Source of the DNA: an uncultured Clostridia bacterium
GTDB taxonomy: Bacteria; Bacillota; Clostridia; Christensenellales; Borkfalkiaceae
DNA length: 62,865 nt
Direction: 5' to 3'
Assembly: GCA_947630705.1 (NCBI GenBank)
Contig: CANRIK010000008.1
Span: 1-62,865 of the forward strand
Part shown: one piece after another, positions 1 to 62,865 of the stretch
Layout: each line of letters starts with the position of its first letter
How positions within the stretch are numbered: position 1 is the stretch's first letter
Program-made: the position numbers and the translations under genes
The notes under the pieces: model-generated
What the model was told of the DNA's origin: nothing
What the model saw: the letters and a program-made list of their open reading frames with translations, nothing else
Databases searched by the model: none

Positions 1-1
1 G

Positions 2-231
2 GGCGCAGGCGGTGACCGAGAAAGGCGTTGTCCTTACGCCTTTTGAGAGAAGAGGCATTTCATAGCACAGCACAGTGGCTGTTTTGCCGAGCGAGAAGAG
101 CCTGCGCATAAACAAAGGCGCAGGCGGTGACCGAGAAAGGCGTTGCCCTTACGCCTTTTGAGAGAAGAGGCATTTCATAGCACAGCACAGTGCGCTGTTT
201 TGCCGAGCGAGAAGAGCCTGCGCAGCAACGA
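2..231. repeat. tandem 115-bp palindromic repeat, two copies
   Basis: Two near-identical 115-bp units (2-116 and 117-231). Each starts with GCGCAGGCGGTGACCGAG and ends near GAGCCTGCGC, so the ends of each unit are inverted repeats (GCGCAGGC/GCCTGCGC). Inside is a small hairpin, GGCGT-loop-ACGCC. A third, diverged copy of the left end occurs at 297-314. No credible reading frame runs through it. The form suits a MITE-like or REP-like element, which is inference. Confidence 0.8.
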
Positions 232-960
232 GACGTTGCATGCATGTATCTTAATTGCGCTATCTTTTAATTGACTTTATCGCCAATCAAACGATTGCGC
301 AGGCGGTGACCGAGACGGCTACTTTCCTTACAATCGCCGAGATAGGTCGTTGCCGGATTTCAAGGGGCACGCAGTTCACAAAAATGAACTCCGTGCACAT
401 TTTGTCGGATTCGGACTTATAATTCGGAGTCTGTCTATTGAATTTTCCCCATAAGTCAAAGCAATATTTACCAAATATGCGCTTACATATTGACTGATAT
501 GATTTATATATATAATTGACAAATATTTGTGTTAAATATATAATTATGTAAGAAATTTATTGGCGAGAGATAAAAACATTAAGCGCCGATATTAAACGAT
601 TTATTAAATTCCAATAGCATTATGCTCGGAGTTGCAACGCTCGCTCGGCACTGTGTGTGAGATTTACGGGCTACTCTTTATACAGAGGAAAATATAATCA
701 AAGCGGCGGCAACGTCTATTAATTACAGTTTGAACCTAAACTGCACGTCTGTGCTCACCGTCGAGAGCGCGAATTTAAGCGGCGTTACGGCAATAAGACA
801 GTGAAAGTAACGCTCCGTAAAAAAAATGGATTCAACGCGTTGCTTATATGGATTGCCGACAACAAACTTATCGGGCTCCGGACTTTGATTGAGACGGAAA
901 AATTGATTTATGAGCCGAAGCGCGTCCCGTCAGCCCAAACGGCCTTGAAAATTTTGCAAA
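232..960. other. intergenic region without a supported gene
   Basis: About 730 bases with no convincing gene. It holds the third partial copy of the 115-bp repeat (from 297), an AT-rich stretch, and a perfect consensus promoter (516-544). A short frame reading toward a TGA at 801-803 and an 83-codon frame after it resemble coding sequence weakly but have no ribosome-binding site or recognisable domain. They could be gene remnants. Confidence 0.5.
516..544 (+). promoter_or_regulatory. consensus sigma-A promoter without an adjacent gene
   Basis: TTGACA (516-521), 17-bp spacer, TATAAT (539-544): both hexamers are perfect. The predicted start is near 551. The next supported start codon is at 973, leaving a leader of more than 400 nt or an unannotated small RNA. 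Confidence 0.7.
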
Positions 961-972
961 ATAGGAGTGGAC

Positions 973-2937
973 ATGTCGTGTATTCTAAAAAAATTACGGC
1001 TTGCCGTATCAATATTATTTGCTCTTGCCGTAATGCTTTGCGGTTGTTCTGAAACGCCGCCGGCAACGCCGACATGGAATGAAAAGGATTCTTGGAGCGT
1101 ATATCTCTATGTCTGCGGTTCCAACCTCGAAACAAAGATGGGCGTAGCAAGTAGAAATATCAATGAGATTCTTGCGGCGGATATTCCGACAAACGTCAAT
1201 ATCGTACTACAAACCGGCGGAGCGAGCAGATGGCGCTCTCATGATATTCCGAACGACAAAATATGCCGATATACCGTAAAGAACGGCGAACTTGCCGAAG
1301 ACCAACGGCTCGAAAACGCCTCTATGGGCGATAAACAAACGCTGTCCGATTTCATAGACTATTGCCTTAAAAATTACCCCGCCGAAAGGACGGCATTGAT
1401 TTTATGGGACCACGGCGGAGGAGTTTCGGGTGAAGTGTGCTTTGACGAAAATTACGGAATGGACAGCCTCACTCCCTTTGAACTGAAAAAAGCGTTGGAA
1501 GAGCGAGATGCGCACTTCGATTTGATAGGGCTTGACGCCTGTCTCATGGCGACTAACGAAATGGCGGCGACCATTCACGATTATGCCGACTTTATGCTGG
1601 CCTCGGAGGAGATCGAACCTACGGGCGGCTGGGATTACGGCGCGCTCGTCGGAAATCTTTCAGACGATAAAACCGTCGAGGAAACTTGCAGAGCAGTGGC
1701 GGACGCATACATAAAAAAGTGCGAAAAATCCCAAGGCGGCGATATTGCTACGATGTCCGTTTTCGATCTCGGCAACTATACGGATTTTTCGTCGGCGTTT
1801 GACGAATTCGCTCAAAGTTTAATCGAGGCGTCAAACAAACTATTCGGAAATTTCAACGTTGTGCAAGCTTCGGAGCAGGCGTGCAAATTCGGGGCAATCG
1901 GTCAGAACGAGGGCGCGAGCAATTTAATAGATTTATACGATTTTGCCGAGCCGCTTTCGGCCGACAATCCAAAGGCGTTGGCGCTGATGCGCGCGATAGA
2001 GAACTTTGTGCCGTATAAAACGAGTGCGAGCAGAAAGGACTTGGGCGGCGTATCTCTGTATTTTCCTTTATATTATGACCCAACCGCATTGACGGCGTAT
2101 TTCACGCTCTGTTCGAGTCAAGCCTATAAAAACTATCTTTCGGGTATTTATTTAAACAACGGCGGCATCAACTTGACGTTTTCGGACAGAGGAAGCATTG
2201 GCGAGGACGGGTGCTTTAAGGTAAGTTTGACGCAAGAGAGCAAAAAGTACTTGAAATCGGTGGAGTTTTCCATTTTGAGCCTTGCCGAAAATCCCGAAGG
2301 TACTATGAAAATAGTGCAGATGGGTGTGGATAACGACATTGGTTCGGATTGGGAGAATCTGACGTTTAAAAGTAATTTCCGCGGAGTTTGGATGGCGCTC
2401 AATGGCGCGTATCTCAATTTTTCGGTTGTGGAGAGCAACGAAGAGTATGTTATATTTTCCGCGCCGGTAATTGCGAACGGAGCGCGCAGTAATTTGCGAT
2501 TTATGTTCGTATGGGACGATAGCTATTTCAACGGCGGATATTACAAGATTATAGGTCTATGGAACGGCCTCGACGAATACAACCTTGCGGACAAACAAAT
2601 CACTCCCCTTAAAGAGGGCGACGAAATCACCTTGCTTTGCAAAAAGATCAATCCCGAATCAATAATACCCATTGAAGAAACGGAGCTCAGCGAGGGCGAA
2701 ACGGTAATTATCGGAAGCGATGGAGGAGAAATCAAGGAACTTCCGCTCAAAGATAAAAATTATCGCTACGTATTTATCGTCACGGATATTTTCGGAAATA
2801 GATATTATTCGGATACCGCGAATATGGAAATGAAATATACCTATGACGAATTGCTTGAAAATCCTCTGCCGGACGGTGAATATGCGGCGGACATTACCGA
2901 TATCTATTATGACGAAACTTGGGGAGCGGTCGGTTGA
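973..2937 (+). CDS. clostripain-family (peptidase C11) lipoprotein
   Basis: Predicted cysteine peptidase of the clostripain family, 654 residues, exported and lipid-anchored. The N-terminus has a basic stretch, a hydrophobic core and a lipobox-like LCGC, with the modified Cys near residue 25. The family core begins at WSVYLYVCGSNLE. The catalytic His lies in LILWDHGGG (about H147) and the catalytic Cys in GLDACLMATNE (about C190). C11 enzymes usually cleave after Arg or Lys. The C-terminal ~300 residues are beta-rich and unassigned. ATG at 973 is chosen over the GTG two codons earlier because AGGAG (963-967) sits 5 nt before it. It stands alone on the plus strand, followed by a lipoprotein gene with its own promoter. 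Confidence 0.87.
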   Translation: MSCILKKLRLAVSILFALAVMLCGCSETPPATPTWNEKDSWSVYLYVCGSNLETKMGVASRNINEILAADIPTNVNIVLQTGGASRWRSHDIPNDKICRYTVKNGELAEDQRLENASMGDKQTLSDFIDYCLKNYPAERTALILWDHGGGVSGEVCFDENYGMDSLTPFELKKALEERDAHFDLIGLDACLMATNEMAATIHDYADFMLASEEIEPTGGWDYGALVGNLSDDKTVEETCRAVADAYIKKCEKSQGGDIATMSVFDLGNYTDFSSAFDEFAQSLIEASNKLFGNFNVVQASEQACKFGAIGQNEGASNLIDLYDFAEPLSADNPKALALMRAIENFVPYKTSASRKDLGGVSLYFPLYYDPTALTAYFTLCSSQAYKNYLSGIYLNNGGINLTFSDRGSIGEDGCFKVSLTQESKKYLKSVEFSILSLAENPEGTMKIVQMGVDNDIGSDWENLTFKSNFRGVWMALNGAYLNFSVVESNEEYVIFSAPVIANGARSNLRFMFVWDDSYFNGGYYKIIGLWNGLDEYNLADKQITPLKEGDEITLLCKKINPESIIPIEETELSEGETVIIGSDGGEIKELPLKDKNYRYVFIVTDIFGNRYYSDTANMEMKYTYDELLENPLPDGEYAADITDIYYDETWGAVG

Positions 2938-2964
2938 AAAGGGGTTTTTATTTGAATTGTTTCA

Positions 2965-2991
2965 TTGATAATAAAAATTTTGTGATATAAT
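2965..2991 (+). promoter_or_regulatory. promoter of the 3010 lipoprotein gene
   Basis: TTGATA (2965-2970) and TATAAT (2986-2991) with a 15-bp spacer. TGA just before the -10 makes it an extended -10. The start codon at 3010 follows a GGAG at 3001-3004. Confidence 0.6.
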
Positions 2992-3009
2992 TAAAATACA
3001 GGAGAAACT

Positions 3010-3924
3010 ATGAAAAAGTTTTTTTTAATTTTGTCGGTTGTCATTATTTCGCTATTTTGTTTTGCCGGTTGCGTTGACGCGGACGATCCGAATACTCCTG
3101 AAATATCAGACATGACGGGCGGACATACTCACACTTTTAACGAACAGAAGTGGGAGTATGATGAAGATACCCATTGGCACGCCTCCACTTGCGAACATTT
3201 CGCCGAACGCGGCAATGAGGCCGAACACTCGATGAAGAACGGAGAGTGCGAAGTATGCGGTTACAGCGCAGTCGGCATGACGGTCGAAGAATTTACTCAA
3301 AACCATGCGGAGACGGCAAGAGATTTTGCAATGCTCTGCGCGGAGATAAACCCTCAAAGCGCGCTTGCGGCCAAAATTTCTTCCGAGTTCGTGTGGTTCG
3401 TTACCGACGAAAACAACAAACTCACCGCCGTGACGTATATCTATACGGTGACGGGAGATGATGGTAAAAACCAAGTAAACATAGCAACGCGTTCGGGGCT
3501 GAATAAGATAGATTTGAAAGAAGTGGCGGCAGGTAACGTGAGCTTGCAATATCAGGACAGGAATTTGACTTCGCGCGGCAACGAGTTTTCGTATAATTCT
3601 AATCAAGCCGAATATCAAGCGCTTGCGGTAAAACTCGTTGACTTGTTTGCGGAAACGGAAAATTACGAGGTAAGCCCGTATAGTAGCGAGCCGCTTTTGA
3701 GGCTTGCAAGCGTTGATAAGATCAAGGGTGAGGACGGCTTCGGAATTAACGTGTTCGATTTTATCGATACGGGCTATGCCCGTTATTATGTGCGCGTTAC
3801 GGCAGACGAAAACGCGTCTGTAAACGATTTGATTGGGATTCTGGACACGACGGAAAAAATAGCCCGTCATACAACCCAAGTTAAAGAATACGGAGCTTTG
3901 GTCTATAAAAATATTCTGAATTAA
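3010..3924 (+). CDS. lipoprotein with His/Cys-rich segment, function unknown
   Basis: 304 residues. Residues 1-21 form a lipoprotein signal ending FCFAGC. Residues 38-85 are rich in His and Cys: an HTHTF start, HWHASTCEH, and a CEVCGY pair. This H...C..CG arrangement is common at domain junctions of Clostridia surface proteins and could bind zinc (inference). The remaining ~220 residues are alternating alpha/beta with no family I recognise. GGAG is 5 nt before the ATG. The gene has its own promoter and no partner gene, so the role at the cell surface is open. Confidence 0.75.
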   Translation: MKKFFLILSVVIISLFCFAGCVDADDPNTPEISDMTGGHTHTFNEQKWEYDEDTHWHASTCEHFAERGNEAEHSMKNGECEVCGYSAVGMTVEEFTQNHAETARDFAMLCAEINPQSALAAKISSEFVWFVTDENNKLTAVTYIYTVTGDDGKNQVNIATRSGLNKIDLKEVAAGNVSLQYQDRNLTSRGNEFSYNSNQAEYQALAVKLVDLFAETENYEVSPYSSEPLLRLASVDKIKGEDGFGINVFDFIDTGYARYYVRVTADENASVNDLIGILDTTEKIARHTTQVKEYGALVYKNILN

Positions 3925-4047
3925 AAGTTGTTACAAATTTTATCAAAGTGATAGTCTGTTTAAAAGACGGCGGTTAAAATTTTATTTTGCCGTGACAGTG
4001 GTGAGCCGTAAAGGCTTGCCGCAGATTTGAGACATTTTTGCACAAAA

Positions 4048-4074
4048 AAACAGTCCATTGAATGGACTGTTTTC
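4048..4074. terminator. bidirectional hairpin terminator
   Basis: CAGTCCATT (4051-4059) pairs with AATGGACTG (4061-4069). An A-run precedes and a T-run follows, so it can stop transcription both ways. It serves the minus-strand gene ending at 4081. Confidence 0.8.
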
Positions 4075-4080
4075 TGTTTT

Positions 4081-4635
4081 TTAAATCAATTTCTTGCCGT
4101 CGGAAAAAGCATTGCCGACTTTTTCTCCTATTCTCCTGTATGTGGAAGCGATGGGATCGAAAATGATGAGGTCGAGTTTGCCGAGGTCGATATTGCCTTT
4201 TTCGTCAAGGACTTCACCGTCCGCGCTGACGTTGACGATTTTGCCTATTACATTTCCGTCCTCGTTGAACTTTTCCAGCTCACATTCGAGAGTGACGGGA
4301 AACTCATCTATGACGGGTGCGCAGACATGCTCCGCCCTATGGGTGTGCAGTTTGGCTTTTTCCAGCTTATTAGCCTCTTTATTCGCCGAAACAATGCCTA
4401 CATAGTCGGAGGCGAGCATGTTCTTTACGTCTCCGAAGCTGACCGTGAACGCCTTATTTAAGGCAATATTTTCCGTCGTTTTATGCGGAGACAACGAAAT
4501 GACTATCTTGTTTGCGTCGTAAACGCCGCCCCACGCCGCATTCATGGCGTCTGCATTTCCGTTCTTGTCGTACGTGCCGATTATAAGCACCGGCTGTGGA
4601 AGCACCCATGTCTGTTTACCGAAATTCTTTCTCAT
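4081..4635 (-). CDS. flavin reductase-like / FMN-binding split-barrel protein
   Basis: 184 residues, matching in size and pattern the flavin reductase family (FMN-binding split barrel) common in anaerobes. Visible marks are PQPVLIIGTYDKNGNADAMN near the N-terminus, the AWGGV segment, ISLSPHKTTENI, and a C-terminal FDPIASTYRRIGEKVG. Members bind FMN and are thought to pass electrons between NAD(P)H or partner proteins and flavin or metal acceptors; the partner here is unknown. AAGGAG lies about 7 nt before the ATG. It lies upstream of the degraded aldo/keto reductase on the opposite side of the terminator. Confidence 0.82.
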   Translation of the reverse strand: MRKNFGKQTWVLPQPVLIIGTYDKNGNADAMNAAWGGVYDANKIVISLSPHKTTENIALNKAFTVSFGDVKNMLASDYVGIVSANKEANKLEKAKLHTHRAEHVCAPVIDEFPVTLECELEKFNEDGNVIGKIVNVSADGEVLDEKGNIDLGKLDLIIFDPIASTYRRIGEKVGNAFSDGKKLI

Positions 4636-4698
4636 AAATAACTCCTTTTAAATCTAATTTTTTAATCTTTTCTTAAATATTTAATTTTGAAAGCAAAC

Positions 4699-5259
4699 CT
4701 ACGCTTTTGCCGCAAGCCCCGATTTGCGTGTTCCGCCTTTGCCGTTTTCAAAGGGAGCCATCGGCAGTGCGCCGTGAGGGTGGGTCTCAACCTGATTGAC
4801 CATAGGTCTGATTTCGGCGAACGAGGCAATATCCACGAGTCTGTCGGGATAGAAGTTTGAAACGCCTATGGCGCGGAGCTTACCCTCTTTATACAGTTCT
4901 TCCAATGCTCGCCACGCGCCGTAGTAGTCCGAAAACGGCTGGTGCAGGAGCATTAAATCGATATAGTCTGTCTGCAATTTTTGAAGCGACTGCTCGACCG
5001 ATTTTCTGCACTCGTCGTAGCCGTAGTGTTCCACCCAAACTTTCGTTGTAAGAAAGATTTCCTCACGGGAAACGCCCGACTTTTTGATCGCGGAGCCGAC
5101 TTGTTCTTCATTGAAATAGCTCTGCGCCGTATCGAGGTGGCGGTAGCCGACTTCGAGCGCGTCGAGCACGCACCTTTCACACTCTTCCTGCGACACCTGA
5201 TACACTCCATATCCGAGCTGCGGCATCTTCACGCCGTTTGATAATGTTATATATTGCAT
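4699..5259 (-). pseudogene. truncated aldo/keto reductase
   Basis: 186 residues with a clear aldo/keto reductase N-terminal half: LSNGVKMPQLGYGVYQV, the catalytic region GYRHLDTAQSYFNEEQVG (Asp and Tyr), TTKVWVEHYG (Lys), and LLHQPFSDYYGAWRALE. After MVNQVETHP, where the family runs on for another 90-110 residues, only a 20-residue remnant resembling the later APF.NG.GG segment follows, then a stop. The last barrel strands and the NADPH 2'-phosphate-binding region are missing, so it is probably not a working enzyme. ATG 5259 starts the conserved domain; an upstream in-frame ATG at 5301 is possible. Neither has a clear ribosome-binding site. Confidence 0.7.
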
Positions 5260-5510
5260 AATCGTGCTACCGTTCATTTTTATATTAAGTATTATACTCA
5301 TAATCTTTAAAAAGTAAATAGGCTATTTAAAAGAAACTATGAGTATAAGCATTTATAATCGGATGGGAGTCTATGGACAAAAGCGTCGTTTAAGACGTAA
5401 ATTCCGTCCTCTCCGTTCGGGCTGAAAAACGGTTATATTAACCTTGCGGAAAACGTCTGTTTTTCCAACTGCCCTTTGAGGTAAAATTCTTTCTGTAAAC
5501 TTTATTGAAA
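5260..5510. other. intergenic, nothing recognised
   Basis: About 250 bases between the truncated reductase and the terminator of the next minus-strand operon. AT-rich at the left. A 70-codon minus-strand frame here lacks any signal of being real. Confidence 0.5.
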
Positions 5511-5545
5511 AATATCCGCCGAAAACGGCGGATATTTTTTCTGTT
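5511..5545. terminator. strong hairpin terminator
   Basis: AATATCCGCCG (5511-5521), AAAA loop, CGGCGGATATT (5526-5536), then TTTTTCTGTTTT. Sits directly after the minus-strand gene that stops at 5546 and can act both ways. Confidence 0.85.
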
Positions 5546-6742
5546 TTATTCGGTCGGATTTTTCGGCTTCCTTGACAGCGCAAAGTGTATGGCGCACCAG
5601 ATTACTGAAACGGACAGCAAAATTAAAAAATAAGGCACGACGTTGCAGGACCAGCCGAGTCCGATTTGCGGAATATGCAAGAGCGCTGTCGCAACAAAAC
5701 ATATGGCAAAGATAATTAAATACCTGTATGGCCTTCCCTTTTGCCTTCGTTTTTTCGGGACATTTTGTAGCGGAGCTTCAAATCCATTCTCGGGTTGCAG
5801 CATGACTTTGAGTTTCAAAAGTCCGAAAGACGTTCCCGAATTGAATGCTGCAATGGGCAGAAAGGCTATGAGTAAATTCAGAACCGTGAAAGTCAGGCTC
5901 GAAAAGGAGAAGGAATTTGTAAGGATCGCTCCGACCGTCGAACCCAGCAGGTTGTTCATGGAGTAGGTGAGCGCTCTCGAAAGGGGAATCTGCGTCAGTA
6001 TGCACAGGACAGCGGCGCAGAAGAGGAAATTTACGAAGTCCGATACGTACTTCCGGACAAGATTGTTTTCTTTGATAGTCTTTCCGTTTTTTACGTTGAT
6101 AAGAACAAGGCAGGCTATAAGTATGCCGGCCGCGACGAGAGTGCCGACGTTCATTCCTATACCCGTTGCGTCGCCTATGTAATAAAAGTTGTTGCCCTCG
6201 CCGCCGGAAACGTTGCATATATAATTGAATACGAGATATATGTGCCCGTTGCATATGACCGATCTGAAAAGCATTTTCAAAACGGAGACTGTTTGTCTTT
6301 CGGTAAGTTTTACGAGGGCGATAATTATCATGACAACTTGCGCCGCGAGCGCGTCTATCGTTATCAGAAAGGCAAAGACGTCCTGTATCGCTCCGTAAAT
6401 ATTGAGAGTTTCCGAAGGGGAGCTGCCTATATTTTCGAAAAATGTCTCTATACGGTCGAGTTTAAGTTCGGCGAAGGTAAAACAATTTATCGTGTCGCCG
6501 AAAATCGTGTTCTCTCCCAGAATCACTACCGGACGTGAATAGCAGATTACGGTGAGAAGAAACATGAGAACCATGGCAGTAAACGCCGCCGCCGCGCACA
6601 GAGTTTCCTTCGGGTCGGATTTCCACCCGTGGGGATTGCCGTAGAGCGCGCAGAGCTCTTCGTATGTTACGGGCTTTTCTTCGCCGCCGTCGGCATTTTC
6701 CGCGGACAAAACTTCCGCTTCTTCCGTTTGAGTTTGGCTCAT
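5546..6742 (-). CDS. polytopic membrane protein, function unknown
   Basis: 398 residues with a ~55-residue acidic cytoplasmic N-terminus, then about eight to nine hydrophobic segments (for example TAMVLMFLLTVICY, FVATALLHIPQIGLGW, FLILLSVSVIWCAIHFAL). A basic linker KKRRQKGRPYR precedes the last helices. No family recognised. The start at 6742 is set by an excellent Shine-Dalgarno (GGAGGTGAT) and by an ATGA overlap with the stop of the upstream lipoprotein gene, so the two are translationally coupled and probably act together. Longer upstream readings in this frame are shadows of the lipoprotein gene. Confidence 0.75.
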   Translation of the reverse strand: MSQTQTEEAEVLSAENADGGEEKPVTYEELCALYGNPHGWKSDPKETLCAAAAFTAMVLMFLLTVICYSRPVVILGENTIFGDTINCFTFAELKLDRIETFFENIGSSPSETLNIYGAIQDVFAFLITIDALAAQVVMIIIALVKLTERQTVSVLKMLFRSVICNGHIYLVFNYICNVSGGEGNNFYYIGDATGIGMNVGTLVAAGILIACLVLINVKNGKTIKENNLVRKYVSDFVNFLFCAAVLCILTQIPLSRALTYSMNNLLGSTVGAILTNSFSFSSLTFTVLNLLIAFLPIAAFNSGTSFGLLKLKVMLQPENGFEAPLQNVPKKRRQKGRPYRYLIIFAICFVATALLHIPQIGLGWSCNVVPYFLILLSVSVIWCAIHFALSRKPKNPTE

Positions 6743-7833
6743 AGAGGCAGTATCACCTCCGTCGTGCCGAAATCGGTAAACAGGGAATGCATTTCCGTTG
6801 ACATCAGGTCCTTGGGGTCGTCGCCTATTATGGCTTGAAGGGTGTAGTCGATTTTGGATAATCTCCCCTCTGAAACATAATACTCTATATTCAACGAAGC
6901 TATATGTTCGTTGATTTCCGAATTTGCCGTGCTTGCGTATTCGCCGAGCGTGCCCGTTATCGAATAAACGGCCTGTTTGAATTTCTCGAAGGGCATGCAA
7001 AAGCCGTAGTCGGTCTTTACAAAATAGGAGCCGTCGAAATCCGCCGCGTAGATGAACATGCTCAATTCGGATATGTCCGCGAAGGAGTCGAGGGGATATT
7101 CCTTTGACCCCTTTTTAAGCACATATCCGGTAAAGTAGTAGTTGCTCCCGTAAATTTCTTTTATCTTTTTGTCCATTTCGTCGTCGGTATAATACTTATC
7201 GTCGCCGAATACGGGCAGTCTGGAATAGTATTCGAAACCGTCGTCGGTCTGCTCCATATAGAAATCGACTTGCATGGAGGGAATGGTCTGATTGAAGTAT
7301 GCCTTTGTGTAGTCGAACTTAAATGTTTGCAGATATGTCGCGTCCAACGATTGATAGTGACCGCTGTAAGTTGTCGTAACCGTACAATTGTTGTAGGCCT
7401 TGTTTGAAAGAACGGAATTATAGTAGCTGGAAGTGACCGCCTCGCCCGACTTTGGCAAAGGGGCGAAGTACCTGAATCCGTTTGAGGATCTGACTACATA
7501 CAGAGAAGTTTTGCAGTCTTTGAGGTTTCCGTCCGTATAGTGAACCGTCATATCGGTTGCGGAGTAAATTTTTCCGTCTATTCCGAGCTCGTCTGTCTCG
7601 CTTGCCGTCAGAATTTTGTTGGGACTGTAATTTTTAAGAGTGCACTCGGCGGTTGCTCCGTCTAATTGCTCTTTTAAAAACGCTCTTACGGCGGAGGTCT
7701 CGGAATCGTACGTTTCTTCCGAAAGATAACCTTTGAAAGTTTCGCCGTAACTCTCGTTTGCAGAGCAAGCCGTAAATACCGTCGGCATGCAAAGCGCTAT
7801 CAATAAAAGCGCCGTATAGATAATTTTTTTCAT
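6739..7833 (-). CDS. lipoprotein, function unknown
   Basis: 364 residues. A lipoprotein signal ends in VFTAC (Cys near residue 23). The mature part is rich in Tyr, Asp and Ser with no motif I recognise. It overlaps the following membrane-protein gene by 4 bases (ATGA), which makes a surface lipoprotein plus membrane partner unit likely. No ribosome-binding site is visible before the ATG, which follows an AT-rich stretch. Confidence 0.72.
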   Translation of the reverse strand: MKKIIYTALLLIALCMPTVFTACSANESYGETFKGYLSEETYDSETSAVRAFLKEQLDGATAECTLKNYSPNKILTASETDELGIDGKIYSATDMTVHYTDGNLKDCKTSLYVVRSSNGFRYFAPLPKSGEAVTSSYYNSVLSNKAYNNCTVTTTYSGHYQSLDATYLQTFKFDYTKAYFNQTIPSMQVDFYMEQTDDGFEYYSRLPVFGDDKYYTDDEMDKKIKEIYGSNYYFTGYVLKKGSKEYPLDSFADISELSMFIYAADFDGSYFVKTDYGFCMPFEKFKQAVYSITGTLGEYASTANSEINEHIASLNIEYYVSEGRLSKIDYTLQAIIGDDPKDLMSTEMHSLFTDFGTTEVILPL

Positions 7834-7868
7834 ATTATTAAATTAATAAGTAATAAACTTTAAAATTA

Positions 7869-8294
7869 TTAAACTGAGTAGGCGGTTAAAACTTCGCAGA
7901 TTTTTGTGTAATTCACTTCCTGCGCTCTATTGTTGCATTTGACGATTTCGTAAATGTACCAGATAACCAAGCCGATGGACGAAGCTACCGAAATCAGGAT
8001 ACCGAGTACGGGAACGAACGACAGTAAACCGCTTATGAGACCTATTGCAATCGTAACCACAATTTTCACTATTGCGTAAACGTAGTCGCCCACGTAAAAT
8101 CTTCCGGCGCATACTCCGCCGAGGAATACGCTCAACAATGTCGCCGCGAGTTTGCTTTTTACGGTGAGCGCGTTCAAGGGGGCAAACGCCTCGTCTTTCG
8201 CTGCGGATAACTTCTTGTTCAAAGCAAAGGCGTCGTTTGCCGATAATTGCTTGTTGAACTTTTCTGTTAAGAATCTGACTTTTTCTGTTTGCAT
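7869..8294 (-). CDS. TM2 domain membrane protein
   Basis: 141 residues. A charged N-terminal ~45 residues precedes a TM2-type domain: SVFLGGVCAGRFYVGDYVYA (glycine-rich hairpin and first helix), VVTIAIGLISGL, and a second helix around SSIGLVIWYIYEIVKC. TM2 proteins are small two-helix membrane proteins of unknown biochemical role. AAGGAG precedes the ATG at 8294. Its promoter contains two copies of an operator probably bound by the divergent Xre protein, so it is likely that regulator's main target. Confidence 0.8.
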   Translation of the reverse strand: MQTEKVRFLTEKFNKQLSANDAFALNKKLSAAKDEAFAPLNALTVKSKLAATLLSVFLGGVCAGRFYVGDYVYAIVKIVVTIAIGLISGLLSFVPVLGILISVASSIGLVIWYIYEIVKCNNRAQEVNYTKICEVLTAYSV

Positions 8295-8311
8295 AATTTT
8301 TCTCCTTTTTA

Positions 8312-8366
8312 ACAGCATTTTGCTGTATTTTTGAATATTATACAGCTTTCTGCTGTAAAATGTCAA
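8312..8366 (-). promoter_or_regulatory. promoter with two ACAGC-N5-GCTGT operators
   Basis: Minus-strand promoter TTGACA (8366-8361), 18-bp spacer, TATAAT (8342-8337) for the TM2 gene. One perfect dyad ACAGC-N5-GCTGT (8342-8356) lies between the -35 and -10. A second (8312-8326) lies just after the start point. Their centres are 30 bp apart, about three helical turns. The divergent Xre gene starts at 8374, so one repressor could control both. Confidence 0.8.
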
Positions 8367-8373
8367 GTAATAT

Positions 8374-8580
8374 ATGAAGATTTTTTCTAAAAGATTGAGA
8401 GAATTGAGATTATCCGCCGGATTATCGCAGCAGGAAGTCTCGGAAAAATTGGGTATCAGACAGCAGTCGTACGCAAGGTATGAAAACGGAAAGGGAGAAC
8501 CGAACCTCGACACGCTTGCGGAAATAGCCAAAATTTTTGACGTCAGCGTCGATTATCTGTTGGGACTTTCGATGTTTTGA
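8374..8580 (+). CDS. Xre-family repressor
   Basis: 68 residues, almost entirely a Cro/C1-type helix-turn-helix: LRELRLSAGLSQQEVSEKLG, then QQSYARYENGKGEPNLDTL and IFDVSVDYLLG. No sensor or oligomerisation domain. It is divergent from the TM2 gene and the shared 80-bp gap holds two identical dyads, so it probably represses that gene and itself (inference). There is no ribosome-binding site, and a start point near the ATG is possible. Confidence 0.85.
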   Translation: MKIFSKRLRELRLSAGLSQQEVSEKLGIRQQSYARYENGKGEPNLDTLAEIAKIFDVSVDYLLGLSMF

Positions 8581-8608
8581 ATGCGGCGAGTATACATGCG
8601 ATAAAAAA

Positions 8609-8640
8609 GTCGCAGAACTTTGAAGTTCTGCGACCCTTTG
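8609..8640. terminator. hairpin terminator
   Basis: GTCGCAGAACTT (8609-8620) pairs with AAGTTCTGCGAC (8623-8634), with an A-run on the left and CCCTTT on the right. Preceded by CATGCGATAAAAAA, a sequence that also precedes the terminator at 46321. Confidence 0.75.
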
Positions 8641-8716
8641 CCGTAAATTTTATCAGTACTTATAAGGCGCGCCCTTTAAGGCGGTTCCGTTGCGGCGCAA
8701 CGGGAGTGGGATTAGG

Positions 8717-9832
8717 CTATTTTTCAGATAATTCCTTTTCGCGGAGCAGTCGCGCATATTCTTGCGAGTCTATCGGCAGGGATACGCGTCCGCCCTTCCA
8801 AGCCGAGAGGTACGCCGCGTTTATTATGGAGAGAGTTTTTGCACTGTCGCAGCCTTCGGCAATCGGCTTTCTGCCGTAGAGCACTGCCGAGGCGAAGTTT
8901 TCAAGCATTTTTTCGTAGGCGTTCTGCGGCTCTTCGAATTCCGAGACTTGCGTAAATTCTTTTAGCTCCTGACGGGAAGTGACTTGCGCGCTCTTCATGT
9001 AGTCGCGGATATCGCAGTCGAAGCGAGATACAGTCAGCCTGTATCCGTCGAGAAGTATGCGCCCTTTCGTGCCGACAATCTCCAATCGCTGCGAGTCACC
9101 GCCCTCGCCGGTAGTGACGACAAACGTTCCCGTCAATTTGTCGGGATAATTCATAATAACGGTGGCTTCGTCGTCTACGTCGAAGCCGTTATATTTTCCG
9201 AAAGGTATCTCGGCATAGACGCTTTGAGGCAGACCGAAGAGGTATTGCCACATGTCCAGAAGGTGATATCCCTGATTGATGAGAGCTCCGCCGCCCTCGC
9301 CCGTCCAACTGCTGCGCCAAGCCGCGGAGCGGTGGTAGTACTCCGTTCTGAAATATCCGGTGTTTTCGAAAAGTATGCGCTCCGTTTTGCCTATCGCGCC
9401 CTCGTCCAACAGCTTTTTGATTTGCACGTAGTGGGGATAGGTTCTCTGATGACACATCATGGCGTAGACTTTGCCGGATTTTTCCGCCGCGGCGTTTATT
9501 GTTTCGGCGTCTGAAAATGTCACGCCGGCGGGCTTGTCGCACAAGACGTGTTTTTTTGCGTTCAGTGCTCGGATGGCCATGGCCGGATGGGATTTATGCG
9601 GAGTTACTATTATCACCGCGTCGAAGAGTTCTCCGTTTTCGTACAGAGCGTCCTCGCCGCGGCAGATTTTGACGGAGCTTTTCAGATTTTCCGCCGCCCA
9701 CTTCGCGTTTTCTTCGCTTCTGCAACATACCGCCGAAAGTTCGAGCCCGTCGATTTTTCCGCCGTCTGCCATAAGGGCGTATTTTTTGCCCATAGAGCCT
9801 ATTCCCAGCACCGCGCAACGCACTTTTTCCAT
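8717..9832 (-). CDS. Gfo/Idh/MocA-family NAD(P)-dependent oxidoreductase
   Basis: 371 residues. The N-terminal Rossmann fold opens with RCAVLGIGSMGKKYA (GxGxxG). The family signature CDKPAGVTF is present, with the Lys at the active site, as in the EKP motif of the family. The C-terminal alpha/beta domain has GGGALINQGYHLLDMWQYLFG (the conserved His). Members oxidise or reduce sugars, inositols and their derivatives; the substrate cannot be told from sequence. AAAGGAG lies 7 nt before the ATG. It lies downstream of radA, separated by a hairpin without a clear T-run, so some readthrough from that operon is possible. Confidence 0.88.
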   Translation of the reverse strand: MEKVRCAVLGIGSMGKKYALMADGGKIDGLELSAVCCRSEENAKWAAENLKSSVKICRGEDALYENGELFDAVIIVTPHKSHPAMAIRALNAKKHVLCDKPAGVTFSDAETINAAAEKSGKVYAMMCHQRTYPHYVQIKKLLDEGAIGKTERILFENTGYFRTEYYHRSAAWRSSWTGEGGGALINQGYHLLDMWQYLFGLPQSVYAEIPFGKYNGFDVDDEATVIMNYPDKLTGTFVVTTGEGGDSQRLEIVGTKGRILLDGYRLTVSRFDCDIRDYMKSAQVTSRQELKEFTQVSEFEEPQNAYEKMLENFASAVLYGRKPIAEGCDSAKTLSIINAAYLSAWKGGRVSLPIDSQEYARLLREKELSEK

Positions 9833-9866
9833 TTTAAAAACTCCTTTTCAGATTTATTTAAACATA

Positions 9867-9890
9867 GAGCGGCGGAGATTTCCGCCGCTC
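9867..9890. terminator. GC-rich hairpin after radA
   Basis: GAGCGGCGGA, GATT loop, TCCGCCGCTC. Neither side has a good T-run, so it may be a weak terminator or an mRNA stabiliser. Confidence 0.5.
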
Positions 9891-9931
9891 TCGCATCAAA
9901 CAATGTTCGATAAAGCCGAATTTAATTATAT

Positions 9932-11293
9932 TTATTCGTCTTTGAACAGGTTCTTTATCATAGTATTCACATACAGCACGGGCACTACCGAAATTTTGTC
10001 GGCGTACTTGACCGCCGACTTCATGTTTTTTGCCGGAACAAGCACTTTTTTAAAGCCCATTTTAACGCACTCCGCAACTCTCTTTTCGCAGTAGCTGACG
10101 GCGCGGACTTCGCCTGTCAGACCGACCTCCCCGAACACCGCCGTATAGCGGTCTATGGGCTTTGAGTAGTAGGCGGAGGCGAGAGCGGCGCATATCGCGA
10201 GGTCGCATGAGGGCTCGTTTAGCTTAATGCCGCCCATTGCGTTTACATACACGTCGTAGCCGCCGAAGTTGAGACCGCACCTCTTTTCGAGCACGGCGAT
10301 AAGCACGGCAAGTCTGTTATAGTCTATTCCGAGCGGCATGCGCCTCGGCAAGCCGAAGGAAGTTTTCGAAACAAGGGTCTGAATCTCCACGTTCATGCAC
10401 CTTGCGCCCGTCTGTGCCGGAGTGACGGCGCTCCCGGGCTCTTCGCCGCGGCTTTCGGAAAGGAATATCCCCGAGTAATCGGTTACGGCAATTATTCCGT
10501 TCTCCGTCATCTCGAAAACTCCGACTTCGGCAACGTTTCCGAACCTGTTTTTTACGGCTCTCAAAATGCGGAAATTTTCCTGATTTTCGCCTTCGAAGTA
10601 AAGCACGGTGTCCATTATGTGTTCGAGCACCTTCGGACCGGCGAGGGCGCCCTCTTTGGTCACGTGTCCGACTATAAAAAACGTTATATTCCGGCTCTTT
10701 GCTATGCGCATGAGCTTTGCGGCACATTCGCGGACCTGTCCCACAGAGCCGGCGGAGGAGGAGAGGTCCTCCGTATAGACCGCCTGAATGGAGTCTATCA
10801 CGCAGAATTCAACGCCGTCGAGCTCGTTTTCGAGATTGTCTATGCAAGTCTCGTTCAAGAGCAGCATATCGGAGCATTTGAGGTTGAGCCTCTGCGCTCG
10901 CATCTTGACCTGCGAACAGCTCTCCTCCGCGGAGACGTACAGAACCTTTCTGCTCTCCGAAAGGTAGGCGGCTATCTGCGTCAGCAAAGTCGATTTTCCT
11001 ATTCCCGGGTCGCCGCCGAGGAGCACCATGGAGCCGGCTACGATTCCGCCGCCCAGAACGTTGTCGAATTCGGATATCCCCGAAGGCGTTCTGTCGAACT
11101 TTTCATAGGTTATTTCAAAGAGGGGTCTCGCCCTCGAAACGACGGGCTTCTCCGAAGCGCTCTTTTTCTCCGTTGGAGCAACCGTCTCCTCTATCATGCT
11201 GTTGAAAGTTCCGCACGAGGGGCATTTGCCCAACCATCGCGGACTGACTGCGCCGCATTCCGCGCATACGAAACGCGTATTGAGTTTAGCCAT
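9932..11293 (-). CDS. radA: DNA repair protein RadA
   Basis: 453 residues. RadA is a DnaB-like RecA-fold ATPase that helps branch migration and processing of recombination intermediates. Domains in order: a C4 zinc finger (CAECGAVSPRWLGKCPSCG, residues 8-26), a RecA core with Walker A GGDPGIGKST, the RadA-specific KNRFG motif, and a C-terminal Lon-protease-like domain. Length is normal. ATG 11293 is used because the zinc finger follows at once; it overlaps the ispDF stop by 8 bases. Last gene of the rqcP-yitT-ispDF-radA operon. Confidence 0.96.
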   Translation of the reverse strand: MAKLNTRFVCAECGAVSPRWLGKCPSCGTFNSMIEETVAPTEKKSASEKPVVSRARPLFEITYEKFDRTPSGISEFDNVLGGGIVAGSMVLLGGDPGIGKSTLLTQIAAYLSESRKVLYVSAEESCSQVKMRAQRLNLKCSDMLLLNETCIDNLENELDGVEFCVIDSIQAVYTEDLSSSAGSVGQVRECAAKLMRIAKSRNITFFIVGHVTKEGALAGPKVLEHIMDTVLYFEGENQENFRILRAVKNRFGNVAEVGVFEMTENGIIAVTDYSGIFLSESRGEEPGSAVTPAQTGARCMNVEIQTLVSKTSFGLPRRMPLGIDYNRLAVLIAVLEKRCGLNFGGYDVYVNAMGGIKLNEPSCDLAICAALASAYYSKPIDRYTAVFGEVGLTGEVRAVSYCEKRVAECVKMGFKKVLVPAKNMKSAVKYADKISVVPVLYVNTMIKNLFKDE

Positions 11294-12449
11294 CTTTTTT
11301 GTCTCCCAAAAGGGCGCAGGCATAAGCGGTTATTCCGAGCCCTCTGCCCACAAATCCCAGCTTTTCGCATGTGCCGGCGGCGACTGCCACGCGCTCTTCG
11401 TCTATATTAAGCGCGCGCGCTATTTTTTTGACCATGGAATCTATGTAAGGCGAAAGTCGGGGCTTTTCCGCCTGCACCGAGACAGATATGTTCAGCGGCG
11501 CATATCCGGCTTTCAGAACCTCCTTTAATGCCTCCGCGCACATATGCGCGCTGTCGGCGTTCTCATATTCGGGAGAGGAGTCGGGGAAATAGTGACCTAT
11601 GTCTTTTAGACCGGCGGCGGATAATATGGCGTCCGTCACCGCGTGGAATACTACGTCTCCGTCGCTGTGGGCTATCAACGAGCGGTCACAGTCTATTTTT
11701 ACTCCGCCTAAAACCACGCCGTTTCCCTCTCCGAAACAGTGTACGTCTATGCCGAAACCTATCCTTCTCGCGGCGAGATCGTCAACGGGCAAGACTGCGG
11801 CTTCCTTTAAAAAGTCGGAGGCAAAGGTCAGTTTGCGGTTGCTCTCTTCGCCCTCCACAACGTGGGGGAAGGCGCAGAATTCGCAGTACACGGAAGAGTC
11901 GTCGGTAAATTCCCTGTCGCCGGCAAGCTCGTAGGCGCGTCTTATGTCATCGGTAAAAAATCCCTGCGGAGTCTGTATTCTGTAAAGTGAATTTCTCTCT
12001 TGATATCCCGTGACCAGCCCGTAGTTTGCGGTGGCTATCGTATCCGTGCAGTGCAGAGCGCAGACGGCGCTGCCGAACCTCTTTACGCTGTCGATACATT
12101 TTTTAATGAGTTCGCGAGAGACGTAGGGACGCGCGCCGTCGTGAATGAGAACTATATCTCCGGTGACGGCGGCAAGAGCTCTTTTGACGCTCTCCGTGCG
12201 CGTTGCTCCGCCCTTTACTACTTTGAAGCCGAACGGCGCGGCAAGGGCGCTAATTTCTTCAAAATCACATTCAGACGAAGCTATTATAACTTCGTCTGTC
12301 TCGGGTATGTCGAATTTTTCGAGCGTATGCCACAGCGCCGGCGCGCCGTGCAGGGGGGCGAGAAGTTTGTTTCTGCCGAGTCCGGCGCGCTCGCCCCTTC
12401 CGGCGGCCGCTATTATTACGCTTATTTTATGGTTCTTCGCCGTTATCAT
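11286..12449 (-). CDS. ispDF: bifunctional IspD/IspF (MEP pathway of isoprenoid synthesis)
   Basis: 387 residues, a natural fusion. Residues 1-225 are IspD, which forms CDP-methylerythritol: AAAGRGERAGLGRNK nucleotide-binding loop, HDGARP, and the TPQGF segment. Residues ~228-385 are IspF, the 2,4-cyclodiphosphate synthase: GFGIDVHCFGEG with the zinc ligands Asp and His, AHSDGDVVFHA, and DIGHYFPDS. The two enzymes catalyse non-consecutive steps. It overlaps yitT upstream by 23 bases and radA downstream by 8, so expression is tightly coupled. GGAAG precedes the ATG. Confidence 0.96.
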   Translation of the reverse strand: MITAKNHKISVIIAAAGRGERAGLGRNKLLAPLHGAPALWHTLEKFDIPETDEVIIASSECDFEEISALAAPFGFKVVKGGATRTESVKRALAAVTGDIVLIHDGARPYVSRELIKKCIDSVKRFGSAVCALHCTDTIATANYGLVTGYQERNSLYRIQTPQGFFTDDIRRAYELAGDREFTDDSSVYCEFCAFPHVVEGEESNRKLTFASDFLKEAAVLPVDDLAARRIGFGIDVHCFGEGNGVVLGGVKIDCDRSLIAHSDGDVVFHAVTDAILSAAGLKDIGHYFPDSSPEYENADSAHMCAEALKEVLKAGYAPLNISVSVQAEKPRLSPYIDSMVKKIARALNIDEERVAVAAGTCEKLGFVGRGLGITAYACALLGDKKDG

Positions 12450-13494
12450 ATTTGCTCTTCCTTTCCGTAGGCTGCGGCTCGGTTTCGGTATTTTCGAGGG
12501 ATTCCTTCATCTGTCTGCGCTGTTTGAGGAATTTCTCGTTTACGCGGCTGTATTTGATACTTGTGCCTATTACGTCTGTTATATCCATAAGCGTTACAAA
12601 CGCAACGGGGTCGTTGCGAGAAACGACTTCGCGCAGTTTTGCGACTTGGAATCTGTTTATAACGCAATATATGACTTGTTTTTCCGATTGTGAATAGTAA
12701 CCTCGCGCCTCTATCACTGTAAGGCCTCTGCCGAATTCGTCGGAGAGCGCATGACATACGGCGTCGTATCTCGAAGTGATTATAAGAGCGCCTTTCGCCT
12801 GATCGAGACCGTCGGAGATGAAGTCTACGGCTTTGCTCGCCACGAAATACGCAACTATGGAGTAGAGGGCCGGAGTGAAGTCGGAAGAGGTACTGCTGGG
12901 CACCGCGCCGCTGAACGCGAGTATGCCTACGAGTATATATAGGAATATGTTGAAGATCAGCACGAAGTTTCCGACGGAGAGATTGAGCTTTTTTGCGAAC
13001 ATCACGGCAAGGCTCTCCATGCCGTCCATCGTTCCGCCGAAACGTATGGCCATTCCGCTGCCTATTCCGGATAAAAGTCCGCCGAATATGGCGCAGATTA
13101 TCTTCTCCGCTCCGCCTATGGGCGAGCCGTTAATGAAAAAGTCGGGGAGAAATCTGGGGACGACCTGCTCGAACACGAGGGAAGTAAGCGAATATATCAT
13201 TATCGCGAAAAGGGAGTAGAGGGTGAATTCTATGCCCTGCCTTTTCATGGCGAAGAGGAATACGGGAGCGTTCAAAAGAATGAGGGGGATCCATAACTGT
13301 ATGTATGAAGCCACGTAATCCGGACAGTATGTCTGGACAAGCTGGACTATGAGCATGGATACGCCCGAGAGACCGCTGTCGTAAAAGTTCGCCGGCAGCA
13401 GCAACAGCGTGACGCCGGTTGCGTTTACGACTCCGGCCGCAAACAGTAGGATAAAGTTCTTGATTTTGAAATGAATTCCCTGTATTTTCATCAT
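12427..13494 (-). CDS. YitT-family membrane protein
   Basis: 355 residues. The N-terminal two thirds has five to six helices of the YitT (DUF161) type: LLLLPANFYDSGLSGVSML near the start and GSGMAIRFGGTMDGMESLAVM. A C-terminal DUF2179-like cytosolic domain includes GALIITSRYDAVCHAL and GRGLTVIEARGYYSQSEKQV. A further ~50-residue charged tail is an extension. Transport function is suspected for the family but unproven. It overlaps the rqcP stop by 4 bases (ATGA). Confidence 0.9.
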   Translation of the reverse strand: MMKIQGIHFKIKNFILLFAAGVVNATGVTLLLLPANFYDSGLSGVSMLIVQLVQTYCPDYVASYIQLWIPLILLNAPVFLFAMKRQGIEFTLYSLFAIMIYSLTSLVFEQVVPRFLPDFFINGSPIGGAEKIICAIFGGLLSGIGSGMAIRFGGTMDGMESLAVMFAKKLNLSVGNFVLIFNIFLYILVGILAFSGAVPSSTSSDFTPALYSIVAYFVASKAVDFISDGLDQAKGALIITSRYDAVCHALSDEFGRGLTVIEARGYYSQSEKQVIYCVINRFQVAKLREVVSRNDPVAFVTLMDITDVIGTSIKYSRVNEKFLKQRRQMKESLENTETEPQPTERKSKYDNGEEP

Positions 13495-13739
13495 TCGCCC
13501 TGTATTATTTCGTATAGAGAGGAGGCCTCGTCTTTTTTTACGTTTTCTTTTATGCCGAGGACCCTGAATTTAACCGAACCGCCGGCAAAATTCAATTCCA
13601 CGACGTCGCCCGTGTTTACTCTGTGCCCGGGCTTTGCTTCTCTGCCGTTTATGGAAACCTTGCCCTTCTCGCAGGCTTCTTCGGCGAGCGTCCTTCTCTT
13701 CAAGATGCGCGATAACTTCAAAAATTTGTCGATTCTCAT
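13491..13739 (-). CDS. rqcP: RqcP-type S4 RNA-binding protein
   Basis: 82 residues from MRIDKFLKLSRILKRRTLAE, the S4 fold, with KGKVSINGREAKPGHRVN. It matches Bacillus YabO/RqcP in length and order. RqcP binds stalled 60S-like (50S) complexes with RqcH and helps poly-alanine tailing in ribosome quality control. The in-frame TTG three codons earlier is an alternative start; neither has a Shine-Dalgarno. First gene of the operon that ends with radA. Confidence 0.85.
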   Translation of the reverse strand: MRIDKFLKLSRILKRRTLAEEACEKGKVSINGREAKPGHRVNTGDVVELNFAGGSVKFRVLGIKENVKKDEASSLYEIIQGE

Positions 13740-13756
13740 AAATTTCAAAAAAACGC

Positions 13757-13785
13757 TTGACTTTATTTTTTTCGGGTAGTAGAAT
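13757..13785 (+). promoter_or_regulatory. promoter of the rpoBC operon
   Basis: TTGACT (13757-13762), 17-bp spacer, TAGAAT (13780-13785). The predicted start near 13792 gives a leader of about 290 nt. It sits directly upstream of the divergent rqcP start. Confidence 0.6.
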
Positions 13786-14084
13786 AGTACAATGTATTAA
13801 AATGCGATTTTTATCACCTTTTTTCCCGAAAAGTGAAATTTCAAGCAGATAAAAACGCCGCTAATTGTCGGGACGTGTTGAGTTTTACGCGTTCAGTATA
13901 CACTAAAAAATCGGTCTTGTAAAGTGCGAGAGCCAAAAAATCTCTCTCAAACCGAAAAAATTTTTATATTCTATATTTATGTAAATATACATTTGCAGTA
14001 TTGTGCGCGGTGAAAAGATATATCCGCGCGATAGCCTGAATGTGAAAATATATAGCGGACAAACCGCTCAAAGGAGTTCTTTTA
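13786..14084 (+). other. rpoB leader region
   Basis: About 300 bases without a gene. AT-rich, with short runs of T and A and an imperfect AT palindrome near 13975-13995. No L10-leader fold or terminator is evident. The ribosomal protein genes rplJ and rplL that usually precede rpoB are absent. Confidence 0.5.
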
Positions 14085-18155
<4,071 letters not shown>

Positions 18156-18169
18156 AAGGGAGGTAATAT

Positions 18170-21841
<3,672 letters not shown>

Positions 21842-21845
21842 TTTC

Positions 21846-21943
21846 AGCCGCATATAAACTTTTGTGTCGGGACGCGGTTTCAAGGATGCGTGCGATTAAT
21901 GCGCGCCTCTCGGAAGAGGTTTTCGGCAAGTTTATGTGCGGCT
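21846..21943 (+). other. long inverted repeat downstream of rpoC
   Basis: AGCCGCATATAAACTT (21846-21861) and AAGTTTATGTGCGGCT (21928-21943) are inverted repeats with 15 of 16 pairs. The loop holds a second hairpin CCTCT-CGGA-AGAGG (21906-21919). It starts five bases after the rpoC stop and is followed by no long T-run, so it is an mRNA 3' structure or an untypical terminator. Confidence 0.65.
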
Positions 21944-22129
21944 TTAAATTTATGTTCCGCATTTGTCGCGTTCATATGCGGTCAAAGGAATATGTCCCGA
22001 GCCCCAATTTACAGCGAGACGCATGCGGCAAATGGAGATTGCAAAGTTGCAAATGAATTGAAATTTATTTGCGTTCCGTATTTTAGAGACGACGCATATG
22101 CGTCGGAATTCATATGCGAGGTAAAAGAT

Positions 22130-22465
22130 ATGCCGGATTTTGAAGACCTTCGGCTCTCCGACCTTATAGAGAAATTCAGGCGCACGATAGAGCAGATATC
22201 CGCCACGCGCAGTCTGTCGCTGATGAAAACGGCCGGCGCACAGCTTCAAAGCGTATATGATTTTTTCATAACCGCCGAAAAGGACTATGCAAAACAGCAG
22301 GAATTGCTTAAAAGCATGTTCTCCTCTTTCAACTATGCGGCCGTGATAGTGAACAACGCCTTGAAGTGCGGAAAACTTACAGGCGACGATTCCGAGCTTT
22401 TAAACGAATGCATCGAGATTATGTTGAAGTGCTGTGCAAACGTTGAGGCCTCATTGAAAAATTAA
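22130..22465 (+). CDS. small helical protein, function unknown
   Basis: 111 residues from ATG 22130, preceded by GAGGT. Predicted all-helical: DLIEKFRRTIEQISATRSLS, KDYAKQQELLKSMF, and a C-terminal segment with Cys residues. No family recognised. The longer frame reaching back to 21890 crosses the rpoC 3' structure and has unlikely composition, so the shorter start is preferred. Followed at once by a perfect palindromic terminator. Confidence 0.6.
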   Translation: MPDFEDLRLSDLIEKFRRTIEQISATRSLSLMKTAGAQLQSVYDFFITAEKDYAKQQELLKSMFSSFNYAAVIVNNALKCGKLTGDDSELLNECIEIMLKCCANVEASLKN

Positions 22466-22470
22466 ATTGA

Positions 22471-22496
22471 CCCGTCCGCATATGCGGACGGGTTTT
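22471..22496 (+). terminator. perfect 22-bp palindrome terminator
   Basis: CCCGTCCGCATATGCGGACGGG (22471-22492) has a perfect 11-base arm on each side and is followed by TTTTCCTTT. Confidence 0.85.
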
Positions 22497-22505
22497 CCTT
22501 TAATA

Positions 22506-22702
22506 AACTCAACACGTTCTCAAAATAAAAAACTCAACACGTTCTCACAATTTACCGTGGATTCACCCCTAACGGGGGATTCCCCTCGCTGTCTTTTTAA
22601 CGTGGATTCACCCCTAACGAAAGTTCACCCCTCGCTGTCTTTATAACGGGAGTTCACCTCTAACGTGGATTCACCCCTAACGAAAGTTCACTCCTCTCTG
22701 TC
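22506..22702. repeat. degenerate tandem repeats derived from the DUF368 gene end
   Basis: Two copies of CTCAACACGTTCTCA (near 22508 and 22533) are followed by about three units of ~46 bp built around GGATTCACCCCTAACG and CCCTCGCTGTCTTT. The last unit overlaps the 3' end of the minus-strand DUF368 gene: its final codons and stop (AAAGACAGAGAGGAGTGA on the minus strand) recur in altered form beyond the gene. Confidence 0.75.
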
Positions 22703-23566
22703 TTTGATTTTTTTACTCATATACGCCGTAAGCGCATAGGTCAGAACGGCGCCCAAGACGCACAGCGCACAGCCGAGGCCTATTTGAAGTCCGTCGAGAG
22801 GAGCCGAGGCGTAGTCGAATACAATGAACACTGCCGGAATACTCCCCAGCACAAAGCCTACAATCGCCCAATGTGTGCCGCGCGGAAACCTTTTGAGAAA
22901 GTATTTCATAAGTTTGGCAATACTGAAAAACCCCAGCACGAGCCCGAAAGCGAAAATCACGAGCACGAGCGCGGAATGCCAGAAGTCCGAAAGCAGTAAT
23001 TTTATCGTCTCGAATATCGAATCGTAATATCCGAAAATCATTAACAGCATGCTTCCGCTCACCCCCGGGACCACGAGTGCGCAACTCGCCAGCATGGCCA
23101 CCGCAAACAGCGCGAAATATCCCCACAGCGGCATAGCCGCCGACAAATCTGCCGAACCGGCGGAAATATATAGCTTTGAAACGCATATCCCTATTATTAA
23201 AATAAACGGAACTATGACCGAAACAACGTTCAATTTATCGAATCCGTAAGTCCTGCTCTCCGAAAACAGCTTCGGAAGGGAGCCTATCATAAGCCCGACG
23301 AACAGCAGAACGGTGGGAAGCGGAGCATATATCAGCGCATAATAGAGCGGAAAATACATTGCCGCAAACGCAAGGACCGCGCCCAAAAGTATGGGAATCA
23401 AAAAGAGTATGTTCTCTTTGAAATTTTTCCGCAGACTACCGAGGGCGTCTATAAGTTTGTCGTAGATATCCAAAAGCACGGCGATTGTGCCTCCGCTCAC
23501 GCCCGGGATAATCATTGCCACGCCTATTGCGGCGCCGTATAAAATGTTTCTGAAAAAGTTCTTCAT
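22688..23566 (-). CDS. DUF368 polyprenyl-phosphate transporter family
   Basis: 292 residues, about eight to nine membrane helices. The family signature GVAMIIPGVSGGTIAVLL opens the protein and is echoed by ALVVPGVSGSMLLMIFGYYD, the internal repeat expected of the family. Members (PopT) have been reported to flip undecaprenyl phosphate back across the membrane for cell-wall synthesis; assignment here rests on family membership. No Shine-Dalgarno is present. Its promoter puts the start point about 5 nt before the ATG, so the mRNA is probably leaderless. Its 3' end is repeated downstream. Confidence 0.9.
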   Translation of the reverse strand: MKNFFRNILYGAAIGVAMIIPGVSGGTIAVLLDIYDKLIDALGSLRKNFKENILFLIPILLGAVLAFAAMYFPLYYALIYAPLPTVLLFVGLMIGSLPKLFSESRTYGFDKLNVVSVIVPFILIIGICVSKLYISAGSADLSAAMPLWGYFALFAVAMLASCALVVPGVSGSMLLMIFGYYDSIFETIKLLLSDFWHSALVLVIFAFGLVLGFFSIAKLMKYFLKRFPRGTHWAIVGFVLGSIPAVFIVFDYASAPLDGLQIGLGCALCVLGAVLTYALTAYMSKKIKDREE

Positions 23567-23577
23567 ACGCTATAAAT

Positions 23578-23606
23578 ATATTACTCAAAGCCCTGTGAAT
23601 TGTCAA
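23578..23606 (-). promoter_or_regulatory. promoter of the DUF368 gene, leaderless arrangement
   Basis: TTGACA (23606-23601), 17-bp spacer, TAATAT (23583-23578). The start point is expected near 23571, five bases before the ATG at 23566. Confidence 0.7.
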
Positions 23607-23701
23607 CAATATTGAGCCGCGTATGCCCCGACGCTTTGACGGTTTCCGAATCGGAACTTCCGAAATTCCCTTTCTTAAAAATGAGCGGCAAGTTAAAGCG
23701 C

Positions 23702-23730
23702 TTGCGCGCGGAGCCAAAATCTGATATAAT
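23702..23730 (+). promoter_or_regulatory. promoter of the MmcQ/YjbR gene
   Basis: TTGCGC (23702-23707), 17-bp spacer, TATAAT (23725-23730) with TGA just before the -10. Leaves a leader of about 260 nt. Confidence 0.6.
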
Positions 23731-23997
23731 CCGATTGAAGCAATTCTATAAGCAGCCTTTTTAAATTGAGCGCGAATGCTCTTTCGGTTCGTCGGCCATT
23801 AATAGGCAGTCAAATAGGAGCGCGTTCATGATTGGTCGGCCGAAATAGGAGCGGCGGCTGTCAAAGGGATTTTTGTCATAGTGCGGCCGCCGGAGTAAAT
23901 TTATCTCCGAAGGAAATTTGCCGCCAAAAGAAAATCAGTCAAAAGAAAATCGGTCAAAAGAAAATCAGCCAAAAGAATATCAGTCAGAGGAATTTAT
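23731..23997 (+). repeat. leader with five 15-bp repeats ending in the ribosome-binding site
   Basis: No gene in this stretch. At 23923-23997 a 15-bp unit (GYCAAAAGAAAATCA) is repeated five times without gaps; the fifth unit (GTCAGAGGAATTTAT) carries the Shine-Dalgarno AGAGGA and abuts the ATG. AATAGGAGCG also occurs twice further up (near 23811 and 23846). Confidence 0.85.
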
Positions 23998-24660
23998 ATG
24001 TTTAAATTCGATTTGCTCGCAAATAAAACCGCCGACGCAGACAGCCTTGCCGAATACGGCTTTTGCGAGGCGGACGGAATTTTCGTCTATTCTGCGCCCA
24101 TTTTGGACGGGCAGTTTAAAATGACCGTCCTTTCCGACGGAAAAAATATAACGGGAACACGGGTTTTCGACAACGCCTCGGAAGAGGAATACACCCTGCA
24201 CCTTGTGGATGGCGCGGTCGGCGAATTTGTCGGCGAGGTTCGCGCCGAGTACGTCAAAGTTCTGTCCGATATTGCCGAAAAATGCTTTACTCCCGATATT
24301 TTTGCCGATTGCGCAAGGCGTGTGGCCGAGTACGCCCTTGAAAAATACGGCGACAGGTTGGAGTATCTCTGGGAAAAACTGCCCGACGCCGCCGTGCTCC
24401 GTCGCAAGGACACGGGCAAATGGTACGCCGTGTTTATGAGAATCAAAAGGAGCCGCCTCGGTTTGGAGGGCGAAGATTCGGCAGACATTATCGACGTGCG
24501 TTGCGAGCCGTCAAAGCTCCCCCTTAAAATCGACGGAGCGAGCCGCTTTTCGGGATATCACATGAATAAGAAACATTGGCTTACATTGCTTTTGGACGGC
24601 TCCGTGCCGTTCGAAGAACTCGCCGAAAGCCTCGATTACAGCTATTCTGCGGCAAAATGA
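23998..24660 (+). CDS. MmcQ/YjbR-family protein with N-terminal extension
   Basis: 220 residues. The C-terminal ~120 match the MmcQ/YjbR (DUF419) fold, once likened to DNA-binding proteins: LEYLWEKLPDAAVLRRKDTG, WYAVFMRI, DVRCEPS, and HMNKKHWLTLLLDG. The N-terminal ~95 residues form an extra beta-rich domain seen in many Clostridia versions. Function is unknown. The ribosome-binding site is the last copy of a 15-bp repeat. A short copy of its coding sequence (about 24522-24556) recurs at 34088-34124. Confidence 0.85.
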   Translation: MFKFDLLANKTADADSLAEYGFCEADGIFVYSAPILDGQFKMTVLSDGKNITGTRVFDNASEEEYTLHLVDGAVGEFVGEVRAEYVKVLSDIAEKCFTPDIFADCARRVAEYALEKYGDRLEYLWEKLPDAAVLRRKDTGKWYAVFMRIKRSRLGLEGEDSADIIDVRCEPSKLPLKIDGASRFSGYHMNKKHWLTLLLDGSVPFEELAESLDYSYSAAK

Positions 24661-24663
24661 ATC

Positions 24664-24704
24664 AAACAGCCGGACGGAACGCCCTTCCGTCCGGCTGTTT
24701 TAAA
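24664..24704 (+). terminator. hairpin terminator of the MmcQ gene
   Basis: AAACAGCCGGACGGAA (24664-24679), CGCCC loop, TTCCGTCCGGCTGTTT (24685-24700). Confidence 0.88.
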
Positions 24705-24723
24705 ATTGTTTTGAAATATCTGA

Positions 24724-24756
24724 AAGCGCGCCCGATTATTTCAATCGGGCGCGCTT
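24724..24756. terminator. second GC-rich hairpin
   Basis: AAGCGCGCCCGATT, five-base loop, AATCGGGCGCGCTT. Lies 24 bases after the first terminator. Confidence 0.75.
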
Positions 24757-24865
24757 CATATTATTTGAATATTATCCGTATATTATCTAATATCTGAATT
24801 ATCCAAATATTTTCTGGTTTCTTGATTATTCGGCTCCGTATCGTTTTATATTTCATAAGTCAAAT

Positions 24866-24907
24866 GCGCCGCCGCAGGCAGTTCCGCCTGCGGCGGCGCG
24901 GACTTTT
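24866..24907. terminator. third GC-rich hairpin
   Basis: GCGCCGCCGCAGGC (24866-24879), AGTTCC loop, GCCTGCGGCGGCGC (24886-24899), then GGACTTTTCT. Insulates the RNA promoter at 24955. Confidence 0.75.
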
Positions 24908-24954
24908 CTCTTACGAATGTTTATCGGTAATTCAATGAAAATTTCGCACGGGTA

Positions 24955-24994
24955 TTGACAATTCTTTTCAAAAGTGGTATTCTTGTGATACCAC
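24955..24994 (+). promoter_or_regulatory. promoter with dyad, for the structured RNA
   Basis: TTGACA (24955-24960), 17-bp spacer, TATTCT (24978-24983). GTGGTAT (24974-24980) and ATACCAC (24988-24994) form a perfect 7-bp dyad over the -10 and the predicted start point, a possible operator. Confidence 0.75.
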
Positions 24995-25262
24995 ATGTTT
25001 ACATTTTAATATAGGAGCGGTATTTTTATACCCTTTTCAAGTCTCGGCGTGGCTTGCAATCGGGTATTTTTATGCCTTTTTTTCGGCATAAGTCAACAAC
25101 TCAATAATGCGGAATAGGAGCAAAAAGAGTTTGGCATAGAGTATCTCTTAGTTCTTATTTCGTCATAAAAAGTTGTTGACGCTCTGAAAATGTAAACGGT
25201 GTGGTAGCCTTTGAGAGATACTATGCGGCGTGTTTCTTAAAGGAACACGCCTTATTTTTTTA
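24990..25262 (+). ncRNA. structured RNA with pseudoknot and intrinsic terminator, family not identified
   Basis: Transcription should start near 24990. An outer stem pairs 24989-25007 with 25187-25206, about 19 pairs. Inside it AGTCAACAACT (25091-25101) pairs with AGTTGTTGAC (25171-25180). A third helix pairs GCATAG-AG-TATCTCT (25134-25148) with AGAGATACTATGC (25214-25226), crossing the first two to make a pseudoknot. Small hairpins lie at 25019-25032 (GGTAT/ATACC), 25039-25055 and 25072-25089. The third helix abuts a terminator (25227-25251, then TTATTTTTTT). All helices can coexist, so a free-standing ~270-nt RNA is more likely than a switch. RaiA-type RNA is the alternative I would test first; I cannot match it by eye. 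Confidence 0.7.
25227..25260 (+). terminator. intrinsic terminator of the structured RNA
   Basis: GGCGTGTT (25227-25234) pairs with AACACGCC (25244-25251), followed by TTATTTTTTT. It lies 21 bases before the start codon of the giant surface-protein gene, which must rely on readthrough or an unseen promoter. Confidence 0.8.
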
Positions 25263-25280
25263 TTTAAAAGGGGAAAATTG

Positions 25281-28200
25281 ATGCAAAATTCTAAACATAA
25301 GATAAATAGGTCGTCGCTTGCGGCGATTATATTGTGCCTTGCCGTTTTTATAGCGGCAATTTTTTCGTTGATTCCATTAAAAGGCACAACCGCCGAGGCG
25401 TATGAATCAAAACCGTCGCCCACCGTTACTTTGAATTATAAATACGAGCATTTTGATAAAGATTCTGTTGAAGATTTATATCATTCATTGTTTGGCCCCG
25501 GGACTGACTATGCCCAAATTGTCAATATGGCCAAAGGCACTACTTATAATACATTTAAAGAACTGAACTGTTTAACTGGCGAAATAGTTATTTCTTTGGG
25601 CGGATATACTTGGACGCCGGTTTTTTTATCGAAAGACGATAGCGGCAACCCTATTTTGACTTTGATGCAGAATTATCAGGAGGACTCTGCTTTATTAAAT
25701 TGTGATTATACCAAGCACGCTGATTGGGATACAAGTTTTGATTATCCGTCGCCAATTTACGGAACAAGTTATGCGCGGTCGGTGCTTGTCGGTTCACAAT
25801 ACGGATATACAGGTTATACGCCTAGAGATGGTGCACAAAACGCCGGTTATAAAAAATTTATTGAAACTTTTGACAGCTTTATTCAAAAGCCGCTTTACGT
25901 GCCTTGGCAAGCGACACACGAAGTTTATTCCCTTCAAGGTCGTAATGACGGGCATCATTTAAATGAATTTTTTGATGATGATTCAGTATATGCAAGTTTA
26001 ACAGATTACACTAGTAAGTACGGTTATTCTTCTTGGCAAGATGATAAGCTATGGCTTCCGAGTACCGAAGAATTTTGCGATACTTATAGTGTTTGGGATA
26101 ATAATTGGTTTAATGTCATGTTGAACAGAAAAATACTTACAAGAACTTGTAATGCGGATGAAATCTGTATGGGTTATTGTAATGCTAGGGATAAGGAATA
26201 TGGTATAGATACTGATTGGTTAACGTTTGACGAAGAAAATCTTCCTTGTGGATTAATATTGCCCTGCTTCCATTTAAGTCTTAAAGCAGTAGAGGACAAT
26301 GCGAAATATTTTGTTCCCGAGCCGGTTTATACGGGAAATGCAACGAAGGTAGTAGATTATAACGGTCTAGAACAGTCGGTAACTACAACGTTAAACCAGC
26401 ACGTTCAATTTTCAAGTATTACCAGCGGCGCTACTTACAGTACAAGCGGTAATGATATAACCCTTACAGCAACCAACGTTTACAAGAAGTCGTCAAGCAG
26501 TGATATTAATGATAAATATATTATAAGCGTCAGGTGCAAACCCGATGCAATGTGGGACACGACCCATGACTCTGACGGGCCGCGTACCGCGTGTGTTTTG
26601 AAAATCAACACTATACCGATAACGGCTGTAAAGGTTACAGGTGCGACCGCAGAAGCAAAGACGTATGACGGCAAAACGGACGGAATAACGCTCACAAACA
26701 TAAAAGCAACGCTTACGGGAGCGGTAGACACCGACACTTCTTCAAACAGTCCAAAGGTATATATAGCAAGCTGTACGGCTACGCTGACGAGTGCTAACGC
26801 CGGCACTACCAAGTTGAATTTAACCAAATTTAAGTTGGGCGGAGACGCCGCCAACAACTACACGCTTGCGGACACGATAAAGCAAGATAATTATACCCAC
26901 AGTTCCTCGCTTGTAAACCCCAAAGAGATTTCGATTTCGGGCGGAATTTCTTCGAGCGGAAGCAAAGTTTACGACGCTACAACTTCCACCTCGGGTATAT
27001 CTATCGATACAAGCAAAGTGACGTTCAAGGGTGTGGTTGACAACGCGCATAACGGCAAGATAGGTATTTCCCATAATTCCGCCGTGTTCACTTCCGCAGA
27101 CGCTTCTTCCAAACAAATCAGACTGTCCGGAATCAGACTGACGGGCAACGGCGGCGACAGCACAATTTATAAGAACTATAAATTAAGGGATAACTATACC
27201 TATACGTTTTCGGACAACGGCACGATAACCAAGAGACCGTTAAAAGTCGTTTTTGAAAAGAACGAAAGCTCGCCTTATATCTGGGGCGACGACGGCGGAA
27301 CTCCTACTTTGCAGTATATAGGCAGGCATCCGCAGATAAGTGCGGCGAACAGCAGTTCCGGCTCTAACGACGCAATACATTTCAAGGTTGATACGACGGG
27401 CATTTCGGGCGATTTGCTCACTGCCGTACAGGCCGTCACTTTGGAAAGGGACGGAACTTGCAGTCAGGAGTATTCGGCAGGCACAAGCCACACGGTGACA
27501 ATTAAATTATCCGCGCTGACCGCCGACAACTTCACCTTGACCGATAACACGTTCAGCTACAAGATAATCAAGCGCGAGGCTTCGGTCAAGATAGGGAATA
27601 AGAGCTTTACTTACGGCACGAGCCGCACGAGCGAAAAAATCGAAGTTTCGGGCGTCATATCGGGTCAGACGGGCTTCGTCACTTCCGAAGGCAACGGCGG
27701 AGTCGGTTCGGACAGCAATTTGCTTAAAGCGTACGTATTGCACGGCACGGGCTATAACAATGTGGGATATTATCCCATAGTTCCCGAATTCACCAATACG
27801 GATATAGGCAAAAACTATAATTTGACCGTGACGGGCGATTTCGGCAAAAACGGACATACCAACGAGACGTATAAGCAATATTATGAGAAAGCCGGCGAAT
27901 ACTCCCTTACTAACGCGACTATCGAGGGCACGGGCGGCAACGACCACGGGAACAGACAGATAGATCAGGACGTATTCACCGTAACGCACTTTTACGACCA
28001 TGCAAGTCAGTTCTCCCGTACCGCAACGGCAGCTTGGTTCAGTTTGAAGGGCGGAATGGTTCCCACCATAAAATACAGCGAGACGAAGCTCGACGCGAGC
28101 GCCGTCGGCTGGCAGGAGAGCATAGGCGATTTAAGCGAATACGAGATGGGTAAAACCTATACCTATTATATACTCGTAACCGCGGCCAACCACGATTCGA

Positions 28201-31200
28201 GAGTATTTACGGTAAATATAAGTTTCAAGCAGGAGCAAATCACCATAACTTTCGACGCGGACGGAATCACGGCGACTTACGGCGACGCTCTGCCCGATCA
28301 GGATACTCTGTGGAGCAAAGTGACGGCGATAGAGGGCCTGCACAAGGACGATCAGGCAATAGAAGATCTCGACGAGGCAAAGGCGGCTTTAAAAGCGTTT
28401 GCCGAGCTCTCGCTGCGCGACGACAGGAGCGGCGCGTTAACCGCGGCGACCGCGGTGCATAAGACCGAGGGCGGATACAGGATTGCTCTTGTATTCAAAA
28501 GCGTAGGCGGAGAGGGCGAAACCACCTATCACGTCGTATATGCAAACGAGCAAAACTTCTACAAGGTAAATTTAAAGCAGATAACCGAAAGCGATATCGA
28601 TTGGCACGTATCTGACTATGTTTACGGCGAGGAGGTTGACGATTCCGCGGCTCACGAAGCGCATCACCCCAAGCCCGTACTCAAAGACAGCTTTTTGGCA
28701 GAGGCGGACAAGGCAAACGCCGAAAATAAGAAGTTGAGTTTTAAAATCTACCGTGCAACAACAAACTATGAATTGACGGGCGAGCATGCGCACCTTGCCG
28801 GCGAGTATTACGTTAAAATTACGGGCATTGCCGAAGATTTTGAAAATAAATATCAGCTTGCTCCCGAAACAGAGTTCAAAAAGAACTTTACCATAAGTTC
28901 GAGAGCCGTGGAAGTTAAAATCAACAGTCTGCCCGATCAGGAATGGGGCGACAACGCGCAATTAACCGCCGAAAACATTGCTTCATATCTTGCGCGCCAG
29001 ATAACAGACCTCTATACGGTAACCTCCGGAACTAAAATATTAAGTGACGACGCCTCAAACGCCTTTACTTTAAAACTCGTCAAAGAGAGCGCGGAGAGCG
29101 AGGCTCTTTCCGGTCTGCTCAATGCCGGCAAATATAAGATAGTTGGCGAGGCGACCAAAAACGAATTGGGCGTAAGCAACTATGATATAACTTTCACCGA
29201 CGGCAGTTTCGAGATAACCAAAAGAGATATCACTTTCACATTGAAATCCGACAACGGCGACTATAAGGGCGAAGAATTTGACGATATCGACGTTGATTTT
29301 GACGATTTAAAGAGCGGAAGTCTGACGAAAGAAACCGATTATAAGCTGACGTTCAGCCCCGACGGCTCTTCCGGCAATGCCGGAGTGCTCGGCGATAACA
29401 GCAAGCCCAAAGGCGCCGGACAATATACCGTTACGGTGACTTTGCAGAATACCGCGGCGGCAGGCAACTATAATATAACCACCGAATCCGCGACGTTCAC
29501 GGTCAACAAGGCGGATATAACGTTTACTCTGCAAAAGTCCGCTAACGCCTATACGGGTTTGGGGCAGGAAGTTGACGTTACGTTTGATACCGTTAAGAAA
29601 GGCGACAGCTACACGAAAGGCAACGGCTATACGCTGTCCATTGAAACTTCGGACGGCGACCTTGAAGGCGGTTTGCCCAAGACGGTCGGAACTTATACGG
29701 TCAAAGTTGTGTTGAGCGGCGATTTTGCAAAGAACTACAACGTAACTACGGCTTCGCGGGAGTATGAAATCACCAAAGCTCCCTTGACGTTTAAAGACGG
29801 CTCGGCGGCGTATAACGGAGCGGAGCATCAGAATGTTGAGGTGGAATTCGAGGGCTTGCAGAACGAAGAAACGTTGGAAGCCGGCGACTACACCGTTACT
29901 TTTGAAAAGATAGGAGTTGAACTTTCAAACGGATACCCCAAAGACGTGGGCACATATACGATGAAAGTTGAGCTCAACGATAATGCAAGGACGAAAAACT
30001 ATAATATTACTACCGAATCGTCAACCTTTACCGTAACCGACGGGTTGATTGCAAGGCCCACGGGCAGCGATATAACGGAATCCGAATACAGCGGATTGGC
30101 GCAGAAGATAACGCTTGACAGCTTCAATAAAGACCAGATGAGCGGTTCGGCTTCACAGGGCGCGACGTTTGACGAGACTACGGGCGAGTTTTCCGCAACC
30201 GATGTGGGTACGTACACTCTTACCGTAACTCCCAAAACGGGCTACAAATGGACGGACGGGAACACCGAAGAGGTCACATTCTCCATTGAAATAAAAGAGG
30301 CCGATCTTACCTTTACCATGGAGTCCGCCTCCGGCGCATATGCAGGCAAGGGTCAAGACTATTTGGACGTCGTATTTGTCGGGCTCAAAAACGGTCAGAC
30401 GCTTGTAAAGGATACGGACTATACGCTGTCGTTTGAGACTTCAAACGGCTCGCTTGACGGCAATTTGCCCAAAAACGTGGGTAATTATACCGTAAAAGTG
30501 CATTTAAAGCCGGAGAGCAGTCTTGCCAAAAACTATAAAATAACCACCGAATCGCAGACATACGAGGTAACGCAAGCCGAACTTACTTTCCAGAACGGCT
30601 CGGGCTCGTACACGGGCGAAGAACACCAAAATGTGACGGTTGTGTTTGTGGGACTTCAAAACGGCGAGACGCTCGAACTCACCACGGACTACACGGTAAC
30701 TTTTGAAAAGATAGACGTGGATCTTTCAAACGGCCATCCCAAAGAGTTGGGCGTGTACACGATGAGAGTCGAGCTCGTTTCAAATGATACTACCAAAAAC
30801 TATAAGATTAAGGATAGTTTCACTGGCACATACACAGTAGCCGACGGCACGGTGGATAAGCCCCAAGGCAGCCCCGTCGTAGGCGAATACAAGGGTGAGA
30901 ATTACGAGCTTACGGTGTCAGGCTACGATGACGGCAAGATGAGCTATACAATATCGCCTTCCGACAAGGGCGCGGCGTTTGACGCAAGCAGCGGCAAGTT
31001 CACGGCGAAGGACGCGAACACCTACACGCTCACCATAACGCCGAAGGCCGGCTACAAGTGGACGGATGGCGGCTCCGACGGCGTAGAGTTCAAAATAACC
31101 ATAAACAAAAAGCAGTTGACGATAACAGCCAACGCCAACTCCATAACCTACGGCTCGGCGGCATCGGCTAACGGCGTTGAGTACGAGGGATTTGTCGGCA

Positions 31201-33017
31201 GTGAAAGCCAAAGCAACCTTTCGGGCGCGCTCGACTATGACTTTGACTACACGCAGGGCGGCGCGGTCGGTTCGAGCTATAACATAACGCCCAAGGGCTA
31301 TACTTCGGACAACTACGAAATACATTACGTGTCAGGCACGCTGACGGTAAACGCCAAGCCTATAAGCCTAACCATAGCCGACGGCGGACACGCATACGGC
31401 GAACAGCCGCAGACCGTGTTTACCGTAAAGCCGAGCAGTGACTTCTACACGGGCGACAGCGTGCAATCGCTGGGAGCGATCGTATATGAAGTCCGCAAAA
31501 GCGGAGTGAAGATTGAGTTAAGCGCAGAAACTCCCGTAGGCGAATATGAAATCTGGGCCGAAAATAAAGTTTACGGCAACTATGACGTCACGTTTACGGC
31601 AGGGAAATACGTCGTTTCCGCAGGCGAAGTTACTCCGCCCACAGAGGACACGCGCGAGTTTATCTACACGGGCGAAGAGATAACTTATATGCCCGAGGGC
31701 TTCGACGGCGGCACGATGAAATTTTCGGACAACTGCAACGTAAAAACCGAAGCGGGCACTTACACCGTGCGCGTGGAGCTCAAAGACGAAAATATGACCT
31801 TCAAAGGTTTGGAACAGAAATGGATCGAGTTTGAGTTCGTAATCAACGCGGCGCAGATAGTCAAGCTGAATGATAACGGCAACGTGTTCATGCACGATGA
31901 ATTTGCCGGAGGAACGGGCAATCAGGCCGTAATGCTCGCGGAAAAGGACGAGGACGGCAAGTTTAAGAACTTCGGCGCCGTCGGCGGGCAAGGTATGACA
32001 ATATGGGCAACGCGGCCTTTGGCGTACACGGGCTCGAACAATGAAATTAAACCAGCAAAACCCGAATTCGGCTCTGCTCTCGAAGATACATACATAAATA
32101 TAACCGATTTGGATATTTCGGATATAAACTATCCGATAGCGGTAGATTTGCGCACTGTGGGCAAGTATGTGGTTTACTATCACATAGTTGCGGACAACCA
32201 CGAGGTGTTGGAAGGCGAGTGGCGCGTAGCCGTGCAAAAGGACTCCGAAGTTACAAAAATAATCTTCAAAAAAGCTGTTACGATTAAATACGGCGACGTT
32301 CCCACTACCGACGAGCTGTTTGATTTGCTCAAAGATTCGCACGGCGAGTATCTGTCGATAACCCGTAACGGCGAGGACGTTTCCGAAGACTTCTTCAATG
32401 AGGCGACGGGCGTAACGTACGGATTGTGGCGTAAAAATCAGTTCGGAAAATACTATGACTGCGGCGAGTACTACATTAACTTTGTACTGCCCGACGACTC
32501 TTCGCGCACGGTCATCTACCGCGAAGGCGGCAATGATTCGTCAAAAGACACAAACCGCGATAAACTTGTTGTCGAGCAACTTCCGCTCTCGCTCACTTGG
32601 GACACCTCAAAATTGAAGTATACATACATTGGCGAGCCGATAAATCTTGAAAATCTTGCCGCCGTAGACCTTACGGGTATGGCGGACGATTGGAAAGACA
32701 TACAGGTGCGCTTCGAGCTTGCCGACACCCACGGACAAGTGATAACCGCGCCGGGCGAGTATGAGGTGGTTGCCATATTAGAGGGCACAAACGCAAAGAA
32801 CTACTGCTTTGCCGAGGACGCTAAAACTACCAACACCGTGGTTGTTACCGAACAGAATCACTCGTCGGGCGATGACTCCGGCAACCCCGACAAATCCGAC
32901 AACCCTACGGGTACTTTCGAAGGTATGGAAATATCTCCCTTCGTGATTACGCTCGGAATCGAAGGCGTCACTATAATAGTTCTTGCTATTGTTTTGGCAG
33001 TGATTAAAAAGAGGTAA
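25281..33017 (+). CDS. giant MBG-repeat surface protein, membrane anchored
   Basis: 2,578 residues. Signal peptide with hydrophobic core around residues 11-32. Residues ~60-360 resemble a DUF6273-type domain (KLWLPSTEEFCDTYSVW and GLILPCFHLSLKA). Then about 2,000 residues of MBG/YDG-like beta domains, marked by AKTYDGKTDGI, LTITANANSITYGSAA and many VGTYTVKV strands. A two-domain-plus-linker module is duplicated at ~1410-1673 and ~1674-1943. The C-terminus has a Ser/Asp/Pro linker, one helix and KKR, and no LPXTG, so it stays in the membrane. Probably adhesion or surface structure. AAGGGG precedes ATG 25281; the longer frame to 25230 runs through the terminator. The first ~1.2 kb is more AT-rich than the rest. 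Confidence 0.88.
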   Translation: MQNSKHKINRSSLAAIILCLAVFIAAIFSLIPLKGTTAEAYESKPSPTVTLNYKYEHFDKDSVEDLYHSLFGPGTDYAQIVNMAKGTTYNTFKELNCLTGEIVISLGGYTWTPVFLSKDDSGNPILTLMQNYQEDSALLNCDYTKHADWDTSFDYPSPIYGTSYARSVLVGSQYGYTGYTPRDGAQNAGYKKFIETFDSFIQKPLYVPWQATHEVYSLQGRNDGHHLNEFFDDDSVYASLTDYTSKYGYSSWQDDKLWLPSTEEFCDTYSVWDNNWFNVMLNRKILTRTCNADEICMGYCNARDKEYGIDTDWLTFDEENLPCGLILPCFHLSLKAVEDNAKYFVPEPVYTGNATKVVDYNGLEQSVTTTLNQHVQFSSITSGATYSTSGNDITLTATNVYKKSSSSDINDKYIISVRCKPDAMWDTTHDSDGPRTACVLKINTIPITAVKVTGATAEAKTYDGKTDGITLTNIKATLTGAVDTDTSSNSPKVYIASCTATLTSANAGTTKLNLTKFKLGGDAANNYTLADTIKQDNYTHSSSLVNPKEISISGGISSSGSKVYDATTSTSGISIDTSKVTFKGVVDNAHNGKIGISHNSAVFTSADASSKQIRLSGIRLTGNGGDSTIYKNYKLRDNYTYTFSDNGTITKRPLKVVFEKNESSPYIWGDDGGTPTLQYIGRHPQISAANSSSGSNDAIHFKVDTTGISGDLLTAVQAVTLERDGTCSQEYSAGTSHTVTIKLSALTADNFTLTDNTFSYKIIKREASVKIGNKSFTYGTSRTSEKIEVSGVISGQTGFVTSEGNGGVGSDSNLLKAYVLHGTGYNNVGYYPIVPEFTNTDIGKNYNLTVTGDFGKNGHTNETYKQYYEKAGEYSLTNATIEGTGGNDHGNRQIDQDVFTVTHFYDHASQFSRTATAAWFSLKGGMVPTIKYSETKLDASAVGWQESIGDLSEYEMGKTYTYYILVTAANHDSRVFTVNISFKQEQITITFDADGITATYGDALPDQDTLWSKVTAIEGLHKDDQAIEDLDEAKAALKAFAELSLRDDRSGALTAATAVHKTEGGYRIALVFKSVGGEGETTYHVVYANEQNFYKVNLKQITESDIDWHVSDYVYGEEVDDSAAHEAHHPKPVLKDSFLAEADKANAENKKLSFKIYRATTNYELTGEHAHLAGEYYVKITGIAEDFENKYQLAPETEFKKNFTISSRAVEVKINSLPDQEWGDNAQLTAENIASYLARQITDLYTVTSGTKILSDDASNAFTLKLVKESAESEALSGLLNAGKYKIVGEATKNELGVSNYDITFTDGSFEITKRDITFTLKSDNGDYKGEEFDDIDVDFDDLKSGSLTKETDYKLTFSPDGSSGNAGVLGDNSKPKGAGQYTVTVTLQNTAAAGNYNITTESATFTVNKADITFTLQKSANAYTGLGQEVDVTFDTVKKGDSYTKGNGYTLSIETSDGDLEGGLPKTVGTYTVKVVLSGDFAKNYNVTTASREYEITKAPLTFKDGSAAYNGAEHQNVEVEFEGLQNEETLEAGDYTVTFEKIGVELSNGYPKDVGTYTMKVELNDNARTKNYNITTESSTFTVTDGLIARPTGSDITESEYSGLAQKITLDSFNKDQMSGSASQGATFDETTGEFSATDVGTYTLTVTPKTGYKWTDGNTEEVTFSIEIKEADLTFTMESASGAYAGKGQDYLDVVFVGLKNGQTLVKDTDYTLSFETSNGSLDGNLPKNVGNYTVKVHLKPESSLAKNYKITTESQTYEVTQAELTFQNGSGSYTGEEHQNVTVVFVGLQNGETLELTTDYTVTFEKIDVDLSNGHPKELGVYTMRVELVSNDTTKNYKIKDSFTGTYTVADGTVDKPQGSPVVGEYKGENYELTVSGYDDGKMSYTISPSDKGAAFDASSGKFTAKDANTYTLTITPKAGYKWTDGGSDGVEFKITINKKQLTITANANSITYGSAASANGVEYEGFVGSESQSNLSGALDYDFDYTQGGAVGSSYNITPKGYTSDNYEIHYVSGTLTVNAKPISLTIADGGHAYGEQPQTVFTVKPSSDFYTGDSVQSLGAIVYEVRKSGVKIELSAETPVGEYEIWAENKVYGNYDVTFTAGKYVVSAGEVTPPTEDTREFIYTGEEITYMPEGFDGGTMKFSDNCNVKTEAGTYTVRVELKDENMTFKGLEQKWIEFEFVINAAQIVKLNDNGNVFMHDEFAGGTGNQAVMLAEKDEDGKFKNFGAVGGQGMTIWATRPLAYTGSNNEIKPAKPEFGSALEDTYINITDLDISDINYPIAVDLRTVGKYVVYYHIVADNHEVLEGEWRVAVQKDSEVTKIIFKKAVTIKYGDVPTTDELFDLLKDSHGEYLSITRNGEDVSEDFFNEATGVTYGLWRKNQFGKYYDCGEYYINFVLPDDSSRTVIYREGGNDSSKDTNRDKLVVEQLPLSLTWDTSKLKYTYIGEPINLENLAAVDLTGMADDWKDIQVRFELADTHGQVITAPGEYEVVAILEGTNAKNYCFAEDAKTTNTVVVTEQNHSSGDDSGNPDKSDNPTGTFEGMEISPFVITLGIEGVTIIVLAIVLAVIKKR

Positions 33018-33027
33018 GGGGGTCGAT

Positions 33028-33801
33028 ATGTTAAAACTATTGGCGGTTAATTTTTTCGGAACAAATCTCGATATGGACGGAACTTTGTCCTTTGTATTGC
33101 TTATAGCCGGCGTTGCGCTTCTTATGGGAGTTATAATAACCATGTTGGTAATGCTGGTGGCAGCCATAAGGCGTAAAAATGCAGACAGAGAGGATAGCGA
33201 GGCGGAAGAGCCGATGACCGAGGAAGAGCAGTCGGAAGAAACTGCGGAAGTCGCTGTGTTAGCAGTCGAATTGCCCGAAGAAGAATCTTCACCCACGGGA
33301 TTTTTGAGCTATGACAGAAGTTTTACGGCAAAATATATTCAATCCTCGGACGAGGTTAAGCAATGGTACATTCATATCAAAAACGAGTTGCTTTCTTATA
33401 AAAAAATCAACGCGCGTATGAGTTGGAAGCGTGAGAGTTTCCGTCGCGGAAGAGAAACTGTGGCGAGACTTTCCATAAAGGGCAAAACGCTTTGCTTGTA
33501 TCTTGCTCTCGACCCAAAAAAGTATGCGGACAGCAAATACGCAATAGAGGACGTATCTGAAATTGCATATTACGCCGATACGCCTTGCCTATACAGGATA
33601 AGGAGCGACAGACGCGAAAATTACTCGGAAGAGCTTATAGCCGACGTAATGGCGTTAAAAAATGCGCCCAAAACCGAACGTCCGTCCGAGGACTATTATT
33701 TGCCTTACGAGGGAATGGTGGAACTCATTGACAAAGGGCTTATTAAACGCGTTATACGCGAGGCGCCGATTGCCGATGTAATTACAGCGCCGCAAACTTA
33801 A
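33028..33801 (+). CDS. single-pass membrane protein with conserved soluble domain, unknown function
   Basis: 257 residues. One helix near residues 20-46 (LLIAGVALLMGVIITMLVML), an acidic linker, then a ~130-residue soluble domain: YDRSFTAKYIQSSDEVKQWY, NELLSYKKINARMSWKRESF, KTLCLYLALDPKKYADSKY and YRIRSDRRENYSEELI. I have the impression that this domain recurs in related Clostridia, but I know no function. It begins 10 bases after the MBG gene, with AAGGGGG between them, so the two are cotranscribed and it probably serves the surface protein. Confidence 0.75.
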   Translation: MLKLLAVNFFGTNLDMDGTLSFVLLIAGVALLMGVIITMLVMLVAAIRRKNADREDSEAEEPMTEEEQSEETAEVAVLAVELPEEESSPTGFLSYDRSFTAKYIQSSDEVKQWYIHIKNELLSYKKINARMSWKRESFRRGRETVARLSIKGKTLCLYLALDPKKYADSKYAIEDVSEIAYYADTPCLYRIRSDRRENYSEELIADVMALKNAPKTERPSEDYYLPYEGMVELIDKGLIKRVIREAPIADVITAPQT

Positions 33802-33877
33802 TTTAATCGGTAAACTCAATTATTGTAAAATTATTGTAATTTGCTTATGCAAAAACTACTGTAATTACCTCATGCAA

Positions 33878-33913
33878 AAACGCGCAGAATCTGATGGTTC
33901 TGCGCGTTTACTT
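33878..33913. terminator. hairpin terminator
   Basis: AAACGCGCAGAA (33878-33889), eight-base loop, TTCTGCGCGTTT (33898-33909). Ends the MBG operon. Confidence 0.85.
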
Positions 33914-34087
33914 TATTTCGAGTGCAGGCATAAATTGCCGTGACGTAGAAATTCTTTGTTTCGTTTATCATAAACACACGGCGTAAAAACCGCGTATTAT
34001 TCAATGTTAAAAGCGTTTCGTTTGAGGAGTAAAATTCAGTTTCAGACGGGGATTGAGAATAGCGCGTGTGCTTGTTTTGATACAAGT

Positions 34088-34124
34088 CGGAGTTCCCCTT
34101 AAAACCGACGGAGCGAGCCGCTTT
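34088..34124 (+). pseudogene. fragment of an MmcQ/YjbR coding sequence
   Basis: About 35 bases (TTCCCCTTAAAACCGACGGA and the next 16) differ at only two or three positions from 24521-24556 inside the MmcQ/YjbR gene. It encodes the same PLK.DGASRFS. No longer homology is visible around it. Confidence 0.7.
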
Positions 34125-34180
34125 TCGATTGTTCCAAATTTCGGTATTTTGTCTTCTGCCGCTTGACAAAAGGGAATTTG

Positions 34181-34621
34181 TTAAGTATCAATTCGTATCA
34201 TTTCTACCAGATTTCGGTTCCTGTATATCAAATCGGGTCTTTGAGTAAACCCCATCTTTTCCCAGAAGGCGTTGCCTTCTTCGTTGTGAGCAAAAACGAC
34301 CAAGTTGACTTTATTGATACCTTGCTCTTTTAGGGCTTTGAGAGCAGTTCCGACCATTTTTTTGCCTATGCCTTGCCTTCGGTAGTTCGGAGATACTGCC
34401 GTATGGCCGATATAGCCGCGACGACCGTCATGTCCTGTAAGAATTGCTCCGACGATACGACCATTATCCACTGCGACGAAACATGTGTCTGGATTCCGAG
34501 CGAGATACTTTGCAATACCTTCCCGTGAATCATCCAGATTGTTTAATCCCATACCGTGACAATTCAGCCATAGCTCATAGACGTTATCATAGTCGTCGAG
34601 TTGCATATGCCTTATTTCCAT
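34181..34621 (-). CDS. GNAT-family N-acetyltransferase
   Basis: 146 residues, a single GNAT domain. The acetyl-CoA loop is NYRRQGIGKKMVGTAL (Q/RxxGxG/A) near residue 80, preceded by the beta-4 strand YIGHTAVSP. The late motif FAHNEEGNAFWEKMGF is typical. Substrate unknown; relatives acetylate small amines or protein N-termini. GAGGAG lies 7 nt before the ATG. Upstream lies tRNA-Leu on the same strand with its own terminator. Confidence 0.92.
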   Translation of the reverse strand: MEIRHMQLDDYDNVYELWLNCHGMGLNNLDDSREGIAKYLARNPDTCFVAVDNGRIVGAILTGHDGRRGYIGHTAVSPNYRRQGIGKKMVGTALKALKEQGINKVNLVVFAHNEEGNAFWEKMGFTQRPDLIYRNRNLVEMIRIDT

Positions 34622-34738
34622 AGTTAATTCTCCTCAAACTTCGATTTGCCGCTCCGTTTAAATACAAAACATTATACCTTACCGCCGTAAAAAAATCAAC
34701 GGGGCTGAAAATAATTTAATGCCTTGTTTTTATGTAAA

Positions 34739-34773
34739 ATAACGCAAGCCTGATTTAGTTCGGCTTGCGTTAT
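34739..34773 (-). terminator. terminator after tRNA-Leu
   Basis: ATAACGCAAGCC (34739-34750) pairs with GGCTTGCGTTAT (34762-34773); on the minus strand TTTACATAAAAA follows. Confidence 0.7.
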
Positions 34774-34777
34774 TATC

Positions 34778-34860
34778 TGGTGCCGCCGACAGGGGTTGAA
34801 CCTGCACCCTCGCGGACAGGATTCTAAGTCCTGCGCGTCTGCCAATTCCGCCACGGCGGC
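34778..34860 (-). tRNA. tRNA-Leu (anticodon UAG)
   Basis: Complete cloverleaf on the minus strand with encoded CCA. The acceptor stem is GCCGCCG/CGGCGGC. The anticodon stem CAGGA/TCCTG holds the loop CTTAGAA, anticodon TAG. The long variable arm expected of tRNA-Leu (GTCCGCGAGGGTG) and the T arm (CAGGTTCAACCCCTG) are present. Confidence 0.97.
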
Positions 34861-35066
34861 AAAAAACTCAACATATTCCGACGTTTTCCGGCATGAACAT
34901 ATATTCTCATGCGCAGATTGACAAGTTATCACTTGCAGATATATTTTAATGTGCATGCATAAAAATGTCAACTCACTTCGTTCATAAAAAACGAAAACTG
35001 TGCGTAACGCTCCGTTTTCGTTGCGGCTATCGTCGTCGGATTTTACATGCTTTTCACATAATTATA

Positions 35067-35095
35067 TTGAAACTCCGCGAAAAATATGTTATTAT
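35067..35095 (+). promoter_or_regulatory. promoter of the ABC exporter operon
   Basis: TTGAAA (35067-35072), 17-bp spacer, TATTAT (35090-35095). The start falls near 35102, right at the AGGAG, so the leader is very short. Confidence 0.6.
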
Positions 35096-35112
35096 TTAAT
35101 CAGGAGATAATT

Positions 35113-35814
35113 ATGAGCTATATCACGCTTGAAAACGTATCTAAACAATATAAAGTGGGCGACATCACCGTAGACGCTTTGAAGGACGCCTCTTTCGAGC
35201 TCGAAAACGGCGAATTCGCCGTAGTTCTGGGCAGTTCGGGCGCGGGGAAGACCACTCTTCTGAATCTTTTGGGAGGCATGGACAGCGCCACTTCGGGTAA
35301 AATTTTACTCGACGGAAAGGACGTGACCGCTCTCGACAAGCGCGGCCTTACGGATTACCGCAGAAACGACGTGGGCTTTGTGTTTCAGTTCTATAACCTT
35401 ATGCCCAATCTTACCGCGCTCGAAAATGTGGAGATTGCCGTCGAAATATGCAAAAACCATCTCGATCCCGCTGAAATTTTGAAGGCGGTCGGTTTGGAGG
35501 ACAGATTGAACAATTTTCCGTCGCAGCTTTCCGGCGGAGAACAACAGCGCGTATCCATAGCCAGAGCGATAGCCAAAAATCCAAAACTTCTCCTCTGCGA
35601 CGAGCCCACCGGAGCCTTGGATTACGACACCGGCAAAAAGATTCTGAAACTTTTGTACGACGTCGCAAAGGAACGCCATAAATCCGTAATCACGGTTACG
35701 CACAATCAGGCGCTCAAAAACATGGCGGATAAGGTCATTCACATAAGAAGCGGAAAAATAGAGAGCATTGAAATTAATCCCAATCCCGTTCCCGTGGAAG
35801 AAATAGAATGGTGA
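35113..35814 (+). CDS. ABC transporter ATPase, MacB/LolD type
   Basis: 233 residues. Walker [11 protein letters not shown] (residues ~39-48), Q-loop [12 protein letters not shown], signature [14 protein letters not shown], Walker [13 protein letters not shown] and H-loop VTVTHN. The YNLMP and EPTGALD details place it with ATPases that power FtsX-like mechanotransmission exporters rather than importers. ATG 35113 follows AGGAG by 6 nt. Pairs with the permease four bases downstream. Such pairs in Firmicutes often export or sense antimicrobial peptides or handle surface proteins; the cargo here is unknown. Confidence 0.92.
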
Positions 35815-35818
35815 TATA

Positions 35819-37774
35819 ATGAGGACCTATCTTAAAACTCTTGTGAGAACTTTCGAAAAGCATATTACTCGATTTTTGTCGATAATATTCATTGTTCTCG
35901 TCGCTCTCGGCTTCGTTTCCGGTCTGGGCACGGCTTCCGACAAAATAAGTTTGTCGCTCTCCGATTATTATAAGGAGAACAACGTCTGCGACTTTATAGT
36001 GAAGAGCACTGCCGAGAGGGGATTTTCCGACGACGACGTGCGGAAGCTCGAAGAAGTCTGCCCGTCTGCGCAGATGCAGACATTGGCAACCGTAGACGTG
36101 AATATGCCCGTCTCGGGCGAGAACAGACTCGTGCGTCTGTATTTTCTTGATTTCGACGAATGGACCATAAACTCCATACCTGAATACGACGTTTTATCCG
36201 GCAAAATGCCCGAAAACGAGAGCTACGCCCTCTCGGAAACGAGCGATAAACATATAAAGGGCGTGGAAATCGGGGAAAAAGTGACGCTCGACTTCGCGCA
36301 AATTCTCGAAGAATCCGCGCGGCTCAACGAAAGGGAGCTCGACAGCCTGACCAAACGTTTTCTCTCCACTCTCACGCCCGTTGAGGTGGAGATAAGCGGA
36401 GTGGTGCAGAGCCCCCTCACATTCGGAACGGACGGCGAGCCGGCGGCGGCAAAACTTTTAAACGGCGAGGATATGGAGATACCCGATACGGTCGGCGCGA
36501 TAAACGACCTCGTATGCGTGGACGATATACTGTATATCTCCAAGAAGGTCATACCCTCGGTGTTCAACATGAAAGTGCTGGGCACAACCGATATCTGGCT
36601 GGCTTCGGAGGACAGAGATCTTTTTTCGAATTTTTCCGACGGCTACAAAAAATATACGGACGGGGTCAAAAACGACATAATTTCGACGTTCACGGAGGAC
36701 GGGGAAGAGGGAGCGAAAGTGCTGACCCTGTACGATAACTATTCCTTCCATGCCCTTCACGAATACGGAGTCAAGGTAACTTTAATAGGCTATATTCTGA
36801 TGATTGCCTTCTTCTTTGTGACCGCTCTTGTAGTGCTCTCGTCAATGACCCGAATGCTCGACGAGGAGAGGCCGCAGATAGCCTGTCTGACTACTCTCGG
36901 CTATTCGCCCATGCGGATTATTTTCAAATATCTGCTGTTTGCGGCGATAGCGACGGGCGTGGGCAGCGGCGGAGCGTATTTCGTCGGGCTGTGGCTTGCA
37001 AATCTCATATATACGGTATTCAATTATTCGTTCATTATGCCTCCGATGACTTCCGCGGTAGCAGTGGAATTTTTCCTTATCATATTCGCTATTATAGTGG
37101 TTACGGCGCTTGCCGCCACTCTCTTTGCCGGCCTCGGACTTACGAACGAAAAGCCGGCCGAACTGCTCCGTCCCAAGCCTCCCAAGTCTGGCAGAAAGAC
37201 CGTGCTTGAAAAAATCCACGTCATTTGGAACAGGCTCTCTTTCAAATACAAATCCACCGTGCGAAATGTTTTGAGGTACAAGAGCCGATTCATAATGACG
37301 GTAGTCGCGGTAGCCGTATCCACCGCGCTGATTATGGCCGGATTGACTCTTTTGGACGTCTGCCTCTTCCGCGGCGTGGAGTCGCCCTCTATAATGGCGA
37401 TATCCTTGGTAATCGTGGTGTTTGCCGGTCTTTTTACTGCGGTCGTAATTTACACTCTGACGAATATAAATATAAGCGAGCGCAACAGAGAACTTGCCAC
37501 TTTGAAGGTGCTCGGCTATTTCGACGGCGAGGTCTCCGGATATATTTACAGGGAGATATATATTGATACCGTGATAGGCATAATCTTCGGATATCCGCTG
37601 TCTGCGCTCGTAATGTTCTTCTTGTTCAACATAATGAACGCTGGAACTTACGCAACCTTCATGTGGGCGGTTACCCCCGTGGTCGTATTGCTTTTTACCG
37701 CCGCAGTCACTCTGCTTTTACGCCGCAAAATAGTCAAAATCGATATGAACGAGAGCCTCAAAGCCATAGAATGA
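35819..37774 (+). CDS. FtsX/MacB-like ABC permease
   Basis: 651 residues. One helix near residues 17-38, then an extracytoplasmic domain of ~300 residues. Three helices follow at ~335-450, the first FtsX core. A linker leads to a second set that includes FAGLFTAVVIYTLTNINISERNRELATLKVLGY and a C-terminal VVLLFTAAVTLLLRR, with the NRELATLKVLGY coupling helix characteristic of FtsX domains. Unlike MacB it has the large soluble domain plus two FtsX cores, as in multi-span Firmicutes exporters. The preceding ATPase gene ends 4 bases earlier. Confidence 0.88.
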   Translation: MRTYLKTLVRTFEKHITRFLSIIFIVLVALGFVSGLGTASDKISLSLSDYYKENNVCDFIVKSTAERGFSDDDVRKLEEVCPSAQMQTLATVDVNMPVSGENRLVRLYFLDFDEWTINSIPEYDVLSGKMPENESYALSETSDKHIKGVEIGEKVTLDFAQILEESARLNERELDSLTKRFLSTLTPVEVEISGVVQSPLTFGTDGEPAAAKLLNGEDMEIPDTVGAINDLVCVDDILYISKKVIPSVFNMKVLGTTDIWLASEDRDLFSNFSDGYKKYTDGVKNDIISTFTEDGEEGAKVLTLYDNYSFHALHEYGVKVTLIGYILMIAFFFVTALVVLSSMTRMLDEERPQIACLTTLGYSPMRIIFKYLLFAAIATGVGSGGAYFVGLWLANLIYTVFNYSFIMPPMTSAVAVEFFLIIFAIIVVTALAATLFAGLGLTNEKPAELLRPKPPKSGRKTVLEKIHVIWNRLSFKYKSTVRNVLRYKSRFIMTVVAVAVSTALIMAGLTLLDVCLFRGVESPSIMAISLVIVVFAGLFTAVVIYTLTNINISERNRELATLKVLGYFDGEVSGYIYREIYIDTVIGIIFGYPLSALVMFFLFNIMNAGTYATFMWAVTPVVVLLFTAAVTLLLRRKIVKIDMNESLKAIE

Positions 37775-37855
37775 ACGGCGAGAGAGGAGCGGAACATATC
37801 GGAGTTACGGTTTTTACGCTGCCAAAAATTTACGTAGAAAAAATCAAACGCCCTA

Positions 37856-37884
37856 TTGAAATATATCTGCGGTTATGATATAAT
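37856..37884 (+). promoter_or_regulatory. promoter of the hydrogenase gene
   Basis: TTGAAA (37856-37861), 17-bp spacer, TATAAT (37879-37884) with TGA before the -10 (extended). Leader about 20 nt, with GGGAGAG before the ATG at 37913. Confidence 0.75.
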
Positions 37885-37912
37885 TTTATAGATAAACAAG
37901 GGAGAGTAAGAT

Positions 37913-39427
37913 ATGAAACAACAGAGCGTAGTCACAGAATTGAGAAAAAAGATCTTTACCGAAGTCGCGAGGGTCGCGTACGAATCGGAGCACGTTGCCA
38001 CCGATCTCGAAGAGATACCCTATCTCATAACGCCCGACGAAATTCCCAGATATCGCGAAAGCATATTCCGCGAGAGGCAGATAGCCGCCGAGCGCGTGCG
38101 CCTTGCAATGGGACTTTCGCTCCGTCCGGCCAACAGACCCGTAAATATCACTTCCGGAATATCGAAGAGCACAATAGCCGACAAGTATTACGAACCGCCT
38201 CTTATGCAGGTTATTCCGTCGGCTTGCGACAAGTGTCCGGATAACGAATATTTCGTCACCGACCAGTGCCGCGGCTGCGTGGCGCGTTCATGCGTCAAGA
38301 ACTGTCCCAAGGGCGCCGTCTCCATTGTGAACGGCAAGTCGTTCATCGACCAGTCGAAGTGCATAAAGTGCGGAAGATGCAAGGCGAGCTGTCCATACGA
38401 CGCGATAGCTCATCGCACCCGTCCGTGCGCTTCGGCATGCGGAATAAACGCCATTTCCACAGACGAATACGGCAGGGCGCATATAAACAACGACAAGTGC
38501 GTTGCGTGCGGACAGTGCATGTCGGCGTGTCCTTTCGGCGCGATTGCCGATAAATCGCAGATATTCCAGCTCATTCAGGCCATAAAGCAGGGAGACGAGG
38601 TAGTTGCCGCGGTAGCTCCCGCAATAATAGGTCAGTTCGGTCCCAAAGTGACGCCCGGGAAAATGAAATCAGGACTTCTCGCCCTCGGCTTCAAAGAGGT
38701 TTACGAAGTTGCGGTCGGAGCCGACGTCGGCTGTATCTCGGAGGCTCATCACTATGTAAAAGAGGTAAAAACGGGGCATCTTCCCTTCCTCTTTACAAGC
38801 TGCTGTCCGGCGTGGGCGGTGCTCGTAAAGACGCAGTTCCCCGACCTTGCCAGCGAAGTTTCGCAAGAGCTTACCCCCATGGTGGCGACTGCGCGCTCCA
38901 TAAAGGTCAACCGTCCGAATGCCAGAGTGGTATTCATAGGACCGTGCGCCGCCAAAAAGTTGGAGGCTTCGCGCCACGACGTGAAGAGCTACGTGGACTT
39001 TGTTCTGACATTCGAAGAGCTCGGCGGAATGTTCGCCGCGAAGAACTTGGTGCTTGAAGAACTCGAAGACCTCCCCATAAACTTTGAAGCGACGGGCGCC
39101 GGCAGAGGTTATGCATGCTCGGGCGGCGTTTCGCAGGCGATAGAAAAGTGCATAAACGAGTATTACCCGGGTACGGAAGTTAAGATAGCTCACGCTGAGG
39201 GTCTTGCGGATTGCAGAAAGGCTCTGACTCTCGCCAAGGCCGGCAAATATAACGGATATATGATAGAGGGCATGGGTTGCCCGGGCGGTTGCGTGGCCGG
39301 AGTCGGAACCATAATTCCTCCCGAACGCGCAAAAGTGGCGGTGGACCAGATGGTAAAATCCAGCGAGAAAGCCTTGCCGTCGAAAGATCTTGAAAATCTT
39401 GCCGAAGAGTTGTCGAAAATGCAATAA
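37913..39427 (+). CDS. monomeric [FeFe] hydrogenase
   Basis: 504 residues; reduces protons with reduced ferredoxin or the reverse. Residues ~1-95 are a lineage-type N-terminal domain. Residues ~100-215 carry Cys clusters for several [4Fe-4S] centres: CDKCPDN, CRGCVARSCVKNCP, CIKCGRCKASCP and CVACGQCMSACP. The H-cluster domain has all three signatures: TSCCPAW, GPCAAKKLE and MGCPGGCV. There is no C-terminal small-subunit extension. Features suggest the group B monomeric type common in gut fermenters, a tentative call. A strong terminator follows; the next gene is a probable ferredoxin-linked flavoprotein. Confidence 0.92.
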   Translation: MKQQSVVTELRKKIFTEVARVAYESEHVATDLEEIPYLITPDEIPRYRESIFRERQIAAERVRLAMGLSLRPANRPVNITSGISKSTIADKYYEPPLMQVIPSACDKCPDNEYFVTDQCRGCVARSCVKNCPKGAVSIVNGKSFIDQSKCIKCGRCKASCPYDAIAHRTRPCASACGINAISTDEYGRAHINNDKCVACGQCMSACPFGAIADKSQIFQLIQAIKQGDEVVAAVAPAIIGQFGPKVTPGKMKSGLLALGFKEVYEVAVGADVGCISEAHHYVKEVKTGHLPFLFTSCCPAWAVLVKTQFPDLASEVSQELTPMVATARSIKVNRPNARVVFIGPCAAKKLEASRHDVKSYVDFVLTFEELGGMFAAKNLVLEELEDLPINFEATGAGRGYACSGGVSQAIEKCINEYYPGTEVKIAHAEGLADCRKALTLAKAGKYNGYMIEGMGCPGGCVAGVGTIIPPERAKVAVDQMVKSSEKALPSKDLENLAEELSKMQ

Positions 39428-39431
39428 AGAT

Positions 39432-39460
39432 AAAGCCCCGAATTTTCGGGGCTTTTTAAA
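39432..39460 (+). terminator. terminator of the hydrogenase gene
   Basis: AAAGCCCCGAA (39432-39442) pairs with TTCGGGGCTTT (39445-39455), followed by further T residues. Confidence 0.9.
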
Positions 39461-39487
39461 AAACAATGTTTGGGGCATAATATCTGT

Positions 39488-40345
39488 ATGTACGATATAG
39501 CAATCATAGGCGGCGGTCCGGCCGGAGTATCCGCCGCGCTGAACGCAAAAATTCTCAACAAATCCTTTGTATGGCTGGGCAGCAGGGTCACTTCCAAAAA
39601 GGTCGAAAGAGCCGAGCTCATTAAAAATTATCCCGGGCTGCCGGACATAACGGGCGCGCAGCTTTCGTGGGCGCTCTCCAATCACGCTCAAAGCATGGGC
39701 GTGTACATCGAAGAATGTGTTGTCACGGGCGTATACGAAACCAACGGCTTTTTCACTCTCCTTGCGGGAGAAAAGACTTACGAGGCAAAGACCGTCGTTC
39801 TCTGTCTGGGAGTGGAGGCGGCGAAGCCTTTGGAGGGCGAGGAGGAGTTTCTCGGCAGAGGCGTCAGCTATTGCGCCACTTGCGACGGCGGCCTTTACAG
39901 GGGCAAAAGGATTGCGGTGGTCTGCACCGACAAGGCGTTCGAACACGAAATCGAGTATTTATGCTCCCTCGCCGCTCACTGTACGGTGTTTCCGATGTAC
40001 AGGAATTACGACATTAAGGCGGCCAACGCGGAGATAATATTGAAGGCGCCGTTGAAATATGTCGGAGACGTCAAAGTGAGAGAAGTTGTATACAAGGGCG
40101 GAAGCGTGTCGGCGGACGGCGTGTTCATACTTAAAAGCGCGGTATCTCCTTCTACGCTCGTGCACGGACTGAAAACGGACGGCGGACATATTTGCGTTGA
40201 CCGTGCCTGCTCCGCAAACATATCGGGAATATTTGCCGCAGGAGACTGCACGGGCCGCCCCTATCAGTACGTAAAGGCCGTCGGCGAGGGCAATGTAGCC
40301 GTTCACTCGGCGGTGGAATATCTTGCGGCGAGCGAGAAAAAATAG
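39488..40345 (+). CDS. thioredoxin reductase-like flavoprotein lacking the NADPH motif
   Basis: 285 residues, TrxB-like. FAD-binding IIGGGPAGVSAALNA opens the protein, the redox pair is CATC in SYCATCDGGLY, and the second FAD motif is GIFAAGDCTG. Where TrxB has the NADPH-binding GGGNSA and HRR motifs, this protein reads IAVVCTDKAFEHEIEYL and FPMYRNYD. The GxGxxA fingerprint and the arginines are gone. That is the mark of ferredoxin-dependent flavin thioredoxin reductases (FFTR/DTR) of Clostridia, and the neighbour is a ferredoxin-using hydrogenase. ATG 39488 is the domain start; no Shine-Dalgarno is seen and a CATAAT lies 7 bases before it. Confidence 0.82.
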   Translation: MYDIAIIGGGPAGVSAALNAKILNKSFVWLGSRVTSKKVERAELIKNYPGLPDITGAQLSWALSNHAQSMGVYIEECVVTGVYETNGFFTLLAGEKTYEAKTVVLCLGVEAAKPLEGEEEFLGRGVSYCATCDGGLYRGKRIAVVCTDKAFEHEIEYLCSLAAHCTVFPMYRNYDIKAANAEIILKAPLKYVGDVKVREVVYKGGSVSADGVFILKSAVSPSTLVHGLKTDGGHICVDRACSANISGIFAAGDCTGRPYQYVKAVGEGNVAVHSAVEYLAASEKK

Positions 40346-40386
40346 AATAGCGCACAATTCAGGGCGTTTTAAGGCTTTTATTCGGA

Positions 40387-40427
40387 GCGGCGGACGGCGC
40401 GAGGGCGGCGTCCGCCGCATATTTTTT
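40387..40427 (+). terminator. terminator of the flavoprotein gene
   Basis: GCGGCGGACG (40387-40396) pairs with CGTCCGCCGC (40409-40418), followed by ATATTTTTTC. Confidence 0.85.
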
Positions 40428-40435
40428 CAAACCGC

Positions 40436-40464
40436 TTGCAATATACGGTTTCGGGTGGTAAAAT
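40436..40464 (+). promoter_or_regulatory. promoter of the prmA operon, leaderless arrangement
   Basis: TTGCAA (40436-40441), 17-bp spacer, TAAAAT (40459-40464). The expected start coincides with the A of the prmA ATG at 40471, and there is no Shine-Dalgarno. Confidence 0.65.
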
Positions 40465-40470
40465 AATTGT

Positions 40471-41409
40471 ATGAAATTTTTGGAATACACTGTACATACG
40501 ACATCGGAGGGAAGCGAACTCGTGGCAGACGTCATGTGGCGATACACCAACTACGGTGTGGCGATCTCCGACGTAAAAGACGTAATAGCTCTTCAAAGCG
40601 ACAGGGCAATGTATTGGGACTATATCGACGAAGATATTTTAAAGGACAGGAAGGAGGCGCTCGTCAAGGCCTTCGTTCCCCTCGAAAAGGTCAACGAAAT
40701 ACTGCCCCGAATCCGCGCCGATCTGGAAGAACTGAAAGCAAACGGCGAGGGATATATAGACTTCGGTTCTCTCGAAACTTCTCGCCGTGAGGTCGAGGGT
40801 GACGATTGGATAGAGATATGGAAAAAGCATTTCCGTCCCATTCATCTCGGCAGAATAGTCGTCTGTCCCGAATGGATTGAATATGAAAAGCGCCCCGAAG
40901 AGGAGATAGTCAGACTCGATTCCAACATGGCGTTCGGCACGGGCGAGCACGAGACGACCGCAATGTGCGTAAAACTTTTGCAGGAATATCTCACTCCCGA
41001 GAGCGTATGTATAGACGTCGGTTGCGGAAGCGGAATTTTGGGAATATCCGCCGTAAAGCTGGGCGCGAAATGCGCGTATCTCACCGACATAGACTACGTT
41101 GCGGTGGCAAGCGCGCTTCACAACGCGGAAATAAACGGAGTGAAGGACAGGGTGGTGGTAGCCCATTCCAACCTCTTGGAGAACGCCGATATAAAGGGCG
41201 ATATCATGCTCGCAAACATTACTGCGGAAATTCTTACGGGTTTGGCTCCGTCCATTCCCAAAAATCTCAAAGAGGGCGGAACTCTGATATTGAGCGGAAT
41301 TATCGAGTCCAGATTGCAGATGGTGGAAGAAGCGTTTACCGCGCAGGGCCTTGCGCCGGATAAAAAGATAAAAGAGGGCGAATGGTACGCCCTTTCGTTC
41401 AAAGCATGA
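40471..41409 (+). CDS. prmA: ribosomal protein L11 methyltransferase
   Basis: 312 residues. PrmA methylates lysines and the N-terminus of ribosomal protein L11 with S-adenosylmethionine. The N-terminal recognition domain (to about residue 110) precedes the class I methyltransferase. Motif I is CIDVGCGSGILGI near residue 180, and the catalytic motif is MLANITAEIL. FGTGEHETT is the family-specific loop. The mRNA looks leaderless. It begins a six-gene run and overlaps rsmE by ATGA. Confidence 0.95.
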   Translation: MKFLEYTVHTTSEGSELVADVMWRYTNYGVAISDVKDVIALQSDRAMYWDYIDEDILKDRKEALVKAFVPLEKVNEILPRIRADLEELKANGEGYIDFGSLETSRREVEGDDWIEIWKKHFRPIHLGRIVVCPEWIEYEKRPEEEIVRLDSNMAFGTGEHETTAMCVKLLQEYLTPESVCIDVGCGSGILGISAVKLGAKCAYLTDIDYVAVASALHNAEINGVKDRVVVAHSNLLENADIKGDIMLANITAEILTGLAPSIPKNLKEGGTLILSGIIESRLQMVEEAFTAQGLAPDKKIKEGEWYALSFKA

Positions 41410-42134
41410 GTACGCCGCGCCGTTTTTTTGCGGAAAACATAGACTTTCCGGAAAGCGCCGAAGTCTGTCTCGAAGGCGAGGAATTTGCGCACGCAAAGAC
41501 CGTTCTTCGGGTGGAAGAGGGCTCGGAAATAGTGCTTTTGGACAACAGCGGCAGAGAGTATTCCGCAATAGTCCAAAAAATAGAGAAACGCCGACTTTTC
41601 GCGCACATAACGGGTTCGCAAGTGGGCGGAAAGGAGCCGCGAGTTGAAATATATCTGCTCTGCGGCGCCTTGAAGGGCGATAAGACCGAGTTCGTCGTGC
41701 AAAAGGCCACGGAACTCGGGGTGAGCAAAATAGGAGTTTTTTCCTCCGAATTCTGTTCGGCGTATATGAACGACAACAAGCTGGAAAGGTTGAATAAAGT
41801 GGCGCGCGAGGCGGCAAAACAGTGTCTGCGTTCGCGTGCGCCCGAGGTGACGTATTTTTCCGATTTGAATTCCGCGCTTCAATCGGCAAGGGAATATTCC
41901 GAAAAACTGTTCTTCTGCGAGTTTTCGAGCGGCTCGGAGGGCGACCTTTCGTCCATGAAGGGCCCGTTTGCCGCAGTCGTGGGCAGCGAAGGCGGATTTT
42001 CCGAAAGTGAATTTGCCCTTGCGAAGTCGCTTGGGTTTAAGGGAATGTCCCTCGGCAAAAGGATACTCCGCGCGGAGACGGCGGCGATAGCCGCGTGTTC
42101 GGTAATTTCGTATATTTCGGGGGAGCTCGGATGA
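41406..42134 (+). CDS. rsmE: 16S rRNA m3U1498 methyltransferase
   Basis: 242 residues. RsmE methylates N3 of U1498 in 16S rRNA. An N-terminal PUA-like domain (RRFFAENI, HAKTVLRVEEG) precedes a SPOUT knot with the signatures VVGSEGGFSESE and LGKRILRAETAAIAA. LGVSKIGVF and EAAKQCLR are also family marks. Start 41406 overlaps the prmA stop by 4 bases, and the stop overlaps mtaB by 4. Confidence 0.96.
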   Translation: MSTPRRFFAENIDFPESAEVCLEGEEFAHAKTVLRVEEGSEIVLLDNSGREYSAIVQKIEKRRLFAHITGSQVGGKEPRVEIYLLCGALKGDKTEFVVQKATELGVSKIGVFSSEFCSAYMNDNKLERLNKVAREAAKQCLRSRAPEVTYFSDLNSALQSAREYSEKLFFCEFSSGSEGDLSSMKGPFAAVVGSEGGFSESEFALAKSLGFKGMSLGKRILRAETAAIAACSVISYISGELG

Positions 42135-43366
42135 AGGCCTGCATATTCACCCTCGGCTGTAAGGTGAACGAGGTGGAGTCGGCGACGATGGCCGCCGCGC
42201 TCGAAGAGAACGGTTGGGAGGTCACCGACAAACTCTCCTATGCCGACATATATATTCTAAACACCTGCGCGGTGACTCGCGAAGCTGAAAAAAAGAGCCG
42301 ACAGCTGGTTGCGAGGGCAAGAAAATTCAATCCGTCCGCAAGGATTTTCGTCTGCGGCTGCGCCGTTCGGAAGGACGTCTCCGCGTTTGAAAGCAAGGGA
42401 GTTTACTTCGTAACGGGTGCGAGGGATAAATCTGAAACGGTCAAGGCCGTTTTCGACCTCTACGGCGGAGAGTGCGCCCGTCAACCCTATCCGAAGCAGA
42501 GCAAGACGCGCGCGTTCATAAAGATTCAGGACGGCTGTAACAATTTCTGTTCATACTGCATAATACCCTACCTGCGCGGCAGGGAAGTGTCGCGTCCGAT
42601 AGCCGAAATAGCGGCCGAAGTTGCCGCCTGCGACTGCCCCGAAATAGTTCTCACGGGGATAAATATCTCGTCTTACGACGACGGCGGAACGGGTCTCACG
42701 GGGCTTATAGAGGCTCTCTCCGACGTTAAAAAGCGCATACGGCTGGGCTCTTTGGAGTGCTCCGTAATCACCGACGGGTTTCTCTCGGCGCTCAAAAAAC
42801 TCCCCGATTTCGCGCCCCAATTCCATCTTTCGCTTCAAAGCGGTTCATCGGCAGTGCTGAAAGCCATGAACAGACGATATACTCGCGAAGAGTATTTGAA
42901 AAAGTGCGAGATGATTTACTCGTACTTTCCGGACGGAGCGGTGACGACCGATATAATATCCGGTTTTCCCACGGAGACGGAGCGAGATTTTGCGGAGAGT
43001 CTTTCGATTATTTCGGAAGTCGGCTTTGCGCGCGTGCACGCATTTTCCTATTCCCCTCGCGAGGGTACGGCGGCTTATAAATTGAAAGACTTGCCTCCGG
43101 ACGTAAAAAACGACAGGCTTTCCCGTCTGCTCGCCGCGGCGAAAGAGGCGGAGAAAAAATACGTTTTAAAGCACATGGGGTGCACTTTTTGCTTTATAGC
43201 GGAGGAATTCAAAGACGGAATGACCTCCGGTTATACGGGCAACTATATAAAAGTTTATCTAAACGGCGAATACGAAGCCGGAAAAAAATACAACGTCAAA
43301 CTTGTCGGCCTGCGCGACGACGGAGCGATTGCGGTAACGGAGAATGAGAATCAAGAAGGCTCTTAA
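42131..43366 (+). CDS. mtaB: tRNA t6A37 methylthiotransferase MtaB
   Basis: 411 residues. Radical-SAM enzyme that turns t6A37 of tRNA into ms2t6A. The N-terminal domain with three Cys (FTLGCKVNEVES, NTCAVT, CGCAV) holds one [4Fe-4S] cluster. The radical-SAM motif CNNFCSYC (near 136) holds the second. FHLSLQSGS and DIISGFPTETERDF are family marks, and a C-terminal TRAM-like region ends the protein. prmA-rsmE-mtaB is a recurrent order in Firmicutes, all acting on the translation machinery. It overlaps prsW by 23 bases. Confidence 0.95.
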   Translation: MKACIFTLGCKVNEVESATMAAALEENGWEVTDKLSYADIYILNTCAVTREAEKKSRQLVARARKFNPSARIFVCGCAVRKDVSAFESKGVYFVTGARDKSETVKAVFDLYGGECARQPYPKQSKTRAFIKIQDGCNNFCSYCIIPYLRGREVSRPIAEIAAEVAACDCPEIVLTGINISSYDDGGTGLTGLIEALSDVKKRIRLGSLECSVITDGFLSALKKLPDFAPQFHLSLQSGSSAVLKAMNRRYTREEYLKKCEMIYSYFPDGAVTTDIISGFPTETERDFAESLSIISEVGFARVHAFSYSPREGTAAYKLKDLPPDVKNDRLSRLLAAAKEAEKKYVLKHMGCTFCFIAEEFKDGMTSGYTGNYIKVYLNGEYEAGKKYNVKLVGLRDDGAIAVTENENQEGS

Positions 43367-45083
43367 ACGATTTGCATACGAAACGTTCCGCCCTCATTCG
43401 AGGGAGGAGTACGTCGAGCTGTTCACGCGCGGCGACGGCGAAGGAGCCGCGCCGTATCCGTGGTTCTATGCGCGCGTATTTTTGGTCTGTCTGTTGCTGT
43501 TCGGAATTATGTGCATAGGTTACAGCCTTTCGGGCCTCGACTTTTTGTTGGTCGCCTTTGCCGGAGGCATTTTCGCCGATTTGACCTTCGTCGTTCTGCT
43601 CGCCGAAATCTATCCGAAGCGCGATCTGTCCCTTCTTGCCGTATTGGCGGCAATGCTTTGCGGCGGAGTGCTTTCGAGCGCGTTGAGCTATATAGGCTAT
43701 GCGTTCAGAACGTATACTCCGTTTGCGGAGCAGGCGTGGACGGCCTTTGTTGAGGAGACGGGCAAGGATCTCGTGACGATAATAGTTCTCCTAATCGTCG
43801 GCAAACGCGACCCGTTGCGCTGTCTCATATTCGGCGCGGCGGTCGGCGGAGGCTATTCCGCATTCGAAAACGCTTGGTTCATGTATACAAACGGCTTCTA
43901 TGCGAGCGGCTCCGCCGGACTCTCCATGGCCGTTCAGACGGGGCTCTGGCGTTCCTTGGGAACTCCCTTTTCGCACGCGGCTTGGGCCGGAATATTCGGT
44001 TGGGCGCTATCGGGCGAAAAACCTTATAAGACCTTCCGTCCGTACGCCATGTACGCCTTCGGATACACTATGCATTTCTTTGTGAACTTTCCGCTCACCC
44101 CCATGTTTTCGGGCTGGAAAGGCTATCCCATAAGCGCGGTCACCGGAGTTCTGTCCGTCGCTCTGCTGATTTTTCTTACAATAAAATCTTTTAGAGCCGT
44201 CCGGCCGCTTCCGTCCGCCGACGTGTCGGAGGATGCGGAGGCCGCTCCGCAAACGGAAGACAGACTCATCTCCGAGAACGGCGAAATCTCCCTTCATTTT
44301 GCGTCGGGCGCGTCCTTCCGACGGAGCGGCGACGCTTGCACGGGCTATCGGCTCATGTCGAACGTTCTGCTTTCGGCGGCGGCTCTGTGCGTTTTCTTCG
44401 CCATGATAGGCCCCACATGCGTATTCGGCGGCTATCGCAACTACTCCTACCGCGATTATTCCTGCTGGGAAGAGGCCCTTGCCGACGTGCAGAACGGGCA
44501 CGTATTCGACTACGACGAGGAGCGCCCCTACCTCGAACAGGATCCGTCGCTGAATAAATCCTATGTCTTTGAGGACGGCAAAATAACCTCCGTCACACAG
44601 GCGCAGACTTACGGAGATTACGAATATTTTTTCACATATGTTCTCGTGCCCGAAGAAGTAACGGGGAGCACGGCGAGCGGCGCTCTGCCGAGGGAAGAGC
44701 AATCGGACGAAAGCGATACGGCCTACCGCTGGGAGATTACGAGCGTGAGCGTGGATGTGAACGGCGCGAAATATTACAGACAAGCGGCGCATCGCGTAAA
44801 TTACGAGACCGCTTCGGACGGCTCGGTTATAGGCATCTACGACCCTCGTCCGTACTATTATTTTCAATTGAACAGCAGAATTTTAAGCATTACGGGCACG
44901 GACGGCGAAAGATTCACTGCCATCGTCAGCGGAACCACTCCCGTAAGATTGACGGAATCCATTGTGTTTACGTCCGTTTTTTCGGCGGCCGCCGTTGCCT
45001 GCGGAGTCGGATATGCCGTCTATAAATTAAAAATAAGGAGGATTAAAAAATGCTCGACAAAGAATGTCTCTTCTGTAAAATAA
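43344..45083 (+). CDS. PrsW-family intramembrane metalloprotease with extra C-terminal domain
   Basis: 579 residues. Residues ~40-285 form the multi-helix PrsW core. Catalytic marks are the Glu pair in FVEETGKD (near 135), the Glu in GYSAFENAWF, and His residues in FSHAAWAG and TMHFFVNFP. PrsW proteases cleave anti-sigma factors at the membrane. After an acidic linker and another helix (near 340-355) comes an extracytoplasmic domain of ~180 residues rich in Tyr, then a last helix and KLKIRRIKK. That C-terminal half is not part of standard PrsW (~220-300 residues). It overlaps mtaB upstream and the HIT gene downstream. Confidence 0.87.
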   Translation: MRIKKALKRFAYETFRPHSREEYVELFTRGDGEGAAPYPWFYARVFLVCLLLFGIMCIGYSLSGLDFLLVAFAGGIFADLTFVVLLAEIYPKRDLSLLAVLAAMLCGGVLSSALSYIGYAFRTYTPFAEQAWTAFVEETGKDLVTIIVLLIVGKRDPLRCLIFGAAVGGGYSAFENAWFMYTNGFYASGSAGLSMAVQTGLWRSLGTPFSHAAWAGIFGWALSGEKPYKTFRPYAMYAFGYTMHFFVNFPLTPMFSGWKGYPISAVTGVLSVALLIFLTIKSFRAVRPLPSADVSEDAEAAPQTEDRLISENGEISLHFASGASFRRSGDACTGYRLMSNVLLSAAALCVFFAMIGPTCVFGGYRNYSYRDYSCWEEALADVQNGHVFDYDEERPYLEQDPSLNKSYVFEDGKITSVTQAQTYGDYEYFFTYVLVPEEVTGSTASGALPREEQSDESDTAYRWEITSVSVDVNGAKYYRQAAHRVNYETASDGSVIGIYDPRPYYYFQLNSRILSITGTDGERFTAIVSGTTPVRLTESIVFTSVFSAAAVACGVGYAVYKLKIRRIKKCSTKNVSSVK

Positions 45084-45388
45084 TCGAGGGGAAGATACCC
45101 TCCGCCAAAGTCTACGAGGACCAAAAAATGTATGTTTTCAATGACATAGCTCCCAAAGCGAAAGTGCACCTTCTCGCCGTGCCGAAAACGCATTTTGCTC
45201 TGCTCTCCGAGGCGGACGGCGAAGGCTTTTCCATGCTGTCGCATATCTTTGAAAAGATACCGCAGATCGCTGCCGAATACGGCTGCGAAAAGGGGTACAG
45301 GCTCGTGATAAATCAGGGGGAGGACGCCGGACAGACCGTTCATCATCTGCACGTTCACATACTCGGCGGACAACCCCTCGATTGGTGA
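45050..45388 (+). CDS. HIT-family (HinT-like) nucleotide hydrolase
   Basis: 112 residues. LFCKIIEGKIPSAKVYED opens the protein and the histidine triad is HHLHVHILGG near residue 98. HinT enzymes hydrolyse aminoacyl- and phosphoramidate adenylates. A perfect AAGGAGG lies 7 nt before the ATG, inside the end of prsW, with a 34-base overlap. Confidence 0.95.
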   Translation: MLDKECLFCKIIEGKIPSAKVYEDQKMYVFNDIAPKAKVHLLAVPKTHFALLSEADGEGFSMLSHIFEKIPQIAAEYGCEKGYRLVINQGEDAGQTVHHLHVHILGGQPLDW

Positions 45389-45396
45389 GGTGAAAT

Positions 45397-46224
45397 ATGA
45401 TTTATACTGTAAAAAACGAATTTCTTTCCGTCTCCGTAAATTCTCTCGGCGGAAGCATGACTTCCGTAAAATATCTGCCTACGGACGAAGAGAGACAGTG
45501 GCAGGGGGACGAGTTCTGGCAGAGCCGCGACGTGGTGATATTTCCCATAATCGGGCATGCCGGAGAGTATGAAGCTCTGGGCAAAACATATAAGCCCAGC
45601 TCCCACGGCGTGGCGAGATATTCGGAGTTCGCTTTGGCGGACATGGGTGAAAATCATCTTACTCTTTCGCTGTGTTCCGACAACGAGACAAAAAAGACCT
45701 ATCCGTACGACTTCGAATTCTGCATAACCTATAAACTTTCCGGCAAGACGGTGGAAATAACCTATTTCGTCCGCGCGAAAGAAGGCAAGATACCCTTCTA
45801 CGTGGGCGGACATGCCGGCATGAAGGCGCCCGGCGGCGAGGCGGTCATAGAGTTTGAAAATACGGAAAACGCACTTCTGTATCCCATAGACGGAGCCTCG
45901 GCAGTACAGTTGAACGGACTGCACAGATTTGTGGCGAATAAGGCTTTTTTTAAGGAGTGTCAGACCTTTCAGCTCGGTTCGCTCTCGGGCGGCGCCATTT
46001 ACGCGTACACGAGAGACGGTTACCGCTATACATATCTTTCGGACTGCCCCGTATTTGCGTTCTGGTCAAATCCGGACGGCGGAGAGTATGTCTGCGTGGA
46101 GCCTTGGTGGGGCATAAACGATTTCCCCTCTGCGCCCAGAGAGATAACGTTAAAGCCGTTCATGAATTTCGCAGATACGAAGGGAGCGTCGTTTACATAC
46201 TCGCTCACCGTTGAAAAAGTGTGA
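45397..46224 (+). CDS. aldose 1-epimerase-family protein
   Basis: 275 residues with the galactose-mutarotase beta-sandwich pattern: YTVKNEFLSVSVNSLGG at the start, VIFPIIGHAGEY, SSHGVARYSEF (the His region), FYVGGHAGM and VCVEPWWGIND (the catalytic Glu region). The family interconverts sugar anomers; these shorter versions have uncertain substrates. GAGGTG precedes the ATG. Last gene of the prmA run, 8 bases after the HIT gene. Confidence 0.85.
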   Translation: MIYTVKNEFLSVSVNSLGGSMTSVKYLPTDEERQWQGDEFWQSRDVVIFPIIGHAGEYEALGKTYKPSSHGVARYSEFALADMGENHLTLSLCSDNETKKTYPYDFEFCITYKLSGKTVEITYFVRAKEGKIPFYVGGHAGMKAPGGEAVIEFENTENALLYPIDGASAVQLNGLHRFVANKAFFKECQTFQLGSLSGGAIYAYTRDGYRYTYLSDCPVFAFWSNPDGGEYVCVEPWWGINDFPSAPREITLKPFMNFADTKGASFTYSLTVEKV

Positions 46225-46320
46225 TAGGCGGAACCTTGAAAATATAGAGAAATAAATAAACGCTTCATTTTTAAATAAAAATTGTTAAAACAGACAATCA
46301 AAAAACATGCGATAAAAAAC

Positions 46321-46356
46321 ATGCGCGGCGACTTTTCAAAGTCGCCGCGCATTTTC
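46321..46356. terminator. bidirectional terminator
   Basis: ATGCGCGGCGACTTT (46321-46335), TC loop, AAAGTCGCCGCGCAT (46338-46352), then TTTTCG. Preceded by two copies of CATGCGATAAAAAA-like sequence, as before the terminator at 8609. It separates convergent genes. Confidence 0.9.
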
Positions 46357-46369
46357 GCGCGCTCGAAAT

Positions 46370-47296
46370 TTACGTGCGGTACTCATTCATTATATTTTCC
46401 GCGGCGGCGGCGACTCGCTCTTTCAGAGACAGAGGAGAGAGCACCTTTACGGCGCCTCCGTAGCTTAAAATTTTACCGACAAGTTGTGCGTCGTCGGGGA
46501 GAGTTACTTCCGCAACGAAGCTCTTGCCTCTCGGCTCTATATTGTCTATGCCCAGCCATTCTTCTGCGTCCGCCAGCGAATCTGTGCGGATCTCCAACGT
46601 CACGGCGGTAAGTTTGTCCTTCGAATAGTAGAAATCGAGGGGTATTTCGCTTCTCTTTATCTCTCGCTTTTTGAACGTTCCGCCCGTAAAACTCGCTTTC
46701 TTTATCCTGCCTATTTTAAAGGTTCTGAAATCCTGTTTGGTATGGCAGAACGCGTAAACATACCAGACGTTCTGCTTGAAAATCATCAGATGGGGGTCGA
46801 TTACCCTGCGGCTGTGTTCGCCGTCGCGCGAAATATAGTCTATCATGAGGCTTCGCGAGTCGTTCACCGCCCGTTCCACGACCGCCATTTTATCGGAAAA
46901 CTTTTCGGTATCGCCCCATGTTCCGCCGTCTACTATGATATTTCCGCTGACGGAGATGTCGGTCTTTTCGTTCTTCATGCGATTTTCGAGCTTTTCCCTC
47001 GCGGATACGAGGCTCTCGCTGTGCACCTGACTTGCCATTGCGTCGATGGCGTTTATGGCCGCCGCATACTCGTCGCGAGTGAAATATCCGGTGGGCAACC
47101 GAAAGGTATCTGCTACCGTCAGTCCGCCGTATCTGCCGCGCGCCACGTCGATCGGCACGCCGCAGACGTTGAGTTCCTCTACGTATCTGTATACGCTGCG
47201 TACGGAAATTTCATACTTTTCGGCAATTTCCCTTGCCGTTATCTTTCTTTTCGACAGAAGCAGCATCAATATTTTCAGCATTATCTGGTATTTCAA
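46370..47296 (-). CDS. YafY/WYL-domain transcriptional regulator
   Basis: 308 residues. An N-terminal helix-turn-helix (LLLSKRKITAREIAEKYEISVRSVYRYVEEL) is followed by a wing (GVPIDVARGRYGGLTVADTF), then a WYL ligand domain (VVERAVNDSRSLMIDYI, NVWYVYAFCHTKQDFRTFKIGRI) and its C-terminal extension. WYL proteins bind small ligands or nucleic acid. The start is TTG at 47296, chosen because GGAGG sits 8 nt upstream and the ATG five codons later would cut the first helix. Its promoter overlaps a perfect dyad, so it probably regulates itself and possibly the divergent small gene. Confidence 0.9.
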   Translation of the reverse strand: MKYQIMLKILMLLLSKRKITAREIAEKYEISVRSVYRYVEELNVCGVPIDVARGRYGGLTVADTFRLPTGYFTRDEYAAAINAIDAMASQVHSESLVSAREKLENRMKNEKTDISVSGNIIVDGGTWGDTEKFSDKMAVVERAVNDSRSLMIDYISRDGEHSRRVIDPHLMIFKQNVWYVYAFCHTKQDFRTFKIGRIKKASFTGGTFKKREIKRSEIPLDFYYSKDKLTAVTLEIRTDSLADAEEWLGIDNIEPRGKSFVAEVTLPDDAQLVGKILSYGGAVKVLSPLSLKERVAAAAENIMNEYRT

Positions 47297-47336
47297 GCCT
47301 GTTTCCTCCGTAAAATATGTCGATCAAATCAAAAAA

Positions 47337-47365
47337 ATTTTATCATACATGACAATATTTGTCAA
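47337..47365 (-). promoter_or_regulatory. promoter with dyad operator for the WYL regulator
   Basis: TTGACA (47365-47360), 17-bp spacer, TAAAAT (47342-47337). The dyad TGACAA-TAT-TTGTCA (47350-47364) covers the -35. Confidence 0.75.
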
Positions 47366-47410
47366 CATTAATCGGTAAAATTAAAGTATCAGAGCCCAAA
47401 GGAGCATAAA

Positions 47411-47599
47411 ATGAACTATATTGCATATATTCAGAGACAGAAAAATATAATACGCCGCCGTCACGAAGGCGAGACTTTTTTATTGGAGGGAGACGAAGTT
47501 ATCCCCATTCCCGACACGGAAAAGCTGTTCAAGGAGCTCGATTCTTTCAGAGGACTGAACGTAAAAGAGCGCGTTGTCAATCTTCGCAGGGGAGCTTGA
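47411..47599 (+). CDS. small protein, function unknown
   Basis: 62 residues, starting MNYIAYIQRQKNIIRRRHEG and ending VVNLRRGA. A strong AAAGGAG lies 6 nt before the ATG. Basic N-terminus, hydrophilic, no membrane segment or recognised domain. Divergent from the WYL regulator, 115 bases away, so it may be that regulator's target. Confidence 0.65.
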   Translation: MNYIAYIQRQKNIIRRRHEGETFLLEGDEVIPIPDTEKLFKELDSFRGLNVKERVVNLRRGA

Positions 47600-47983
47600 A
47601 AAGCCTACTCGCGCAGCCCTGCCGCGCGCCTCAAAATAATTACGATTCAAAAAGAGCGTACGCGCCCAAAGGATTACGCCTCAAAAGGAACGTACGCGCC
47701 CAAAAGGATTTAACGCCATAAAAGAAGCGTCCGCGCACAAAAGGGGAGCGTTCTTCAAAAGGATTCGGGCGAATAAAGAGCAGTTCGAACCGATTAAAAA
47801 GGATTTCGGGCGAGGGCGGTCGGACTGTGAAGAAAGTTGTATCGGATACGACCGCGGAGGTTTGACTGTGCGGTAAAACCGCACGTATAAAACGTTTGCG
47901 AAATTCGGACGGCGGCGCATTTTGCGCCGCCGTCGGTCTTTGAAACGAGCATAAATTGTGACATGGGGTAGGTTTTTAAGTTT
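47600..47983. repeat. intergenic region with degenerate ~36-bp tandem repeats
   Basis: No gene. From about 47656 to 47820 runs a decayed tandem repeat: CGTACGCGCCCAAA-GGATT...CGCC...AAAAGGAA in two clear units and two to three weaker ones. A 7-bp hairpin GTGCGGT-AAA-ACCGCAC lies near 47868. The terminator at 47908 belongs to the ABC operon. Confidence 0.65.
47908..47941 (-). terminator. terminator of the ABC importer operon
   Basis: GACGGCGGCGCA (47908-47919), TTT loop, TGCGCCGCCGTC (47923-47934). Confidence 0.75.
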
Positions 47984-48790
47984 TCAGAATTGTTTGACGA
48001 CTATTTTCTCTATCAGCGCAATTATGCCGTACATACAGCCGGCGAGCACGCAGAGAATGAAAGTGGCCGACATTACGAGGTCGAGTTTCATCACCTGTCC
48101 GCCGTATACTATCAGATATCCGAGGCCGGCGCGCGAAACGATATATTCGCCCATTATGGAGCCGATCCAAGCCAGACCCACCGCCACTTTCAGAGTGTTC
48201 ATGAGGGAGGGAAGGGAGGCCGGAATGACCAGCTTTGCAAGCGTCGCGCGTCGGCTTGCACCCATGGCTTTCATGAGCGTTAGTTTCGTCTCGTCCACGG
48301 CGATGAATCCGGCAAGGGTGTTCATAATGCAGAGAATTATGGAAACTATGACCGTCATGAAAATTATCGCGGTGTATCCCGTGCCTATCCAGATTATTAT
48401 GAGCGGACCCAGAGCTATCTTCGGCAGAGCGTTCAGCACTACGATATACGGTTCGAGCACGGCGCGCACCGTCTCGCTCGACCAGAGTATGATGGCTATG
48501 GAATATCCGGCTATAACGGCTATGAAAAATCCGGCCAGAGTCTCCGCAAGCGTTATGCCGACATGGTAGAATAGTTCTCCGCTTTCGTACAGCGAGCCTA
48601 TTGTGCTTATAACCCTCGACGGCGAGCTGGTGATAAACGGGTCCATGGCCTTGTAATAGGTCAAGAGCTCCCACAGTCCCAGAACGAGCGCCAGAATGAC
48701 CCACCGCAGAGTGGTTACGAGTATTTTTTTCTTTTTCTGTTTTTTCAGATATGCGATATGTTCGCGCGAAAAGTGTTCTTTGTTTTTCAT
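47984..48790 (-). CDS. ABC importer permease (SsuC/ThiX type)
   Basis: 268 residues, about six helices. The cytoplasmic coupling loop is MKAMGASRRATLAKLVIPASLPSLMNTL, the EAA motif of binding-protein-dependent permeases. The order and length match the NitT/TauT/SsuC/ThiX family. AAGGAA lies before the ATG. Last gene of the three-gene operon whose ATPase and binding protein precede it. Confidence 0.92.
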   Translation of the reverse strand: MKNKEHFSREHIAYLKKQKKKKILVTTLRWVILALVLGLWELLTYYKAMDPFITSSPSRVISTIGSLYESGELFYHVGITLAETLAGFFIAVIAGYSIAIILWSSETVRAVLEPYIVVLNALPKIALGPLIIIWIGTGYTAIIFMTVIVSIILCIMNTLAGFIAVDETKLTLMKAMGASRRATLAKLVIPASLPSLMNTLKVAVGLAWIGSIMGEYIVSRAGLGYLIVYGGQVMKLDLVMSATFILCVLAGCMYGIIALIEKIVVKQF

Positions 48791-48816
48791 CTTTGGAAAT
48801 TCCTTGCAGCGTTATT

Positions 48817-49539
48817 TCATATGCCCAGTTCCTTGCGCAAAATTTCGAACATGGCGGCAAAGTGACTGTCGTTTCGTCTGCCCTTCGGAGTGTCGGCAAA
48901 GGTTATGTCGTGCTCCGCCACTACGTGCGCCGGTCTCGACGAGAGAACTACCACTTTGTCGGAGAGCGCTATGGCCTCGGAGATATCGTGAGTTACGAGA
49001 AGAGCCGTCTTTTTTTCGGATTTTATTATGGACTGAACGTCGTCGCACACTTCCAGACGGGTCTGATAGTCGAGGGCGGAAAACGGCTCGTCGAGGAGCA
49101 GTATTTCGGGCTGGGCGGCAAGAGTGCGAATAAGCGCGACTCTCTGACGCATGCCGCCGGAAAGCTGTGAAGGGCTCTTTTTCAGAAAGTCTTTCAGGCC
49201 GTATTTTTCCGCAAGCGCAACCGCTTTCGCGCGCATTTCGGCGGTGTTTACTCTCTTTATTTCCAGCGGCAGAAATATGTTCTGCTCCACCGAGCGCCAC
49301 TCGAACAGCGCGTCTTTTTGCAGCATATATCCGAACTCTCCGCTTCCCGTTATTATTTCGCCGGAGGAGGGGGAGAGCAGTCCGGCCGCGAGAGAGAGTA
49401 TTGTGGATTTTCCGCATCCCGACGGACCTATGACCGATACGAACTGCCCTTTTCCGACCTTGAAATTGAGGTCGGACACTGCCGCCGTCTCGCCTTTTTT
49501 CGTGTGGTAGGAGTAGGATATTTGTTTGAATTCGAGCAT
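48817..49539 (-). CDS. ABC importer ATPase (SsuB/TauB type)
   Basis: 240 residues. Walker A GPSGCGKSTI near residue 39, Q-loop MLQKDALFEW, signature LSGGMRQRVALIRTL, Walker B LLLDEPFSALD and switch His VTHDISEA. The LQKDALFEW and EPFSALD patterns place it with ATPases of the nitrate/sulfonate/thiamin-precursor importers. The start codon overlaps the stop of the binding-protein gene (TAATG). Confidence 0.93.
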   Translation of the reverse strand: MLEFKQISYSYHTKKGETAAVSDLNFKVGKGQFVSVIGPSGCGKSTILSLAAGLLSPSSGEIITGSGEFGYMLQKDALFEWRSVEQNIFLPLEIKRVNTAEMRAKAVALAEKYGLKDFLKKSPSQLSGGMRQRVALIRTLAAQPEILLLDEPFSALDYQTRLEVCDDVQSIIKSEKKTALLVTHDISEAIALSDKVVVLSSRPAHVVAEHDITFADTPKGRRNDSHFAAMFEILRKELGI

Positions 49540-50534
49540 TATCTGTATACTTCGTTATACACTTTGTCGGCAGTGTCTGTGAGCACTACGTCGTCGAAAT
49601 CCACGCGTCTTTCGAGTTCTCCGGCAAGGTCTATTACGTCTTGCAGTCTCTCGAAGGCCTGCTCCTTCATCGCCATATTGGTGACCCAGGCGTCGATCGA
49701 CTTGTAACTTTCTATCGACGTTTTTATGCTCTCTATGCTCGTGTCTACAAAATAGTCGGAAAGATATTCCGCAACTTTTGCGGTATCCGATTCGTTTAAG
49801 TATTTTATGGCCTTCGTTACGGCGCGCAGCAATCCCTCGATATTTTCGCCGTTTTTATCGATATAGCTCTGTTTTGCGATGAAGCATGTGTAGGGAATCT
49901 CGCCCGACTCTTCCCCGACGGAAGCCACGATATATCCCTGACCCTGTTTCTGTATTTCGCTTGCCACCGGTTCGAACACCGTGCAGTAGTCCGCCACGCC
50001 GCCCAAGAACGCCGAAGTCATCATGTTGAAAGCGACGTCGCTGTTGAGATTTGCCGTTACGTTGTGATTTTTCATGACGTATTCGAAGGTCATGAAGGGC
50101 ACGCCGCCCGGTCTGCCGGCAAGAATCTCTTTGCCTTCGAGATTATTCCAGTCAAAGTTCGGTTCGGCCTCTCTGCCAACAAGGAAGGAGCCGTCTCTCT
50201 TCGTTAATTGACCGAAAACCATCGGCTGGTCTTCGCTTCCGCCTATTTCCACGTAAATTGCCGCCTCCGGTCCGCAGAAGCCTATGTCGGCTCCGCCCGA
50301 GAGAACGGCCGCCATTGTAGCGTCGGCGCCGCCGCCGTTGGTCAATTCTATTTCAAAGCCTTCGTCCTTGAAATATCCCAGCGCGTCCGCAAGATACAGG
50401 GGCGCGTAAAATACCGAGTGAGTAACTTCGTTGATGCGTACAAGCTTTTTGCCGTCCGAACAGCTTGCCGCCGCAAAGGGCACCGCAAGAGCGCACACGA
50501 CGGCCAATAATAAGTAAATCAGCTTTTTTTTCAC
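49539..50534 (-). CDS. NMT1/ThiY-like substrate-binding lipoprotein
   Basis: 331 residues. A lipoprotein signal ends AAASC (Cys near 25). The mature part is the periplasmic-binding fold of the NMT1/SsuA family: THSVFYAPLYLADALGYF at its start and a GGGADATMAAVLSGGADIGF segment. Relatives bind thiamin precursors, sulfonates, nitrate or flavins; no TPP riboswitch lies upstream, so the substrate is open. GTG start at 50534, supported by AAGGAG 7 nt before it. First gene of the operon. Confidence 0.9.
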   Translation of the reverse strand: MKKKLIYLLLAVVCALAVPFAAASCSDGKKLVRINEVTHSVFYAPLYLADALGYFKDEGFEIELTNGGGADATMAAVLSGGADIGFCGPEAAIYVEIGGSEDQPMVFGQLTKRDGSFLVGREAEPNFDWNNLEGKEILAGRPGGVPFMTFEYVMKNHNVTANLNSDVAFNMMTSAFLGGVADYCTVFEPVASEIQKQGQGYIVASVGEESGEIPYTCFIAKQSYIDKNGENIEGLLRAVTKAIKYLNESDTAKVAEYLSDYFVDTSIESIKTSIESYKSIDAWVTNMAMKEQAFERLQDVIDLAGELERRVDFDDVVLTDTADKVYNEVYR

Positions 50535-50586
50535 TGTAAACTCCTTAAAAATTTAATAATACATACTATGCGACCGTCGTTTGTAT

Positions 50587-50616
50587 TTGACAACCGACGT
50601 TATTTTATTTTATAAT
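50587..50616 (+). promoter_or_regulatory. promoter of valS
   Basis: TTGACA (50587-50592), 18-bp spacer, TATAAT (50611-50616). The leader is about 45 nt, too short for a T-box. Confidence 0.7.
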
Positions 50617-50666
50617 AATGCCGTATATCGCTTAATGTTTGCTACTACTTTATTTTGAGGTTCCGA

Positions 50667-53282
50667 ATGGAAAAGAAATATAATCCGAAGAGCTTTGAGG
50701 ACAGATTATATGCGGAATGGGAAAAGTCCGGCTGTTTCAAGGCAGTGCGCGACGACGACAAAGTTCCCTTTACCATAGTAATGCCGCCTCCCAACATAAC
50801 CGGTCAGCTTCACATGGGTCATGCGATGGACGAAACCATGCAGGATACCATAATCCGCTTCAAGCGCATGCAGGGCTATTGCGCTCTGTGGCTCCCCGGC
50901 ACCGACCATGCCTCCATTGCGACGGAAGTCAAAATAGTTGAAGAATTGAAAAAAGAGGGGCTCTCCAAGGAATCTTTGGGCAGAGAAGGCTTTTTGAAGC
51001 GCGCGTGGGAATGGAAGGATAAGTATGCCGGAAGGATTTGCGATCAGCTCAAAAAGCTCGGTTCGTCGTGCGACTGGTCTCGGCTCACTTTCACTATGGA
51101 CAAAAAGTGCTCTCGCGCTGTTCGCGAGGTGTTCGTCAATCTCTACGACAAGAAACTCATATACAGGGGCAGCAGAATTATAAATTGGTGTCCCGACTGC
51201 AAAACGGCTCTCTCCGACGCGGAAGTTGAGTACGCGGAAGAGAGCGGCAGCCTCTGGCACATAAGTTATCCCATAGAGGGCTCCGACGAGTGCCTCACCG
51301 TAGCGACCACCCGTCCCGAGACGATGTTCGGAGACACGGCCGTGGCCGTCAATCCCAAGGACAAACGTTACGCGAAATATATAGGCAAAAACGTAATTCT
51401 TCCCGTAGTAAACAAGCCCATACCGATAGTCGGCGACGAGCACGCCGATATGGAATTCGGCACGGGCGTGGTAAAAATAACTCCGGCGCACGACCCCAAC
51501 GACTTTGAGGTCGGTTTGAGGCACAACCTTCCCGTCGTACGGGTAATGAACGACGACGGCACCATGAACGCCAACGCCGGAAAGTATGAGGGCATGGACA
51601 GATACGAGTGCCGCAAAGCCCTTGTAAAGGAGCTTGAAGAGGGCGGATATCTCGTAAAGATCCAACAGCACAATCACAACGTGGGTCATTGCTACCGCTG
51701 CAATTCCACGGTAGAGCCCATTGTGTCCAAACAGTGGTTCGTGAAAATGGATGAGCTCGCGCGTCCGGCCATCAACGCCGTAATGGATAAAAAGGTAACT
51801 TTCGTGCCCGAAAGATTTGCCAAAACGTACTATAATTGGATGGAAAACGTAAAGGATTGGTGCATTTCCCGTCAGCTCTGGTGGGGGCACAGGATACCCG
51901 TATGGTACTGCGCCGACTGCGGAGCGGAGATTTGCGAAAAAACCGACCCCGAAGTCTGCCCCGTCTGCGGAAGCAAAAATCTCTCGCAGGACGAGGACGT
52001 GCTCGATACTTGGTTTTCCTCGGCGCTGTGGCCGTTCTCGACGCTCGGCTTTCCCGAGGATACCTCCGATCTCGAATATTTTTACCCGACCGACGTATTG
52101 GTCACGGGTTACGATATAATCTTTTTCTGGGTTGCGAGAATGATTTTCTCGGGACTCGAACACATGCGCAAAGTGCCCTTCCGCGACGTGCTCATGCACG
52201 GACTTGTCCGCGACGAAAAGGGCAGAAAAATGTCCAAGAGCCTCGGCAACGGAGTGGATCCGCTCGAAGTCATCGATAAATACGGCGCGGACAGCCTCAG
52301 GTTTTCGCTTTTGCAGGGAGTGGCTCCCGGCAACGATACCCGCTATTCCGACGCGAAAGTTGAGGCTTGCGCCAACTTCATGAACAAGATATGGAACGCC
52401 AGCCGGTTTGTGATATCGGGAGCGGAGGGCAGAAAGGTCAAGCCTCTTTCGGAAGTCAAGCTGTGCGCGGCGGACAAGTGGATAATTTCACGCTTGCAGG
52501 CGGTTATCCGCGACGTGACATTGACTCTGAATAAATACGAGCTGGGCGTCGCATGTCAGATACTCTACGACTTCACGTGGTCGGATTTCTGCGATTGGTA
52601 TATCGAACTTTCCAAGCCGGCGCTCTACGGCGACGACGAGGGCAGAAAGGACGCGGCCATATCCGTGCTCGTATTCGTGCTGGAAAACACATTGAAACTT
52701 CTTCATCCCTTTATACCCTTCATAACGGACGAAATTTACCGCTACGTGCCGGGAACGGAGGGGACGATAATGACGAAGGACTATCCCCGTTACAACTCCA
52801 AACTTGCCTACAAAAAGGACGCGCTCGCCTTCGAAGGTATAATGGATATCATAAAGTCGGTGAGAGCGGTCAAGGCCGAACTCGGCTGCGCTCCTTCGCG
52901 GAAGGTCTCCCTTTATATGGTTACGGAGAACAGGAGGCTGGTTTCCGCCAACGTGGACTGCATTTCAAAATTGTCCGGCGTAAAGGAAATAAACTTCATA
53001 GAAAATTCCTCCGAAGCCGGAGAAAAGTCTGTTGCGAAAGTTCTCCATATAGGCACGCTGTATATTCCCATGGGCGAGCTCGTTGACATAGAAAAGGAAC
53101 GCGAGAGGCTGGAAGGAGAGCTTGAAAAAGTGATGAGCGAGATTCGCCGCGCCGACGGCAAACTCAACAACACCGGATTTATGATGAAAGCTCCCAAAAA
53201 ACTTGTAGACGAGGAGAGGGCGAAGCTCGATAAATATATCGCCATGCGCGAGAAGATTCTCGAACAACTCAAAAATCTGTAA
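50667..53282 (+). CDS. valS: valyl-tRNA synthetase
   Basis: 871 residues. Class I synthetase that charges tRNA-Val. The HIGH motif is HMGH in PNITGQLHMGHAMD (near 49) and KMSKS is in GRKMSKSLGN (near 521). The editing domain (CP1) is complete, with TTRPETMFGDTAVAV. The zinc-ribbon-like CADCGAEICEKTDPEVCPVCG is present, and a C-terminal coiled coil (KERERLEGELEKVMSEIR) ends the protein. ATG 50667 follows GAGG by 6 nt; the TTG four codons earlier is not needed. Unlike many Firmicutes valS genes it has no T-box. Confidence 0.97.
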   Translation: MEKKYNPKSFEDRLYAEWEKSGCFKAVRDDDKVPFTIVMPPPNITGQLHMGHAMDETMQDTIIRFKRMQGYCALWLPGTDHASIATEVKIVEELKKEGLSKESLGREGFLKRAWEWKDKYAGRICDQLKKLGSSCDWSRLTFTMDKKCSRAVREVFVNLYDKKLIYRGSRIINWCPDCKTALSDAEVEYAEESGSLWHISYPIEGSDECLTVATTRPETMFGDTAVAVNPKDKRYAKYIGKNVILPVVNKPIPIVGDEHADMEFGTGVVKITPAHDPNDFEVGLRHNLPVVRVMNDDGTMNANAGKYEGMDRYECRKALVKELEEGGYLVKIQQHNHNVGHCYRCNSTVEPIVSKQWFVKMDELARPAINAVMDKKVTFVPERFAKTYYNWMENVKDWCISRQLWWGHRIPVWYCADCGAEICEKTDPEVCPVCGSKNLSQDEDVLDTWFSSALWPFSTLGFPEDTSDLEYFYPTDVLVTGYDIIFFWVARMIFSGLEHMRKVPFRDVLMHGLVRDEKGRKMSKSLGNGVDPLEVIDKYGADSLRFSLLQGVAPGNDTRYSDAKVEACANFMNKIWNASRFVISGAEGRKVKPLSEVKLCAADKWIISRLQAVIRDVTLTLNKYELGVACQILYDFTWSDFCDWYIELSKPALYGDDEGRKDAAISVLVFVLENTLKLLHPFIPFITDEIYRYVPGTEGTIMTKDYPRYNSKLAYKKDALAFEGIMDIIKSVRAVKAELGCAPSRKVSLYMVTENRRLVSANVDCISKLSGVKEINFIENSSEAGEKSVAKVLHIGTLYIPMGELVDIEKERERLEGELEKVMSEIRRADGKLNNTGFMMKAPKKLVDEERAKLDKYIAMREKILEQLKNL

Positions 53283-53308
53283 GAAGCAGCATTCAAAGGT
53301 AGAGACAG

Positions 53309-54625
53309 GTGGCAAAGAGAGCAAAACGGAAAAAGTCCCGAAAGGGTTCTGTAATTATAGGCGCGATTGCGGTAATTCTGGTATTGGTAATTATAGCGGC
53401 GGTAGTGCTGTATGTCGTCAAGCCGGAAATTTATCATAAATATCTGGGCGTGGGCGAGCATACATGGAATGCCGACGGCATATGCGCAGTGTGCGGACTC
53501 GATGGCAACGACGGCACGGAACAGGGCGCAAAGGACTCCGAATTTTCAGTGCACATAATCGACCTCGGCAAAAATGCCGGAGACAGTATATATATCCGCG
53601 CGTCGGGCAACGATATACTGATAGACGCCGGAGCCACGGGCGCGAGCGCGCCGCTCATCTGTTCCTATCTCGACAAATACGTGACGGACGGCAAGCTGGA
53701 ATACGTCATAGCCACACATGCCGACAGCGATCATATTTCGGCTTTCACGGGAAGCTCCGGAAGCGGTTCGTCGCGGACGGGCGTGCTGTATAACTACAAA
53801 GTCGGAACATTGATAAGGTTCGACAATATAACCGAAAAAAAGAGCGGCAACGTTCAAAAGCCCAACACCGAAATCGGCAGGTTTTTTGCGGCGCTGGACT
53901 ATCTTGAAAGCAACGGCACGTCGGTCTACACGGCCGGTCAGTGCTATTACGAACAGGAAGGCGCAAAGAGACAGTATTTTCTGGACGACGGAAAGACGCT
54001 GTCCATGAACATTCTGTATAATTATTATTACTACAACGTGAGCGACGACGAAAACAATCATTCGGTCGTTACGTTATTTACCAAGACCACCTCAAACGGC
54101 AGTTTCAACTGGCTGTTTACCGGCGACCTCGAAAAGGACGGAGAAAGTCGGCTCGTGGATTATTACTCCGACTCCTCTAACAGCAAGTCGGAATACGACG
54201 TTCTGCCCGACGTGGACTTTTACAAGGCCGGTCATCACGGGTCGGGAACGTCCTCTTCGGAGAAACTTCTCAACGTCATAAAACCCGAATACGTGGGCAT
54301 AAGCTGTTGTGCCGGAGCTCCGGAATATACTGCCGTCAACGACAATACTTTTCCCTACACGGCGGTATTCGGAAATCTTTTGAAGCACACCCGAAAAATT
54401 TATTGCACGAGCGTAGCAAAAAATCTGCCTTCGCTCGGCTCCGACGGCAAATTCGACGGCCGCAGTTACGATTTTGAGCCATGCAACGGCACTGTGATTA
54501 CATACTTTAACAGCATGCGGACGGAGAACGGAGTTTACGAAAACGTCAAAGTCTGGTGTACTGACTCGCAGGAGTCGGTCATCGATACCGATTGGTATAA
54601 GAAATACCGTGAAAGCGCGGTATAA
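53309..54625 (+). CDS. membrane-anchored ComEC-like metallo-beta-lactamase-fold protein
   Basis: 438 residues. A basic N-terminus and one helix (residues ~14-37) anchor it with the rest outside. Then HTWNADGICAVCGLDG, a short H...CxxCG motif as in the lipoprotein at 3010. The hydrolase domain has ATHADSDHISAF (the HxHxDH-type motif with Ala-Asp in place of the first His region), FTGDLEKDGESR and YKAGHHGSGTSSS, the ComEC-type pattern. ComEC relatives degrade one DNA strand, but such soluble versions are uncharacterised. GTG start; 26 bases after valS and 26 before the cardiolipin synthase gene, so likely one operon. Confidence 0.83.
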   Translation: MAKRAKRKKSRKGSVIIGAIAVILVLVIIAAVVLYVVKPEIYHKYLGVGEHTWNADGICAVCGLDGNDGTEQGAKDSEFSVHIIDLGKNAGDSIYIRASGNDILIDAGATGASAPLICSYLDKYVTDGKLEYVIATHADSDHISAFTGSSGSGSSRTGVLYNYKVGTLIRFDNITEKKSGNVQKPNTEIGRFFAALDYLESNGTSVYTAGQCYYEQEGAKRQYFLDDGKTLSMNILYNYYYYNVSDDENNHSVVTLFTKTTSNGSFNWLFTGDLEKDGESRLVDYYSDSSNSKSEYDVLPDVDFYKAGHHGSGTSSSEKLLNVIKPEYVGISCCAGAPEYTAVNDNTFPYTAVFGNLLKHTRKIYCTSVAKNLPSLGSDGKFDGRSYDFEPCNGTVITYFNSMRTENGVYENVKVWCTDSQESVIDTDWYKKYRESAV

Positions 54626-54651
54626 TTATCGCAAACGTCAAGGAAGCGAAT

Positions 54652-56223
54652 ATGTCTAAATTCTTCTACAATGCGCGGAAAAAACTTCGCGCCAAATTAA
54701 AGGAAAGACCGACGTGCGTTCATAAAAAATGCGCGGATTTTCCCACGGGCGTAAAGGCTATTTTAACAGATCTCTTTATTGTTCTGCAACTTGCTCTGCT
54801 GGCTCTTTTATATGCGCTGTGCGCATATGTTTTCCCCGTTTTCTTCTATATATCCATAGGCCTTACGGTGCTTGCCGGCGCGTATGTGCTCATATGCGAA
54901 AGGGATTCGCAGTCCAAAGCAAGCTGGCTGTTTTTGTTTTTGCTCTCGTTCGGCTGCGGATATATAGTATATCTGCTCGCCAACGTGAACGTCTGCTACG
55001 GCTATAACAAAAGAAAATACAGTCAGATCTTCGAACGTTCGCGCATGTACAGAGGCGGATTTGTATTGGGAGACGTCTCGCATGCCGTTGCCGAAGACTG
55101 CGAATATATTTATAATGCCGGCGGTTATATTCCCTATACGGGCACCGACATAAAGTACTTTTCCGATGCGCGCAAGTTGTTCGACAATCTCTGCGCCCGT
55201 CTCGAAGAGGCGAAAGAATTCGTATTTCTGGAATATTTCATAGTGGCGGAGGGAGTGCTTCTCGAAAGACTCATAGACGTTCTCGCCAGAAAGGTGGCGG
55301 AGGGCGTTGAGGTGAGATTTCTCTACGACGACGTGGGCTCGCAAATCGTACTCACGCGCGAAACCAAGAAGCGCATCAAAAAGGCAGGAATCAAGTTCAA
55401 GGTGTTCGAGCGTCTCTTTTCACCCTTCTATTTCGGTTTAAATTACCGCGACCACAGAAAGATTATAGTGATAGACGGCAAGACGGGCTATGTCGGCGGC
55501 TGCAACATAGCCGACGAATGTACCAATCAGCGCAGAATGGAGGGGCTTTGGAAAGACGCCGGACTTCGCATAGACGGCTGTGCGGTAGACGGTCTTACTA
55601 TAACGTTTTTGAGACAGTGGGAGTTTTCCGTCAACGAAAAAGCCGACTTCGGGAAATATATAAACAGGGCGGAGCCCACTTCCAATTCTTCAACCGTGGT
55701 GCCCTATGCCGGAGGTCCGGAAATAGACGAGCCGCTCTGCCGCGGAGTATATTACAACATGATCTCCGCCGCGCGCGACAAGTTGTATATAATGACCCCA
55801 TATCTCATTCCGGACAGCGATTTGTTCGCTCAACTCATTGCAAAAATCAAATCGGGTTGCGACGTACGCATAGTTTTGCCGGCGGTTCCCGATTACGCGT
55901 ACATTTACAGAGTGACGCGTTACAATGCCGAAAAGCTCATGGCGGCCGGCGCGAAAATTTATTATATGCGCGGAACGTTTGTCCATAGCAAGGTAATGCT
56001 CACCGAAAATTCGGTGGCGGTAGGTTCGGTAAATATGGATATGCGCGCCTTTTATCTTGAATTCGACAACGGCATATATACCGACGACAAAGCGGTAATG
56101 GAGGACGTTCAGGCGGACTTTGAAAAGGTATTCGAAACCAATGACGAGCAGAAACCTGTCAAGCATAACGCCATTTCAACGCTTGTGACGTCGATTTTGC
56201 GCGTGGTAAGCCCTCTTATGTAG
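54652..56223 (+). CDS. cls: cardiolipin synthase (phospholipase D type)
   Basis: 523 residues. Two N-terminal helices (near 38-80) and a third near 90-110 precede two phospholipase D domains. The first HKD motif is intact (HRKIIVIDGKTGYVGGCNI, near 267). The second is HSKVMLTENSVAVGSVNMD (near 443), in which the usual Asp of HxKxxxxD is Glu. It condenses two phosphatidylglycerols to cardiolipin. AAGGAAG precedes the ATG. Whether the Glu variant is active cannot be told by eye. Confidence 0.93.
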   Translation: MSKFFYNARKKLRAKLKERPTCVHKKCADFPTGVKAILTDLFIVLQLALLALLYALCAYVFPVFFYISIGLTVLAGAYVLICERDSQSKASWLFLFLLSFGCGYIVYLLANVNVCYGYNKRKYSQIFERSRMYRGGFVLGDVSHAVAEDCEYIYNAGGYIPYTGTDIKYFSDARKLFDNLCARLEEAKEFVFLEYFIVAEGVLLERLIDVLARKVAEGVEVRFLYDDVGSQIVLTRETKKRIKKAGIKFKVFERLFSPFYFGLNYRDHRKIIVIDGKTGYVGGCNIADECTNQRRMEGLWKDAGLRIDGCAVDGLTITFLRQWEFSVNEKADFGKYINRAEPTSNSSTVVPYAGGPEIDEPLCRGVYYNMISAARDKLYIMTPYLIPDSDLFAQLIAKIKSGCDVRIVLPAVPDYAYIYRVTRYNAEKLMAAGAKIYYMRGTFVHSKVMLTENSVAVGSVNMDMRAFYLEFDNGIYTDDKAVMEDVQADFEKVFETNDEQKPVKHNAISTLVTSILRVVSPLM

Positions 56224-56505
56224 AGGTAGCGATTCGCCGCAAATCATAAAATTAAAAAACCATAAAATTAAAAAACGTATATAAATCCGCCGCAACTTTT
56301 GTTGCGGCGGATTTATAAAAAACAAAGCCGCCCCCAACTTAATGAGGGCTCGACTTTATTACAGAGTGGAGTCACGTAGGGAATTTGCCGTTTCCGCAAG
56401 CGGAGCCTCGGTAAAGCGTCGTGGGCTATGCCCACTCGCGCGAACCTGTGGGTTAGTTCCGACGCACGAATAAATGGCGGCACAGCGTTTTCGCTGTGCC
56501 GCCAT
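56224..56505. other. boundary region with hairpins, likely left end of the mobile element
   Basis: No gene. CATAAAATTAAAAAAC is repeated at 56247 and 56263. A leftward terminator lies at 56281. GCGTCG (56416-56421) and CGACGC (56459-56464) enclose two hairpins, GTGGGC-TAT-GCCCAC (56421-56435) and GAAC...GTTC (56442-56459). A 17-bp hairpin (56471-56508) overlaps the recombinase stop codon. The attachment site is expected here but cannot be fixed without the empty site. Confidence 0.5.
56270..56316 (-). terminator. leftward terminator at the element boundary
   Basis: ATAAATCCGCCGCAAC (56281-56296), TTTT loop, GTTGCGGCGGATTTAT (56301-56316). The T-run lies on the minus strand (ACGTTTTTTAATTTT), so it stops transcription coming out of the recombinase operon. 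Confidence 0.75.
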
Positions 56506-56508
56506 TTA
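56471..56508. repeat. perfect 17-bp inverted repeat at the recombinase 3' end
   Basis: TAAATGGCGGCACAGCG (56471-56487), TTTT loop, CGCTGTGCCGCCATTTA (56492-56508). It includes the stop codon of the recombinase gene and has no T-run on either side, so it is not a standard terminator. Confidence 0.85.
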
Positions 56509-57957
56509 TGGTGACCCCGAGGATGTAAAAGGCGAACTGTTGACATCTTCAAAAGTGACGGTTTTGGACTGTCCCTTGTAGTTAAACGTGATGATGAAGT
56601 GGTCGTCGTAGAGGTAAATCGAATTGACAAAACTATCTATGAGCCGCTGTTTGCCCTCTTTCGTGTTCAGATCAAATTTGCGGTAGTTGCAAAGCGCGTG
56701 CAGAATTTGCTCTTTGGAAAGGATGGGATGCCGCGTTTCCGCTTCAAACAGCTCTATTTCGAGTTTCTGTTTTTGTTCTTCCAAATCGTCAAGCAGTTTC
56801 TTGGTCGTGGATGAAAACACGCCTTGCGCGATTGCTTGCGCCAAATTATCGAGCTTTTTTTGGACGTCATTCAATTGCGTTTTTACAGATTGCGCGGTGG
56901 TATCTTCTTGCGATTGTAATTTAAAAATCTGCTCTGATAATTCTTCCATTACGGTGTTGTCAGAAATCAAAGATAGTATTTCCTGCATTACAATATCTTC
57001 AATCCATTCTTTTTTGACCGATTTTTTATCGCACATATGTTGTTTTGAACGATTACAGCGATAATACCGATGTTGCTTTGAAGTATGGCTTGTCCCGATA
57101 GCTCCCGTCATCATTGCCCCGCATTTACCGCAAAAAAGTTTGGTAGTCAATAAATAATCGTCCTCGCTTCTGTGCATTGCAGGAGCTTTTTTACTGACTT
57201 GCATTTTGACTTGCACGACATTAAAAGTTTCTTCGTCTATAATAGCGGGTATGGCGTTGGGAATTACGACGTCTCCGAATTTGTATGCGCCTATATACTT
57301 ACGGTTAGTTAATATCCTATAAACCGAATTGTATTTCATATCGTAACCGCTGTTTTTAACTCCGCGGGATTGCAACAGCTTTGCTATATCATTTATTTTC
57401 TTTCCGTCAAGATAAAGCTGATAGATTTCCTTAACTATGGGGGCAGTAACTTCGTCTATTTGATAATGGTCTGTTTCGTCCACAAAATAGCCGAAAGGTG
57501 CGCGAACGCCGTTGCTCTTTGCTTTTAAGGCGTTCTCGGTCATTCCGCGCTTAACTTTTTCCGAAAGCTCGGCTGAGTAGTATTCGGCATAGCCTTCCAA
57601 AATCGCTTCAAGCAAAATACCGTCCGCGCCCTGCGATATGCTTTCTTTTACAGAAACAACGCGCACACCATTCTTTTTAAGGATATTTTTATAATAGGCG
57701 GAATCATAGCGATTGCGGGCGAAGCGGTCCAATTTCCATACAAGAACAGTGTTAAACATATTCTTATAACTGTCCTTAATCATGTGCTGAAATTCGGGGC
57801 GGTGGTCTGTTTTTGCGGACTGCGCCCTGTCTATGTAATTTCCGATAACCTCAATTCCGTTGAATTGGGCATATTCCATGCACTCGCGGAGCTGACCTTC
57901 AATGCTTGCTTCGTTTTGTTTTTCCGATGAAAATCTCGCGTATATTACTGCTTTCAT
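56506..57957 (-). CDS. large serine recombinase (integrase) of a mobile element
   Basis: 483 residues. Catalytic domain with AVIYARFSSEKQNEASIEGQ (nucleophile Ser10) and LVWKLDRFARNRYD. Then a recombinase domain (APFGYFVDETDHYQIDEV, YSVYRILTNRKYIGAYKFG), a zinc ribbon (LFCGKCGAMMTG, YYRCNRSKQHMCDKK) and a coiled coil (QLNDVQKKLDNLAQAI). These enzymes integrate and excise elements without host factors, often aided by a directionality factor. GGAGAG precedes the ATG. Last of four same-strand genes with gaps of 9-12 bases, so it is probably cotranscribed with the cargo. Confidence 0.95.
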   Translation of the reverse strand: MKAVIYARFSSEKQNEASIEGQLRECMEYAQFNGIEVIGNYIDRAQSAKTDHRPEFQHMIKDSYKNMFNTVLVWKLDRFARNRYDSAYYKNILKKNGVRVVSVKESISQGADGILLEAILEGYAEYYSAELSEKVKRGMTENALKAKSNGVRAPFGYFVDETDHYQIDEVTAPIVKEIYQLYLDGKKINDIAKLLQSRGVKNSGYDMKYNSVYRILTNRKYIGAYKFGDVVIPNAIPAIIDEETFNVVQVKMQVSKKAPAMHRSEDDYLLTTKLFCGKCGAMMTGAIGTSHTSKQHRYYRCNRSKQHMCDKKSVKKEWIEDIVMQEILSLISDNTVMEELSEQIFKLQSQEDTTAQSVKTQLNDVQKKLDNLAQAIAQGVFSSTTKKLLDDLEEQKQKLEIELFEAETRHPILSKEQILHALCNYRKFDLNTKEGKQRLIDSFVNSIYLYDDHFIITFNYKGQSKTVTFEDVNSSPFTSSGSP

Positions 57958-57966
57958 GTTCTCTCC

Positions 57967-60645
57967 TTATTGTTCTTCGGCAATTTTACGCACCAAATAG
58001 TGATTGTCCGTCAATGCTTTTTTGATTATATATTTTTTAATTTCAGAGGCATCTGTTACCTGTTTAATGCGACTAATAATCGCCATTTTAATCTCGGCCG
58101 AGCCCTCATCCATACAACGCGAAAGTTGTTTTAATGCAACTTCTTGATATTTGCTTCTTGTCAATTCGATGAGGCATTTTGTAGACAGGAAGCGGACATC
58201 TCTTTCTTTATTTGCGAATAGTGAAATTGATAGCTCCAGCAGTGTAGATGTAATTTCATCTGGAATGTTACTAAAATTAACAATGGTCAACACGTTGTTT
58301 ATATATTGCATACAATCAATTATTCCTTTATTGTCCATAAAGTGTATATTAGACAGCTCGACAATGGATTGCTGTTGAACGGTTGTCCCCATAAAAATTG
58401 TTAAAAAATTTAGCGCAAAGGAGAGAGTCGTAAGACTTGTAGTCTCGAAAATATTCATATCAAAGACTGCAAGGATTTTCTCTTGCTCCGCCGTTAAGGA
58501 TTTGAGTGCTTCATACAGTTTTTTCGATTTTTTATTTTGCAAAAACAAAAAGGTTAATAAACTTATTGCCCTAAATTTTTCTCCACAGCTTTGATTTGGC
58601 GATAATAAAAAACCTTTTGTTGCATCAAAAATTGGTTTTAGCTCCTGCCAAGACAATGTCATATCATTGGTGCGAATTATGTTTTCAATCACCACAAATG
58701 GATCCGACGCAAATCCAATATACCTACCGTTTTTGCCTTGAATTTCCGTGCGATTTTTAATATTGTCTATTGAATTTGTAATACCTTTAAGCATTGCCGA
58801 TCTATTTTTAGCATGGATTTCAAGTTGATAATCTCCGTTGTAGAATTTAGGCAGTTGCTCTGCCAGCTGCTGTTCAAAGTCAGCCAAATTTGTGCTAGTA
58901 TTTTTACAAAAAATCATAATGCCATAGTGAAGTTTTGACATATGTTGAGCATTACAGAAATTTTTCTCTAACTCAAACGCTAATGCTTCCTGAATATCTA
59001 TAGGCAATGTCTTGATATCTGTATATCCAAGTAGTTCGCACGCAATATCCTTTAATCGTAGGATGTTTGATTTTAATAGAAGTAAAATGCGATTCGCCAG
59101 CAAATCCGATGACATCCTTTGACAGGAATTTTCAATTGCGGCTCTGATGCTTTCAGTAAAGGCAGAACTGCCATCTCTTATGCAGACCTCAGTAAAATTG
59201 TTTAACCACGTAATTTGGTCGTTAAATTGGTCATCTGACATATAGTATCCAAGTGCTTCTATTAGTAATAACGATGCTGCATTCCGTTCTATTTGCATGG
59301 GGAGATTAGAAATCCCATTGATAATTTCGTCGATTTCTACTGGTGCAATTATTTCGTAGGCTCTGTTATATGTTCTAATATAAGCTCTAAGTGTTTTATT
59401 GTTGTTTTGTAAAATTAGCATTCGAACAAACTCACGGCTCAAATTTGCGTCATCAAATTCTTGACTGATAACTTCAAGCGCTTCAGCCATGTAGCTTCTT
59501 ATCATCTTAAGATGTGTGATAGAGCCATAAAGTAAAGCAAGGCAAAAGCATGATGCGATATCGGAAAAAATTTCTTCTACGCCTCCCAAATTTGTAGTAT
59601 AAGGCGATTGAAAATTTATACGGTTATATTCTTTAAGGAGATTACTCTTTAAATTACTTACAATTCTATCAATGGAAGGGAAATATAAATATTCACTGCT
59701 TGTATCGATGATATTCTGTCCTTTATTAAAAACATAGCTACCATTTTTAGAGTCCAATAGTAAAATCATATTTCTCAAATCAATTGCAATGTCATTGTAA
59801 ATCCATCGCGGGATTTGTAAATTATCCTTACAATTTTCAATAAGATTGTCTAGAATTTGTATACATTCAGCGATGTTATCAGTATAATAGGCATTTAATG
59901 CCTCCAACCTTTTTTCTACAATATGTCCAATTTGAGCATCGTGCTTTTTCAGAATTAATGTTTTTAAATAGTTAAAATCCAATTGATTGAAGTGGCTTCG
60001 GCATAAAACAACCATTAGAAATTTTTGAAAAAGCGCATCAATATCACTTGCCGCCTCTTCGTTATTTTCGGCATAGAATGATTTGTAAATTGTTCGTTTT
60101 GTTGTATAAAACTCCTTGAGTACATTTTTAGCCACCAAATTATTCGGCAAAACGTTTAATCCGCCCACATCTGGTACCGGTTTCGTGCTGATTTCAATTG
60201 GTTTTTTACGATACACATTAGCTAAATCCTGAATAACGGATTGATATGCTATTTGCGCTATATCAGAAAATTTACTAGCATGAACAAATTTGCAGGATTG
60301 ATTCATCATAATTTCTTTTTCAACTTCAGTAGAGATTCTTGACTCCTCGTCACAAAAAACAGCTATAGTGCGAATCCCCAGCTCTCTCGCCCGTTTATAT
60401 TCCGCCATCGTTCCGTCGCTAATATTATCTTTGTTATCAACGATTAAAACTAATAATTGAGAAAGATCAACGTATCCCAAGTAGGCATCTGGCATAGGAT
60501 CAGATGCTCCTGGCTCGGTTTCAAAACAGTAAACATCAGCGAGACCAGTCTCAAGCAATAACTGCTTAAGCGCCTTTCTCATTATCTCATATTTCCCGTT
60601 GCATTTTGAACTAATAAAAATAGAAATCTTATGTTCAATAATCAT
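57967..60645 (-). CDS. DUF4062 domain plus helical-repeat protein, candidate defence effector
   Basis: 892 residues. Residues ~5-115 match DUF4062, a TIR-like fold: KISIFISSKCNGKYEIMRKA at the start, ETEPGASDPMPDAYLGYVDL, a QLLVLIVD strand and GTMAEYKRARELGIRTIAVF. The remaining ~770 residues are nearly all helical, with HEAT/ARM-like pairs at the C-terminus (NKERDVRFLSTKCLIELTRS, SAEIKMAIISRIKQVTDASE). No ATPase motif (Walker A) is seen. Strongly AT-rich against the host. DUF4062 occurs in proteins of defence islands, with sensor domains behind it. AGGGGA lies before the ATG. Sits between YhcG and the recombinase. Confidence 0.78.
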   Translation of the reverse strand: MIIEHKISIFISSKCNGKYEIMRKALKQLLLETGLADVYCFETEPGASDPMPDAYLGYVDLSQLLVLIVDNKDNISDGTMAEYKRARELGIRTIAVFCDEESRISTEVEKEIMMNQSCKFVHASKFSDIAQIAYQSVIQDLANVYRKKPIEISTKPVPDVGGLNVLPNNLVAKNVLKEFYTTKRTIYKSFYAENNEEAASDIDALFQKFLMVVLCRSHFNQLDFNYLKTLILKKHDAQIGHIVEKRLEALNAYYTDNIAECIQILDNLIENCKDNLQIPRWIYNDIAIDLRNMILLLDSKNGSYVFNKGQNIIDTSSEYLYFPSIDRIVSNLKSNLLKEYNRINFQSPYTTNLGGVEEIFSDIASCFCLALLYGSITHLKMIRSYMAEALEVISQEFDDANLSREFVRMLILQNNNKTLRAYIRTYNRAYEIIAPVEIDEIINGISNLPMQIERNAASLLLIEALGYYMSDDQFNDQITWLNNFTEVCIRDGSSAFTESIRAAIENSCQRMSSDLLANRILLLLKSNILRLKDIACELLGYTDIKTLPIDIQEALAFELEKNFCNAQHMSKLHYGIMIFCKNTSTNLADFEQQLAEQLPKFYNGDYQLEIHAKNRSAMLKGITNSIDNIKNRTEIQGKNGRYIGFASDPFVVIENIIRTNDMTLSWQELKPIFDATKGFLLSPNQSCGEKFRAISLLTFLFLQNKKSKKLYEALKSLTAEQEKILAVFDMNIFETTSLTTLSFALNFLTIFMGTTVQQQSIVELSNIHFMDNKGIIDCMQYINNVLTIVNFSNIPDEITSTLLELSISLFANKERDVRFLSTKCLIELTRSKYQEVALKQLSRCMDEGSAEIKMAIISRIKQVTDASEIKKYIIKKALTDNHYLVRKIAEEQ

Positions 60646-60657
60646 ATTTATTTCCCC

Positions 60658-61668
60658 TTAAATTTTGTTTTCCTCTAATGCCTTTCTTTCGGCTTGGATC
60701 TCGCGCTTCAATTCTTCCTCGGATGGAATATAGAGCATATACTTCGAGGCGAAAATTTGATTGTTATCCTCAGGGAGAGTGTATTTAACAACGGCGTCGC
60801 TCTTGTCCGAACAAAGAATGATGCCAACGGGTGGGTTGTCGCCCTCATTCATTTTCTCACGAGTGTAGTAGTTGACATACATTTGCATCTGACCAATGTC
60901 TTGGTGGGTCAAATCGCCCGTTTTTAAGTCAATCAGCACAAAACATTTCAGAATATAGTTATAGAACACGAGGTCGATGTGGAAATGCCTTCCATCAAAG
61001 TTGATATGCTGTTGCCGTGCGACGAAAGAAAAGCCGCGCCCAAGTTCCAACAAAAATTTTTGCAAATGGTCTATGAGTGCCTGTTCAAGGTCGGATTCGT
61101 AGAAACTCGCGCTCTGTTCCATACCCAAAAATTCCAAAACGTAAGGGTCGCGTATAACGTCCTCAGGTGATTTTGCTTGCTCGCGCGCTGTTGTATCTGC
61201 GACGACGGCGTAATCGTTATGGCTTGCAAGCAATCGTTGATAGGAAAATGTATTTATCTGTCGTTCAAGCTGACGGGTACTCCAATTTGCCTTGGCGCAC
61301 TCGTCCACATAGAATTGCCGTGCTTTTTCATCTTCAACGCGCATAATGAGGCGGTAATGCGTCCAACTCAATTCGCTACGCAGTGCGTAGCGGTTTTGAA
61401 AGGTCAAATAGAACTGCCGCATATTTTTGAGATTGGCGACGGTAAAGCCCTTGCCGAAATCAGCCGTCATCTGTTTAGACAGCTCTTCCAAAAGACGAGA
61501 GCCGTATTCAGCGGTTGCATTTCCGCCCTGTTTTTCGACTATGCTTTTGCCGATTTCCCAATATGCCTCAACCATCGCAAAATTTATGGCAGAATATGCT
61601 TTTGCCCGTGCAGTGGCAAGAATTTCCCGTATACGATTATAAAATTCCATATCCATAAGTTTATCCAT
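60658..61668 (-). CDS. DUF1016/YhcG-family PDDEXK nuclease-like protein
   Basis: 336 residues. N-terminal DUF1016 domain: REILATARAKAYSAINFAMV, AYWEIGKSIVEKQ, FTVANLKNMRQFYLTF and ELSWTHYRLIMRV. C-terminal YhcG nuclease domain: LLELGRGFSFVARQQHINFD, FHIDLVFYNYILKCFVLIDL and DLKTGDLTHQDIGQMQMYVN. The catalytic Asp and Lys are present, but the usual ELK is DLK. The family is common in mobile elements and near restriction systems; the activity of most members is not shown. AGAGG precedes the ATG. Twelve bases separate it from each neighbour. Confidence 0.92.
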   Translation of the reverse strand: MDKLMDMEFYNRIREILATARAKAYSAINFAMVEAYWEIGKSIVEKQGGNATAEYGSRLLEELSKQMTADFGKGFTVANLKNMRQFYLTFQNRYALRSELSWTHYRLIMRVEDEKARQFYVDECAKANWSTRQLERQINTFSYQRLLASHNDYAVVADTTAREQAKSPEDVIRDPYVLEFLGMEQSASFYESDLEQALIDHLQKFLLELGRGFSFVARQQHINFDGRHFHIDLVFYNYILKCFVLIDLKTGDLTHQDIGQMQMYVNYYTREKMNEGDNPPVGIILCSDKSDAVVKYTLPEDNNQIFASKYMLYIPSEEELKREIQAERKALEENKI

Positions 61669-61680
61669 GTTTTTTATCCT

Positions 61681-62037
61681 CTATCTTTTATTTTCTTCAA
61701 GCAGTTTCATAACTGCCTCTTTGAGTTTGGCGTTTGCCGCGCTGTTCGGGTCAAAGCACATTTCAACAAAATCTTGATAATGCTCATCATCGCGGAGAGG
61801 GCGGGGGACATTCTCGTAAAGTTTCCCCTGTGGGCTATCTGTCCTGCCGAAAATATAATCAAGGGACACATCAAAGTAATCGGCATACCATAAAAGCACA
61901 TCTTCCGGCGGAAAACCTTGTCCCGATTCATAGCGATGGATGCTTTGCTGAGTAGTCCCGATTATGTCGGCAAGCTGTTTTTGAGATTTGTTTATACTCA
62001 ACCTGAGATTTTTCAATTGATTAGAAACAGCAGTCAT
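61681..62037 (-). CDS. Xre-family regulator of the mobile element
   Basis: 118 residues. N-terminal helix-turn-helix (LRLSINKSQKQLADIIG, TQQSIHRYESGQGFPPEDV, FDVSLDYIFGRTDS), then a ~50-residue acidic and helical tail. Start ATG 62037 follows GGAGG by 6-7 nt; the frame extending upstream to 62082 crosses the promoter. First gene of the leftward operon and the likely controller of both divergent promoters. Confidence 0.88.
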   Translation of the reverse strand: MTAVSNQLKNLRLSINKSQKQLADIIGTTQQSIHRYESGQGFPPEDVLLWYADYFDVSLDYIFGRTDSPQGKLYENVPRPLRDDEHYQDFVEMCFDPNSAANAKLKEAVMKLLEENKR

Positions 62038-62053
62038 ATCAACCTCCAAAAAG

Positions 62054-62082
62054 ATTATACAACAAAATCGTATTAAAATCAA
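62054..62082 (-). promoter_or_regulatory. promoter of the leftward cargo operon
   Basis: TTGATT (62082-62077), 17-bp spacer, TATAAT (62059-62054). AATCG...CGATT half-sites flank the -35 and could be the Xre operator. Confidence 0.65.
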
Positions 62083-62145
62083 CCCGATTATTAAGTTTGT
62101 GAAAACTTTTTTATAAATATATCAAAACAAATGTTCGTAACTCTA

Positions 62146-62173
62146 TTGACAAACAAATTAAATGTGCTATAAT
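62146..62173 (+). promoter_or_regulatory. promoter of the mobilisation leader
   Basis: TTGACA (62146-62151), 16-bp spacer, TATAAT (62168-62173) with TGC before the -10 (extended). Confidence 0.8.
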
Positions 62174-62179
62174 AAAAAT

Positions 62180-62327
62180 GTATCGGGGTGAAAAGGTTTC
62201 CCGATTTTTCCGCTTACGGTTTAGCGGTGCTATGATGAGAAGTATGTCCTACTTCTCACTCGGCAAAAAGATTTGCCGAGCTGCCTTGCACTTTTAAAAG
62301 GTCGATGATGTGACCTTATTATTTTTT
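62180..62327 (+). ncRNA. chain of hairpins ending in a terminator, upstream of the relaxase
   Basis: From the promoter start near 62180 come ATCGGG/CCCGAT (62182-62205), CCGCT/AGCGG (62210-62227), TGAGAAGTA/TACTTCTCA (62236-62258), CTCGGCAAA/TTTGCCGAG (62259-62280) and AAGGTC/GACCTT (62298-62317), followed by ATTATTTTTT. A ~150-nt RNA or an attenuator limiting relaxase expression would both fit. Confidence 0.6.
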
Positions 62328-62612
62328 AGTTGTGCGAGGTTGGGCTTTATTGTTGTACAATTTTTTAGAAAAAATTTTTTGGATTTTTGAAATTTTCGGT
62401 GATAATTTTATCTAATTATATGAGGGTAATATGAGATAATCTCAACCTAAAACTTTATAGAATGTCTAACCACCATAGGGCAATTTGAAGTTGCCAAATT
62501 CGGTTAAAGTCGGTGATTTGCGAGAAGCAGTCAGCGGCTTTTTCGTTGTCTTTTTTAAATCAATTACCGTCACTTTGAACGGTAAAATAAAATCTTTTAA
62601 GGAGGTAAAACA
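62328..62612 (+). other. leader between terminator and leader peptide
   Basis: No gene. AT-rich, with T-runs near 62380-62400 and an AAGGAGGT (62599-62606) before the short frame at 62613. Confidence 0.4.
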
Positions 62613-62633
62613 ATGACAATAAGACCGCCATAA
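62613..62633 (+). CDS. six-codon leader peptide
   Basis: ATG at 62613 encodes MTIRPP then TAA. AAGGAGGT lies 6 nt before it in the same context (TTTTAAGGAGGTAAAA) that recurs before the relaxase at 62793. It may couple or attenuate relaxase translation, which is inference. Confidence 0.5.
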   Translation: MTIRPP

Positions 62634-62650
62634 TCGGTAAAAACTGCATA

Positions 62651-62694
62651 CCGAATGAACACCGGTTGCACGCCGAACGAACACCGGCTACACA
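62651..62694. repeat. 22-bp direct repeat
   Basis: CCGAAYGAACACCGGYTRCA plus two more bases occurs twice in tandem (62651-62672, 62673-62694) with three to four differences. It lies just left of the oriT-like sequence. Confidence 0.8.
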
Positions 62695-62720
62695 CCAAAA
62701 TGGAAGCAAAACAGATAACT

Positions 62721-62772
62721 TCCTGCGGAAGTATAGCCCACTATACTTCGCAAACGAAGTATGTGGGCTCTG
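62721..62772. other. oriT-like inverted repeats, MobV/pMV158 type
   Basis: AGCCCACTATACTTCG (62735-62750) pairs with CGAAGTATGTGGGCT (62755-62769). GAAGTATAG (62728-62736) and CTATACTTC (62741-62749) form a second overlapping dyad around CCCA. On the minus strand it reads GAAGTATAGTGGGCTATACTTC, close to the pMV158 nick region TAGTGTG/TTATACTT. By analogy the nick would fall between 62737 and 62736 on the minus strand. Confidence 0.7.
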
Positions 62773-62810
62773 CGAGGCTTTTAATTACAGATTTTAAGGA
62801 GGTAAAAACA

Positions 62811-62865
62811 ATTTCATATTTAGTTTGCCACATGGAAAAATATCATAAAACGGATATTGCTCCGA
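62811..62865 (+). CDS. MobV-family relaxase, 5' end only
   Basis: The frame reads (M)SYLVCHMEKYHKTDIAP up to the window end and matches the start of MobV/Pre plasmid-recombination relaxases. AAGGAGGT (62796-62803) is correctly spaced to codon 62811, but that codon is ATT. The first ATG, at 62832, has no Shine-Dalgarno and would remove the conserved N-terminal residues. MobV enzymes nick oriT and start conjugative mobilisation. Partial: the gene continues beyond the window. Confidence 0.65.
   Translation, partial: MSYLVCHMEKYHKTDIAP

Follow-up and report, generated by a model that had tools for sequence, protein, structure and literature searches.

A candidate attenuator-type RNA family of uncultured Clostridia, with a competing antiterminator, upstream of genes that mostly encode exported or membrane proteins

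Transcription-attenuating riboswitches act through a terminator/antiterminator expression platform, and T-box leaders also use a terminator/antiterminator switch. c-di-GMP riboswitches control surface proteins in some Firmicutes, and Rfam holds families for both the T-box and the c-di-GMP riboswitches. An excerpt from one paper places a c-di-GMP riboswitch upstream of the surface protein gene cbpA (PMC7423583), and an excerpt from another includes Bacillota among the bacteria in which raiA RNA occurs (PMC11706538). In open-licence papers, judged by title and abstract opening, no description of the RNA reported here was found.

The window, i.e. the whole stretch of DNA analysed here, comprises 62,865 nucleotides of an uncultured Clostridia bacterium (contig CANRIK010000008.1). 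Judged from its sequence, 24989–25261 is very probably the 5′ leader of the mRNA of a giant surface protein, acting as a transcription attenuator and belonging to a new RNA family. On the forward strand, it is preceded by a promoter at 24955–24983 (TTGACA-N17-TATTCT, with an extended −10, TG before the second hexamer), and the 5′ strand of a long stem (P1; 24989–25007, predicted to pair with 25187–25206) begins at about the expected transcription start. Inside it lies P2, a stem of 10 bp (25092–25101 with 25171–25180). The conserved apical segment GGCA..GTATCTCT (25133–25148) holds the 5′ strand of a predicted pseudoknot, whose 3′ strand is AGAGATAC followed by TATGC (25214–25226). This crossing helix joins 25134–25138 and 25141–25148 with 25214–25221 and 25222–25226, and consists of 13 pairs with a 2-nt bulge. 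An intrinsic terminator hairpin of 11 pairs with the loop TAA (25227–25251) follows, and the U-tract TTATTTTTTT (25252–25261) lies directly 3′ of it. Direct reading then gives a ribosome-binding site, AAAGGGGA (25267–25274), and the gene at 25281–33017, whose product of 2578 aa has an N-terminal hydrophobic segment and MBG_2 domains (PF18676, 9.4e-21); this gene is most likely the target of the leader. Three GC-rich hairpins lie to the left of the element (24664–24700, 24724–24756, and 24865–24900). The genes on that side encode an undecaprenyl-phosphate translocase-like protein (22688–23566, reverse strand; PF04018) and a YjbR protein (23998–24660, forward strand; PF04237).

An earlier, sequence-only reading of this DNA had described a near-consensus promoter, the long stem, the inner stem, the crossing helix, the terminator, and the three hairpins. 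The promoter and the terminator were borne out by reading and pattern scan, the helices by reading and, for P1 and P2, by folding, and the GC-rich hairpins by pattern scan, all at the positions given above; the U-tract was also seen in both direct reading and the pattern scan. The minimum free energy of 24987–25262 was −100.3 kcal/mol, compared with −59.7 (SD 4.5) in dinucleotide shuffles (z −9.1), and none of 200 shuffles was as low as the native sequence. Together with the compensatory changes in relatives described below, this indicates that the pseudoknotted RNA proposed there, equipped with a promoter and a terminator of its own, is real and conserved.

One helix had been overlooked. The linker and the pseudoknot 3′ strand are complementary to the terminator 5′ arm and loop: CCUUUGAGAGAUA (25208–25220) can form 13 contiguous pairs (−15.3 kcal/mol) with UGUUUCUUAAAGG (25231–25243), which comprises the terminator 5′ arm, the loop, and the first bases of the 3′ arm. 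By position, this antiterminator would exclude both the pseudoknot and the terminator. The earlier reading had argued from helices that do not exclude each other to a free-standing ncRNA of ~270 nt; since the antiterminator had been missed, that premise fails for the full set of helices. A conserved antiterminator competing with the pseudoknot and the terminator points instead to a cis-acting transcription attenuator, and the element is most likely not a free-standing ncRNA.

The genome of origin carries five distinct copies according to nucleotide search and the covariance model R1: the window copy on contig C8, those on C7 (60739–61039), C6, and C18, and a more diverged one at C3:127314–127463. 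A sixth row, on C2, is identical to the C7 copy in sequence and neighbouring ORFs (L002 and L004, at the end of C7 and the start of C2 of G000). The two are probably a single locus that was assembled twice, hence the count of five. Each copy precedes a different gene, encoding the MBG giant, a BspA-type LRR lipoprotein, a zinc-ribbon protein, and two lipoproteins. Pattern scanning of the contigs of named genomes gave 111 stretches, and loci found by searching whole genomes were added to these. From 125 distinct loose pattern stretches, we kept 65 full elements (64 with all three marks, and L033), dropping L034, L039, and L071, which are cut at contig ends, and 57 others without the marks. The kept elements on named contigs were all in Clostridia bacterium MAGs, many of them from the Lapin series. 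R1 was built from 24 of the 65, and a second model, R2, was built from diverged members, 25 in number. R1 fits the window copy, which is of the long type, poorly (42.8 bits, the match beginning only at 25142), and this copy is not among the R2 matches listed for the genus.

Within the genus, R1 matched 49 of 93 genomes at E ≤ 0.01 and R2 matched 58 of 93, the weakest R2 rows in this count being taken on score alone. The hand-counted union of both models was 60 of 93; G011 and G455 rest only on elements that were set aside (L245 and L243), and the figure used is therefore 58. At E ≤ 0.001, R2 matched 72 of 396 genomes sampled from the order, and these matches spanned 27 of 142 genera (at E ≤ 1e-4, 66 of 396 by hand count); at E ≤ 1e-4, it gave no match in 397 genomes from elsewhere in the phylum, of which 14 belong to the same class. 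Both searches used stricter filters, with which some weak matches are lost. An exact-pattern search found only 5 of the 396 genomes, all of the own genus, and the R2 matches across the order led us to reject restriction of the element to that genus. The 1.6-Mb genome G458 has up to 13 model rows, two of which overlap on opposite strands. The loci read outside the genus numbered 15 and 40, with L282 and L305 being the same place in both sets and L301 and L304 having the same sequence. After reading, L237, L242–L245, and L268 (not full members, or a shifted match) and L220 (a long A type) were left out of the diverged (B) set.

The class has the following layout: promoter, P1, an AAUAA-like bulge, P2 with optional side hairpins, the apical part, a U-rich stretch, the 3′ strands of P2 and P1, the linker, the pseudoknot 3′ strand GAGAUAC then UGC, the terminator, and in most copies a ribosome-binding site and gene. 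P1 begins UACCACAU.. in A-type copies and has different sequences in others. The apical part bears GGCA and GUAUCUC and, in compact copies, a P3 hairpin; the conserved core is compact, about 130 nt, and is joined to the expression platform. Three of 116 elements had too little DNA upstream to be examined for a promoter; in 108 of the other 113, there are exactly 5 nt between the end of the best −10 hexamer and the element, and the hexamer score was at least 9 of 12 in 105 of 113, compared with 7 of 113 for shuffled upstream DNA. ORFs start at a median of 30 nt after the terminator, and within 60 nt in 91 of the 105 elements with an ORF. A palindrome-like stretch of the type CACAATATATTGTGGTT was seen upstream of the promoter in L019, L020, L033, L035, and L040. 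Related-looking leaders with the same UACCACAUU start and promoter occur at L242:194–324, L243:206–338, and L244:202–336, and loosely in L245. No pseudoknot or antiterminator of the usual kind was seen in these leaders; instead, the P1 3′ GGUGUG could itself pair with CACACC before a U-tract, and the group is perhaps a sister class with opposite logic.

Compensatory changes in homologs, whose absence the sequence-only reading had named beforehand as one refuting outcome, were found in the helices: as far as alignments can tell, the outer stem, inner stem, pseudoknot, terminator, and antiterminator all co-vary. In alignment A3 (the 24 shortest of the 65 kept elements, A type), P1 and the pseudoknot were paired in 98.7% of 527 cells. 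Double-changed cells numbered 45, compared with 14.5 in shuffles (0 of 500 shuffles reached this), and all were in P1; counted by pairs, however, double changes occurred in 4, no more than in shuffles (3.7). The pseudoknot pairs in A3 were 100% formed with one-sided changes only, and four to five pairs of the terminator stem changed on both sides. Alignment A5 comprises 25 diverged elements hand-picked among those read by then; L217, L234–L236, L239, L241, L246, L208, L201, and L202, among others, were omitted for lengths or gaps that fit badly. Here, 97.0% of 600 cells were paired, and double changes occurred in 11 of 24 pairs, compared with 6.4 in shuffles (0 of 500) and 1–5 in slid controls. 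These pairs lay in P1 (8 of 13) and the main pseudoknot helix (3 of 8), the latter being paired in 99% of cells, and the GCA/UGC pairing was formed in 25 of 25 elements. Further pair types in A5 were not above shuffles (174 of 500). Across 99 distinct elements, P2 scored −14.98 natively and −6.57 with permuted partners (0 of 5000; 94 of 99 beat the row median), and the pseudoknot duplex was stronger than with shuffled interiors in 109 of 114.

The linker and the terminator loop change together in relatives, e.g. CCUUUUAGAGA with UCUUUAAAAGG in L122, CAAACGGAGA with UCUUCGUUUG in L214, and CAAAUUCGGGA with UUCCGAAUUUG in L281. For 34 distinct A-type combinations, the native antiterminator scored −12.79 and the permuted partner −11.16 (0 of 5000). 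For 92 distinct elements, the values were −19.0 and −13.06 (SD 0.34; 0 of 5000), and the native antiterminator beat the row median in 90; this set derives from 116 elements (117 minus L210), with L201 and L202 put aside for having fewer than 9 of 12 P1 pairs and identical pairs merged. The effect was present in the A type alone (44 distinct; −19.68 vs −17.46) and in the diverged B type (48 distinct; −18.37 vs −13.08). Since permutation ignores relatedness, shared descent, in which linker and loop are inherited together, adds to the effect in all the permutation comparisons. The 40 loci outside the genus were found by R2, a model with base pairs in P1 and the terminator but nowhere else, and they therefore provide a check on loci that were not chosen for the antiterminator, with the caveat that R2 still scores the sequence of all columns. 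There, the native score was −18.05 and the permuted −10.66 (0 of 5000), and 40 of 40 beat the row median; L301 and L304 in this set are identical, and L305 is L282 of the 92-element test. By column counts in A5, 6 of 13 antiterminator pairs were double-changed, compared with 1.3 in shuffles (0 of 500); in A3 alone, the column-based test was no better than shuffles. Predicted energies averaged −16.4 kcal/mol for the antiterminator and −16.1 kcal/mol for the terminator hairpin in 65 elements, and −16.9 and −17.1 kcal/mol, respectively, in 51 elements, and such near-equality is what a switch needs. By eye, GGUGUG of the P1 3′ strand could also pair with CACACC of the terminator, a candidate extension of the antiterminator.

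An ORF preceded by a ribosome-binding site was found within 300 nt of 105 of the 117 elements, and 12 had none. We assigned the 105 targets by simple rules of our own, not by a signal-peptide program, to lipoprotein-like proteins (68), proteins with an N-terminal signal or membrane segment (24), zinc-ribbon proteins (5), and others (8). By these rules, 92 of 105 targets are exported or membrane-bound, compared with 104 of 282 background ORFs (42 lipoprotein-like, 62 signal/membrane, 5 zinc-ribbon, and 173 other), the background being ORFs with 150 aa or more from these loci and from the window, targets included. The link to the downstream MBG protein, which had been put forward as an inference, is supported by the copies and these counts. 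Pfam searches covered 97 of the 105 products, which were truncated at 430 aa, and gave 26 with BspA-type LRR_5, 9 with DUF6273, 7 with a zinc ribbon, and 6 with the Listeria-Bacteroides repeat, besides others. Outside the genus, the 40 loci had 13 lipoproteins, 8 signal/membrane proteins, 1 zinc-ribbon protein, 12 others, and 6 without a product; counted among the others are an SPFH/zinc-ribbon protein, a DUF4236 protein, an LRR protein, a phosphotransferase-like protein, and a weak GIY-YIG match. At one of these loci (L292:352–1302), the element stands before a phosphotransferase/fructosamine-kinase-like, non-exported protein, a possible clue to the signal. A target starting LY.LRAGLS.IS recurs behind elements in more than one genus (L015, L215, L309, and L319), with no Pfam match in L015, L309, and L319. 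In L017, L029, L042, and other downstream ORFs, different mature proteins follow signal peptides that closely resemble each other (MKKKLLILLLTVVAALC..), and the leader and signal-peptide start seem to have been copied together before different proteins.

The best reading of the element is an orphan riboswitch-like attenuator with the pseudoknot as the OFF and the antiterminator as the ON state. A promoter, an intrinsic terminator, and a same-strand downstream gene are present, as in attenuators generally; an antiterminator predicted to exclude the terminator appears conserved in every test except that on A3 columns, and a covarying, putative sensor domain is joined to the expression platform, as in riboswitches. 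Transcription would start with the first bases of P1, after which this stem, P2, and the apical part would fold, and the apical GGCA..GUAUCUCU would pair with AGAGAUAC..UGC just downstream of P1. As long as this pseudoknot held, the antitermination strand would be hidden, the terminator would form, and the gene would be off; a short terminated transcript of the size first proposed (~270 nt) would still be made. With the pseudoknot absent or broken, CCUUUGAGAGAUA would pair with UGUUUCUUAAAGG as the arm and loop of the terminator emerge, terminator formation would be blocked, and polymerase would read on. A cellular signal acting on the P1/P2/apical domain would tip the balance between the two states, and a single switch of this kind may be common to a set of mostly exported and membrane proteins.

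As to the trigger, a small-molecule or second-messenger ligand is somewhat more likely than an RNA-binding protein. That the element is a riboswitch proper, with one such signal for all copies, has in our judgement an even chance of being correct; the compact core of about 130 nt with its expression platform and the multiple copies in small genomes, up to 13 rows in G458, fit this reading. The ligand is unlikely to be c-di-GMP, since three genomes that carry elements (G002, G006, and G010, drafts that are 93–95% complete) gave no GGDEF match. A doubtful but plausible variant is the same attenuator with an RNA-binding protein holding or melting the apical segment or P1. P1 and P2 vary greatly in length and can accommodate large side hairpins, the constant parts in the A type are the P1 base and the apical GGCA..GUAUCUC segment, and the targets are a surface-protein set rather than one metabolic pathway, all of which suit a protein; against it, the core keeps unpaired stretches (AAUAA-like after P1 and U-rich after the pseudoknot strand), as in an aptamer.

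The own promoter and terminator and the large structured domain would also suit a free-standing structured ncRNA of ~270 nt lying beside the downstream gene by chance. Such an RNA would show no structural coupling to that gene, and here the predicted antiterminator and the gene spacing, with starts at a median of 30 nt downstream, provide one; the excess of exported or membrane-bound products over the background speaks further against this explanation, which we consider improbable. Still less credible, to the point of being hardly tenable, is mobile or repeated DNA (MITE-like, integron-like, or a recombination site) that merely resembles an RNA. Several copies per genome and the seeming joint copying of leader and signal-peptide start are what such DNA would show, but the copies are very diverged yet structurally compensated, and they keep the promoter and mostly a gene in the same orientation. 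Searches of phage and plasmid collections gave no match to the window copy, and none of 8 pattern matches in viral contigs carried the other marks. Returning to the attenuator, we give somewhat less than even credence to a broader proposal, that of an order-wide multi-copy riboswitch class sensing one global, probably envelope- or signalling-related molecule and co-regulating a surface-protein regulon in uncultured Clostridia. Its regulon would include BspA-type LRR lipoproteins, MBG and Ig-like giants, and SPFH/zinc-ribbon membrane proteins, and the class would do for the cell surface, at the level of RNA, what a sigma factor or two-component system does; its signal might even be one new to biology.

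The elements represent a new and widespread class of attenuator-type RNA, with several copies per genome in many uncultured Clostridia. This gives a well-supported structured RNA class absent from Rfam 15, with an alignment and expression platform ready for a ligand search, and short transcripts made in vitro would allow direct tests for the signal, with no need to culture the organism. The class would also show that these uncultured Clostridia use one RNA switch to control a set of exported and membrane proteins.

Searches of the whole window with Rfam at the gathering score gave only a tRNA, and those of 24850–25320 at E ≤ 10 only low-scoring rows around hairpins, with no raiA row; at E ≤ 1, searches of 20 loci that hold diverged members yielded a tRNA and some weak rows unrelated to the element. 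The window element thus had no Rfam match, which agrees with a new family, one of two possibilities raised by the sequence-only reading. The other, a diverged raiA-type RNA, was dropped, as a search of the own genome with the RF03072 model at E ≤ 10 found nothing. raiA motif RNA resembles the element in being a structured bacterial RNA of ~200 nt (209 positions in the RF03072 model), and differs in that the RNA in the window carries a competing antiterminator. T-box leaders share the terminator/antiterminator switch, and a short look-alike, GUGGUAACCG, stands beside P1 in A-type copies; however, it is not kept in diverged copies, the targets are mostly surface proteins, and no T-box row appeared in the Rfam searches of the window, 24850–25320, or the 20 loci. 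c-di-GMP riboswitches are similar as leaders before surface-protein genes, and were rejected on the lack of such a row in these Rfam searches and on the element-bearing genomes without a GGDEF match. The closest likeness in architecture is to attenuating riboswitches, with which the element has in common the position in a 5′ leader, an upstream fold that would serve as sensor, and a strand common to sensor, antiterminator, and terminator. In contrast to them, it matched no Rfam family in these searches, and its shared strand is the 3′ strand of a predicted pseudoknot with the apical segment.
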